From Bacillota bacterium (lineage in GTDB: Bacteria > Bacillota > Dethiobacteria > DTU022): a DNA stretch of 42,696 nucleotides. Positions 1 to 42,696 of this stretch are shown in pieces. The DNA lies in contig JAKPEE010000098.1 in NCBI GenBank assembly GCA_029552125.1, positions 1 through 42,696 on the forward strand, in the 5' to 3' direction. Positions within the stretch are counted from its first letter, which is position 1. Each line of letters opens with the position of its first letter. The notes below the pieces were generated by a model. It was not told where the DNA came from. It did not search any database and saw only the letters and a list, made by a program, of their open reading frames with translations. The position numbers and the translations under genes were made by a program.

Positions 1-23
1 AGCTGTATAATCTTATCTGACAT
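1..23 (-). CDS. 5' end of a thioredoxin-like gene (partial)
   Basis: Only the first seven codons and part of an eighth lie in the window, running off the left edge on the minus strand. They read MSDKIIQ(L). An ATG is preceded by a strong Shine-Dalgarno (AAAGGAGGT, plus-strand 32-40) at normal spacing, and a good sigma-A promoter lies further upstream, so a real gene start is well supported. The identity is only suggested: E. coli thioredoxin begins MSDKIIHL, and small thioredoxins of Firmicutes start similarly. Seven residues cannot prove this. The gene is divergent from the DUF4015 gene at 182. Confidence 0.5.
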
Positions 24-65
24 GGTACGTAACCTCCTTTGGTTGGTATTTTGTGTGCTAACTTA

Positions 66-94
66 ATTCTACCAAACGGTTACGTCCATGTCAT
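66..94 (-). promoter_or_regulatory. sigma-A type promoter of the leftmost gene
   Basis: Read on the minus strand, ATGACA (94..89) and TAGAAT (71..66) are separated by 17 bases. Each hexamer differs from consensus at one position. It points at the thioredoxin-like start at 23, giving a leader of about 35 nucleotides. Confidence 0.65.
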
Positions 95-181
95 TTTTAT
101 TGGACTTCTATGAATTTGCGAAAAATATTATACTTTATCTATTTGACTTACGTGTAATAAACGCTCCAGGAGGATACAGCC

Positions 182-1864
182 ATGAACTTAAAGCTCAAAG
201 CCCGGCTAGTTATGCTGATCTTTCTCATTTTAGCCTTTTTTTCGCTGGTGGCAGCACGCTGCAGCAGCCCGGCTGACACCCCGGCGGAGGTGGAACCCGG
301 TGAAGTCTCTGAACCGGTCCCTGACCCCGCGGAAGAAGCCCGGAAGCTTCAAGAAGAATGGAACAGGCGCAATGAGGAGCTGAAAGAAGAACTGGGCCAG
401 TTTTATGTACCGCTATATCCCCTGGAAAAGCCGGAAAACCCCCGCGTTAAAGTAAAAGCGCTTTACCTGACCGGCCATACCGTTGCTCATCCCCGTTATG
501 CCGAAATTTTAGAAATGATTGAAAATAGTGAGCTTAACGCAGTAGTAATTGATATCAAAGACGATCACGGCAGGATGACCTATCACAGCGACATTGAAAT
601 TGTCAATGAAATTGACGCCTATTATAAACCGGTTCCGATTGGCGATATCCGGGCCACCCTGGCAGATTTGCGTGCCCGCGGTATCTATACCATCGCCCGC
701 ATCGTGGTCTTCAAGGATCCTTACCTGGCCAGGCAGAAAACGGAGTGGGCCATCCACCGCAAGGAAGGGGGCCTGTGGACTGAAAAGGGAGTGGCCTGGA
801 TTAATCCCTATATGGAAGAAGTATGGGATTACAATATTGCCATTGCCAAGGAAGCGGCGCTTCTCGGTTTTAATGAAATCCAGTTTGACTATATCCGTTT
901 CCCGGAAAACGCCGCCCGCGTCGACCGAGAGGCCACTTATTATAACCAGAACGGCCGCAGCAAAGATGAAGCCATCGCCGGCTTTCTCAAAAAAGCCCGC
1001 CAGGAGCTGGCCGATTACAATGTTTACATTGCCTACGATGTTTTCGGAGTCATCGCCACGTCATGGGGCGACCACGATAATATCGGCCAGATCTGGGAAA
1101 CCTTCACCCGTGAGGCGGATTATATCTGTCCCATGATTTATCCCAGCCATTACGGGAAAGGTTATTTCGGCTTCGCCGTGCCTGACGCCAACCCCGGCGG
1201 AACCATCACCCGGGCCCTGACAGACGCCCTCAAGCGGAATGCCGCCGTGAAAAACCCCGCCATCATCCGCCCCTGGCTGCAATCTTTTACCGCCACCTGG
1301 ATCGAAGGGCATATCCCTTACGGACCGGCGGAAGTGCGCCGGCAGATTGACGCCGCCCTGGCCCTGGGTATTGATGAATTTATGATCTGGAACCCGGACA
1401 ATGTTTACCAGGCCGGATCTTTCCTCACTGACGCCGAAGCGGAGCAGCGGGCTGAAGCGGTCCGGCGGGAGCGCGAGAGTAAAGGGCACGATTTTTTAGG
1501 CCGGAGTGCCCGGGAGGCAGTGGAGGCTTACCTGGAAGCAATCAAGAATAAAGACTGGCGGGAAGCCTATGCCCTGCAAAGCGGCGGCTTTACCGTGGAC
1601 GGCAACCGGTACCGCGACTGGCTCAACGGCGCCAGCGGCCGCCTGGCGGCATGGACGGTACGGCCCGGCGGGCAAAACGGTGATACCGCAACCATGGAGC
1701 TGGAGTTAACCGTAACCCTGGGCGGCGAAGAGATTACCCTGGAGGGAGAAAAGTGGACAGCCAGGCAAGAAAACAATGTCTGGAGAATTGAACCTTCAGC
1801 CCGGTTCCTGGAGCTGTTAGAAGGCTCTCAAGGAGGAGGAGGAGGAGGAGAAGAAGAAAAGTGA
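182..1864 (+). CDS. Exported DUF4015 (putative glycoside hydrolase) protein with NTF2-like tail
   Basis: This 560-residue protein has an N-terminal hydrophobic segment (about residues 8-25), then an acidic linker, so it is probably exported or membrane tethered. The Cys at 27 follows AAR and is a poor lipobox. Residues about 90-415 match the DUF4015 family, a TIM-barrel group annotated as putative glycoside hydrolases: note KALYLTGHT, VVIDIKDDHG and EIQFDYIRFP. Residues about 440-545 look like an NTF2/DUF4878-type domain (AVEAYLEAIKNKDWREAYAL). The substrate is unknown; a cell-wall or exopolysaccharide glycan is my inference. The start has AGGAGG at 168-173. The C-terminus ends in a Gly run followed by EEEK, encoded by a GGA repeat. 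A strong terminator follows. Confidence 0.85.
   Translation: MNLKLKARLVMLIFLILAFFSLVAARCSSPADTPAEVEPGEVSEPVPDPAEEARKLQEEWNRRNEELKEELGQFYVPLYPLEKPENPRVKVKALYLTGHTVAHPRYAEILEMIENSELNAVVIDIKDDHGRMTYHSDIEIVNEIDAYYKPVPIGDIRATLADLRARGIYTIARIVVFKDPYLARQKTEWAIHRKEGGLWTEKGVAWINPYMEEVWDYNIAIAKEAALLGFNEIQFDYIRFPENAARVDREATYYNQNGRSKDEAIAGFLKKARQELADYNVYIAYDVFGVIATSWGDHDNIGQIWETFTREADYICPMIYPSHYGKGYFGFAVPDANPGGTITRALTDALKRNAAVKNPAIIRPWLQSFTATWIEGHIPYGPAEVRRQIDAALALGIDEFMIWNPDNVYQAGSFLTDAEAEQRAEAVRRERESKGHDFLGRSAREAVEAYLEAIKNKDWREAYALQSGGFTVDGNRYRDWLNGASGRLAAWTVRPGGQNGDTATMELELTVTLGGEEITLEGEKWTARQENNVWRIEPSARFLELLEGSQGGGGGGEEEK
1831..1850 (+). repeat. GGA trinucleotide repeat at the gene's 3' end
   Basis: About six consecutive AGG/GGA units followed by GAA units encode the Gly-Gly and Glu-Glu tail of the DUF4015 protein. 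The repeat is also a string of Shine-Dalgarno-like sequences immediately before the stop codon. Confidence 0.8.
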
Positions 1865-1898
1865 AGCGTGGCAGGAGTTGACTGGAGATAAAAAGAAT

Positions 1899-1930
1899 AA
1901 AATGCCGGGGCCGCCCCCGGCATTTTATTT
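1899..1930 (+). terminator. Rho-independent terminator after the DUF4015 gene
   Basis: A perfect 12-bp stem (arm AAAATGCCGGGG, 1899-1910, with 1915-1926) around a four-base loop is followed by ATTTT. The A run on the other side means it could also work in the opposite direction. Confidence 0.85.
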
Positions 1931-1981
1931 TCCCGCTGTGCCGGACCCGGGCTGGGCAATAAAATTATCCGGCAGCGGCAG

Positions 1982-3283
1982 GTGTTACAGGATATGACCT
2001 GGTTTGCAGCACTGGCTCTTTCCCTGCTGATCATCATTATTGGCGTTTACCGGAAGCTGAACATGGGGCTGGTTATGTTAGCCGCGGCCCTGGCCTTGCT
2101 GGCCTCTTCAGGCGACGCCTGGCCAACCTTGCTCCGGACCGTCCAAAGCACCCTAACGGACCGGAGTGCCCGGGTCTTGCTTATCTGCGTTTTGCTTATA
2201 GGCGTGCTGGGCAACTTGCTTAAGCAAACCGGCGCCCTGCAAAGCATGATTTACCACCTGGAACGCCTGGTGGGAGACCTGCGCCTGCTGACGGCAGCCC
2301 TGCCGGCGCTAATCGGCATCCTCACCGTGCCCGGAGGAGCTATTTTTTCTGCGCCCCTGGTTGAGCAGGCCGGCGGCAAGGCCGGACTGGACGCCGTCCG
2401 CCAGGCGGCGGCCAATCTGTGGTTCCGCCACGCCCTTTATTTTGCCTATCCCCTGTTTCCCAGCGTCATTATAGCCTCGGAGCTCTCCGGGTTAGGGGCC
2501 CTTACCTTTCTGCGCTACAATCTTTTCCCCACCACCGTAGCCCTGGCGGCAGCCTATGGGCTCATCTTCCATGGCGTTTCCGGAAAAACCGGGAATACTG
2601 CCTTTGAGAATACCGCCTTAACGATTAACAGCACGGCGGAGCGCACGTCTAGCCGCGACCTGGCAGGCTTTTTGATCAGTGTAGCCCCCTTGCTGCTGGT
2701 CCTGCTTCTGGTGCTGCTTTTCAATTTAAGCTTTCCCCTGGCCCTGGCTGCGGGCTGCATCCTGGCCCTGGCCGGCGGAATTCCATTGACCAGGGGATTT
2801 GCCGCGGTACTGTGGGATCGGATCAAAAAAATGCTGCTGCCGGGGCTAAAGCTGGACCTGGTCCTGGTGGTGGGGGGAATCATCTTTTTTAAACAGGCCC
2901 TGGAGCAGACCGGCATTACCGGGCAAATGGCCGGCGCCATGGTTAATCTCGGCCTGCCCTTTTTATTGTTGATGTTTGTCTTTCCGGCGCTGACCGGCCT
3001 GCTGACCGGCGACAATGCCGCCGCTGTGGCCATTGAATTCCCCCTGTTCTTACCGCTGCTGGCCCGGGAAAGCGCCCTTTACCCTGCCTACGTTTCATTT
3101 ATCTATTTCAGCTCCGCTTTCGGCCACATCTTTACGCCCGTACATCCCTGCATGAGTATAAACAACGCCTATTTCAAGGTAAAACCGGCCGGGGTACTGC
3201 GCCCGCTGCTCTGGCCGGCGGCGGCCACGCTGCTGGCCGCCTGGCTGCAAATTGTGATCATGACCCTTTTATGGGCAAATTAA
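1982..3283 (+). CDS. DUF401 family integral membrane protein
   Basis: This is a very hydrophobic protein of 433 residues with roughly ten membrane segments. It matches the DUF401 family, related in build to the ion-transporter (CitM/NhaC-like) superfamily: characteristic stretches are TVPGGAIFSAPLVEQ, an FRHALYFAYPLFPS segment and SAFGHIFTPVHPC near the end. It is presumably a permease, but no substrate is established. The track start is GTG at 1982; ATG at 1994 is an equally possible start, and neither has a strong ribosome binding site. It lies between two terminators, so it is probably monocistronic. Confidence 0.8.
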   Translation: MLQDMTWFAALALSLLIIIIGVYRKLNMGLVMLAAALALLASSGDAWPTLLRTVQSTLTDRSARVLLICVLLIGVLGNLLKQTGALQSMIYHLERLVGDLRLLTAALPALIGILTVPGGAIFSAPLVEQAGGKAGLDAVRQAAANLWFRHALYFAYPLFPSVIIASELSGLGALTFLRYNLFPTTVALAAAYGLIFHGVSGKTGNTAFENTALTINSTAERTSSRDLAGFLISVAPLLLVLLLVLLFNLSFPLALAAGCILALAGGIPLTRGFAAVLWDRIKKMLLPGLKLDLVLVVGGIIFFKQALEQTGITGQMAGAMVNLGLPFLLLMFVFPALTGLLTGDNAAAVAIEFPLFLPLLARESALYPAYVSFIYFSSAFGHIFTPVHPCMSINNAYFKVKPAGVLRPLLWPAAATLLAAWLQIVIMTLLWAN

Positions 3284-3285
3284 GC

Positions 3286-3320
3286 GGGGCTGTCCAGAAG
3301 GGCGGCCCCTTTTCCTTATT
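3286..3320 (+). terminator. Terminator after the DUF401 gene
   Basis: A ten-base arm GGGGCTGTCC (3286-3295) pairs fully, with two G-T wobbles, with GGGCGGCCCC (3300-3309) around an AGAA loop. A T-rich tail (TTTTCCTTATT) follows directly. Confidence 0.8.
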
Positions 3321-3365
3321 CCTCTGCAAGTCCTTTAATAACTTATAGCCAAAGAAAAAATATAA

Positions 3366-3399
3366 GGGGCCGTCCCAATGAACTTTTTGGGACGGCCCC
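3366..3399. repeat. Palindromic repeat element, copy A
   Basis: Perfect 13-bp arms (GGGGCCGTCCCAA with its complement) enclose an eight-base loop. There is no T tract behind it. A second element with a closely similar arm and loop (CCAATGAACTTT versus CAAATGACTTT) ends the gltX gene at about 32.6 kb, so this looks like a member of a dispersed palindrome family rather than a simple terminator. Confidence 0.65.
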
Positions 3400-3456
3400 A
3401 TTCCACGGGGCTAACCGGGATAAAGGCGCAAACTTTTTTTAGATAACAGTAATTTT

Positions 3457-3490
3457 AGCTCCCGTAAAGCGTAATCATTTACTGGGAGCT
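3457..3490 (+). promoter_or_regulatory. RBS-masking hairpin before the PBP gene
   Basis: AGCTCCC plus GTAAA (3457-3468) pairs with TTTAC plus GGGAGCT (3478-3490), leaving one bulged T and a nine-base loop. The GGGAG inside the 3' arm is the only Shine-Dalgarno candidate for the TTG start at 3499, so folding would hide it. Function is inferred. Confidence 0.55.
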
Positions 3491-3498
3491 GCTGCAAA

Positions 3499-5670
3499 TT
3501 GTCTAACCGCCGGAGGGTCAAGCTAAAATATTTAATCGCCGCTGCGGGCGGTGCCGCCCTGGTCATGCAACTTTTGATCGTCGTGGCGGCGCTGGTGCTG
3601 GCGGCCCGCATTAACCTGTACATCCTGGAGGCGCCGCGCCTTGACATCCAGGAGTTGACCATGGCGCAAACCACTTATCTTTATGACGGAAGCGATGCCG
3701 AAATCACCGCGCTGTACGGCGAGCAAAACCGGGTCTGCCTGCGGCTGGAAGAAATCCCCCTCCAGGTGCAGCAGGCATTTCTGGCTGTAGAGGACCGGCG
3801 CTTTTATGAACATAAAGGGTTTGACCCGGCCGGGTCCATCAGGGCGCTGTTAGCCAACCTCCGCCACGGGGGTATAACCCAGGGTGCCAGCACCATAACG
3901 CAACAGGTGGCCCGCAATATTTATCTTCCCCCTGTTCGCACCGTGAAAAGAAAAATACAGGAGATATGGCTGGCTGCTCTCATCGAGCGGGCCTACAGCA
4001 AGTTACAGATCCTGGAAATATATCTTAACCTGATCTATTTCGGCAACGGAGCTTACGGGGTGGAAGCCGCCGCCCGCACCTATTTCGGCAAATCCATCGG
4101 TGAGGTTAACGCGGCCGAAGCGGCGATGCTGGCCGGTATGGCCTGTGCGCCGAATGATTTAAACCCCTTTCACGATCAGGCCGCGGCTGAAATGAGAGCA
4201 AAGGCGGCGCTGCAGATGATGCGGGAACAGGGCTACCTCAGTAAAGAAGAATATGCCCAGGCCAGCCGGTTTACCTACAGCTATGCCACACCCGCCGGTG
4301 AACAATACCCCTATCCCTATTTCCTCGACTATGTCATTCATCATGAACTGGTCAAGATATTGGCCTCGCTGCCTGAATTCGGCTCCACCGAAGAAGCCTA
4401 CCGTGGCATCTACGGCGGCGGCTTGCGCATCTATACCACCCTTGATCCGCTGCTGCAATCCCATGCCGAAGAGGTAATGAACCGCTCCGGGCTCTATCCG
4501 CGGACCATTTTGCTCAATATGGAGCTGCTGCGCGAAAAAATCCGTGACGGTGAGTTTATCCCGGGCCAGTTGGAGCAGTACCTGGATGAAGACAACGGGG
4601 TGCCCCAGCCGCAGGCGGCGCTGGTTTTAGCCGACCCCGCCGGCGGGCAGGTGCTGGCCCTGGTCGGAGGCCGGTCATACCGTAAAAACAGCAATGAAAT
4701 CCTGCGCTACCTCAGCCTGCGCCAGCCCGGCTCTGCCATTAAACCGCTGGTTGTCTATGCGCCGGCCTTTGAAGAAAAAATACTGGCCGGCGCGGCCGCG
4801 ATTATTGATGACGGCCCCCTGACCATCGGGCGCTGGACCCCGCGCAATTACGACGGCGCCTATCATGGCCCGGTTACCGTGCGCCGCGCTCTTTCCTATT
4901 CTTACAACGTGGCGGCGATACGTGTTTTCCAAATGGTTACCCCTCCCCGGGGCACCGCTTATGCTTCCCGGATGGGGATCAGCTCTTTTACCGAGATGGA
5001 CCGCCAGATTTTAAGCACAGCGATCGGCGGATTGACTTTCGGCGTCTCCGCTTTCGATATGGCCCAGGCGTACAGTGTCCTGGCCAATGGAGGAGTGAAA
5101 ACAACCCTGCATACCATAAGGCGGATCGAAGACAGCCAGGGCCGGCTGCTTTACCAGTATGATCAACCACCGGAAAAAATTCTCACCCCGGAAACCTGTT
5201 ACCTGGTCACCAGCATTCTCCTGGATGTGGTTAACTATACCACTGCTACCGGACTGCGCAGCGGGAGGCCCATCGCCGCCAAAACGGGGACTACAGACCA
5301 GGCCAGGGATATCTACTTAGTGGCTTACACGCCCAATATTGTGGCTTCCTTCTGGCTGGGTTACGATGAACCCCGCCTCGGCGGAATTCCGCAGGGCTGG
5401 GTCTATTCAAGCCGCATGGTCCGCGAGGTCTTAAGCGAGGTTTTCAAGCAAAAACCTCCCCTGGAGTTTACCTCCCCTCCCGGGCTTGTGGCCCAAACCG
5501 TCTGTGTTGAGTCTGGAAAACTGGCCAATGAATATTGCCGCGCGTTCCGAACCGCTGTTTCCGACTGGTTCCTTGCCGGCCGGGCGCCGCGGTCTATTTG
5601 TGATCTGCACCGGGAGCCCCCCGAGAATGATGATCAGGAGAAGCCGAACCGCCGTAAACGCGATCACTGA
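3499..5670 (+). CDS. Class A penicillin-binding protein (transglycosylase/transpeptidase)
   Basis: This bifunctional peptidoglycan synthase has 723 residues. A membrane anchor lies at about 12-38. The GT51 glycosyltransferase domain (about 60-260) carries the catalytic Glu98 in EDRRFYEHKGFD and QGASTITQQ at 128-136. The penicillin-binding domain (about 340-640) shows the active-site SAIK tetrad at Ser412, SYN near 468 and KTGT at 595. It polymerises lipid II and crosslinks the strands outside the membrane. The length suits a PBP1A/PbpF-type enzyme. It starts with TTG at 3499 behind GGGAG, in a region where the RBS can fold into a hairpin. The C-terminal tail is basic and has no extra domains. 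Confidence 0.93.
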   Translation: MSNRRRVKLKYLIAAAGGAALVMQLLIVVAALVLAARINLYILEAPRLDIQELTMAQTTYLYDGSDAEITALYGEQNRVCLRLEEIPLQVQQAFLAVEDRRFYEHKGFDPAGSIRALLANLRHGGITQGASTITQQVARNIYLPPVRTVKRKIQEIWLAALIERAYSKLQILEIYLNLIYFGNGAYGVEAAARTYFGKSIGEVNAAEAAMLAGMACAPNDLNPFHDQAAAEMRAKAALQMMREQGYLSKEEYAQASRFTYSYATPAGEQYPYPYFLDYVIHHELVKILASLPEFGSTEEAYRGIYGGGLRIYTTLDPLLQSHAEEVMNRSGLYPRTILLNMELLREKIRDGEFIPGQLEQYLDEDNGVPQPQAALVLADPAGGQVLALVGGRSYRKNSNEILRYLSLRQPGSAIKPLVVYAPAFEEKILAGAAAIIDDGPLTIGRWTPRNYDGAYHGPVTVRRALSYSYNVAAIRVFQMVTPPRGTAYASRMGISSFTEMDRQILSTAIGGLTFGVSAFDMAQAYSVLANGGVKTTLHTIRRIEDSQGRLLYQYDQPPEKILTPETCYLVTSILLDVVNYTTATGLRSGRPIAAKTGTTDQARDIYLVAYTPNIVASFWLGYDEPRLGGIPQGWVYSSRMVREVLSEVFKQKPPLEFTSPPGLVAQTVCVESGKLANEYCRAFRTAVSDWFLAGRAPRSICDLHREPPENDDQEKPNRRKRDH

Positions 5671-5893
5671 CATGCCGTGCCGGAGACTGGCTGCGGCAGC
5701 AACCGCTGCAGGCGCGTCCAACGGAAAATCATGGCCTGGCATGGCCCCGGTAACCAACCTGCGGCGGTGGCTGCATCTTCGCCTTTAACTATCCCGGGCC
5801 GGTTAAAAATCACCCGGCTTTGCCGGTATATCCTGCGGCCTTCTGCCGTAAACTAAAATTGTTGTCAGCATGGCAGATGGGAAGTGAAAACCC

Positions 5894-6646
5894 TTGACTT
5901 TATATCACCGTAAAACCCGCCCGGTACCGCGCCGGCCGCTGCGAAAACCGGCGCCGCCGGCCAGAAGCAGCCAGGAAATAGCAGCGCAAAACATTCAACA
6001 GTTGGGGCAGGCCCAGGTGCCGCCGCTGGAAAGCAACCTGCATACTATCTCGATCATCGGGCAGATCGAAGGCCACATGGTGCTGCCGCCCCAGAACAAA
6101 ACCACCAAGTATGAACATATTATCCCTCAACTGGTCGCGGTGGAGCAGAACCCTAAAATTGAAGGTCTTCTGATTATCTTAAATACTGTGGGCGGAGACG
6201 TGGAAGCAGGCCTGGCCATCGCGGAAATGATCGATACCCTGACCAAGCCGACTGTTTCTCTGGTTTTAGGCGGCGGGCACAGTATCGGCGTTCCGGTAGC
6301 CGTATCCTCCGATTATTCTTTTATTTCCGAAACGGCCACGATGACCATCCATCCCATTCGCCTCTCCGGTTTTGTCATCGGCGTGCCCCAGACCTACGAG
6401 TACCTGGACAAGATGCAGGACCGGGTCATCCGCTTTGTAGTTAACCATTCCGACATCTCCGAGCAGAAATTCAGGGAATTAATGTTCAACAGCGGCCAGT
6501 TGGCCCGGGATATCGGCACTGTTCTGGTGGGAAAAGACGCCGTGGAGGTGGGGTTAGTCAAAGAAGTGGGTGGCCTGGGGCAGGCGGTAGCCCGCCTGAA
6601 CAAGATGGTGGAAGAACGAAAATCCAAACAGGCAGGTGGATCATGA
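5894..6646 (+). CDS. tepA: TepA, ClpP-like translocation-enhancing protease
   Basis: This 250-residue protein belongs to the ClpP/crotonase fold family. After a basic, proline-rich N-terminal 35 residues comes the serine-protease core: [24 protein letters not shown] with the probable nucleophile Ser130, and [10 protein letters not shown] with the probable His153. In Bacillus the TepA homologue sits directly upstream of ylzJ and spoIIIE, as it nearly does here. It is described as a cytoplasmic peptidase that helps export and degrades signal peptides. The start is TTG at 5894 behind a weak GGGAAG site. It overlaps the next gene by an ATGA. Confidence 0.9.
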
Positions 6647-6873
6647 TCCTTTACACCCCCTTGCCCGTGGAAGCGGTTCTTGAAGGCTTTGACTCGTATA
6701 CCCCGGAATACCTGGAACTGGACTATCCCGGGGGAGGCAAGCTGATCGTTGAACCCCTTTCTCCCACGGAAGGACGCCTGGTCCGCCTCATCAGCAGCCA
6801 CCCTGATGATTACCTGCGCCCGGAGTTGCAGCCCGGCACCATTATTTCCTTCGGCCCGCAAAGGGGCCGCTAA
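6643..6873 (+). CDS. YlzJ-like small protein
   Basis: This 76-residue protein starts with [12 protein letters not shown] and matches the YlzJ-like family of small Firmicute proteins of unknown function. It overlaps tepA by four bases (ATGA), so translation is coupled. In Bacillus ylzJ lies between tepA and spoIIIE; here three other genes separate it from ftsK/spoIIIE. Its stop codon overlaps the stop of the convergent methyltransferase gene by a few bases, with no room for a terminator between them. Confidence 0.8.
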
Positions 6874-7523
6874 CAGGCGTTTTCCAGAACGCAAATATTT
6901 TTTTCATTGGCCCACAGCAGGCGCAGGCTAAGCTTTTGCGCCAGCACGGAGAAAGTGCGGGGGGTAAAGAAGCCGGTATGGGTGCAATCATGGCGGTACC
7001 ACCAGTGTAAAAACTGCCCGGGATCCTGCGGGTGAAAAAGGGTCATAATGGCTAAAATCCCTTGCGGGGCGAGATGTTTTTTTAACAGGACTGCGGTCTC
7101 CAGCGGTTCATGGAGGTGTTCAAAGACTTCGGTGGCGGTAATTAAATGATAACTCTTGCCCCGGTAAACCTGTTCCGGGGCAAAGTAAGGGTCGTAAATG
7201 TCCACCATCAAGCCTTCTCTTCTTAACAGGGCGGCAAGAACAGCTTCCGGCCCGCAGCCGAAGTCCAGCGCCGTAGTGATGCGGTCCCGGTGCGGCAATA
7301 TGGCTGCAGCGATAAATTCCTGGAACATCCGCACATAACCTTGATTGGCCAGGGTGTTGTTATGTTCCAGGTAACGGCGCTTTTCCGCTGCCGGGGCGAC
7401 CCGGCAACCTGCATCGAGGGAGATATAATCGCAGCGGTCACAAAGGTGATAGATCCGGTTCAACTGTTGATCCGGCAAAACAGAAGTTCTGGATCCGCAA
7501 ATTTTACAGATGGCCTTATCCAT
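6870..7523 (-). CDS. SAM-dependent methyltransferase with N-terminal zinc-knuckle
   Basis: A class I methyltransferase of the Methyltransf_23 type, 217 residues from the preferred start. Four cysteines (CKICG and CDRC) near the N-terminus suggest a small zinc-binding module. The SAM-binding loop is ALDFGCGPEAVL, followed by VDIYDP and the post-I motif region TATEVFEHLHEP. HPQDPGQFLHWWYRHDCTHTGFF fits the C-terminal part of this family. The substrate is unknown. The track begins at GTG 7529, but AAGGAG sits so close that ATG at 7523 is the better start. It lies convergent to ylzJ and may be an insertion into the usual tepA-ylzJ-spoIIIE order. Confidence 0.85.
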   Translation of the reverse strand: MDKAICKICGSRTSVLPDQQLNRIYHLCDRCDYISLDAGCRVAPAAEKRRYLEHNNTLANQGYVRMFQEFIAAAILPHRDRITTALDFGCGPEAVLAALLRREGLMVDIYDPYFAPEQVYRGKSYHLITATEVFEHLHEPLETAVLLKKHLAPQGILAIMTLFHPQDPGQFLHWWYRHDCTHTGFFTPRTFSVLAQKLSLRLLWANEKNICVLENAC

Positions 7524-7561
7524 AAGCACTCCTTAAAGTCTGCTTCATTACTTTAACCTCC

Positions 7562-7570
7562 ACTATACCA
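7562..7570 (-). promoter_or_regulatory. Extended -10 promoter for the methyltransferase gene
   Basis: On the minus strand TGGTATAGT (7570..7562) gives an extended -10 element, about 38 bases before the start codon. No convincing -35 hexamer is visible at the proper distance. Confidence 0.45.
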
Positions 7571-7676
7571 TGGTGCTCCGCTTTTGCATAGCCGGCCGCT
7601 GTTTCCCGGGTGGAGGCTTAAAACAAAGTCTATCTCCCGGCCTTCCTGCGTAAAGATGAGGGAGGAGGGAGTACCC

Positions 7677-8600
7677 TTGGCCGTAGAGGCAGTGGCCGGC
7701 GCCGCCGGCTATTTGGGATTGTTCATCTTTGGCCTGCATTTCATGAGCCGGCAACTGTCCGGCGCGGCCGGCCCGGCGCTGCGCCGGCTCCTCTCCCGGG
7801 TGGCCGGGAGGACGTGGAGCGCTTTTCTGGCAGGCTGCCTGGTTACCGCTGCTTTGCAGAGCAGCAGCCTCACCTCGGTAATGGTGGTCGGGCTGGTTAA
7901 TTCCCGGGTGATGGGGCTGGCCCAGGCTATCGCCGTGATCATCGGCGCCAATGTGGGGACAACCGTGAAGGCGCAATTGCTTTCTTTTAACCTGCACCGC
8001 CTGGCGCTGCCGCTGCTCGGCGCAGCGGTGCTGCTCTACCTGCTGCCGCTGCCCCGGCTGCGCCCGGCCTCAGCCGCCCTGGTGGGATTCGGCCTGGTCC
8101 TGCTCGGCATGGACGGCCTCACCCGTTCACTGGCTCCCTTACAGGAGACCCCCCTGGTTACCGGAATGCTGTCCGCCGCCGGTGCCGCGCCGCTGAAAGG
8201 CCTGGCCGGGGGCCTGGCTGCCTCCATCGCCTTGCAGAGCAGCAGCGCCGTAATGGGGCTGGTACTCGGGCTGGCCCTGGATAACGCTATTTCCCTCCCG
8301 GCAGCCATGGCCATATTGATCGGCGCCGATCTGGGCACCTGCACAACGGCCCTGGTAGCAAGCCTGGGCATGGGGCGTACGGCTCGCGCCGCGGCCTGGT
8401 CCCATTTTTTATTCAATTTAATCAGCCTTTTTCTGGCCCTGCTATTTTTCCCCAAGCTGTTATGGCTGGCCACCGCTTCGGCCAGGATGCTGCCCCGCCA
8501 ACTGGCCAACTTCCATACCCTCTATAACCTGCTCGGGGCAATAGCGCTGCTGCCCCTAACTCCGCTGCTGGCACACTTGCTGGATCGGCGGGAGCGCTAA
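7677..8600 (+). CDS. Na/Pi cotransporter family membrane protein
   Basis: This hydrophobic protein carries the two characteristic repeats of the NptA/PhoU-associated Na+/phosphate cotransporter family: TAALQSSSLTSVM with GANVGTTVKAQL, and ASIALQSSSAVM with GADLGTCTTALVA. The paired QSSS motifs form the transport site in this family. It should import phosphate driven by sodium, though no PhoU-like tail is present. I moved the start from the track's TTG at 7584 to TTG at 7677 because GGAGGAGGGAG lies just before it and the first 31 track residues look non-coding. The result is 307 residues. It is divergent from the methyltransferase gene. Confidence 0.87.
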   Translation: MAVEAVAGAAGYLGLFIFGLHFMSRQLSGAAGPALRRLLSRVAGRTWSAFLAGCLVTAALQSSSLTSVMVVGLVNSRVMGLAQAIAVIIGANVGTTVKAQLLSFNLHRLALPLLGAAVLLYLLPLPRLRPASAALVGFGLVLLGMDGLTRSLAPLQETPLVTGMLSAAGAAPLKGLAGGLAASIALQSSSAVMGLVLGLALDNAISLPAAMAILIGADLGTCTTALVASLGMGRTARAAAWSHFLFNLISLFLALLFFPKLLWLATASARMLPRQLANFHTLYNLLGAIALLPLTPLLAHLLDRRER

Positions 8601-8613
8601 AAGGTATGGAAAA

Positions 8614-8629
8614 ATGTTAATATTAACAT
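8614..8629. promoter_or_regulatory. 16-bp perfect palindrome upstream of uppP
   Basis: ATGTTAATATTAACAT is its own reverse complement and lies 14 bases after the cotransporter stop and about 90 bases before uppP. The AT-rich symmetry looks like a repressor operator, but no regulator can be named. Confidence 0.45.
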
Positions 8630-8720
8630 AATATTATTAATCCGGGCCAGGGCAGGATTATGGCCTCGCAATTTAGAAATATAGACAGGTTTAGGGATAC
8701 TGTTAAAGCGGGAGGCTGCC

Positions 8721-9509
8721 ATGGACATTATTGAATCGATAATTCTGGGCCTGGTGCAAGGGCTGACCGAATTTTTACCGGTAAGCAGTTCGGGCCACCT
8801 GGTTTTTTTCCAAGATTTTTTAGGCATGGACGAGCCCGGGGTAACGCTGGAAGTGATCCTGCATTTTGGGACGCTGCTCTCTGTAATTGTGGTTTTTGGC
8901 CGCGACTTTTTGCAGCTATTGCGCTTTACCCGGGATGCGATCCAGCGCCGCTTTTTACTGCTGCTGGTGGTGGGAGTCATTCCCACCGGGGTTATCGGAC
9001 TGCTGCTGGACAAGTATGTGGAAGGGCTGTTCGACTCCACCTTGATGGTGGGGGCTATGCTTTTGGTGACCGGGGGCCTGCTGCAGCTTATGACCCTGTT
9101 ACCGGCAGGCACTAAGGATGTTTCAAAAATGAGCTATGCGGATGCGCTGCTCATCGGCCTGATGCAAGGGATTGCCGTCATTCCAGGTATATCCCGCTCC
9201 GGCTCGACCATCACCGCGGCCATCTGGCGCGGCCTGGACCGGCCCCTCGCTGTCCGCTATTCGTTTATGCTGGCCGCTCCCGTGATTTTTGGCGCAACCC
9301 TTCTGGAAGTGAAAGATATGGTGGCGCTGGGCATTGAGCGGTCCATGCTAATAAATTACCTGGTCGGAGGAGGGGTTGCTTTTCTGGCCGGAATTATCGC
9401 CATTAATACTTTTATTAAGCTATTGCAGGGCCGGAAGTTTCACTATTTTGCCTACTACTGCTGGGCGATGGGCGCTTTTATCCTCATTTTTTCGTTAATC
9501 AGGAGTTAA
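8721..9509 (+). CDS. uppP: Undecaprenyl-diphosphate phosphatase
   Basis: UppP (BacA) recycles undecaprenyl pyrophosphate to the monophosphate carrier used for peptidoglycan and other envelope polymers. The 262-residue protein has the family's two signature regions: GLTEFLPVSSSGHL at about residues 14-27 and GISRSGSTI at about 157-165, with about eight membrane helices. GGGAGG precedes the ATG at good spacing. Some family members confer bacitracin resistance. A promoter follows immediately downstream for ftsK, so uppP probably ends its own unit. Confidence 0.95.
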   Translation: MDIIESIILGLVQGLTEFLPVSSSGHLVFFQDFLGMDEPGVTLEVILHFGTLLSVIVVFGRDFLQLLRFTRDAIQRRFLLLLVVGVIPTGVIGLLLDKYVEGLFDSTLMVGAMLLVTGGLLQLMTLLPAGTKDVSKMSYADALLIGLMQGIAVIPGISRSGSTITAAIWRGLDRPLAVRYSFMLAAPVIFGATLLEVKDMVALGIERSMLINYLVGGGVAFLAGIIAINTFIKLLQGRKFHYFAYYCWAMGAFILIFSLIRS

Positions 9510-9531
9510 ATGGTTTATTCTTCCGGCAGGT

Positions 9532-9560
9532 TTGTCTGACCCGGACAGATGGGGTATAAT
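9532..9560 (+). promoter_or_regulatory. Sigma-A promoter for ftsK/spoIIIE with dyad over the -10
   Basis: TTGTCT (9532-9537) and a perfect TATAAT (9555-9560) are 17 bases apart. The arms GGTATAA (9553-9559) and TTATACC (9563-9569) form a dyad with a three-base centre that covers the -10 and likely start site, a position suited to repression. Confidence 0.7.
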
Positions 9561-9597
9561 GTTTATACCAGGTAATAAATGGGAAGGCTGATCAGTA

Positions 9598-11895
9598 ATG
9601 GCCAGGCGCAGGCGGAAAACAGGATTGAAAGAAGAATTCTCCACCCAGATCAAGGGCATTTTGCTGCTGGCCCTGGCGGTTTTTTGCTACGCCGGGTTGA
9701 TGCAGACCGGGCAAACCGGCGAACTGGGACAGTCGGTGTATCGTATTTTACGGATCCTGGCCGGAGAAACAGCCATTGTCATTCCCTTTATCATCGGTAT
9801 CCTGGCGCTGCGGGTGATGCTGCCCCAGGGCATCTTTAACCTTAAAAGGCGCCTGATCGGCATCCTCTTTCTTTTATTCATATTTATGGTTTGGGGCCAC
9901 CTGGCCCTTATGGTTGAGCGCATGGATGAACTGGCTGGCGAGGATTTCTTTCGCTCCAGCGTTATGCTGGGTCTGCAGATGGAGGGCGGCGGCCTTCTCG
10001 GGGCAGTGTTTGCCGTGGCTCTTTTTTACCTGCTCGGGGAAATGGGCAGTAAAATCGCCCTGGGGGGCCTGGCCCTCATTGCGGTGCTGTTGATCACCAG
10101 CGTTTCCGTAAGCCAGTTGTTCAAGCAGTTTAAAAAAGCCGGCGCCCTTCTGCTCAAGCTTTTTAAAAGAATCGCTCTTTTTCTCAAGGATACTTATCAC
10201 ATTCTGATCACCAGTTCGGAGGGGGAAGAAGAACGGCGCGAGCTGGAAATGACCGTAAAAGAGAGGGAAGAGCCGCAGCCGGCAGCGGCCATGCCTGTCC
10301 TGGAGCCCGCCCCCGGCCCCCCGGAGGAGAGGGAAGAAGATTCACCGGGGCCGCAGGATTCTGCTTACCAGAAAGAGAGGCGCCTGGCCCTGGTGGAGCC
10401 GGTGGATCACGGCGATACACCCCGTTACCGTAAAACCGCGCCATCGTTTTCCACCTTTTACACTATCCCCTCCCTGGAATTGCTGTCCAAGCCGACCCGG
10501 CCCGGTGAACACCAGCAGATTAAGGGAATCCGGGAAAGGGCGCGTTTACTGGAGAATACCCTGCAAAGCTTTGGCGTCAAGGCGCGGGTTATTCATGTGC
10601 AGTCCGGTCCCACCGTGACCCGCTTTGAAGTTCAGCCCGAAGCGGGAGTAAAAGTAAGTAAGATTATCAGCCTCTCTGACGACCTGGCGCTAAACCTGGC
10701 CGCGCCGCTGGTCCGCATCGAAGCGCCAATCCCGGGTAAAGCGGCCCTGGGGATCGAAGTGCCCAATAAAATTATTTCTCTGGTCTACCTGCGGGAAGTG
10801 CTGGAAGATGAAGCATTCCTCAGCAGCCCGTCACCGCTAATCATGGGCCTGGGCAAAGATATTACCGGCGTGCCGGTAGTGGCGGATCTGGCCAAGATGC
10901 CGCACCTGTTAATTGCCGGGGCTACCGGCTCGGGTAAAAGCGTCTGCCTCAATACCATTATCATCAGCATACTCTATAAAGCGCGTCCAGACCAGGTCCG
11001 CTTCGTCATGATTGACCCCAAAGTGGTGGAATTAAGCGTATACAACGGTATTCCGCACCTGATGATGCCGGTAGTAACAGAACCGAAAAAAGCCTCCCTG
11101 GCCTTGCGCAACATGGTTAAAGAAATGGGGCGGCGCTACGAGCTGTTTGCCGAAGACGGGGTGCGCGATATCGCCGCTTACAATGCCATGGTTAAGGAAG
11201 GAGGCGGCGATGCTGAAACCCTGCCCTATATTGTAATCATTATCGATGAACTGGCGGATCTGATGCTGGTGTCTCCCGGAGAAGTGGAGGATTCCATCGC
11301 CCGCCTGGCCCAGATGTCGCGGGCAGCGGGCATTCACCTGGTTATCGCCACCCAGCGCCCCTCGGTGGATGTACTTACCGGTATTATCAAGGCCAATATT
11401 ACTTCGCGCATCGCTTTCACGGTATCATCCCAGGTGGATTCCCGCACCATCCTCGATATGGCCGGCGCGGAAAAGCTGCTCGGGCGGGGAGACATGCTCT
11501 TTTACCCGGTAGGAGCAGTCAAGCCTTTCCGCGTGCAGGGAGCTTATATCAGCGAGCGGGAAGTAAAGCAGATCACCGATTTTATCAAGGAGCAGGGGCG
11601 GGTAGAATATGAAAGCGAGTTCGGCGAACTGGAAATCGAGGAAGGAGACGGGGAGGAGCTCGATAAACTGTTCCCCGATGCCGTGGAGCTGGTGGTGCGC
11701 ACCGGCACGGCGTCCATATCTTTGCTGCAACGCCGCTTCCGCATCGGCTATACCCGCGCCGCCCGCCTGATCGATGACCTGGAGAGGCGAGGTGTGATTG
11801 GACAGTATGAAGGCAGCAAGCCCCGGGAGGTAATTATTACACCGGAGCAGGCCATGAAGCTCTACGAGGAGTTTAAGCAAAAGCTAAACTCCTGA
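9598..11895 (+). CDS. spoIIIE: FtsK/SpoIIIE DNA translocase
   Basis: This 765-residue double-strand DNA pump moves chromosomes through the septum in division or sporulation. Four N-terminal membrane helices (about 20-175) are followed by an acidic, proline-rich linker (about 205-275), the alpha/beta motor domain with Walker A GATGSGKS (441 onward) and Walker [12 protein letters not shown], and a C-terminal winged-helix gamma domain (about 693-755, [21 protein letters not shown]) that reads orienting sequences. The length matches SpoIIIE of Bacillus (about 790). With other sporulation genes nearby SpoIIIE is a reasonable name, but a second FtsK elsewhere cannot be excluded. It is first in a run with rodZ and rimO. 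Confidence 0.95.
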
Positions 11896-11939
11896 GGCCC
11901 GGAAAACAAGGCTTTTTACCTTTTTTAAGGAGGATAGCC

Positions 11940-12809
11940 ATGGAAGAGCTTATCGCCCTTTTAAAAGAAGCCCGCCAGGGAAAAAAGATTACCCTGGAGG
12001 AAATCAGCCGGCAGACCAAGATCCGGCAGCGCTACCTGGAAGCCCTGGAAGACGGCGATTTCTCCCTTTTCGCCGGGGAGGTTTACTTGAAAGGAACACT
12101 GGCCAACTATGCTGAGATCGTCGGCCTGGATCCCAAAGAAATACTGGCCCTTTACCACCGCCTTAAAGAAAAAAGCGGCAGCGAGACGGAGCCGGGGCAG
12201 AAAGATCAACCGGAACGCACTTCAAGGCCGAGCCCTCCGGTACCCCTGCCGCGGGAAAAGGCTGAGCCACGCCCGAGGCCTGAAAAGCCTAAAAAGAAAG
12301 CGCTCCCTGGCGGCGAAAGGCAGGGCCCTTCGCTGACGGCCGGCGTAATTGTGGTAGTCATGGTCCTGATTGCGGCGGGAATCTGGTTCAGCCAGAACTT
12401 AGACTGGCGCCAGTTCGGATCCGGCCCGGGTTCGGAAAACAATGGCGGAGCCCCGGCGGAAAATGGAACACCTGATCTTAAGCCCGAGCCTGAACCGCAG
12501 CCTCCCCAGGAGATTACGGTAGCTTCATCCTCGGCCGGAGAAACAGTCTTTCACCTCAGCGGCTTTAACGAACTGGAGCTGTCACTTAAATTTGAAGGGC
12601 CTTGCTGGGTACAGCTTATTGTAGACGGCAGCGAACCGTTTTATCCGCGCACTTTTGCCGCGGGAGAGAATTATACCGCAAAGGCCGAAAAAGCGGTGCA
12701 CCTGCGTATGGGCAACCCGCCCGCTGTCCTGGTGACGGTAAACGGGGTTGAACTAACCGAAAACAGGGATTTAACCAGGCCTCACAATTTCCTGCTTGAG
12801 CTCAATTAG
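11940..12809 (+). CDS. RodZ-like cytoskeletal protein (HTH_25 + DUF4115)
   Basis: A 289-residue protein of the RodZ/YmfM family, which links the MreB cytoskeleton to the membrane. Residues about 2-70 form the HTH_25 domain (ITLEEISRQTKIRQRYLEALE). A basic, proline-rich stretch leads to one membrane helix at about 130-152. The outer part is a Pro/Glu linker and a beta-rich DUF4115 domain (about 195-289, CWVQLIVDG). It sits directly after ftsK with AAGGAGG before the ATG, the same neighbourhood as ymfM in Bacillus. Probably co-transcribed with ftsK. Confidence 0.88.
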   Translation: MEELIALLKEARQGKKITLEEISRQTKIRQRYLEALEDGDFSLFAGEVYLKGTLANYAEIVGLDPKEILALYHRLKEKSGSETEPGQKDQPERTSRPSPPVPLPREKAEPRPRPEKPKKKALPGGERQGPSLTAGVIVVVMVLIAAGIWFSQNLDWRQFGSGPGSENNGGAPAENGTPDLKPEPEPQPPQEITVASSSAGETVFHLSGFNELELSLKFEGPCWVQLIVDGSEPFYPRTFAAGENYTAKAEKAVHLRMGNPPAVLVTVNGVELTENRDLTRPHNFLLELN

Positions 12810-12854
12810 CCGCCGCCGGCGGGGTTCACACCACTGGAGATGAAGTAGCAGATC

Positions 12855-14234
12855 ATGAACCACCTTGCCAGAGGAACCATAAAAGTTGCAGCCGTGGCCC
12901 TGGGCTGCGCCAAAAACCGGATCGACACCGAGGAAATTTTAGGGCTTTTAGGCCGGAACCGCTTTATTATTGCCGCCGCGCCTGAAGACGCCGACATTGT
13001 TGTGGTCAACACCTGCTCTTTTATTGAATCGGCGCAGCAAGAATCAATAGACGCTATCCTGCGGGTCGCGAGCCCGCCGGCGGGCTCGCGGCCCCTCGTC
13101 ATCGCCGCCGGGTGCCTGGTCCAGCATTATGGCGAAGCGCTGCTGCAAAAAATCCCCGAGTTATCCGGAATTATTGGCGTCCACAGCTACAAAGAGCTGA
13201 TCCCCTTTATTGACCGCTGCCTGGCCGGGCGGCGAGAAGCCTTAATTTTACCGCCGGAAGAACAGTACATCAGCCTGGGGCCGCGCCTGCTGACCAGACC
13301 CGCCCACAGCGCTTATGTAAAAATTGCCGAAGGATGCAGCAACCGCTGCCGTTACTGCCTCATTCCCGGAATACGCGGCCCCTACCGCAGCCGCGCACCG
13401 CAAGAAATTATTGACGAGGTGAAAGAGCTGGTAAGCGGAGGCGCCCGGGAGATTAACCTGGTGGCCCAGGATACTACTGCGTACGGCCTCGACTTAAACG
13501 GAGCCCCCGATTTACCGGGCCTGCTGAAAATGCTGCTTCAGGCCGTCCCGCAGCTACCCTGGCTGAGGGTGCTTTATGCTTATCCTTCCCGGGTAAGCGA
13601 TGCTTTAATCGACCTCATCGCCGGCCGGCCGCAACTGTGCAAATACCTCGATTTACCCCTGCAGCACGCCCACAGTGAAATCCTGGAGCGTATGGGCCGC
13701 CATTACGGCACCGGGGAGATTGAGAAGCTGATCGCCACATTAAGGCGGCGGATCCCCGGTGTGGCCTTGCGCGCCACTTTTATGACCGGTTTCCCCGGCG
13801 AAACACGGCGCCATTTCCAAAAGCTTTTACACTTTATGCAGCGCCACCCCCTGGAGCGGGTGGGTGCATTTGCTTACTCGCCCCAGGAAGGGACAGCCGC
13901 CGCGGTCCTGGATCATCCCGTACCGGCCAGGGTCAGGGAAAAAAGACGCCGCGAATTGATGCTGCTGCAAAAAAACATCTCCCTGGCCTTGAACCGCAGG
14001 TTAATCGGACGCCGCTTGACGCTGCTGGTGGACCGCGTTATTGAAAACACACCCCATGGTTCTTTTTATTACGGCCGCACCCAGTACCAGGCGCCAGAAG
14101 TAGACGGAGGAGTATACTTTAAAGCCCCCTCTGCCTTGAAGCCCGGCCAGTTTGTATCCGCCCGTATCGCTGCCGCCAATCCTTACGATCTTCTCGCCGT
14201 GCAGCCGCGCCCCGTGCAATCTCCTGCCAGTTAA
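12855..14234 (+). CDS. rimO: Ribosomal protein S12 methylthiotransferase
   Basis: RimO adds a methylthio group to an aspartate of ribosomal protein S12 using two iron-sulfur clusters. The 459-residue sequence shows the N-terminal UPF0004 domain with Cys18 (LGCAKNRIDTE), the NTCSF and AAGCL cysteines, the radical SAM motif CSNRCRYC (Cys161, 165, 168), and a C-terminal TRAM domain (about 365-440). LGCAKN and GCSNRCRYC with DLPLQHAHSEILERMGR favour RimO over MiaB. A 24-bp perfect palindrome (13067-13090) lies in the linker coding VASPPAGS. It follows rodZ closely. Confidence 0.93.
   Translation: MNHLARGTIKVAAVALGCAKNRIDTEEILGLLGRNRFIIAAAPEDADIVVVNTCSFIESAQQESIDAILRVASPPAGSRPLVIAAGCLVQHYGEALLQKIPELSGIIGVHSYKELIPFIDRCLAGRREALILPPEEQYISLGPRLLTRPAHSAYVKIAEGCSNRCRYCLIPGIRGPYRSRAPQEIIDEVKELVSGGAREINLVAQDTTAYGLDLNGAPDLPGLLKMLLQAVPQLPWLRVLYAYPSRVSDALIDLIAGRPQLCKYLDLPLQHAHSEILERMGRHYGTGEIEKLIATLRRRIPGVALRATFMTGFPGETRRHFQKLLHFMQRHPLERVGAFAYSPQEGTAAAVLDHPVPARVREKRRRELMLLQKNISLALNRRLIGRRLTLLVDRVIENTPHGSFYYGRTQYQAPEVDGGVYFKAPSALKPGQFVSARIAAANPYDLLAVQPRPVQSPAS
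13067..13090. repeat. 24-bp perfect palindrome inside rimO
   Basis: The arm CGCGAGCCCGCC is followed at once by its exact reverse complement, with no loop. It codes for a Pro/Gly-rich patch between two conserved parts of the UPF0004 domain, where relatives usually have a short charged helix. It may be a small insertion. Confidence 0.75.
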
Positions 14235-14270
14235 ACAAAAAATAGGAAGGGCAGCGATGCCCGGCAGCGG

Positions 14271-14299
14271 TTGCCCCGGTATAGCTTCTTTGATATAAT
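14271..14299 (+). promoter_or_regulatory. Sigma-A promoter for the membrane protein/FtsH-like pair
   Basis: TTGCCC (14271-14276) and a perfect TATAAT (14294-14299) are 17 bases apart, about 40 bases before the ATG at 14339. This separates the pair from the ftsK-rodZ-rimO unit. Confidence 0.65.
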
Positions 14300-14338
14300 T
14301 AAGCGCGTACAGTATTATGTAAACAAGGGGCGGGTTTC

Positions 14339-14869
14339 ATGCAAGAATTTCGCTGGCCGATCATTATTACCACCGCGGTACTGGCCCTGGCGCTTTTTTT
14401 CGGAGTCAACTACTATCGCCAGCGCTACATGATAGAGGAGCCTCTCCTGGAACTACTTCAGCGTAAGGAGACCATTGAAGAAGCACGCCTGGTAAAAGAA
14501 AACGATGTGGAATATCTTGAAATCACTCCCTCCCGCAGTTACCGGGGCCCATTGCAGGACCTGGTCGTAGAGGTCCAGGATCTCGCGGCAGAGCTTTACC
14601 GGCGGCCGCTGGAAATTACAGTGCGGGACCGGCGCAACGAGAGGCTGGAAGATTATGCCCGCACCATTGCTCCGGATCTATACGAGGGGGCCCGGCTGGC
14701 CAATTACCGCTCCGTGGCCGAAAGTGTCACCGCGGCAGCCGCCGATTACAACCTGGAGGAGGTTCTCTTCTCTGTGGATTATGAGCGGCTTTACCTGCAG
14801 GCCAGAGACGGCGAGCATACCCTCTACCTGATTATCCCTCTGAACCGGGCGGAAGGAGGAGTTTCATGA
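14339..14869 (+). CDS. Single-pass membrane protein of unknown function, coupled to FtsH-like protease
   Basis: I do not recognise the family. The 176-residue product begins with a membrane helix (about 6-24) followed by a charged region of mixed helix and strand, rich in Glu, Arg and Tyr; no cysteine or catalytic motif is visible. The N-terminus before the helix is short and the bulk is either cytoplasmic or outside. It has its own promoter, an AAGGGG ribosome site, and its stop overlaps the next ATG (ATGA), so it is translationally coupled to the FtsH-like protease. An adaptor or membrane-tethered partner of that protease is my inference. Confidence 0.75.
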   Translation: MQEFRWPIIITTAVLALALFFGVNYYRQRYMIEEPLLELLQRKETIEEARLVKENDVEYLEITPSRSYRGPLQDLVVEVQDLAAELYRRPLEITVRDRRNERLEDYARTIAPDLYEGARLANYRSVAESVTAAAADYNLEEVLFSVDYERLYLQARDGEHTLYLIIPLNRAEGGVS

Positions 14870-16347
14870 TCCGTGATCTGCTCATTGGGCTGGCGGCGGC
14901 ACTGGTAATTGTTTTACTGTGGTACCAGGCCAGCTTTATCCCCATGGTTTTGCTGGCAGCGCTGTTCCTGCTGCTGTTCCGCTTCTCCAATGTCAAAACA
15001 CCCCGCTTCAATACCATCGGCAAGGGGCAATTCAAGCGCAAGCTGATCGATTTTAACCAGATTGGCGGCCAGGAAGTGGCCAAGAAAGAGCTGCTGGAGG
15101 CCCTGGATTTTGTGGTTCAACCGCAGAAAATCCGGGAGATGGGCATCAGGCCGTTAAAGGGGCTGATGCTGGTCGGCCCTCCCGGAACCGGAAAAACCCT
15201 TTTAGCCAAGGCGGCGGCCGGCTACACCGGATCAGTGTTCGTCAGCGCCGCCGGCAGTGAATTTATCGAAATGTACGCCGGAGTAGGCGCGCAGCGGGTA
15301 AGGCAGCTTTTCGCCCAGTGCCGGAGCAAGGCCAAGCGGGCAAACAAGAAGAGTGCCATCCTGTTTATTGACGAAATCGATATCCTGGGCGGCAAAAGGG
15401 GCATGCACAGCAGCCACCTGGAATATGACCAGACGTTAAACCAGTTTTTAGTAGAGCTGGATGGCCTCGGAAGCAACGATGAAGTTAACATCCTGGTTAT
15501 CGGCGCTACCAATCGCCCCGAAGTGCTGGACGCCGCTTTGATGCGCCCGGGGCGCTTTGACCGGGTCGTCCAGGTTGATTTGCCGGACCTGGAAGGGCGG
15601 CAGCAGATTTTGGCCCTCCATCTGAAAAATAAACCGGTGGCGGAAAGCGTTGACCTGGAAAAAATCGCTAAAGAAACTTTCGGTTTTTCCGGGGCGCACC
15701 TGGAAAACCTGGCCAATGAAGCGGCCATTCTGGCTATGCGGGAAAAAGAGCCACGGATACTGGAAAAGCACCTCCTGGAAGCGGTGGATAAAGTGATCAT
15801 GGGTGAAAAGCTGAACCGCAAACCGGGCGAGGAAGAGCGCTGGCGCATTGCCGTGCATGAAACCGGGCACGCCCTGGTCAGTGAATCCCTTAAGCCCGGC
15901 TCTGTTTCCATCGTGACCATTACGCCGCGGGGCAAAGCGCTGGGTTATATCCGGCAGCAGCCGGAAAGGGATTATTATCTTTACACCCGGGATCAGCTTG
16001 ATCAGCAAATTGCCATTTTGCTGGGGGGCGCGGTCAGTGAAAAACTGCTGCTGGGCAACCGCAGCACCGGTTCCAGCAACGATTTTAACCAGGCGGTGGA
16101 GCTGGCCAAAAAAATCATCTGCGCCGGCCTTTCATCGCTCGGGGTGGTCAGCATAAAAGACTTGCCACGGGGTCTGCTGCACCGCACCATCCAGAAGATT
16201 ATTAACAGCCAGGAACAGTGGGTGCACCAATTGCTTTCCAGGCAACTGGAACTGCTAAACGAGCTGGCCCGGTACCTGGCCGATAAAGAAAAAATTACCG
16301 GCGACTTTTTACGGGAGAAAATTACCCGCCACCGGGAAGCCTGTTAA
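14866..16347 (+). CDS. Short FtsH-like AAA+ zinc metalloprotease
   Basis: This 493-residue protein has two tightly spaced N-terminal membrane helices (about 3-40), an AAA+ module with Walker A GPPGTGKT (104-111), Walker B ILFIDEID and the second-region-of-homology RPGRFDR, then an M41 peptidase domain with HETGH (331-335) and the third zinc ligand Asp406 in GSSNDFNQA. The catalytic residues are intact, so it should degrade membrane or cytosolic proteins using ATP. Housekeeping FtsH is normally 600-650 residues and has an external domain of about 70 residues between its helices; here that domain is missing and the C-terminus is short. It is therefore a paralogue rather than the main FtsH. It lies where many relatives keep pgsA. 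Confidence 0.88.
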   Translation: MIRDLLIGLAAALVIVLLWYQASFIPMVLLAALFLLLFRFSNVKTPRFNTIGKGQFKRKLIDFNQIGGQEVAKKELLEALDFVVQPQKIREMGIRPLKGLMLVGPPGTGKTLLAKAAAGYTGSVFVSAAGSEFIEMYAGVGAQRVRQLFAQCRSKAKRANKKSAILFIDEIDILGGKRGMHSSHLEYDQTLNQFLVELDGLGSNDEVNILVIGATNRPEVLDAALMRPGRFDRVVQVDLPDLEGRQQILALHLKNKPVAESVDLEKIAKETFGFSGAHLENLANEAAILAMREKEPRILEKHLLEAVDKVIMGEKLNRKPGEEERWRIAVHETGHALVSESLKPGSVSIVTITPRGKALGYIRQQPERDYYLYTRDQLDQQIAILLGGAVSEKLLLGNRSTGSSNDFNQAVELAKKIICAGLSSLGVVSIKDLPRGLLHRTIQKIINSQEQWVHQLLSRQLELLNELARYLADKEKITGDFLREKITRHREAC

Positions 16348-16408
16348 CCTGCCGTGTTATAATGAAGTGATAAGGCTTTTCGCCTTTCATACGCTTAAAC
16401 ACGGCAGG
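16348..16408. promoter_or_regulatory. Inverted repeat and extended -10 promoter before cinA
   Basis: CCTGCCGTGTT (16348-16358) and its exact complement AACACGGCAGG (16398-16408) bracket a 39-base segment that contains a second hairpin (AAGGC/GCCTT). The left arm runs into an extended -10 (TGTTATAAT, 16355-16363). The right arm abuts the GGGAGG ribosome site of cinA. Confidence 0.6.
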
Positions 16409-16418
16409 GAGGATTGAA

Positions 16419-17651
16419 ATGATCGTTGACCTGATCTGTATCGGTAATGAACTGCTAACCGGCCTGGTGAACAATACCAATGCCGGGTACCTGGCGCGGC
16501 AGCTCGGTTCCGCCGGAATCGCTGTCCGTAAATGCAGCGTAGTGGCCGATGATGTCGGAGCCATTAAAGAGGCTGTGACGGAAGCATTAAGGCGAAGCGA
16601 CGCCGCCATCTGCACCGGAGGCCTGGGGCCGACGGACGACGACCTGACCCGGGAGGCCATATCCGAGACCCTGGAGCGGCCGCTGCAGTTGCACCAGGGT
16701 TGGCTGGCCCGGCTGGAAGCTTTTTTTGAAAGGCGCAGTTACCCGATGCCCCCGGCAAACCGCAAGCAAGCCCTGTTGATTGAAGGGAGCACGATTCTGG
16801 AAAACCCGCGGGGCACCGCCCCGGGGTCAATCATCGAACATGAACATAAATTGTTAATCCTGCTTCCGGGGCCGCCGCAGGAGCTGCAGCCCATGTTTGA
16901 AGAGCAAGTCCTACCGCTGTTGAAAGCACGGCGGCAAGGACAGATCTTGCTCACCAAAACTCTGAAATGCACCGGCCTGGGCGAATCACTGCTCGAAGAA
17001 AAAATTAAAACCCTGGGACAGTGGAAACAGCCTTCACTCTCCCTGGTGGCCAAAGGCATGGAAGTGCTGATCCAGCTTAAATCCTATGGCGAAGCGGACC
17101 GGGCGGAGCAACTGTTAGAGGCGGCGGCGAATAAACTGCGCGGCGCCCTGCAGGGATATCTCTACGGAGAAGATGAACAGACCCTGGCCGGTGTGGTGGC
17201 GGATCTGTTTGTGCGCCGCGGCTTAACCCTGGCGGTAGCCGAATCATGCAGCGGCGGCCTTCTCGCAGACACCATTACCGGCATTCCAGGCAGCTCCCGC
17301 TTTTTTAAAGGAGGCGCGGTGACCTATAGCCTGGACTCCAAGAAGCTGCTGCCCGGCCTCAGTGAGAAGTTGTTGCAGGAACACGGAGCGGTGAGTGCCG
17401 CCACCGCAGAAGCGATGGCCCGGGGAGTAAGAGACCTTTTTCAGGCCGATGCCGGCATCGGTATTACTGGAATTGCCGGCCCGGATAGCGACGCTTCCGG
17501 GCAGCCGGTGGGGCTGGTTTATGTCGCCGCTTCTCTCGGGAGCAGCATGGAGATCCAGGAACTGAATTATACGGCAACACGGCGAGCGATCAAGGAGAGG
17601 GCGGTCCAGGCTGCCCTGACGATGCTCTGGCGCAGGCTTTCCGAAGGATAG
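16419..17651 (+). CDS. cinA: CinA competence/damage-inducible protein, NMN deamidase
   Basis: CinA has 410 residues here, the usual length. The N-terminal molybdopterin-binding-like domain (about 1-170; ICIGNELLTGLVNNTN, CTGGLGPTDDDLTREA) is linked to ADP-ribose pyrophosphatase activity in characterised homologues. The C-terminal domain (about 255-405; VAESCSGGLLADTITGIPGSS, GITGIAGPDS) is the nicotinamide-nucleotide amidase. It serves pyridine nucleotide salvage and is tied by history to competence. The position upstream of recA is conserved in many bacteria, though here two genes intervene. GGGAGG precedes the ATG. Confidence 0.93.
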   Translation: MIVDLICIGNELLTGLVNNTNAGYLARQLGSAGIAVRKCSVVADDVGAIKEAVTEALRRSDAAICTGGLGPTDDDLTREAISETLERPLQLHQGWLARLEAFFERRSYPMPPANRKQALLIEGSTILENPRGTAPGSIIEHEHKLLILLPGPPQELQPMFEEQVLPLLKARRQGQILLTKTLKCTGLGESLLEEKIKTLGQWKQPSLSLVAKGMEVLIQLKSYGEADRAEQLLEAAANKLRGALQGYLYGEDEQTLAGVVADLFVRRGLTLAVAESCSGGLLADTITGIPGSSRFFKGGAVTYSLDSKKLLPGLSEKLLQEHGAVSAATAEAMARGVRDLFQADAGIGITGIAGPDSDASGQPVGLVYVAASLGSSMEIQELNYTATRRAIKERAVQAALTMLWRRLSEG

Positions 17652-17702
17652 ACCCCCTCGAATACTTTCCCCAACCCCGGCTGGAAAGGTTGATGCTGCT
17701 TG

Positions 17703-19094
17703 ATGAAAAGATTTGACTGGAACCGGATTGTAAATTTGGGGTTACTGCTGGTTCCAGCAATAGCGGGCATGTTTTTAGCCCTGGCGCTCTTTAGCGCCTC
17801 CCGCTTTTCAGTAGGCGCCTTTGAATTTTCTGTAGAGTTGATTCCTTTCCAGCGCGGCGATACCGTTATCTTCATCCCGCCGGTGGGAGAGCTCCGTGCG
17901 GCCACGCACTGGCTGCCGCTTGCCGTAAAGTTTACTTTGCTGAATGTGGACCTGGAAAACCTGGTGTCCGGGCTTGAAAGCCTGTCCGCCTTGCCGGACA
18001 TCTCTTTTCTGGAGGAACAGCTCCACTCCAGGTTGCACTATTACCTGCTGCGCAACAGCGCCATTATATTTGCTTGCGGCGGCGGGGCCGTCTACCTGGT
18101 GAGCCGGATGCGCAACTTAAAACGGGCTCTACTGGGCGGCCTGCTGGCCTCAGTACTATTTGTGGCGCTGTTTGGAATTACCGTCATCAGGCCGTACAAC
18201 CTGGAAGCTTTTGAAACGCCCCAGTACCGGGGAGCGATCAGCGCCGCACCGTGGGTGGTTAACCTTTCCAGGCAAACCCTCACCACCATAAAAACTTTAG
18301 GCCGGCAACTGGAGTTGATGACCGCCAACCTGCACGATCTTTCACTACAGCTAGATCAGGTGCGCCTGAACGAACCTTACAGCGGCCCGAAAGTGCTTCA
18401 TGTGAGCGATATCCATAATAACCCTGCGGCCTTTGATTTTATTGAAAAAGTGGTGTCCAGCTTTGCCATTGATCTAATCATTGACACCGGTGACTTGACC
18501 GATTACGGGACCGAGCTGGAAACAGAACTGGTCTCCCGGGTGTCATCCCTGCCGGTACTGTACCTGTTTGTGCCCGGAAACCATGACTCGCCCCGGATCA
18601 TTGAAGCCTTGCGCCGCAGCGGGGCTGTGGTTCTGGAGAATGAAACCATCGAACTAAATGGCCTGCTCATTGGCGGCGTAGCCGATCCCTCCGCTGAAAG
18701 CCCGCACATGGCTGTTGCCCCGGAACAGGATTTAGGTGAAGCAGGGGCGGCGGCCTATGCCCAGTTTTTCGCCGCCGGGGCCATACCCGATGTCATCGCC
18801 GTGCATAACCCGCTTCTGGGCACCCCATTTACCGGATTGTCGGCGGCCATATTAAGCGGACATACGCACAGGGCGGAAGTGCGCTTTGAGCAGGGCAGCG
18901 CCCTCATTAACGCCGGTACGGCCGGTGCCGCCGGGATACGGGGCTTGCAGTCACCCCAGGATAACCCCTACAGCATGGTGGTCCTCTATTTTGACCGGGA
19001 TGAGACGGGGCGCTCCTTTCCCGTTATGGCCGACCTGTTAAGCGTGCAGCAGTACCATGACTCATTTACGCTAAAACGTTACTATAACCGCTGA
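17703..19094 (+). CDS. Membrane-bound metallophosphoesterase
   Basis: This 463-residue protein has an N-terminal membrane helix (about 10-35), an outer loop of about 80 residues, two more helices (about 115-170), and then a calcineurin-like phosphoesterase domain (about 225-400). The metal-binding motifs are all present: VSDIHNN, DTGDLTDYG, PGNHDS, AVHNP and SGHTHRAEV. The substrate is unknown; YkuE-like lipid or nucleotide phosphoesterases are possible relatives. The track start TTG at 17700 and ATG at 17703 are adjacent; I chose the ATG, but neither is well spaced from GAAAGG. It follows cinA by about 50 bases. Confidence 0.85.
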   Translation: MKRFDWNRIVNLGLLLVPAIAGMFLALALFSASRFSVGAFEFSVELIPFQRGDTVIFIPPVGELRAATHWLPLAVKFTLLNVDLENLVSGLESLSALPDISFLEEQLHSRLHYYLLRNSAIIFACGGGAVYLVSRMRNLKRALLGGLLASVLFVALFGITVIRPYNLEAFETPQYRGAISAAPWVVNLSRQTLTTIKTLGRQLELMTANLHDLSLQLDQVRLNEPYSGPKVLHVSDIHNNPAAFDFIEKVVSSFAIDLIIDTGDLTDYGTELETELVSRVSSLPVLYLFVPGNHDSPRIIEALRRSGAVVLENETIELNGLLIGGVADPSAESPHMAVAPEQDLGEAGAAAYAQFFAAGAIPDVIAVHNPLLGTPFTGLSAAILSGHTHRAEVRFEQGSALINAGTAGAAGIRGLQSPQDNPYSMVVLYFDRDETGRSFPVMADLLSVQQYHDSFTLKRYYNR

Positions 19095-19173
19095 TGCCGC
19101 GGGAAACATTGGCCGGAAGCCTGGCAAACAGGCGAAGGCTGATTGCTATTTTTCCCCGATGAGGAGGATGATG

Positions 19174-19770
19174 ATGCGCCTGTTTATAGCCTTAAGCCTT
19201 TCCGAGAAACAAAAAAATGAGCTGCATCGCCTGCAGCAAAGCCTGAAGAGCCACCTGGAAGGAGTAAAATGGGTCAACCCGGAGGGCATGCACCTGACTT
19301 TAAAATTTTTAGGCGAGGTAGAGCCTGCCCGGATTGCCGCCATCGTGGAAGCGATGAAGGAGGCGTCTCCGGCCGTGGAACCTTTTGATTTTTCATTTGG
19401 CGGCGGGGGCGCCTTTCCATCCCCGCAAAAAGCGCGGGTAATCTGGGCGGGCCTGCGCGGGGAAGTTGGCAAGGTTGTTGCACTGGCCTCCAGCCTGGAG
19501 GCTGCCCTGGTGAAAAAAGGATTCCCGGCCGAAACCCGGGACTTCAGCCCTCACCTGACCCTGGGCCGGCTGCGCTATCCCTTGCCCGGGGAAAAAATTA
19601 ATAAATTCATGGCGGAAATGCAAACATTTTCCACAGAGCACTCCCGGGCAAGGGCCATGACCCTCTACCAGAGCAGGCTTTCCCGCCAGGGTGCTACATA
19701 TTCCATAATCCAGCAAATAAAAATCGGGCGCTTTTTAGAAGAAAATGCAGGAAATGAACAGGACGATTAA
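19174..19770 (+). CDS. thpR: RNA 2',3'-cyclic phosphodiesterase (2'-5' RNA ligase family)
   Basis: ThpR belongs to the 2H phosphoesterase superfamily, defined by two HxTx motifs. Both are seen here as HLTL at His40 and HLTL at His127. The enzyme opens 2',3'-cyclic phosphates on RNA and can join 2'-5' ends in vitro. The length of 198 residues is typical. The track starts at ATG 19159, but AGGAGG at 19162-19167 points to the last of three ATG codons, 19174 (MRLFIALSL). thpR before recA is a common Clostridia arrangement. Confidence 0.9.
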
Positions 19771-19825
19771 GAATAGAACACCTGTGAAACCAGATATTCC
19801 ATCCCGTAACAAGGGGGTAGCAAAA

Positions 19826-20851
19826 ATGGAAAAAAATAAAGCCCTGGAAGCGGCTCTATTGCAAATTGAAAAACAGTTCGGCAAAGGTTCGATTATGCGC
19901 CTGGGCGACTCAGTCAAGCCGGGGATCGAAGTAATTCCCACGGGATGCCTGGCCCTGGATATCGCCCTGGGTGTTGGCGGCATGCCCCGGGGCAGGGTCA
20001 TCGAAATTTTCGGGCCCGAATCGTCAGGGAAGACTACCGTAGCCCTGCATGTCATTGCACAGGCTCAAAAAAACGGCGGCTATGCCGCTTTTATCGACGC
20101 GGAGCATGCCCTTGACCCTGCTTACGCAGCCAATCTGGGGGTGAATATTGAAGAGTTGCTGGTATCGCAGCCTGATACCGGAGAGCAGGCCCTGGAAATT
20201 GCCGAAGCCCTGGTCCGCAGCGGCGCCATTGATGTTCTGGTCGTCGATTCCGTGGCCGCCCTGGTCCCCCGGGCTGAAATTGAAGGAGAAATGGGAGACG
20301 CCCACGTGGGACTGCAGGCTCGCCTGATGTCCCAGGCCCTGCGCAAACTATCGGGGGCCATCAGCAAATCGAATACTACGGCCATTTTTATCAATCAAAT
20401 ACGCGAAAAAGTGGGGGTTATGTTCGGCAACCCCGAAGTAACTCCCGGCGGCAGGGCTTTGAAGTTTTACTCTTCGGTGCGCCTGGACGTGCGCAGGGTC
20501 GAAGCGCTAAAGCAGGGGGAAAACGTGATCGGCAGCCGCACCCGGGCCAAGGTGGTTAAGAATAAAGTGGCACCGCCCTTTAAAACGGCAGACTTTGATA
20601 TTCTGTACGGCGTGGGCATCTCTGCAGAAGGATCATTAATCGACATGGGCCTGGAGTGGAAAATCTTAAGCAAAAGCGGTGCCTGGTATTCTTACGGAGA
20701 CGAGCGCCTCGGGCAGGGAAGGGAAAATGTGCGGGAGTGGCTTAAAAACAACCCCGATCTGGCCCGTGAAATTGAAGCCAAAATTCGCGAAGCCAGCGGA
20801 ATTGGGAGCAACCAGGCTGCGCCCGATAACAAGGTCCCGCAGGAAACTTAA
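19826..20851 (+). CDS. recA: RecA recombinase
   Basis: RecA forms filaments on single-stranded DNA, drives strand exchange and triggers LexA cleavage. The 341-residue product is of standard size with Walker A GPESSGKT (63-70), the conserved [20 protein letters not shown] region, the L2 loop [20 protein letters not shown] and C-terminal acidic part. The track ORF begins 27 codons earlier; ATG at 19826 behind AAGGGGG gives the family's usual [11 protein letters not shown] start. Upstream, GAACACCTGTGA at about 19777 is only a partial match to the Firmicute SOS box. recX follows 17 bases after the stop. Confidence 0.97.
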
Positions 20852-20868
20852 AATGGAGACGATTTATC

Positions 20869-21360
20869 TTGGATGAAGTAAAAGAGCTGGGGAAAGCACG
20901 GGCCAGGATGTTGCGCTGGTTAAGCTACAGGCCCCGCAGTTGCAAAGAAGCACAGCGCTACCTGGAACAAAAAGGTTTTTCCGGACCGGTGGCGGAAGCG
21001 GTGCTGGCGGAAATGCGGGAATACCGCTACCTGGACGACGAGCGTTTTGCCGATGAATATGTGCAAAACTGCCTGCGCCGTGGCTTCGGCCCGATCCGGG
21101 CGCGCTTTGATTTGCAAAACAGGGGCGTGAACCGCCAGACCATAGACACGGTAGTGGAGCGTTATTTCAACCGGGAGCAGGATTTGAAACGGGCCGTGGC
21201 CCTGTTGCAAAAACGGCTGGCAGATGACGGCTGCCGCCATGATCAAAAATGGCTGTGCCGCCAGGCTTCTTTTTTAAAAAGCCGGGGCTACGGGGAAGCA
21301 ACGATCAGCAAAGCGTTGCAGCAGTTCCGCGGCGGACCGGTAGATGAAACCTTGTCTTGA
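20869..21360 (+). CDS. recX: RecX regulatory protein
   Basis: RecX binds and modulates RecA filaments. The 163-residue protein shows the three-helix repeats of the family (LSYRPRSCKEAQRYLEQKGF, YLDDERFADEYVQNCLRRGFG). It starts with TTG at 20869 behind TGGAGA, 17 bases after recA, and is surely co-transcribed with it. Its stop codon lies inside the promoter of the next unit (TTGACA spans the TGA). Confidence 0.9.
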   Translation: MDEVKELGKARARMLRWLSYRPRSCKEAQRYLEQKGFSGPVAEAVLAEMREYRYLDDERFADEYVQNCLRRGFGPIRARFDLQNRGVNRQTIDTVVERYFNREQDLKRAVALLQKRLADDGCRHDQKWLCRQASFLKSRGYGEATISKALQQFRGGPVDETLS

Positions 21361-21385
21361 CATAACATCAGCTACAGAGTACAAT
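21357..21385 (+). promoter_or_regulatory. Strong sigma-A promoter for the rny leader
   Basis: A perfect TTGACA (21357-21362) and TACAAT (21380-21385) are 17 bases apart. The -35 overlaps the recX stop codon. The predicted start is near 21392, about 215 bases before rny. Confidence 0.8.
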
Positions 21386-21436
21386 GAACTTGATTTATCA
21401 GTAATTTTATATGATTGCGTTTACTGTTCATAACTG

Positions 21437-21571
21437 ACTTAAAAGAGAAAGTGCCTGGTGCCCGGGGGCACTGCGTATAGATGTCAAAAAGCGCATAAGG
21501 TATTTTGTTAAGGTGCAAGTATACCTTTTATACTGACCTTCTCTTTTAAGCTGTGTTTTGAACACAGCTTT
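21437..21571 (+). ncRNA. Structured leader (candidate RNA element) between recX and rny
   Basis: Nested complementary segments are visible. CTTAAAAGAGAA (21437-21448) pairs with TTCTCTTTTAAG (21539-21550), enclosing AGTGCC/GGCACT and AAGGTAT/ATACCTT hairpins. Then AAGCTGTGTT-TTG-AACACAGCTT forms a perfect terminator-like hairpin (21549-21571) with a weak T-rich tail. The long stem and the last hairpin share the bases AAG, so they compete slightly. It resembles a cis-regulatory leader with attenuation, or a separate small RNA. I match it to no known class. Confidence 0.5.
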
Positions 21572-21609
21572 CTTGCATTCAGGACTAAGAAATGGAGGTG
21601 AAAGCAGCT

Positions 21610-23145
21610 TTGCTGGAATATGTTATTATAACTGTTGCTACACTGGCGGTAGGCCTGGCGGCCGGTTACATTATCCGCAAGCTTATCGCCGAAGCCCGCA
21701 TTACTTCCGCTGAAGAGGCAGCCAAAAAAATCATCGATGAAGCAAACCAGGAAGCAAACGCCATCAAAAGAGAGAAACAGCTGGAAGCGAAAGAAGAGGC
21801 GCACCGCCTGCGCCATGAAATTGAAAGAGAGTTAAAGGAAAGGCGATCCGATTTGCAGCGCATTGAACGGCGACTGCAGCAAAAAGAGGAAAATCTTGAC
21901 CGCAAGACCAATGCCATAGAACGAAAAGAAGAGGAGTTAAGAAAAAAAGAAGAAGAAAACCAGCGCATCCAGGAAAAACTGCAGCATCTCTACCACCAGC
22001 AACTGGCCGAACTGGAACGTGTTTCCGGAATGACCAAGGAAGAAGCCAGGGACATTCTGCTGAAGCGGGCCCGCGAAGAGATTACCCATGAAATGGCGGT
22101 GATGGTGAAAGAGGTGGAAAGCCAGGCCAAGGCTGAGGCCGAAAAGAGAGCGCGTGAAGTGGTGACCATGGCCATTCAGCGCTGCGCCGCCGATCATGTT
22201 TCCGAGGCTACTGTTTCGGTGGTCAACCTGCCCAACGATGAAATGAAAGGGCGCATTATCGGCCGGGAAGGGCGCAATATTCGCACCCTGGAAACTCTAA
22301 CCGGTATTGACTTGATTATTGACGATACCCCTGAAGCGGTGATCCTGTCCGGTTTTGATCCCATTCGACGGGAGATAGCCCGGCTGGCCCTGGAAAAACT
22401 AATCAGCGACGGCCGTATCCATCCCGCCAGAATCGAAGAAATCGTGGAAAAAACCCGCAAAGAAGTGGAAGCGCAGATCAGGGAAGAAGGAGAGCGGGCC
22501 ACCTTCGAAACAGGGGTGCACGGCCTGCATCCCGAACTGGTGACTTTGCTGGGCAAGCTGCGCTACCGCACCAGCTACGGGCAAAATGTGCTGCAGCATT
22601 CCATAGAAGTGGCCCACCTGGCTGGAACCATGGCCGCAGAGCTGGGCCTGGATATTCATTTTGCCAAGAGAGCCGGCTTGCTGCACGATATCGGCAAGGC
22701 GGTAGACCATGAAACCGAGGGATCGCACGTGGTAACCGGAGCGGAGCTGGCCAAGCGCTACAAAGAATCGCCGGAAATCGTCAACGCCATTGCCGCGCAC
22801 CACGGCGATACTGATTTCCATACCCTGGAAGCAGTCCTGATTCAATCTGCCGATGCCATCTCCGCGGCCCGGCCCGGAGCCCGGCGAGAAACCCTGGAAG
22901 CGTATATCAAGCGTCTGGAAAAACTTGAGCAAATTGCCGATTCCTTTGAAGGGGTAGAAAAAGCATACGCTATCCATGCCGGCAGGGAAATCAGGATTAT
23001 GGTTAAACCCGATCGTATTGATGATTATGCCTCTATCCAGGTAGCCCGGGATATTGTCAAGAAAATAGAGAGCACCCTTGAATATCCGGGGCAGATCAAG
23101 GTGACCGTAATCCGGGAAACCAGGGCTGTCGACTACGCCAAGTGA
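21610..23145 (+). CDS. rny: Ribonuclease Y
   Basis: RNase Y is the membrane-anchored endoribonuclease that starts bulk mRNA decay in Firmicutes. Counting from TTG at 21610 gives 511 residues: a membrane helix (about 3-22), a long Glu/Lys/Arg-rich coiled coil (about 25-185), a KH domain (about 205-265, [15 protein letters not shown]) and an HD domain with His330 and the HDIGK pair at 359-360. The track starts at ATG 21592, but GGAGGTGA at 21594-21601 fits TTG 21610 better. A strong promoter and a folded leader precede it; a terminator follows. ymdB nearby is a usual companion. Confidence 0.96.
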
Positions 23146-23173
23146 TTTTTAGGCCAGGAAAGCTATTTTTAAC

Positions 23174-23198
23174 AGTGCCCGTCCGGGCACTTTTTTTA
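23174..23198 (+). terminator. Terminator after rny
   Basis: AGTGCCCG (23174-23181) pairs with CGGGCACT (23184-23191) and is followed by a run of seven T. Confidence 0.9.
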
Positions 23199-23265
23199 TG
23201 GCCGTGCAGGAATTGACCTGTTGTGTATGGAATAATAAATGAGCTTTTTTTTAAGGGGGATGCCC

Positions 23266-23784
23266 ATGCAGAAGGGTTGCCTGGACGATTCATCATACCA
23301 TGTCAACATGATTATTAACCTGCTCATGCGGTTTCCTGAAATTTTTACCGTAACATATAACCTGGGGGCATCGTCCTACTGCCTTTCTTATATGATTAAA
23401 GGTAAAGTCGTACAGGAAGATTATATCTCGCTGCGCCGCCGCCTTGAAGAAAACCTGGAGGCGTACTGTTATTTTAAAAAAAAGGACAACTGCAAGATCA
23501 GGCTGGGTAAAGAACACTATGGCTGTTTTACCCGGCTGGAAGTAAAGCTGGCGGGGGGGAATCTGACTGGCGAAGAAATAAGCTTAATTACACGTCTGAT
23601 TCATGATGCTTTTGGCCCTAATTTAATCAGTGAATTGCGGCCGGACGATGTAGACCTGGAAGATGGAGTTTCAACCTGGGAGGAAATGATGTCCTTAATC
23701 TCCAATCGCGACTCTGGCAGTGAAGTTAACAAGCTCTTTGCTTTTCGTGAAGCAGGCAAAGTATATGTCTATGATGATCAGTAA
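23266..23784 (+). CDS. Unknown protein between rny and ymdB
   Basis: I do not recognise this protein. The 172 residues from ATG 23266 (behind AAGGGGG) are soluble, with no membrane helix or signal. An alpha/beta pattern appears (SYHVNMIINLLMRFPEIFTVTYNL, YCLSYMIKGKVVQEDYISL) with scattered cysteines that do not form a metal motif. The C-terminal part is acidic. The track begins at ATG 23239, which lacks a ribosome site. A terminator behind rny separates it from that gene, and ymdB follows after about 75 bases. Confidence 0.75.
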   Translation: MQKGCLDDSSYHVNMIINLLMRFPEIFTVTYNLGASSYCLSYMIKGKVVQEDYISLRRRLEENLEAYCYFKKKDNCKIRLGKEHYGCFTRLEVKLAGGNLTGEEISLITRLIHDAFGPNLISELRPDDVDLEDGVSTWEEMMSLISNRDSGSEVNKLFAFREAGKVYVYDDQ

Positions 23785-23860
23785 CAAATTTTTTTGTCGA
23801 ATAGTGTCAGATAATTAAGATAAATAGCATTATTTGTCTTAACTGAAGGAGCCTTTGTTC

Positions 23861-24658
23861 ATGCGCCTACTATTTATCGGCGATATCGCCGGCAGACCCG
23901 GCCGCCAGTGCCTCAAGGAGCTGTTGCCTGAACTAACCGGCAGGTTCGCACCGGATTTTATTATCGCCAACGGCGAGAATGCTGCGGGTGGAGCGGGTAT
24001 AACTCTCTCTGTTTACCGGGAGCTTAAGCAGCTTGGTATTGATGTGATTACCGGGGGAAATCACATCTGGGATAACAAAGATGTTTTTCGCTTTATCGAC
24101 GACGAGCCTTGTTTGCTTCGCCCGGCCAATTATCCCCTGGACGATACTCCGGGGCGGGGCTCTCATGTATTCAAAACGGCCCGGGGAACCGGGATCGGTA
24201 TTCTGAATTTGGCGGGGCGCATCTTTATGCAACCGCTGGATTGTCCTTTCAAACGGGCCGTGCTGGAGATTGAACAGATACGCAAAGAAACACCGGTAAT
24301 CGTGGTCGATTTTCATGCAGAGGCCACTGCCGAAAAACAAGCCCTGGCCTGGTACCTGGATGGGCGGGTCAGCGCTGTAATCGGAACACATACACATGTC
24401 TTGACGGCGGATGAAAGAATTTTGCCCCAGGGTACAGCATATATTACCGACGCGGGAATGACCGGCCTGTTCAATTCGATCCTGGGGGTGGACCGGCATG
24501 AGGCGCTGCAAAAGTTTTTAACCGGGCTGCCGCAGAGTTTTAAAATTTCCCGGGGAGCAATGCAGTTTAACGGAGTATTCCTGGAAATCGATGAGCGAAG
24601 CGGTAAAGCTTTATCCATTAAACGGATTAAAGAGGTGATAGAGAAGCCAGACTATTAA
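23861..24658 (+). CDS. ymdB: YmdB-type metallophosphodiesterase (TIGR00282)
   Basis: YmdB is a dimetal phosphodiesterase acting on 2',3'-cyclic nucleotides and influencing biofilm and RNA pathways in Bacillus. The 265 residues from ATG 23861 show the family core: FIGDIAGRPGR with Asp8, NGENAAGGAGIT, GGNHIWDN, VVDFHAEATAEK and IGTHTHVLTAD. GAAGGAG lies nine bases before the ATG; the track's upstream TTG at 23855 is too close to it. The Bacillus rny-ymdB-spoVS order is kept, with one extra gene inserted after rny. Confidence 0.93.
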   Translation: MRLLFIGDIAGRPGRQCLKELLPELTGRFAPDFIIANGENAAGGAGITLSVYRELKQLGIDVITGGNHIWDNKDVFRFIDDEPCLLRPANYPLDDTPGRGSHVFKTARGTGIGILNLAGRIFMQPLDCPFKRAVLEIEQIRKETPVIVVDFHAEATAEKQALAWYLDGRVSAVIGTHTHVLTADERILPQGTAYITDAGMTGLFNSILGVDRHEALQKFLTGLPQSFKISRGAMQFNGVFLEIDERSGKALSIKRIKEVIEKPDY

Positions 24659-24680
24659 TGAAAATTTTCGTATAATTCAG

Positions 24681-24709
24681 GCAGGATTTTTTGACTGGAA
24701 GGCGAAGTG
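24681..24709 (+). promoter_or_regulatory. Sigma-H-like promoter for spoVS
   Basis: GCAGGATTT (24681-24689) fits the sigma-H -35 pattern RnAGGAwWW exactly, and 11 bases later GGCGAAGTG is close to RnnGAATww. In Bacillus spoVS is a sigma-H gene, which makes the match more believable. An overlapping TTGACT (24691-24696) lacks a good -10. Confidence 0.5.
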
Positions 24710-24749
24710 TTAATAAGTAAAATCCGTTGAAGGAGGCATGGTTAGGTTA

Positions 24750-25010
24750 ATGGATGTATTAAAAGTATCAGCAAAGTCCAACCCCAACTCTGTAGCCGGC
24801 GCTCTGGCCGGAGTACTGCGTGAACGAGGGAATGCGGAAATTCAAACCATTGGTGCCGGAGCCCTCAATCAGGCAGTGAAAGCGGTGGCCATCGCCAGAG
24901 GTTTTGTCGCACCGGGAGGGATCGATTTGATCTGCATTCCCGCCTTTACGGATATCCAGATTGACGGTGAAGAACGGACCGCCATTAAATTAATCATTGA
25001 ACCGCGCTAG
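24750..25010 (+). CDS. spoVS: Stage V sporulation protein S
   Basis: SpoVS is a small Alba-fold protein that affects septation and spore coat and cortex development. From ATG 24750 the product has 86 residues, the same as in Bacillus, and is very strongly conserved (VLKVSAKSNPNSVAGALAG, AIARGFVAPGGIDLICIPAF). The track start at 24738 is only one base from AGGAGG and would add four residues; the downstream ATG fits the family. A terminator follows at once. Confidence 0.96.
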   Translation: MDVLKVSAKSNPNSVAGALAGVLRERGNAEIQTIGAGALNQAVKAVAIARGFVAPGGIDLICIPAFTDIQIDGEERTAIKLIIEPR

Positions 25011-25045
25011 CGTACTGACCCGGTGATGCTTAGAACATAATACCG

Positions 25046-25079
25046 GCATCCTCTTAAATCTCAAGGGGATGCTTTTTTT
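25046..25079 (+). terminator. Terminator after spoVS
   Basis: A ten-base-pair stem (GCATCCTCTT with AAGGGGATGC, one wobble pair) and a seven-base loop are followed by seven T. Confidence 0.9.
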
Positions 25080-25103
25080 GTCGGCATGGCATAAAATAGG
25101 GTT

Positions 25104-26078
25104 ATGGAAAAGAAAGAGGATTACATTATTGCCGATTGTCATTGTGATACGTTATGGTTTTTTAACCGCAATGGGTACAGGTTTGACTGCCTCAACCCGG
25201 TAAGCCATATCGACTTGCCCCGGTTAAGGGAGGGCCGGGTAAAACTGCAGTTTTTCGCGGTCTGTGTGGCTGCGGATATAGCCGGGCCTCTGCAATTGCA
25301 GGAAGCTTTGCGCTATATTGCCCGCTACCGCGGCTGCCTGGAGCAAAACAGAAGCGCCTTGCAGGCCATTGAGACGGCCGCCGATCTTGAGCAGGCTTTG
25401 CGAGAGGATAAAATAGGCTGCCTGCTGGCGCTGGAGGGAGCGGAGCCCCTGGACGGCAGCCCGGAGTTGCTGGATCTGTTTTATACCCTGGGCGTGAGAT
25501 GCATCTCGCTAACCTGGAATAAACGCAATATTTTCGCCGACGGATGCGCCGAAGAAGAAAGCGGTGGGGGCCTGACCGCGGCCGGCCGCCGCCTGATTGG
25601 GCAAATGGCAGAGCGCGGCATTATTCTTGATCTGGCCCACCTGTCAACACGCGGTTTTTTTGATGCCCTGCATTGTTATGACGGCCCGGTTCTGGTGTCC
25701 CATACCAATGCACAAGCCCTTACCAACCACCCGCGCAACCTCTCCGATACCCAGTTAAAAGCAGTGGCGGCAAATAACGGGGTGATCGGGCTAAGCTTTT
25801 ATCCTCCTTTTGTGAGCGGTAACGAAAAAGCAACACTGGAACAACTGCTGGATCACTTTGTCCACATCGCCTTCACCGCCGGCGTCGAGCATGTAGCCAT
25901 AGGCTCTGATTTTGACGGGATTACCGCGACCGTAGAAAAACTTGAAGACGCCTCCTGTTACGGTGCCCTGGTAGAGGCTCTCTACCGCAGGGGCTTCCAG
26001 GAGAGGGAAGTGCAGCTAATCACTGCGGGCAACGTCCGGCGGCTGCTCCAAACAATTCTGGCGGGGCCGGAAGCATGA
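25104..26078 (+). CDS. Membrane dipeptidase (peptidase family M19)
   Basis: A renal-dipeptidase-type amidohydrolase of 324 residues. The zinc ligands of the family are visible: His13 and Asp15 in ADCHCDT, the bridging Glu in LLALEGAEPL, the two His residues in LDLAHLS and VLVSHTNA, and the late Asp in IGSDFDG. M19 enzymes cleave dipeptides, including those with D-residues at the second position, so a role in cell-wall or peptide salvage is plausible. No signal peptide is seen, so it is cytoplasmic. The ribosome site is weak (AGGG). It overlaps the PHP gene by ATGA. Confidence 0.9.
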   Translation: MEKKEDYIIADCHCDTLWFFNRNGYRFDCLNPVSHIDLPRLREGRVKLQFFAVCVAADIAGPLQLQEALRYIARYRGCLEQNRSALQAIETAADLEQALREDKIGCLLALEGAEPLDGSPELLDLFYTLGVRCISLTWNKRNIFADGCAEEESGGGLTAAGRRLIGQMAERGIILDLAHLSTRGFFDALHCYDGPVLVSHTNAQALTNHPRNLSDTQLKAVAANNGVIGLSFYPPFVSGNEKATLEQLLDHFVHIAFTAGVEHVAIGSDFDGITATVEKLEDASCYGALVEALYRRGFQEREVQLITAGNVRRLLQTILAGPEA

Positions 26079-26908
26079 ACCATCCGGGCGGCGGACGGGC
26101 GGACCTGCACCTGCACAGCAACCGCTCCGACGGGCTTTATGCCCCGCAGGAGCTCGTGCACCTGGTTTCGCGTGCGGGCTTGAAAGCTGCCGCTTTAACC
26201 GACCATGATACCGTGGAGGGAATTGCCGAAGCCCTGGCGGCAGGGAAGCAATTGGGCTTTGAAGTGGTGCCGGGAGTGGAAATTAGCTCATTCGAAGACG
26301 GGGTGGAAATTCATCTTCTCGGTTACTACCCGGCTGACCTGGACTTTCTGGACCGGGAGCTTAAACGCTTGCGCCAGGAGCGCTTTACCCGGATGGAGCG
26401 CATGGTTGAGCGTTTGAACCGGCTCGGTTTTGACGTGAACCCGCAGCAAGTTTTCCAGGAGGCAGCGCCTGCCGCGCCCGGCCGGCTGCACCTGGCCCGC
26501 TTCATGGTCAAGCATAAGCTTGCCGGCAGCATAGAGCAGGCTTTCAAGCAGTTCCTGGAACGGGGCAGACCGGCTTACGTGCCCCGGGTTAACCTTACCC
26601 CTGCCGCGGCCTTAAAGCTGCTGCTCGGCAGCGGGGCTGTGCCGGTACTGGCCCATCCCGGTAAAAACGGGGCCCGGGTTTTACCCGCCCTGCTGGAAAA
26701 AGGGCTGAAAGGGATCGAAGTAATTCATCCTGATCATTCAGCGGCTCAAAAGCGATTTTACCGTAAACTGGCGCAAGAGAAAGGGCTTTTGCTTACCGGC
26801 GGTTCTGATTTTCACGGCGACAAGCCCTATCGCGCCTCCGGGCGCGGCAGCGCTACCGTCCCCTATGGCTGCCTGGAGCAACTAAAAGCGTTTCGCTTCT
26901 CTAAGTAG
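26075..26908 (+). CDS. PHP-domain phosphoesterase (TrpH/RNase AM-like)
   Basis: This 277-residue protein is a full PHP domain of the TrpH/YciV kind. Metal-binding motifs are ADLHLHSNRSDG at the start, LTDHDTVEG, PGVEISS, LAHPGKNG and GGSDFHG near the end. Characterised relatives remove nucleotides from 5' ends of RNA or hydrolyse 3',5'-bisphosphonucleotides. Either activity is possible here. Translation is coupled to the dipeptidase gene through the ATGA overlap. Confidence 0.88.
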   Translation: MNHPGGGRADLHLHSNRSDGLYAPQELVHLVSRAGLKAAALTDHDTVEGIAEALAAGKQLGFEVVPGVEISSFEDGVEIHLLGYYPADLDFLDRELKRLRQERFTRMERMVERLNRLGFDVNPQQVFQEAAPAAPGRLHLARFMVKHKLAGSIEQAFKQFLERGRPAYVPRVNLTPAAALKLLLGSGAVPVLAHPGKNGARVLPALLEKGLKGIEVIHPDHSAAQKRFYRKLAQEKGLLLTGGSDFHGDKPYRASGRGSATVPYGCLEQLKAFRFSK

Positions 26909-27016
26909 CAGCCTCCCGCTTTTACCCGGCAAGGCGTTGTAAAGCGCCGCTTAGCCGCAAACCTGTTCAGAATACTCAGGGCTGATTAGAGAACATTCCG
27001 CCTGTTTTTACTGCCC

Positions 27017-27045
27017 TTTTCAGAATGATACTTTAGTGTTACAAT
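27017..27045 (+). promoter_or_regulatory. Promoter for the oadG-carrier-oadB operon
   Basis: TTTTCA (27017-27022) and TACAAT (27040-27045) are 17 bases apart, and TGT directly before the -10 gives an extended -10 element. Transcription should start about 20-25 bases before the GTG of oadG. Confidence 0.6.
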
Positions 27046-27074
27046 AGGGGCAGCATGCCACAGGAGGGGACACG

Positions 27075-27473
27075 GTGGATAAAATAATCTATTCATTACA
27101 GATCACATTAATCGGTTTTACAGTAGTAATGGTTATTCTTTATCTCCTTTATGCGATTATCGCGCTTTTTAACCGTATCTTCTACCGTCCCGCAAAGGCC
27201 GAAGGGCCCGGCCCATCTGCACCCCCGCGGGAGGCCAAACCGGCAGTCTCATCCAGCCCCGGGCTTTCGCCCCGGATCGTGGCAGCCATAACCGCCGCAG
27301 TCGCCGGCTATATGCAGGCTGAAGGATCTTCTCCGGGGAAAATTACCATTACCGTACCGTCCCGGCTCAAAGGCACTGGCGGCAGTTGGGTGACCATGGG
27401 GCGTATGGGGCTGCTGAATGGAAGACTGGAACATGAAAGGTTAAGGAGGAAAGGTTTTCGTGAAAAAATTTAA
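27075..27473 (+). CDS. OadG-family sodium pump gamma subunit
   Basis: The 132-residue protein starts with a single membrane helix (about 8-32) followed by a Pro/Ala-rich linker and a C-terminal segment (PRIVAAITAAVAGYMQAEG), the build of oxaloacetate/methylmalonyl-CoA decarboxylase gamma subunits. These hold the membrane beta subunit and the soluble carboxyltransferase together. The start is GTG at 27075 behind AGGAGGGG. The 3' end overlaps the biotin carrier gene by 14 bases, so the two are translationally coupled. Confidence 0.82.
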   Translation: MDKIIYSLQITLIGFTVVMVILYLLYAIIALFNRIFYRPAKAEGPGPSAPPREAKPAVSSSPGLSPRIVAAITAAVAGYMQAEGSSPGKITITVPSRLKGTGGSWVTMGRMGLLNGRLEHERLRRKGFREKI

Positions 27474-27876
27474 AGTAACCGTCGACGGACAAACTTTCGA
27501 AGTTACAGTTGAAGAAATCGATAATCAAACCGCTGCAACCGTACCGCTTGGACAGGCTGAAACAAAGATCGCTCCGCAGGTTGAAAAGAAGAGCGAGGCT
27601 GAAACGAGCCCTGCGCCCGGGAAAGGCGAACAGCGTCCCCCCGCAGCCTCGGGAGGATCAGGCGGAACAGTTGTTCCCGCGCCCATGCCCGGCTCCATTA
27701 TAGATATCCTGGTTCAGGCCGGAGACACGGTGAAAGACGGCCAGGTCCTGTTAATCCTGGAAGCGATGAAGATGGAAAACGAAATAACCGCACCCCAGGC
27801 AGGAACCATTGTCGAGGTGGCGGTGAAAAAAGGAGATACCGTAAACACCGGTGACCCCCTGGTAGTTATGGGCTAA
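27460..27876 (+). CDS. Biotin carboxyl carrier protein of a decarboxylase pump
   Basis: The 138-residue product has an N-terminal [18 protein letters not shown] strand region, a Pro/Ala-rich hinge (about 45-70) and a C-terminal biotinyl domain with the attachment sequence EAMKMENEI, the lysine being residue 104. It carries carboxyl-biotin between the carboxyltransferase and the membrane beta subunit. It starts with GTG at 27460 behind AAGGAGG. Position between oadG and oadB fixes its role in the sodium pump rather than in acetyl-CoA carboxylase. Confidence 0.88.
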
Positions 27877-27922
27877 ACCGCAAAAACACGACGCACTATG
27901 GCAAATAAAAGGGGTGAAACCG

Positions 27923-29053
27923 ATGTCTGATTTATTGGTTGATTTTGTACAGAGTACGGGCTTCTGGAACCTGCACTGGGACCAGGCCGTGATGATCGCC
28001 ATTGCCTGTTTCCTGCTCTACCTGGGCATAGTGAAAAAATACGAACCGCTCCTGCTGGTACCGATCAGCTTCGGCATGCTTCTGGTCAACCTGCCGCTGG
28101 GCGACCTGATGAAACCTGAATCGGGATCGGCTATCGGCGGCCTGTTGTGGTATCTTTCCCGGGGCCTGGAGCTGGGGATCTATCCGCCGATAATCTTTCT
28201 CGGGATCGGGGCGATGACCGATTTTGGCCCCCTTATCGCCAACCCCATCACCTTACTGCTAGGAGCGGCGGCCCAACTCGGCATCTTTACTACGTTTATC
28301 GGCGCTTACCTGCTAGGTTTTACCGCCCCGCAATCGGGAGCCATCGGCATTATCGGCGGTGCTGACGGCCCTACGGCCATATTCCTGGCTGTTATGCTGG
28401 CGCCGGAACTTCTGGGTTCCATCGCCATCGCCGCCTATTCCTACATGGCCCTGGTCCCCATTATCCAGCCGCCGATTATGCGCCTGTTAACTACACCCAA
28501 GGAACGGCAGGTGGTGATGAAGCAGTTGCGGCCGGTCTCCAAAACAGAAAAAATATTATTTCCGATCATTGTCATTATCCTGACCGGGCTGCTGCTGCCG
28601 TCAGCGCTGCCTCTGCTGGGTATGTTTATGTTTGGCAACCTGTTGCGGGAATGCGGGGTTACGGACCGGCTGAGCAAGACCGCCCAAAATGAATTAAACA
28701 ATATTGTAGTCATCTTTTTAGGGCTTACTGTGGGAGCCAAGGCTACCGCTTCTTACTTCTTGACTCCCGATACCCTGAAAATAATTGCCCTCGGTTTATG
28801 CGCCTTTGCCATGGGCACCGCCGGCGGGTTGCTTATGGGCAAGCTGCTCTACCTGATCAGCGGGGGGAAAATTAACCCGCTCATCGGCTCGGCCGGGGTT
28901 TCCGCCGTTCCCATGGCGGCCCGGGTCTCTCAGACAGTGGGTAAGGAAGCCAACCCCAACAACTACCTGCTCATGCATGCCATGGGTCCAAACGTTGCCG
29001 GGGTAATCGGCTCGGCCGTGGCTGCGGGGATACTGCTGTCCATGTTAGGCTAA
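27923..29053 (+). CDS. oadB: Sodium-pumping decarboxylase beta subunit
   Basis: This integral membrane protein of 376 residues decarboxylates carboxy-biotin and exports Na+. Typical conserved parts are [34 protein letters not shown] with the essential Asp, and [23 protein letters not shown] at the end. It belongs to the OadB/MmdB/GcdB group; sequence alone does not tell oxaloacetate from methylmalonyl-CoA. ATG 27923 is favoured over the track's GTG 27914, which lies inside the AAAGGGGTGA ribosome site. No alpha (carboxyltransferase) gene is in the window. Confidence 0.92.
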
Positions 29054-29058
29054 AAGCA

Positions 29059-29123
29059 GGAACCTCACGCGGGTCCAGTTATGGTAACCAGAGTTACTTT
29101 AACTTAAGACCCTGTGAGGTTCC
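29059..29123 (+). repeat. Four-tier hairpin after oadB
   Basis: Four successive complementary blocks are stacked: GGAACCTCAC/GTGAGGTTCC, GGGTC/GACCC, AGTTA/TAACT and GTAAC/GTTAC around a CAGA loop, separated by unpaired gaps of one to three bases. That is 25 pairs in 65 bases, six bases after the oadB stop codon. There is no clear T tract. It may be a 3' stabiliser, a processed RNA or a palindromic repeat. Confidence 0.6.
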
Positions 29124-29143
29124 ATTTCTATTATAGGCGTTTC

Positions 29144-29180
29144 GCAAAAAAATATACCGTCCAAAGGTATTTTTTTTTGC
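29144..29180. terminator. Bidirectional-type terminator between oadB and the VanW gene
   Basis: A 15-base arm of GC plus an A run ending in TACC pairs, with one mismatch, with GGTA plus nine T and GC around a seven-base loop. Confidence 0.8.
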
Positions 29181-29235
29181 ATAAATGCTCCGGCCTGCCT
29201 CATATGCATTATAAAAAACGGGAGGCGGAGCATAA

Positions 29236-30597
29236 TTGGATCTGGCCACTACCATAAAAAAGCTGCTGCTGAAAAAATGGCTGAAAATTTTGCTGCTAGC
29301 CTGCGGCACCGCGTTTCTATTGGCAGCAGTGATCATGCTCTGCGATTTCTGCTATTTTTACTCCCGCACATACCCCGGCCTTTACCTGGAAACCATCGAC
29401 GTGGGAAACATGCGCCTGGAGGAGGTGGAGGCGCTCCTGGATGAAAAGCTCTGGTCCCTGGAGGAGCTGCAGTTCAGCACAGCCGGCGGAGAAAAGATGA
29501 CGCTGTCGCTGTCCGATCTGGGCCTATCCTGGGACAGGCAGGGAACGATGGAAAAAATTTATCGCGCCGGGCGGGGGTGGAAAGGCTATGCGGTGCGCCT
29601 GCACAGCTTGCGCACCGGCAACCCCATAATTGTCAGGGGCGAAATTAAAGTGGACGAGTTGCGCCTGGCCGGGGCCATGGCCGGCCTGGCCAAACAGCTT
29701 TATCACCCGCCGCGGGATGCCTTTTTTGAAGTAGAAGGAGAGACGGTTTCCATCATCCCGGAGCAGGAGGGCCAATACTTGAAAACAGCGGCCCTGCGGG
29801 AACTCATTTTTTATTCTCTCTATGAAGAGGAAAAAGAAATACTCCTCCCGGTGGGAGAGTGGCCGGCGGCACGGACGGCGGCCGACCTGGAAAACTTCGG
29901 CGTCGGAGGGGTCATGGCTTCTTTTTACACTGACGTTGCTGCCGGCAACCCTGATCGCGCCTACAATATTAAGCTGGGCGCTTCTGCCATTAACGCCACT
30001 TTGCTGGCCCCGGGGGAACTCTTTTCCTTCAATGAGGTGGTGGGCGAAACTACCGCCTCCAAAGGGTACCGCTACGCGCCAATAATCGTTGGCGATGAAC
30101 TGGTGCCGGGCCTGGGCGGCGGCCTCTGCCAGGTATCCACAACCCTGTATAATGCCGCGCTTCTGGCCAACCTGGAGATTGTTGAGCGCCACAATCATAG
30201 CATGCGGATATCATACATCCCCCTGGGCCGGGATGCCACTGTAGCTACCGGCAGCCTTGATTTGAAATTCAGAAATAACCGCGACCACTACATCCTCATC
30301 GGGGCGGATCTGAACAACCTCAGGCTCACTTTTCGCATTTTCGGCCCGCCGATGAAAGAAAAGGTAGAAATTATTTCCAGCGGATACCAGCAAATCGCGC
30401 CTCCCATCAACTATGAATACAGCGACGCTCTACCGGCCGGGGTTACTGAAGTGGTCAAGCCCGGCCAAGCAGGCTATTACATAACCACCTGGCGCGTGGT
30501 CTACCTTGATGATCAGGAAATATCACGTGAAATGCTCTTCCGGGATTATTACAGGCCCACGCCCGCGCTGCACCGGGTGGGAACAGGGGACGATTGA
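29236..30597 (+). CDS. VanW-family cell-envelope protein
   Basis: A 453-residue membrane-anchored, outward-facing protein. A membrane helix at about 14-38 is followed by a peptidoglycan-binding-like region (PG_binding_4/YoaR type, about 50-200), the VanW domain (about 230-350; LGASAINATLLAPGELFSFN, GGGLCQVSTTLYNAALLA) and a C-terminal G5-like stretch. VanW occurs in some vancomycin-resistance clusters, but most chromosomal copies have no proved function; no van genes are nearby. The start is TTG at 29236 behind GGGAGG. Confidence 0.87.
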   Translation: MDLATTIKKLLLKKWLKILLLACGTAFLLAAVIMLCDFCYFYSRTYPGLYLETIDVGNMRLEEVEALLDEKLWSLEELQFSTAGGEKMTLSLSDLGLSWDRQGTMEKIYRAGRGWKGYAVRLHSLRTGNPIIVRGEIKVDELRLAGAMAGLAKQLYHPPRDAFFEVEGETVSIIPEQEGQYLKTAALRELIFYSLYEEEKEILLPVGEWPAARTAADLENFGVGGVMASFYTDVAAGNPDRAYNIKLGASAINATLLAPGELFSFNEVVGETTASKGYRYAPIIVGDELVPGLGGGLCQVSTTLYNAALLANLEIVERHNHSMRISYIPLGRDATVATGSLDLKFRNNRDHYILIGADLNNLRLTFRIFGPPMKEKVEIISSGYQQIAPPINYEYSDALPAGVTEVVKPGQAGYYITTWRVVYLDDQEISREMLFRDYYRPTPALHRVGTGDD

Positions 30598-30666
30598 TCG
30601 TAAAAGCATTATTTTGTACGCGCCGGAAAAACTAACATAAACAGCACAGGAGGAGGTGGCATCCCG

Positions 30667-30858
30667 GTGGATGTTCGCATGCGCGTCGAAAAATGCATTG
30701 AGAGCTTTCGCCGTTCGGCTGATGAGTTGCGCGCGGCGGCCCAGGAAACAGAAAACAGCCAGGCGAAAAATGCCTTTATCGAGTCGGCCCAGAAGGTGGA
30801 AGACTGCATCCAGCAATGCCAGACTGCGATTAACCAGTTTAAGGACAAGTCCTGGTGA
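30667..30858 (+). CDS. Small helical protein resembling DUF1657
   Basis: This 63-residue protein is nearly all helical with Glu/Gln/Ala-rich heptads and two internal cysteines (VEDCIQQCQTAINQF). It resembles DUF1657 proteins, small sporulation-associated proteins often found near spoVA genes; the similarity is moderate and by eye. The start is GTG at 30667 with AGGAGGTGG upstream at slightly long spacing. The longer overlapping track ORF at 30656 is a shadow. Confidence 0.6.
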   Translation: MDVRMRVEKCIESFRRSADELRAAAQETENSQAKNAFIESAQKVEDCIQQCQTAINQFKDKSW

Positions 30859-30866
30859 ACAAGAAA

Positions 30867-31048
30867 CCAGAATTCAGTATCCAGTATCCAGATTAAAAAC
30901 AAAACTGTTTTGTTCTGTTGCGTCAAGACGGTGCCAAAGCACCGTCTTTTTTTGGCAAGAAGCTTTTTCTGCGCCTGGAGGAGTAGTTTTTATTAGTAAG
31001 TTAGGATATAATAGGATTCAGTGATTCTGACTTCTGGATTCTGAATTC
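30867..31048. repeat. GAATTCAGAATCCAG-type repeats around a terminator
   Basis: CCAGAATTCAGTATCCAG with a second TATCCAG unit (30867-30891) and, in inverted orientation, CTTCTGGATTCTGAATTC (31031-31048) bracket the intergenic terminator. A third similar copy, GGAATCCAGAATTCAGAA, is at 39163-39180. This is a dispersed low-complexity repeat family. Confidence 0.55.
30925..30953 (+). terminator. Terminator after the DUF1657-like gene
   Basis: AAGACGGTGC (30925-30934) pairs perfectly with GCACCGTCTT (30939-30948) around CAAA and is followed by T5. Confidence 0.9.
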
Positions 31049-31124
31049 CCAATTCCGAATCCCGCACTATTTTAACATAGTAGCTGTATGCCAGAATAAA
31101 TAAGACAGTATGGGAGTGCTGCTT

Positions 31125-32561
31125 ATGGTACGTGTTCGTTTTGCGCCCAGCCCCACGGGGGAGCTGCATATCGGTGGAGCCCGCACCGCTTTGTTTAATT
31201 ATTTATTTGCCCGGGCCAACGGCGGCGTGTTTATACTCAGGATCGATGACACCGACCAGGAGCGCTCCCGCCCCGAATATGCCGCCGCCTTGCTGGAAGC
31301 ACTGAAGTGGCTGGGGCTGGAATGGGATGAAGGGCCGTATTATCAATCAGAGCGTTTAAGTGAATATAACCGTGAAGCAGCCCGCCTGCTGGAAGAAGGG
31401 AAAGCGTACCATTGTTATTGCTCGCCTGAAGAGATCCAGGAGCAGCGAGAGGCGGCCCGCAAGGCCGGGAAACTGTTTCGCTACCCCGGCACCTGCCGGG
31501 ACCTGTCGAAAGATGAAATGAGAGCCTACGAAGCGGAGGGGCGGTCTCCGGTGATCCGCCTGCGCGTCCCTGAAAGCGGCAACACAGTTGTTGACGATAT
31601 TATCCGCGGCCGGGTAACCTTTGCCAACGACACCCTGGACGACTATATCATTGTCAAATCAAACGGGCTCCCCACCTACAACTTTGCCAGCGTGGTCGAT
31701 GACCACCTGCTGGGGATAACCCATGTCATCAGGGCCGAAGAGCATCTTTCCAATACACCGCGCCAGTTGCTATGCGCCACCGCCCTGGGTTACCGCCCGC
31801 CGCGCTACGCCCACGTACCCATGATCCTGGCCCCGGATCGCAGCAAATTGAGCAAACGCCACGGCGCCACCTCGGTGGAAGAATTCTGCTCCCAGGGTTA
31901 TCTGCCCGAAGCCCTGGTCAACTATATGGCCTTGCTGGGCTGGTCGCCGGGTGAAGAGGAGATCTTGACCCTGGAAGAGATGGCCAAAATATTTTCACTG
32001 GACCGAATCGGCAAAAACGCAGCCATTTACGACACGGTTAAATTAACCTGGATGAACGGGCACTATCTGATGCAGGCAGACCCGGCTTACCTCAGCAAGA
32101 CGGCCTACCCCTTCTTCGAGGCGGAAGGGTTGCTGAAAGGCCCTTTAAACGAATCTCAATGGGATTATTTAAGAACAGTTATTGAAACGGTGCGGGAACG
32201 GGTTAAAACGCTGGCCGAGCTGCCGGAAGCATGCCGCTATTTTTACGAAGATGACTTCGACTATGACCCCAAAGGGGTGCAAAAAATATTTACCAAAGAT
32301 GATACCGCTTTGCTGCTGCGCCAGGCGGCGGCCAGGCTCGCCCAGCTTGACCGCTTTGACTATGCTTCTACGGAAAGGGCCTACCACGATTTAAGTGCAG
32401 CGCTGGAGATATCCGCCGTTAAATTGATCCAGCCGTCCCGCCTGGCCCTGACCGGCCGGACCGGAGGACCGGAGCTATTTGCGATCATGGCTGTCCTGGG
32501 GAAAGAAAAAACTCTGCAGCGCCTGGAGAAAGCCGCCGCCTACATTGAAGCGGCACTATGA
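31125..32561 (+). CDS. gltX: Glutamyl-tRNA synthetase
   Basis: GltX charges tRNA-Glu, and in many Firmicutes also tRNA-Gln. It has 478 residues from ATG 31125. Class I signatures are PSPTGELHIGGAR (residues 8-20, HIGH-type) and KLSKR (241-245, KMSKS-type). The C-terminal anticodon-binding part is complete. The track's ATG at 31110 is followed by GGGAG, which is the ribosome site for the second ATG at 31125, giving the family's usual MVRVRFAPSPTG start. A terminator shared with the convergent glycosyltransferase gene follows. A TATAAT occurs at 31007, but with no -35. Confidence 0.96.
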   Translation: MVRVRFAPSPTGELHIGGARTALFNYLFARANGGVFILRIDDTDQERSRPEYAAALLEALKWLGLEWDEGPYYQSERLSEYNREAARLLEEGKAYHCYCSPEEIQEQREAARKAGKLFRYPGTCRDLSKDEMRAYEAEGRSPVIRLRVPESGNTVVDDIIRGRVTFANDTLDDYIIVKSNGLPTYNFASVVDDHLLGITHVIRAEEHLSNTPRQLLCATALGYRPPRYAHVPMILAPDRSKLSKRHGATSVEEFCSQGYLPEALVNYMALLGWSPGEEEILTLEEMAKIFSLDRIGKNAAIYDTVKLTWMNGHYLMQADPAYLSKTAYPFFEAEGLLKGPLNESQWDYLRTVIETVRERVKTLAELPEACRYFYEDDFDYDPKGVQKIFTKDDTALLLRQAAARLAQLDRFDYASTERAYHDLSAALEISAVKLIQPSRLALTGRTGGPELFAIMAVLGKEKTLQRLEKAAAYIEAAL

Positions 32562-32598
32562 CTCCGGCCAGCCGGCAAATAATCCTGGCACCAAAAAG

Positions 32599-32636
32599 GG
32601 GGCTGCCCAAATGACTTTAGGGGCAGCCCCTCTTTC
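32599..32636. terminator. Terminator after gltX; palindromic repeat copy B
   Basis: GGGGCTGCCC (32599-32608) pairs with GGGCAGCCCC (32621-32630), followed by TCTTTCATT. A runs on the other side could let it serve the convergent gene. Arms and loop (CAAATGACTTT) resemble the element at 3366-3399. Confidence 0.8.
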
Positions 32637-32699
32637 ATTAAAACCGGGGAGCTCTTAACGGGAACGGGTAGCCCCGGTAATCATAGCGCGCCTGATCCC

Positions 32700-33860
32700 T
32701 TAGCGTACCGCTGCCGGCCTGTTTTCAAGCAGTTCCCGGTACGACTCCAGCATCCGTTCGGCGCAATAGGAAGAAGAGAGGAGGGAGACGTTTTCCAGAG
32801 CTTTGCGGCTCATGGAACGGTGCAAATCCGGATTTTGCAAGATCTGTATAACCGCCTCAGTAAAAGAAGAGAGGGTAGGATCTGTCAGCAATCCGTCCTC
32901 TCCGTGCTGAACCGTTTCCGCCGGGCCGAAAGCGCGAATGGCCACCACGGGGAGGCCGGCAGCTTTCGCTTCGCCGATAACCAACCCCTGGGTCTCCGTC
33001 ACCGAGGGAAAAACGAAGAGATCGGCGCTGGCGTAGCAGTGGACAATTTTATTCCTGGGTAAAACTCCGGTAAAGATAACCTTCTCGCCAAGTCCCAGCT
33101 CCTGGCACATGTGGCGCAACTGCTCTTCCAGGGGGCCTTTTCCCACCAGAACCAGTTTCAGGTTGGGAATAACACGCTGCACCAGTTGAAATGATTTGAT
33201 TAAAAACACAACATTTTTTTCCTTGCCCAGGCGCCCCACGAAAAGTAGCACTTTTTCTCCCGGGCTGATTCCGAAATTTTCTTGCAGCCACAACGGATTG
33301 GCCCCCTTAAATTCTTCCAGATCCACTCCGGTGGGAATGGTTTTTATGGTTGCATTGACCCCAATATGGCGCAGATAATTCATCACCAGGCGGGAAGGGG
33401 CCACTACCAGGTCACAGCGGTTGCAGAAATCCCGCGCGATAATCTGCACCAGGCGGCGCGAGGCCTGTTGGGCTACGGGAAGGTAGTGGACATACTGGTC
33501 GTAGAGAGTGTGAAAAGTGAAAACCAGGGGCAGATGATAGCGTTTTGCCGCCCGGGCGCCCATTCTGCCCAGTAGAAAAGGGGAATGGACATGGATTATA
33601 TCCAGGCCGATACGGCGTATGGTTGAGCCCAGTTGCACCGAAATGGGTATGGGCAGGGCAAAATCGGGCATTGTCGGTGCCGGTATGGAGACAAAGCGAA
33701 ATACTTTTTCTTCGCGGGGATAATGCAGTAAAGGATAATCCGGGCCGAAGACAAAAACTTCATGGCCCCGGGCATTAAACTCCCGGGAAAACAGCTCAAT
33801 CGATCTCACTACACCGCTGGTATAGGGTCGAAAGCTATCTGTAAAAACCCCAATTTTCAC
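32700..33860 (-). CDS. Family 4 glycosyltransferase
   Basis: A GT-B fold glycosyltransferase of 386 residues, typical in length. The N-terminal MKIGVFTDSFRPYTSGVVRSIE and IHVHSPFLLGRMG match the GT4 group that contains diacylglycerol glucosyltransferases and GDP-mannose-dependent mannosyltransferases (MgtA/PimB-like). The C-terminal half has FVGRLGKEKNV and the donor-binding FPSVTETQGLVIGEAKAAG with the EX7E pattern. Its product is probably a glycolipid of the membrane; the sugar is unknown. The start is GTG (plus-strand 33858-33860) behind GGAGG. CapA lies just upstream on the same strand. Confidence 0.88.
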   Translation of the reverse strand: MKIGVFTDSFRPYTSGVVRSIELFSREFNARGHEVFVFGPDYPLLHYPREEKVFRFVSIPAPTMPDFALPIPISVQLGSTIRRIGLDIIHVHSPFLLGRMGARAAKRYHLPLVFTFHTLYDQYVHYLPVAQQASRRLVQIIARDFCNRCDLVVAPSRLVMNYLRHIGVNATIKTIPTGVDLEEFKGANPLWLQENFGISPGEKVLLFVGRLGKEKNVVFLIKSFQLVQRVIPNLKLVLVGKGPLEEQLRHMCQELGLGEKVIFTGVLPRNKIVHCYASADLFVFPSVTETQGLVIGEAKAAGLPVVAIRAFGPAETVQHGEDGLLTDPTLSSFTEAVIQILQNPDLHRSMSRKALENVSLLSSSYCAERMLESYRELLENRPAAVR

Positions 33861-33952
33861 AGTTAATAACCTCCGTCTTTCAGGTGGGTGCAGTTGATTG
33901 CCTGAATACCTTAACCTAGTATTCCTTGAACTGTCTCCTTAATGAGTGGCAG

Positions 33953-35215
33953 TTACTGATTCTCTCCTGAAAATCCGTAATTTTCGACAACCGCGATCAT
34001 CTGGTTAGTGCTGCTTTGCATCTCCTGGAACTCTTCTTCGTTCAAGTTATACTGCTCCCGGCCGCGCTCAATCACTTCATCCACGGGCAGAATGCGATGC
34101 TGCCAGTGACGGTGCACCCAGCTAATCCGGTAGCCGGCATCGCTAATCACAGCTTCCCCGGTGGCCGTATCCTTCTGCAGCTCTACCTGAACCATGAGGC
34201 CGCACTGGACTCCGGGGCTGGGGATATAATTTGGAGGGCCGGGGCTGTAGTGCTGATTGGTGAAAAAGTTGCCCATGGAGTAGGCGACCAGGGCTTTCCG
34301 GCCGGCCCGCTCTCCTTCCTGGACAGTGATCCATTCCAGCGGCTGGATAATATGAACATGGCTGCCCAGGATCAAATCGGCGCCGGCCTCGATAATCTGC
34401 CGGGCCCGCTGGCGCTGAAAGTCCGTGGGGGTGGTCTGGTATTCGACAGGGCCCCAGTGCAGGAGCACCGCCACAATGTCGGCGCCGGCCGCGCGGGCGC
34501 GCTCAATTTCCTGCATTAAAGGAGAAATATCCTGCATGCCGGGTATAAAGTTAATGGCATACTCATGGCCTGCCGGTACCGGAATACCATTGGTTGTCTC
34601 CGTATAGGCCAGAAAAGCAACCTTAATGCCGTTTAAATCTTTAATCAGCGGGGTCTGCTGCTCCTCCGGGGAAAGATAAGTCCCCACATTCTCCAGGCCG
34701 GCGGCCCGCAAATTTTCAATGGTTGCTTGAAGCCCGCTTATACCCTTGTCCAGGGAGTGATTAGTGGCGGTGGCAAGCAGGTCAAAACCGGCATCTTTCA
34801 AATTGGCGGCCAGCTCTTCAGGTGTATTGAAGTTAGGATAATAAGAGTATCCTCGCTCCGCTCCGGCCAGGGTGGTTTCCAGAACGCCCACAGTTAAATC
34901 GGGCTCCATCAGGTACGGGGCGATAAAGTCGAAACTGGGGCGGAAATTGTAAGATACACTGCCGTCAGCATTGACAACCTGGGCCTGTTCTACCTGATAG
35001 CGATGGCCCATAATATCTCCCACCGCCAGGATCGTCGCGGAACGGATTTCGGGTTCCGGGTCGTCCTCATTTCCGCCGTTTTCATGGGCGGGCGGTGCGG
35101 TATGGTTATTTTCGTTATTTTCATTGGCGGGAGGGGGAGGGGAGAAAAGCGTTGTTCCGATCAGGGCCAGGACCACAGCAATGATGATAAGGCCTAATAG
35201 ATATCCCCGGCGCAC
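33953..35215 (-). CDS. CapA/PgsA-type poly-gamma-glutamate synthesis protein family
   Basis: A 420-residue membrane-tethered protein: one membrane helix (about 5-24), an Asn/Glu/Pro-rich linker to about 57, then a metallophosphoesterase-like CapA domain. Motifs include AVGDIMGHR, VLETTLAG, TATNHSLDKG, LLHWGPVEY, LGSHVHIIQP and YSMGNFF. Members are tied to capsule polyglutamate export or release, but solitary copies without capBC, as here, usually have no defined role. The start is GTG behind AAAGGAG. It has its own extended -10 promoter and lies about 90 bases before the glycosyltransferase, so the two are probably one unit. Confidence 0.88.
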   Translation of the reverse strand: MRRGYLLGLIIIAVVLALIGTTLFSPPPPANENNENNHTAPPAHENGGNEDDPEPEIRSATILAVGDIMGHRYQVEQAQVVNADGSVSYNFRPSFDFIAPYLMEPDLTVGVLETTLAGAERGYSYYPNFNTPEELAANLKDAGFDLLATATNHSLDKGISGLQATIENLRAAGLENVGTYLSPEEQQTPLIKDLNGIKVAFLAYTETTNGIPVPAGHEYAINFIPGMQDISPLMQEIERARAAGADIVAVLLHWGPVEYQTTPTDFQRQRARQIIEAGADLILGSHVHIIQPLEWITVQEGERAGRKALVAYSMGNFFTNQHYSPGPPNYIPSPGVQCGLMVQVELQKDTATGEAVISDAGYRISWVHRHWQHRILPVDEVIERGREQYNLNEEEFQEMQSSTNQMIAVVENYGFSGENQ

Positions 35216-35252
35216 ATTATCAGCTCCTTTAACTTTAACACGTTATACATAG

Positions 35253-35261
35253 ATTATAACA
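35253..35261 (-). promoter_or_regulatory. Extended -10 promoter for the capA-glycosyltransferase unit
   Basis: On the minus strand TGTTATAAT (35261..35253) is a perfect extended -10. A weak TTTCTA sits at -35. GTTATA and TATAAC arms (35242-35247 and 35255-35260) form a dyad over the same site. Confidence 0.6.
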
Positions 35262-35484
35262 TGCCCCCTTTGTTTTAGAAAGAAGTTCGCTACTGCCGGC
35301 GCCTACCGTTGCCAGGCAAGGAATAAGGGCAAGCATGTTGAAATTAGAACTAAAATAAGCGCCAATAAGCGCCTGTGTATGATGCAGGGATATTGCCAAT
35401 ATTTGTAGAATGTTTACGACGCCCTGGCGAATAGCAAAAATGCGAGCCTTAGCTGAAAGATTGAAGGGGGAGCCGGTTACAGTC

Positions 35485-35742
35485 ATGGAAATAACGGTGC
35501 AATATCAGGGATTAGCAGCCCGGCAGTCCGGCTGTGAGCGGGAAACTTTTATACTGCCTCAAACAGCTACGGCAACAGATCTTTTGCAGCAGGTACTGGC
35601 CCGCCATGAGCCTTTGCAGCGGTCCAGGAGAGCTCTTTTTATGGCTGTAAATAGTAAAATATTGCCCGCACCGGCCCGGCAGGAATACAGGCTCAAACCC
35701 GGCGATCAGGTTATAATTAGCATAAAAATCATCGGCGGTTAG
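35485..35742 (+). CDS. ThiS/MoaD-like small sulfur-carrier protein
   Basis: The 85-residue product from ATG 35485 has the ubiquitin-like pattern of ThiS/MoaD proteins: an opening strand MEITVQYQGL, TATDLLQQVLARH, LFMAVNSKILP, YRLKPGDQVIISIKIIGG, and the obligatory C-terminal Gly-Gly. Such proteins carry thiocarboxylate sulfur after adenylation by a ThiF/MoeB-type E1. No E1, thiamine or molybdopterin gene is near, so its pathway cannot be told. The track adds 25 unlikely residues from 35410; GGGGGAG about 12 bases before 35485 supports the later start. Confidence 0.75.
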   Translation: MEITVQYQGLAARQSGCERETFILPQTATATDLLQQVLARHEPLQRSRRALFMAVNSKILPAPARQEYRLKPGDQVIISIKIIGG

Positions 35743-35835
35743 ATCAATGAAGCCGCCACACTCCCGGGTACGCACCATGTTCTAAACAGATTCTTCTCCA
35801 CATAAATTAATAAAAAGAGTACCGGGGGTAGTAAA

Positions 35836-36102
35836 ATGGATCAGTTGACAGTGTACGGGGTAGCCTTGATACCGGTACTGGTCGGGTTAAATGAACTGTT
35901 AAAGCGCAGCGGCGTGCCGGCGCGATTTATCCCGCTCACAGCCATGGCGTTGGGTTACTTTTTTGCTTTTTACTTTCTGGCCCAGGGAGATTTTAAAAAA
36001 GGGCTGCTTTACGGTACAATACTGGGATTATCTTCCATGGGACTATTTTCCGGGGCTAAAAATACCATAGTGGCGGTGCAGCAGGTTTCCCGCAGAAAGT
36101 AA
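35836..36102 (+). CDS. Small holin-like membrane protein
   Basis: The 88-residue protein has two or three membrane helices (about 5-20, 32-50, 58-78) with a charged turn (NELLKRSGVPARFIP) and a basic C-terminus. The size and build are like phage-type holins or small bacterial membrane proteins. No endolysin or phage gene is nearby, so export, toxin or unrelated roles are open. A GGGGGT ribosome site precedes the ATG. It follows the ThiS-like gene by about 90 bases. Confidence 0.65.
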   Translation: MDQLTVYGVALIPVLVGLNELLKRSGVPARFIPLTAMALGYFFAFYFLAQGDFKKGLLYGTILGLSSMGLFSGAKNTIVAVQQVSRRK

Positions 36103-36148
36103 ACAAAAATTTTTCTAGTTTCTTCTCTTTTATGGTGCGGGTAATTTT

Positions 36149-36228
36149 GCGTCAATGTCGCATAATTGCCTGTAAGGGCATGCAGAAGGGCAAATGTGGT
36201 TATTAAGCCGATTTTGCGTAATTGACGC
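36149..36228 (+). promoter_or_regulatory. Paired repeats / folded element before the small HTH gene
   Basis: GCGTCAAT (36149-36156) and its exact complement ATTGACGC (36221-36228) enclose a second near-perfect pairing (CATAATTGCC with GGCAAATGTG). TTTTGCGT also occurs twice in direct orientation (at about 36145 and 36212). It could be an operator pair or an RNA fold. Confidence 0.5.
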
Positions 36229-36268
36229 TAAACGGGCCCGTTGAGGGACAGGCAGGAGGTGACGGCAG

Positions 36269-36442
36269 GTGGGCCGCTCAAAAATACCTGTGGATGTCGA
36301 TCGTCTTATTCAGCTCTACAGGCAGGGATATTCAACCAGGGATATTGCCAGAGTCGTGGACGTATCCCACGACACCGTTCTCCGGCGCCTCAAGGAAGCA
36401 GGGCAGCCGCTGCGCGCCTGGCGCCTGCCCGACGAAGATTAA
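36269..36442 (+). CDS. 57-residue helix-turn-helix protein (missed by ORF track)
   Basis: Below the length limit of the track, this GTG-started frame has a perfect AGGAGGTGA eight bases upstream. The product reads as one helix-turn-helix: VDRLIQLYRQGYSTRDIARV, then VSHDTVLRRLKEAG, with a short tail ending PDED. This is the pattern of resolvase/Hin-type and sigma-region-4-type DNA-binding helices, but without any catalytic domain. It probably binds DNA, and the paired repeats directly upstream suggest self-control. The track ORFs at 36222 and 36241 are shadows in other frames. Confidence 0.8.
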   Translation: MGRSKIPVDVDRLIQLYRQGYSTRDIARVVDVSHDTVLRRLKEAGQPLRAWRLPDED

Positions 36443-36820
36443 CGGGGGAGAAGCAAGTTTTTTCATTTGTTATCATCAGCTATGTAGAAAGTTATTAAGA
36501 TCTTTTTTAGTTCACATAAGATAGATTATCGGAAGTTATTTGTTGACATAAAATTGGACTTACTAAATAAAATTTTCGCGTTTATTCTCGTCACTTAAGC
36601 TCCTGCCCTCCTCCCTTTCACGGGGTGCTTACCTGTTTACATGTTTACAATTGCCGTCGTCTACCCCTTAAAAGATGGCGGTTAAATACCCGGACCTTAA
36701 GTTAATCGCTGCGATGCTAATGTATTCTTAGATAAAGCTAACGCTTAGCATCAAAATACCGGAGCAGCTACTATTGTAATTGCTTTTAGACGATTCCTGT
36801 GGTAAGATATGAAAAGATGA
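36443..36820. other. AT-rich gene-free stretch
   Basis: No convincing gene. It holds a TTGACA (36543) with TAAAAT at a 19-base spacing, a tandem GTTTACAT/GTTTACAA (about 36635), and 8-base inverted arms GATGCTAA (36713-36720) and TTAGCATC (36745-36752). The base composition is clearly more AT-rich than its surroundings, which fits decayed or foreign DNA. Confidence 0.6.
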
Positions 36821-37027
36821 GAAATAAATGTAATTTATAGCTTGCTAGTTGAAAAAAGCAGCTTGCCATTTGAAAAAAGAAACATTATGTTTGATACTAC
36901 TGTTTTACCCGTTCCGGTGGATCTGTTAGTTTATACTGTTCCTGAATGGAAGCATAAATCAGAAGAAAAAGGTTTTATCACTGGAATTGGCCGTCATCTT
37001 GTATGGTTAATAGAGCCAACCCAATAA
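36821..37027 (+). pseudogene. Remnant of a nucleotidyltransferase (C-terminal part)
   Basis: The open frame ends in SSLPFEKRNIMFD and LPVPVDLLVYTVPEW with a short tail, the usual C-terminal portion of polymerase-beta-like nucleotidyltransferases (family by eye). The catalytic GSxxxG and DxD part that should come first is absent, no proper start or ribosome site is seen, and the surroundings are AT-rich. I read it as a decayed fragment. Confidence 0.55.
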
Positions 37028-37147
37028 AGTGCCTCCCTCCTTCCATCCTCTTTAAGCTTTGCCTGATTCTAGCCATCATTCCCTGCCGTTTTTATTTCCT
37101 TAAATGTCCCGGAGTTTACATTTTACACAGAAAGGCTTAGAAAACAG

Positions 37148-37175
37148 TTGACAGCAACCTTAACTCTGGTATAAG
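37148..37175 (+). promoter_or_regulatory. Promoter for the leuA T-box transcript
   Basis: A perfect TTGACA (37148-37153) and TATAAG (37170-37175), 16 bases apart, with TGG before the -10 (extended -10). Confidence 0.75.
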
Positions 37176-37199
37176 ATATTGCCTAAGTTAATATGATAC

Positions 37200-37447
37200 T
37201 AAAGGCCATGACCGGAACCAGTAGCTGGGAGAGCCTTTCGCAGAGAGCCGCCGACCGGTGCAAGGCGGCAGGGCGAACCCGGTGAACTCCTCCGGGAGCC
37301 GCCGGCTGAAATCACCGGCATGAGTGAGAGTAGGCTAGGCCGGAGACTTCCGTTAGCACAAAGAGTGGGCGGTAGAAGTCTTGCCGCCAAGAAGAGTGGT
37401 ACCGCGGAAAGCAGCAGCCTTTCGCCTCTTGGCGAAAGGCTTTTTAT
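37200..37447 (+). promoter_or_regulatory. T-box leader, leucine-specific
   Basis: A classical T-box riboswitch. GGAACCAGTAGC and AGAGAGCC mark Stem I, GTGAA-CTC gives a leucine specifier codon (about 37277-37279), AGTAGGC follows, and the T-box sequence AGAGTGGTACCGCGG (about 37393-37407) leads to a terminator: GCCTTTCGCC/GGCGAAAGGC (37417-37440) plus T5. Uncharged tRNA-Leu should stabilise the antiterminator and turn on leuA. UGGT would pair with the tRNA end when the discriminator base is A. Confidence 0.92.
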
Positions 37448-37539
37448 TTGCATGCATCAAATATGCGGCTGGACGGGTGCGGCTTCCGCGGCCTCTCAGA
37501 GGAATAACATACTGTAATTTTTTAAGGAGGCGCTGAACC

Positions 37540-39090
37540 ATGTCTGAAGCAAAACAAAGCCAAGCGGAAAAAATTATGATCTTTGACAGCACCCTCCGGG
37601 ACGGCGAGCAGACCCCCGGTGCCCGGCTGAACCGGGATGAAAAACTGGAAGTGGCCCGCCAGCTGGCCCGCCTGGGAGTTGATGTTATCGAAGCCGGCTT
37701 TCCCGTCTCCTCACCGGGCGAGCTTAAAGCGGTGCGTGATATCGCGCGCCAGATCAAGGGGCCGGTGATCTGCGCCCTGGCCCGGGCGGTGCCCGGTGAC
37801 ATTGATGCCGCCTGGGAAGCGATCCGCGAAGCGGAGCGGCCCCGGCTACACGTGTTTCTGGGCGCCTCCGACATCCATATGCAGTATAAGCTGAAAAAAG
37901 ATCCGCGGCAGTTGCTGGAGCAGGCGGTGGAAGCGGTTAAATATGCCCGCCGCTACACCGCGGATGTGGAATATTCACCCGAGGATGCCACCCGGGCCCG
38001 GGAGGAATACCTTTACGAGCTCTTGGAAGCGGTAATCAAGGCCGGGGCCACGGTAATCAACATCCCCGATACCGTGGGCTACGCCCTGCCGCAAGAATTC
38101 GGGGCGTTAATCCGCAGGCTGAAGGAAAAAGTACCGGGCTTGGATCGCACGATTTTGAGCGTCCACTGCCACGATGACCTGGGCCTGGCGGTGGCCAATT
38201 CCCTGGCGGCCATAGAAAACGGGGCCCGCCAGGTCGAATGCAATATTAACGGCATCGGCGAACGCGCCGGCAACGCTGCCCTTGAAGAGATCGCCGTGGC
38301 CCTGCGTATCCGCCAAAACAGCCTCCCCTACTACACGGACCTCAATTTCAGTGAAATCTACCGCACCAGCCGCCTGGTGAGCAAGCTTACCGGAATCCCC
38401 ATTCCGGTTAACAAGGCGGTCATCGGCATCAATGCCTTTGCCCACTCCTCCGGCATTCACCAGGACGGGGTGCTGAAAAACAAGGAAACCTACGAGATAA
38501 TCGACGCCTCTCTGATCGGGGGCAAGGCGGCCCAGATGTTTTTAACGGCCCGCTCCGGCCGCCATGCGGTGCAGCACCAGCTCAAGCAGTTGGGCTTTGC
38601 CCTGGAGGGAGATCAACTGGAGATAATTTACAACCGCTTTCTGGAACTGGCCGACAAGAAAAAAGAAGTATACCCCGAAGACCTGGAGGCGCTGGTCCTG
38701 GAGCATCTTTCGGCGGCGGAGCCGACCTATCGCCTCGAGTACCTGCAGACAGTCAGCGGTACCAAGAGCATTCCCGCGGCGATGATCCGGCTGAAAAAGG
38801 ACGACGACACTATTCTTGAAGAGGCGGCCACCGGCAGCGGCCCGATCGACGCCTCCTACAACGCCATCAACAAAATAAGCGGCATGAATATTGTTCTGGA
38901 CAGCTACCGGCTCAACGCGTTGACGCACGGCCGCGACGCCCTGGGTGAGGTTAACGTAAAGATGTCTTATAACGGCAAAACCGTTACCGGCCGCGGCACC
39001 AGCACCGATATCATTGAAGCCAGCGTCAAAGCCTACCTTAACGGCCTGAACAAGATGTTGAAGCTGAACGGGAATGAAAACGGGAACTGA
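37540..39090 (+). CDS. leuA: 2-isopropylmalate synthase
   Basis: LeuA condenses acetyl-CoA with 2-oxoisovalerate, the first committed step of leucine synthesis. At 516 residues it has the expected HMGL-like TIM barrel (FDSTLRDGEQTPGARL, VHCHDDLGLAVANS, NGIGERAGNAALEE) and a C-terminal LeuA regulatory domain (about 385-510) for leucine feedback. AAGGAGG precedes the ATG. The leucine T-box upstream supports LeuA over citramalate or homocitrate synthase. It stands alone: no other leu or ilv gene is in the window. Confidence 0.94.
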   Translation: MSEAKQSQAEKIMIFDSTLRDGEQTPGARLNRDEKLEVARQLARLGVDVIEAGFPVSSPGELKAVRDIARQIKGPVICALARAVPGDIDAAWEAIREAERPRLHVFLGASDIHMQYKLKKDPRQLLEQAVEAVKYARRYTADVEYSPEDATRAREEYLYELLEAVIKAGATVINIPDTVGYALPQEFGALIRRLKEKVPGLDRTILSVHCHDDLGLAVANSLAAIENGARQVECNINGIGERAGNAALEEIAVALRIRQNSLPYYTDLNFSEIYRTSRLVSKLTGIPIPVNKAVIGINAFAHSSGIHQDGVLKNKETYEIIDASLIGGKAAQMFLTARSGRHAVQHQLKQLGFALEGDQLEIIYNRFLELADKKKEVYPEDLEALVLEHLSAAEPTYRLEYLQTVSGTKSIPAAMIRLKKDDDTILEEAATGSGPIDASYNAINKISGMNIVLDSYRLNALTHGRDALGEVNVKMSYNGKTVTGRGTSTDIIEASVKAYLNGLNKMLKLNGNENGN

Positions 39091-39162
39091 TAACCTTCTC
39101 CTCTCCCTATACAGAAATTAGTAGCCGGGAGAACCGGGAAAGCAGGCTTTGGGCGGTCTAAA

Positions 39163-39180
39163 GGAATCCAGAATTCAGAA
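39163..39180. repeat. Third copy of the GAATTCAGAATCCAG-type repeat
   Basis: GGAATCCAGAATTCAGAA resembles the copies at 30867 and 31031. It lies in the intergenic tail behind leuA. Confidence 0.45.
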
Positions 39181-39218
39181 CCCATAAGCCAGAGAAAAAA
39201 AAAGTCAGGACTCCAATA

Positions 39219-39256
39219 CCCCCACCCTGCCCTCGCGGGGGAGGGCAGGGTGGGGG
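39219..39256. repeat. GC-rich REP-like palindrome after leuA
   Basis: A perfect 16-bp arm CCCCCACCCTGCCCTC pairs with GAGGGCAGGGTGGGGG around a six-base loop. Sequences of the CCCTCACCCTGCCCTC kind recur in many bacterial genomes as REP-like elements. No T tract, so a poor terminator. Confidence 0.7.
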
Positions 39257-39281
39257 GCGCATGGATTAACTTCCCCAAAGT

Positions 39282-39488
39282 TTAAAGTTGTTCTTCTTCC
39301 ATTTCCCAGAAGCGGGGATAGGGATAGCGGTTGGGCGGGATTACCTCCTCCTCCCACTCCTCCTCTCCACTCTCCTCACTCTCTTCTACCGCTTCGTCTT
39401 CCGGCGCAGGGTCAATATGCTGGAAATGCTCAATCTTCCGCCCGTGCAAAATACCGTCAGCGCTCCAGGGTACCTTCACGCAGACCAA
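39282..39488 (-). pseudogene. Acidic open frame, probably a gene remnant
   Basis: The 68-codon minus-strand frame reads VCVKVPWSADGILHGRKIEH and then a very acidic Glu-rich stretch ending PRFWEMEEEQL. It has protein-like composition but I recognise no family. The track start (TTG) sits directly on GAGGGG with no spacing, and an in-frame stop lies eleven codons upstream. It is on the same strand as the zinc-ribbon pseudogene and probably belongs to the same decayed region. Confidence 0.35.
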
Positions 39489-39694
39489 CCCCTCTATCTG
39501 ATGATAGGGCTAGTATGCGGCAAATTTTTTGAGATCATGCGTTAATCCGCAGGCTATACCAGCACCCTCCACTCCCTCTCAAGAGGGCCATAGCCCGGAC
39601 GGTTAGGAAAAAGTGCGAGGCGGCGGGAAAGCCGGATCTCTCGAAGTAAATAAAAAGCGATTGCCCTCGAATCCGCAGGTATTCCAGCAACCGG

Positions 39695-40262
39695 TCAATC
39701 GTTCTTCAAATGTTCTGTTTTTAGTTTTACAAATTGTTCGACGGTGGATAATTGTCCTGAGTGCGGTGTATGGACCGGTGGTGTATCTGCAGGAGGAGGC
39801 GGTATAGGAGGCAAGAGCGGCGCCGCCTCTTTATCCCCGGGCTGTGCTCCAGTTTTGGCGCCGCAGGAAAAGCAGAATTTGGATTCTTCGGGAAGCTCAA
39901 CGCCACAGTTAAAGAAGGTTGAGAAGCTACTGCCCGCTCAGGGTGCCGATTCCGCTTCAACCCAGGCTGTGCCGTCCCATTTCAGCCAGATGCCCGTATA
40001 GTGCAACTGCCACCAGGTCCCCCCGGCATCCTGAAACCGCAGCCGGTTCACCTCTTGTTGGAATTGTTCCAGGGAGATCGACCCGGCTTGAACCAGGCCG
40101 TTCAACCGGTCCTATTCCTCTTTTAGGGCGGAAAAGCGTTCCTCCGGGGCGTCCGGCTTCTTACGGGCAACAGGTTTCTCTTTCTCTTTGGAAATGTCGG
40201 AGGAGATGGCGACCAGGTTGCCGGCCGAATCATAGCTATAGCACTTCCCGGCTTCGCCGTTA
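39695..40262 (-). pseudogene. Zinc-ribbon protein pseudogene with two in-frame stops
   Basis: Reading the minus strand in one frame from about 40262 to the TGA at 39695-39697 gives some 188 codons of convincing protein, interrupted only by TAG (40112-40114) and TGA (39938-39940). Parts in order: CYSYDSAGNLVAISSD, a Lys/Glu-rich segment, a domain with RFQDAGGTWWQLHYTGIWLK then WDGTAWVE, and a zinc ribbon NCGVELPEESKFCFSCGAKT followed by a Pro-rich tail. One cysteine of the ribbon's first pair seems lost (FFNCG). No frameshift is seen, so decay is recent. Stop-codon readthrough is possible but less likely. The track shows only opposite-strand shadows here. Confidence 0.7.
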
Positions 40263-40397
40263 AGGGAACCGGAATAAAATGCAGGTGATCATCAATAATG
40301 CCACCTGGATTGGTTATATTTACGTTGCGTTTTATGATTATATATTATGTCATGATCAAGATAATTTCAATGCCAGCCTAGAAAGCGGGACAATGAC

Positions 40398-40432
40398 GAA
40401 CACTTGTTTTTTGATCAGGGCTATGGTATAAT
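40398..40432 (+). promoter_or_regulatory. lexA promoter with LexA (SOS) box
   Basis: TTGTTT (40404-40409) and TATAAT (40427-40432), 17 bases apart and with an extended TGG, form the promoter. The sequence GAAC-ACTT-GTTT (40398-40409), preceded by C, differs at one base from the Firmicute SOS core GAAC-N4-GTTC and covers the -35. LexA bound there would block its own gene. Confidence 0.8.
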
Positions 40433-40456
40433 GCTGGAAAATAAGGAGAGATGTTC

Positions 40457-41065
40457 ATGGATACTCTAAGCCCGCGGGAAACGCAGGTGCTGGAATTTAT
40501 AAAGAAAGAGGTGGCCCGGTGCAATTACCCGCCCTCGGTGCGGGAAATTGGCAAAGCCCTGGGCATCCCCTCCACTTCCACGGTGCATAGCTGCCTTGCC
40601 TCGCTGGAGGCCAAAGGTTATATCCGGCGCAGCAGCACCCGCCCCCGGGCCATTGAGCTTCTGCAGCGAGCCGGTAACGGAGAAGGCCAGCGCTGCTTTT
40701 TTGCTCCGCTGATCGGCCGCATCACTGCCGGGCATCCCATCCTGGCCGAAGAAAACCGTGAAGGCTACTTCCCCGTCCCTCCCGAAATTGCCCCCGGCAG
40801 CAACTGTTTCGTCCTGCGGGTACAGGGTGACAGTATGACCGGCGCCGGTATTTATGACGGCGATTACGTGATCATCCGCCAGCAACAGACAGCGGAAAAC
40901 GGTGAGATTGTGGCGGCCCTGTTGGGCGATGAAGCGACGATCAAACGTTTTTTCCTGGAAAAAGAGGGCATCAGGCTTCAACCGGAAAACCCGGCTTATG
41001 ACCCGATCCTCACCCGCGAGGTGGAAATCCTCGGTAAAGTAGTAGGCCTTTTCAGACGGCTCTAG
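40457..41065 (+). CDS. lexA: LexA SOS repressor
   Basis: LexA represses DNA-damage genes and cleaves itself on RecA filaments. The 202 residues from ATG 40457 contain an N-terminal winged HTH (about 1-65, YPPSVREIGKALGIPSTSTV), the Ala-Gly cleavage site in RITAGHPI, the catalytic Ser in VQGDSMTGAGI and Lys in ATIKRFF. AAGGAG eight bases upstream fits this ATG rather than the track's ATG at 40451. Convergent with the next minus-strand gene; their ends overlap by a few bases. Confidence 0.96.
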   Translation: MDTLSPRETQVLEFIKKEVARCNYPPSVREIGKALGIPSTSTVHSCLASLEAKGYIRRSSTRPRAIELLQRAGNGEGQRCFFAPLIGRITAGHPILAEENREGYFPVPPEIAPGSNCFVLRVQGDSMTGAGIYDGDYVIIRQQQTAENGEIVAALLGDEATIKRFFLEKEGIRLQPENPAYDPILTREVEILGKVVGLFRRL

Positions 41066-42333
41066 GAGCTCTCCCATACCGCCTGGGCGGCCCTGCAGGT
41101 GCCCCAGAGGGCGTGCGGCAGCGTCAACCCCCCCTGCAAAAAAACGGCGTACGGCTCGCGCATCGGCGCATCGGCGCTCAATTCTCCTGAAGCTCCCTGA
41201 TAAAAAGTACCGGCAGCCATGATCACCGGATCAAGATAACCGGGCAGGGCGGCTGGCTCCAGGGTAAGATGGGGCTCCACCGGAGAGGCGGATTGAATAG
41301 CCTGGCAGAAGCGCAGCACCTTTTCCCGATCCTTCAGCACGATCACCTGAACAATGTCACCCCGCGGATCATCAACGCGGGGCCTGGCCTGGTAGCCCAT
41401 CTCCTCAAAAAGGGCGGCGGCAAAAACCGCGTTTTTCAGGGCGTTTTCCACCAGCACCGGGGCCATAAACAGGCCCTGGAACAGGTTGCGCTTGGCGGTG
41501 GTGGCGCCGAGGTTGCCGTAAAGGCCCGGGGCAGTCAGGCGCGCTGCCATCTTGTGAATCAACTCCTCGCGCCCTGCAGCGTAACCTCCGGACGGCGCCA
41601 GCCCTCCACCGGGATTTTTGATCAGGGATCCCACCGCCAGGTCTGCCCCCGCTGCCGGCGGCTCTTCCGTTTCCGTGAACTCACCGTAGCAGTTGTCCAC
41701 CAGTACCCACGCCTTCGGGAAGATACTTTTCACCTGCCGGATAATTTCCTTTAATTTTGAGATGGTCAGGGAGCTGCGCTCCAGGGAATAGCCGGCCGAT
41801 CTCTGAATATAGGCCAGCTTCGGTTTGAGCCCCGCTCCCAGGGCGCCAAAGTCGGGCAGGCCCTCTGCTGTTAGCGGGAGGAAGTGGGAAGTAATGCCCC
41901 ATTCCTTTAAGGTCCCCTCCTCCTTTCCCCGGTCACCGGTTACCGCCTGCAAGGTGTCATAGGGTTTTCCGGTCAAGAAGAGCAGCGTGTCGCCGGGCCG
42001 CAGCAACGCGAAAAGGGCCGTGGCCAGGGCGTGGGTGCCGGAAACCATCTGCGTGCGCACCAGGGCCGACTCCGCCTGGAAGGCGGCGGCAAAGGCCTGC
42101 TCCAGCTTCTCCCGGCCGCGATCGTTATAGCCGTAACCGCTGCTGTCCTGGAAATCCTCTTCGCCCAGCCTGGTCTCCTGCAGCGCTTTTAAAACCCGAA
42201 GCTGGTTGCTGAAGGCAACCGTTTCAATGGCCGGCCACCTTTCTTCCGCCCGCGCGAGAGCACGGCTTGCCAGGCTCGCCAGCTCCGGCGGCAAAGACAT
42301 CTGCTCAATCAGGTTGTGGCTTTTCTGCATCAT
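41062..42333 (-). CDS. Methionine gamma-lyase family / YnbB-type PLP enzyme
   Basis: A fold-type I PLP-dependent protein of 423 residues, of the family labelled aluminium resistance protein or YnbB. Seen: SGYGYNDRGREKLEQAFA, VRTQMVSGTHALATALFALL, LVDNCYGEF for the cofactor Asp region and GSLIKNPGGG with the probable Schiff-base lysine. Its true reaction is not well established; the resistance label comes from one early report in the family. It overlaps the hflX end by 29 bases, as ynbB follows hflX in Bacillus. Confidence 0.88.
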   Translation of the reverse strand: MMQKSHNLIEQMSLPPELASLASRALARAEERWPAIETVAFSNQLRVLKALQETRLGEEDFQDSSGYGYNDRGREKLEQAFAAAFQAESALVRTQMVSGTHALATALFALLRPGDTLLFLTGKPYDTLQAVTGDRGKEEGTLKEWGITSHFLPLTAEGLPDFGALGAGLKPKLAYIQRSAGYSLERSSLTISKLKEIIRQVKSIFPKAWVLVDNCYGEFTETEEPPAAGADLAVGSLIKNPGGGLAPSGGYAAGREELIHKMAARLTAPGLYGNLGATTAKRNLFQGLFMAPVLVENALKNAVFAAALFEEMGYQARPRVDDPRGDIVQVIVLKDREKVLRFCQAIQSASPVEPHLTLEPAALPGYLDPVIMAAGTFYQGASGELSADAPMREPYAVFLQGGLTLPHALWGTCRAAQAVWESS

Positions 42334-42696
42334 CGTTCATCCAGCCCCTTTCCCGGTGCGACCCGTAATCTGTGGAGGCGACCTCTTGCGGTGGAGCAGT
42401 AAACGGCAGCAGCAGTTCAGCCAGCGCCGGATCTACCCGTGCCGTGATCACCATGCAGTTGCTCCGGTAATCCAGCTCTTTCACAACACCCTGCCGCCGG
42501 ATCCGGTTGAGAAGAGTGCTCTGCGTGTAGGGCAGGTATATTCTCATCTGCTGGTGCTCCGCTTCCAAAGTGCTGCTTATCCGTTCCCGCAGCTCTTCCA
42601 ACCCGGCCCCGGTGCGGGCAGAAACGAAGCTGCAGCCGGGGTAGTAGAGCTGCAGCCGGCCGGCATCGAACTGGCCCTCCAGGAGGTCTATTTTAT
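42305..42696 (-). CDS. hflX: GTPase HflX, C-terminal part (partial)
   Basis: The gene enters from the right edge; the 5' part is outside the window. Reading back through the track's TTG at 42601 to the edge gives KIDLLEGQFDAGR and SFVSARTGAGLEELRERI, the G4 (NKxD, with N outside) and G5 (SA) ends of an HflX GTPase domain, then a ribosome-associated C-terminal domain (YLPYTQSTLLNRIRRQG). HflX rescues or splits stalled ribosomes. The track start at 42601 is internal. It overlaps the YnbB-type gene. Confidence 0.87.
   Translation of the reverse strand, partial: KIDLLEGQFDAGRLQLYYPGCSFVSARTGAGLEELRERISSTLEAEHQQMRIYLPYTQSTLLNRIRRQGVVKELDYRSNCMVITARVDPALAELLLPFTAPPQEVASTDYGSHRERGWMNDDAEKPQPD

Follow-up and report, generated by a model that had tools for sequence, protein, structure and literature searches.

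A hairpin beside oadB as a probable forespore small RNA gene of spore-forming relatives of Dethiobacter

To our knowledge, very few of the known small RNAs are produced within the developing spore. One of them is CsfG (Rfam RF00516 ylbH), which Bacillus subtilis and other endospore formers produce in the forespore and for which we know of no confirmed target. CsfG is 136 nt long and contains CU-rich conserved loops (PMC3574147). The C. difficile promoters for the two forespore sigma factors are near-identical, a G upstream of the -10 element being the mark of sigma-F and an A at the downstream end that of sigma-G, and the spoVT promoter of this species is of a dual type (PMC3789822).

The locus described here lies in the window, the whole analyzed stretch of 42,696 nucleotides, in the gap between oadB and a gene for a VanW-domain protein (Table 1). 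Like CsfG, the element appears to be a small non-coding RNA with a sigma-F/sigma-G type promoter that is found only alongside sporulation genes, but its structure is a single long stem interrupted by an A-rich internal loop, and it occupies another locus. With the SASP genes (PF00269, sigma-G regulon) it shares a -35 sequence GTATA, a spacer of 14 nt and a -10 sequence ending in ATAATA or ATACTA; the SASP genes, however, are protein-coding, with about 30 nt between the -10 and the start codon, and their promoters mostly have AG where the RNA promoters of the relatives have GG. The GC-rich stem followed by a T-rich tail on the minus strand resembles a Rho-independent terminator, but here the stem would make up the whole transcript, has a conserved internal loop and has a dedicated promoter at its first base. 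The long stem broken by an internal loop is also reminiscent of 6S RNA, but the element is about half as long and has no Rfam 6S match. Together, the sequence evidence supports the promoter class, the start, the strand, the fold, a probable terminator, the non-coding nature and a distribution restricted to sporulating bacteria, and the element most likely represents a new forespore small-RNA family.

Table 1. Positions of the features discussed (window coordinates unless a locus is named)
Feature	Position	Strand	Remarks
Proposed small RNA, about 70-75 nt	29050..29123	-	Start at or next to 29123, the first hairpin base; 3' end near 29050, predicted from the T-rich tail
Hairpin body of the proposed RNA	29059..29123	-	Outer stem GGAACCUCAC/GUGAGGUUCC, inner stems and terminal loop; based on folds, covariation and G.U asymmetry
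Predicted -35 element GTATA of a forespore (sigma-F/sigma-G type) promoter	29153..29157	-	From the minus-strand alignment
Predicted -10 element GCCTATAATA	29129..29138	-	Spacer of 14 nt to the -35; 5 nt away from the hairpin
Tail TGCTTTTAGCC, T-rich, probable intrinsic terminator of the RNA	29048..29058	-	Overlaps the oadB stop codon
oadB (OAD_beta)	27914..29053	+	Convergent neighbor; Pfam PF03977, E 8.9e-160; replaced by other genes in some relatives
VanW-domain protein (PG_binding_4-VanW-G5)	29236..30597	+	Divergent neighbor in nearly all carriers; Pfam PF04294, E 1.6e-51
A/T-rich inverted repeat with T run	29144-29180	+	Probable terminator of the PHP/oad transcription unit; left arm holds the -35 of the RNA promoter
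Tandem duplicates of the RNA gene	L105 1299-1419 and 1468-1593; L106 1301-1427 and 1468-1592		About 50 nt apart; own promoter and T-rich tail each

Fold, reading strand and promoter

Folding of the plus strand gave 27 base pairs in four blocks (11, 5, 5 and 6) capped by a CAGA loop. The position, the four blocks and the loop are as given in the original prediction, which had counted 25 pairs. The folding energy of this strand is -37.8 kcal/mol, compared with a mean of -14.3 for shuffled sequences (z -9.05; 0/200 shuffles), and the minus strand together with its tail is about equally stable (-37.5 kcal/mol, z -6.3). The mean energies of the two strands are -33.8 and -33.6, and energy alone gives no strand preference. 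On the plus strand the hairpin is followed by ATTTCTATTAT, which is not a proper T tract, in line with the earlier remark that it has none, and the terminator placed some 20 bases further on corresponds to the inverted repeat with a T run listed in Table 1; by inspection, similar repeats are present in the relatives L084, L085 and L087.

The strand can be read from the outer stem. Read on the minus strand, it contains 12 G.U pairs against one A.C, and this asymmetry argues for selection on the minus-strand RNA. The count was restricted to the outer stem; over the whole hairpin the count is mixed because of the many A.C mismatches in the internal loop. Immediately beyond the hairpin, 10 bases include 6.3 T on average across 35 homologues, and in several copies of family f6 the hairpin is followed by runs of 6-9 T. 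The T tail of the window copy itself is moderate (TGCTTTTAG), and the only terminator-like site found nearby is on the minus strand (29076-29060).

Besides the nearly equal stability of the minus strand, what the earlier observation overlooked is a predicted leftward promoter just right of the hairpin and reading into it. In the window its layout is GTATA-N14-GCCTATAATA (29157-29129, minus strand), and the form common to the copies is G[TAC]ATA-N14/15-(GG)NNATAATA, the end of which is separated from the hairpin by 4-5 nt in almost every copy, with the -35 G[TAC]ATA present in 33 of 35 homologues. When a matrix was trained on family f6 alone, a family other than that of the window, the window promoter was the top-scoring site on both strands of the 42.7 kb (13.3 bits). 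The matrix from the RNA promoters also locates SASP promoters (GTATA-N14-AGAAATAATA) at the same spacing in the same genomes; these matches lie about 30 nt, mostly 20-35 nt, before the start codon and score a mean of 14.7 bits versus 4.9 in shuffles (99th percentile 13.1). By sequence, the element promoters fit the C. difficile sigma-F/sigma-G description: most f6 copies carry both the G and the A mark, like the dual spoVT promoter, and the window copy, the -10 of which is without GG, carries the A only.

Other readings of the same letters were discarded. TATTAT was considered as part of a plus-strand sigma-A promoter, but inspection revealed no -35 at a constant distance and no sigma-70 site was found. 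No conserved open reading frame exists among the homologues, the longest ranging from 0 to 17 aa (0 in the window copy), and an ATG frame of 13 codons that starts in the terminal loop of some f6 copies (L093, L094) is absent in others and was judged to be due to chance. The hairpin is thus predicted to form the body of a minus-strand small RNA gene that had not been listed before.

Homologues, covariation and neighborhood

A first covariance model (R1) detected one locus per genome in 24 of the 98 genomes of the class containing Dethiobacter. Model R2, built on the minus strand with the promoter included, added nine genomes (E 4e-14 to 4e-7) that were in neither training set (G078, G084, G087 and G090 of f6; G093-G096 of the distant family f8, which R2 reached together with f2; and G036 of f2), bringing the carriers with a homologue at the same site to 33/98. 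The window's own element matches R2 at 29047-29157 of the minus strand with 70.7 bits. In two genomes, G077 and G079, the gene is duplicated in tandem, and each copy has a promoter, a stem and a tail to itself. No hairpin was found outside the class at E<=0.001 in 399 genomes of the phylum; distant members may be missed here because the strict filters score only 8 candidates per genome.

The genome-wide search for further copies that had been proposed for this hairpin found it to be single-copy: there is no other in the rest of the 2.56 Mb draft genome, and half-site matches are not in excess over a reversed-pattern control (41 to 41). The proposed check among homologues revealed strong covariation, and the structure is therefore not unconserved. 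Compensatory changes are seen downstream of oadB in relatives (GGAACCUCAC/GUGAGGUUCC, GGAACCCCAC/GUGGGGUUCC and GGAGCCUUGC/GUAAGGCUCC), one copy behind oadB being that of Dethiobacter sp. CROMO_A_105 (L109). Among 35 aligned copies, double changes occur at 17 of 24 pairs, amounting to 73 cells with double changes, where shuffles give 19.8 +/- 4.3; this alignment was fitted to the model, the same arms being obtained in the unfitted alignments A2-A5 and slid controls, and pairing drops to 42% or less when the alignment is slid. The internal loop is conserved and A-rich (GAAAGU / ACCAAACAAA) in f6, f8 and f2 (alignments A2, A5 and A7). Between families, the terminal loop shows no conservation, and the loop sequences in the window's family are unlike those in f6 and f8.

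In the window and its relatives, no Rfam 15 family matches the element at its gathering threshold, and only sub-threshold chance matches were obtained. RF00516 gave no match in the element up to E 5 in the window and up to E 2 in the relatives. RF00516 does match other loci of the same genomes, in 42 of the 98 class genomes and mostly below the Rfam cut-off; the window's own genome (G000) has one such CsfG-like match at C94:3431-3542 (L262), beside a SASP gene at C94:3175-3348, and a second at C155:3162-3278, also beside a SASP gene. These results point to a forespore RNA family separate from CsfG.

The homologues always lie in the gap between the PHP/oad gene block and, nearly always, the VanW-domain gene (it is absent beside the element in G040 and G071), and they are oriented toward the former and away from the latter. 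In most genomes a few bases separate the element from the stop codon of the gene upstream of it. This left-hand gene is oadB in most cases, but it is bccp (biotin carrier protein) in G012 and also at L102, L105 and L226, PHP in G036, G071 and G085, and accC in G081. Since the element is found behind bccp, PHP and accC as well, it is independent of oadB, and an initially favored hypothesis, that of an oadB 3' element, was dropped for this reason.

On the other side of the gap, GCATAAA followed by CATATGCA (29179-29208, plus strand) probably represents the promoter from which the vanW-like gene is transcribed in the mother cell (sigma-E type), and similar pairs of GCATA/ACATA and CATA are present upstream of vanW in many relatives. 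In the non-sporulating clade vanW is absent from the site of the element. The location of a probable sigma-E type vanW promoter beside the RNA promoter suggests a divergent pair of genes, the RNA gene for the forespore and vanW for the mother cell.

Co-occurrence with sporulation genes

SASP genes are present in 60 of the 98 class genomes, and all 33 carriers are among these 60. In the 38 SASP-negative genomes the element was never found, also with relaxed filters, the best chance match scoring 30.9 bits. The Fisher probability of the association is 7e-10 for the class and 3e-6 for the window's family, values that are inflated by shared ancestry. Losses of the element track those of SASP genes, and the window's family contains one clade that has neither sporulation genes nor vanW and the element at the site, yet has retained oadB. 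The sigF profile agrees with this: it gives about 1e-88 to 1e-96 in carriers, but in the non-sporulating clade about 1e-33, which is the level of other sigma factors; the fragmented genome G080 is an exception to this agreement. Judged from these gene contents, homologues have persisted over a very long period in the presumed spore-forming relatives and have been lost in the non-spore-forming ones.

The sites after oadB at L025-L049 belong to a large clade of the window's family without SASP genes and sigF-like sigma factors. There gltX often follows within about 100 nt of oadB, and neither vanW nor the RNA gene is present.

About 27 SASP-positive genomes, including all sporulating members of family f5, have no detectable copy. 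This indicates that the RNA would not be essential for sporulation, and the absence of the element from sporulating f5 suggests that it would modulate sporulation rather than enable it.

Alternative explanations and proposed function

The hairpin is very probably a stand-alone, non-coding forespore small RNA gene on the minus strand, terminated by its T tail. It might instead be a plus-strand 3' element of the oad or other upstream mRNA that either stabilizes the 3' end or terminates transcription in a non-canonical or NusG-dependent way. The short distance to the upstream stop codon in most genomes, the equally good plus-strand fold and the mildly U-rich plus-strand sequence after the hairpin would agree with this, but we consider it improbable: the G.U asymmetry of the outer stem is 12:1 in favor of the minus strand, the conserved TATTAT behind the hairpin is the reverse complement of a -10 that has a -35 at a fixed distance, a separate plus-strand repeat with a T run follows in the window genome, and the element is lost with the sporulation genes while oadB stays. 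Little probability likewise attaches to a longer antisense transcript from the forespore promoter, of which the hairpin would be the 5' end and which would control the oad operon in cis in the spore. Such an RNA would indeed run toward the oadB 3' end and show full complementarity to any read-through on the plus strand; on the other hand, a T-rich tail (T runs in f6) comes right after the stem, each tandem copy ends in a tail of its own, and the upstream gene is not conserved, being bccp, PHP or accC in several genomes.

A divergent copy of CsfG would have the same promoter class, the same restriction to endospore formers and a similar size range (136 nt, PMC3574147), but the lack of an RF00516 match in the element next to matches elsewhere in the same genomes, and a conserved loop that is A-rich here and CU-rich in CsfG (PMC3574147), make this very improbable. 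Least credible of all is a mobile palindrome (REP/MITE-like) or a chance inverted repeat: the palindrome is long and imperfect, as such a sequence might be, but it has a single locus per genome and no excess of half-sites, and strict synteny over the class is combined with covariation. The original prediction had offered a selected RNA structure or a mobile palindrome rather than a terminator. Class-wide conservation with compensatory changes bears out the selected RNA structure that is not an oadB terminator, and one locus per genome, always in the same syntenic gap, refutes mobility. The implied link to oadB falls as well, with the RNA on the opposite strand and persisting in G012, G036, G071, G081 and G085, which have no oadB at the site. 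The earlier interpretation is thus supported in part.

A stand-alone forespore RNA gene would work as follows. RNA polymerase with a forespore sigma factor, sigma-G for the window copy and sigma-F and/or sigma-G for relatives with a GG-extended -10, would initiate at the first hairpin base and stop in the T-rich tail, yielding a transcript of about 70 nt here and about 85-95 nt in the relatives. Its promoter suggests that the RNA is turned on exclusively within the developing spore. The product would be a stable RNA with one long stem, an internal loop (A-rich outside the window's family) and a terminal loop. It may act in trans through the internal or terminal loop, by base pairing or protein binding, and so regulate the maturation or outgrowth of the spore in parallel to CsfG. 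The loop sequences of the families differ, and hence a shared target sequence is not evident; the unconserved terminal loop makes a structural role or binding to a protein slightly more likely than pairing with a single conserved mRNA. A more specific proposal, which we regard as unlikely, is that this second class-wide forespore RNA is not an antisense regulator but a decoy, its stem and A-rich internal loop binding a protein or the polymerase; it would then be either a miniature 6S-like brake on transcription by sigma-G or a structural RNA of the dormant spore.

The case illustrates that a striking intergenic palindrome may belong to neither of the adjoining genes; here the strand on which it is read was hidden. 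The element is a compact, single-copy and testable object. If the proposal is true, it would be a second, independent forespore RNA family with a forespore promoter to itself, retained across a deep class of Bacillota and lost with sporulation, and RNA control in the forespore would be more widespread.
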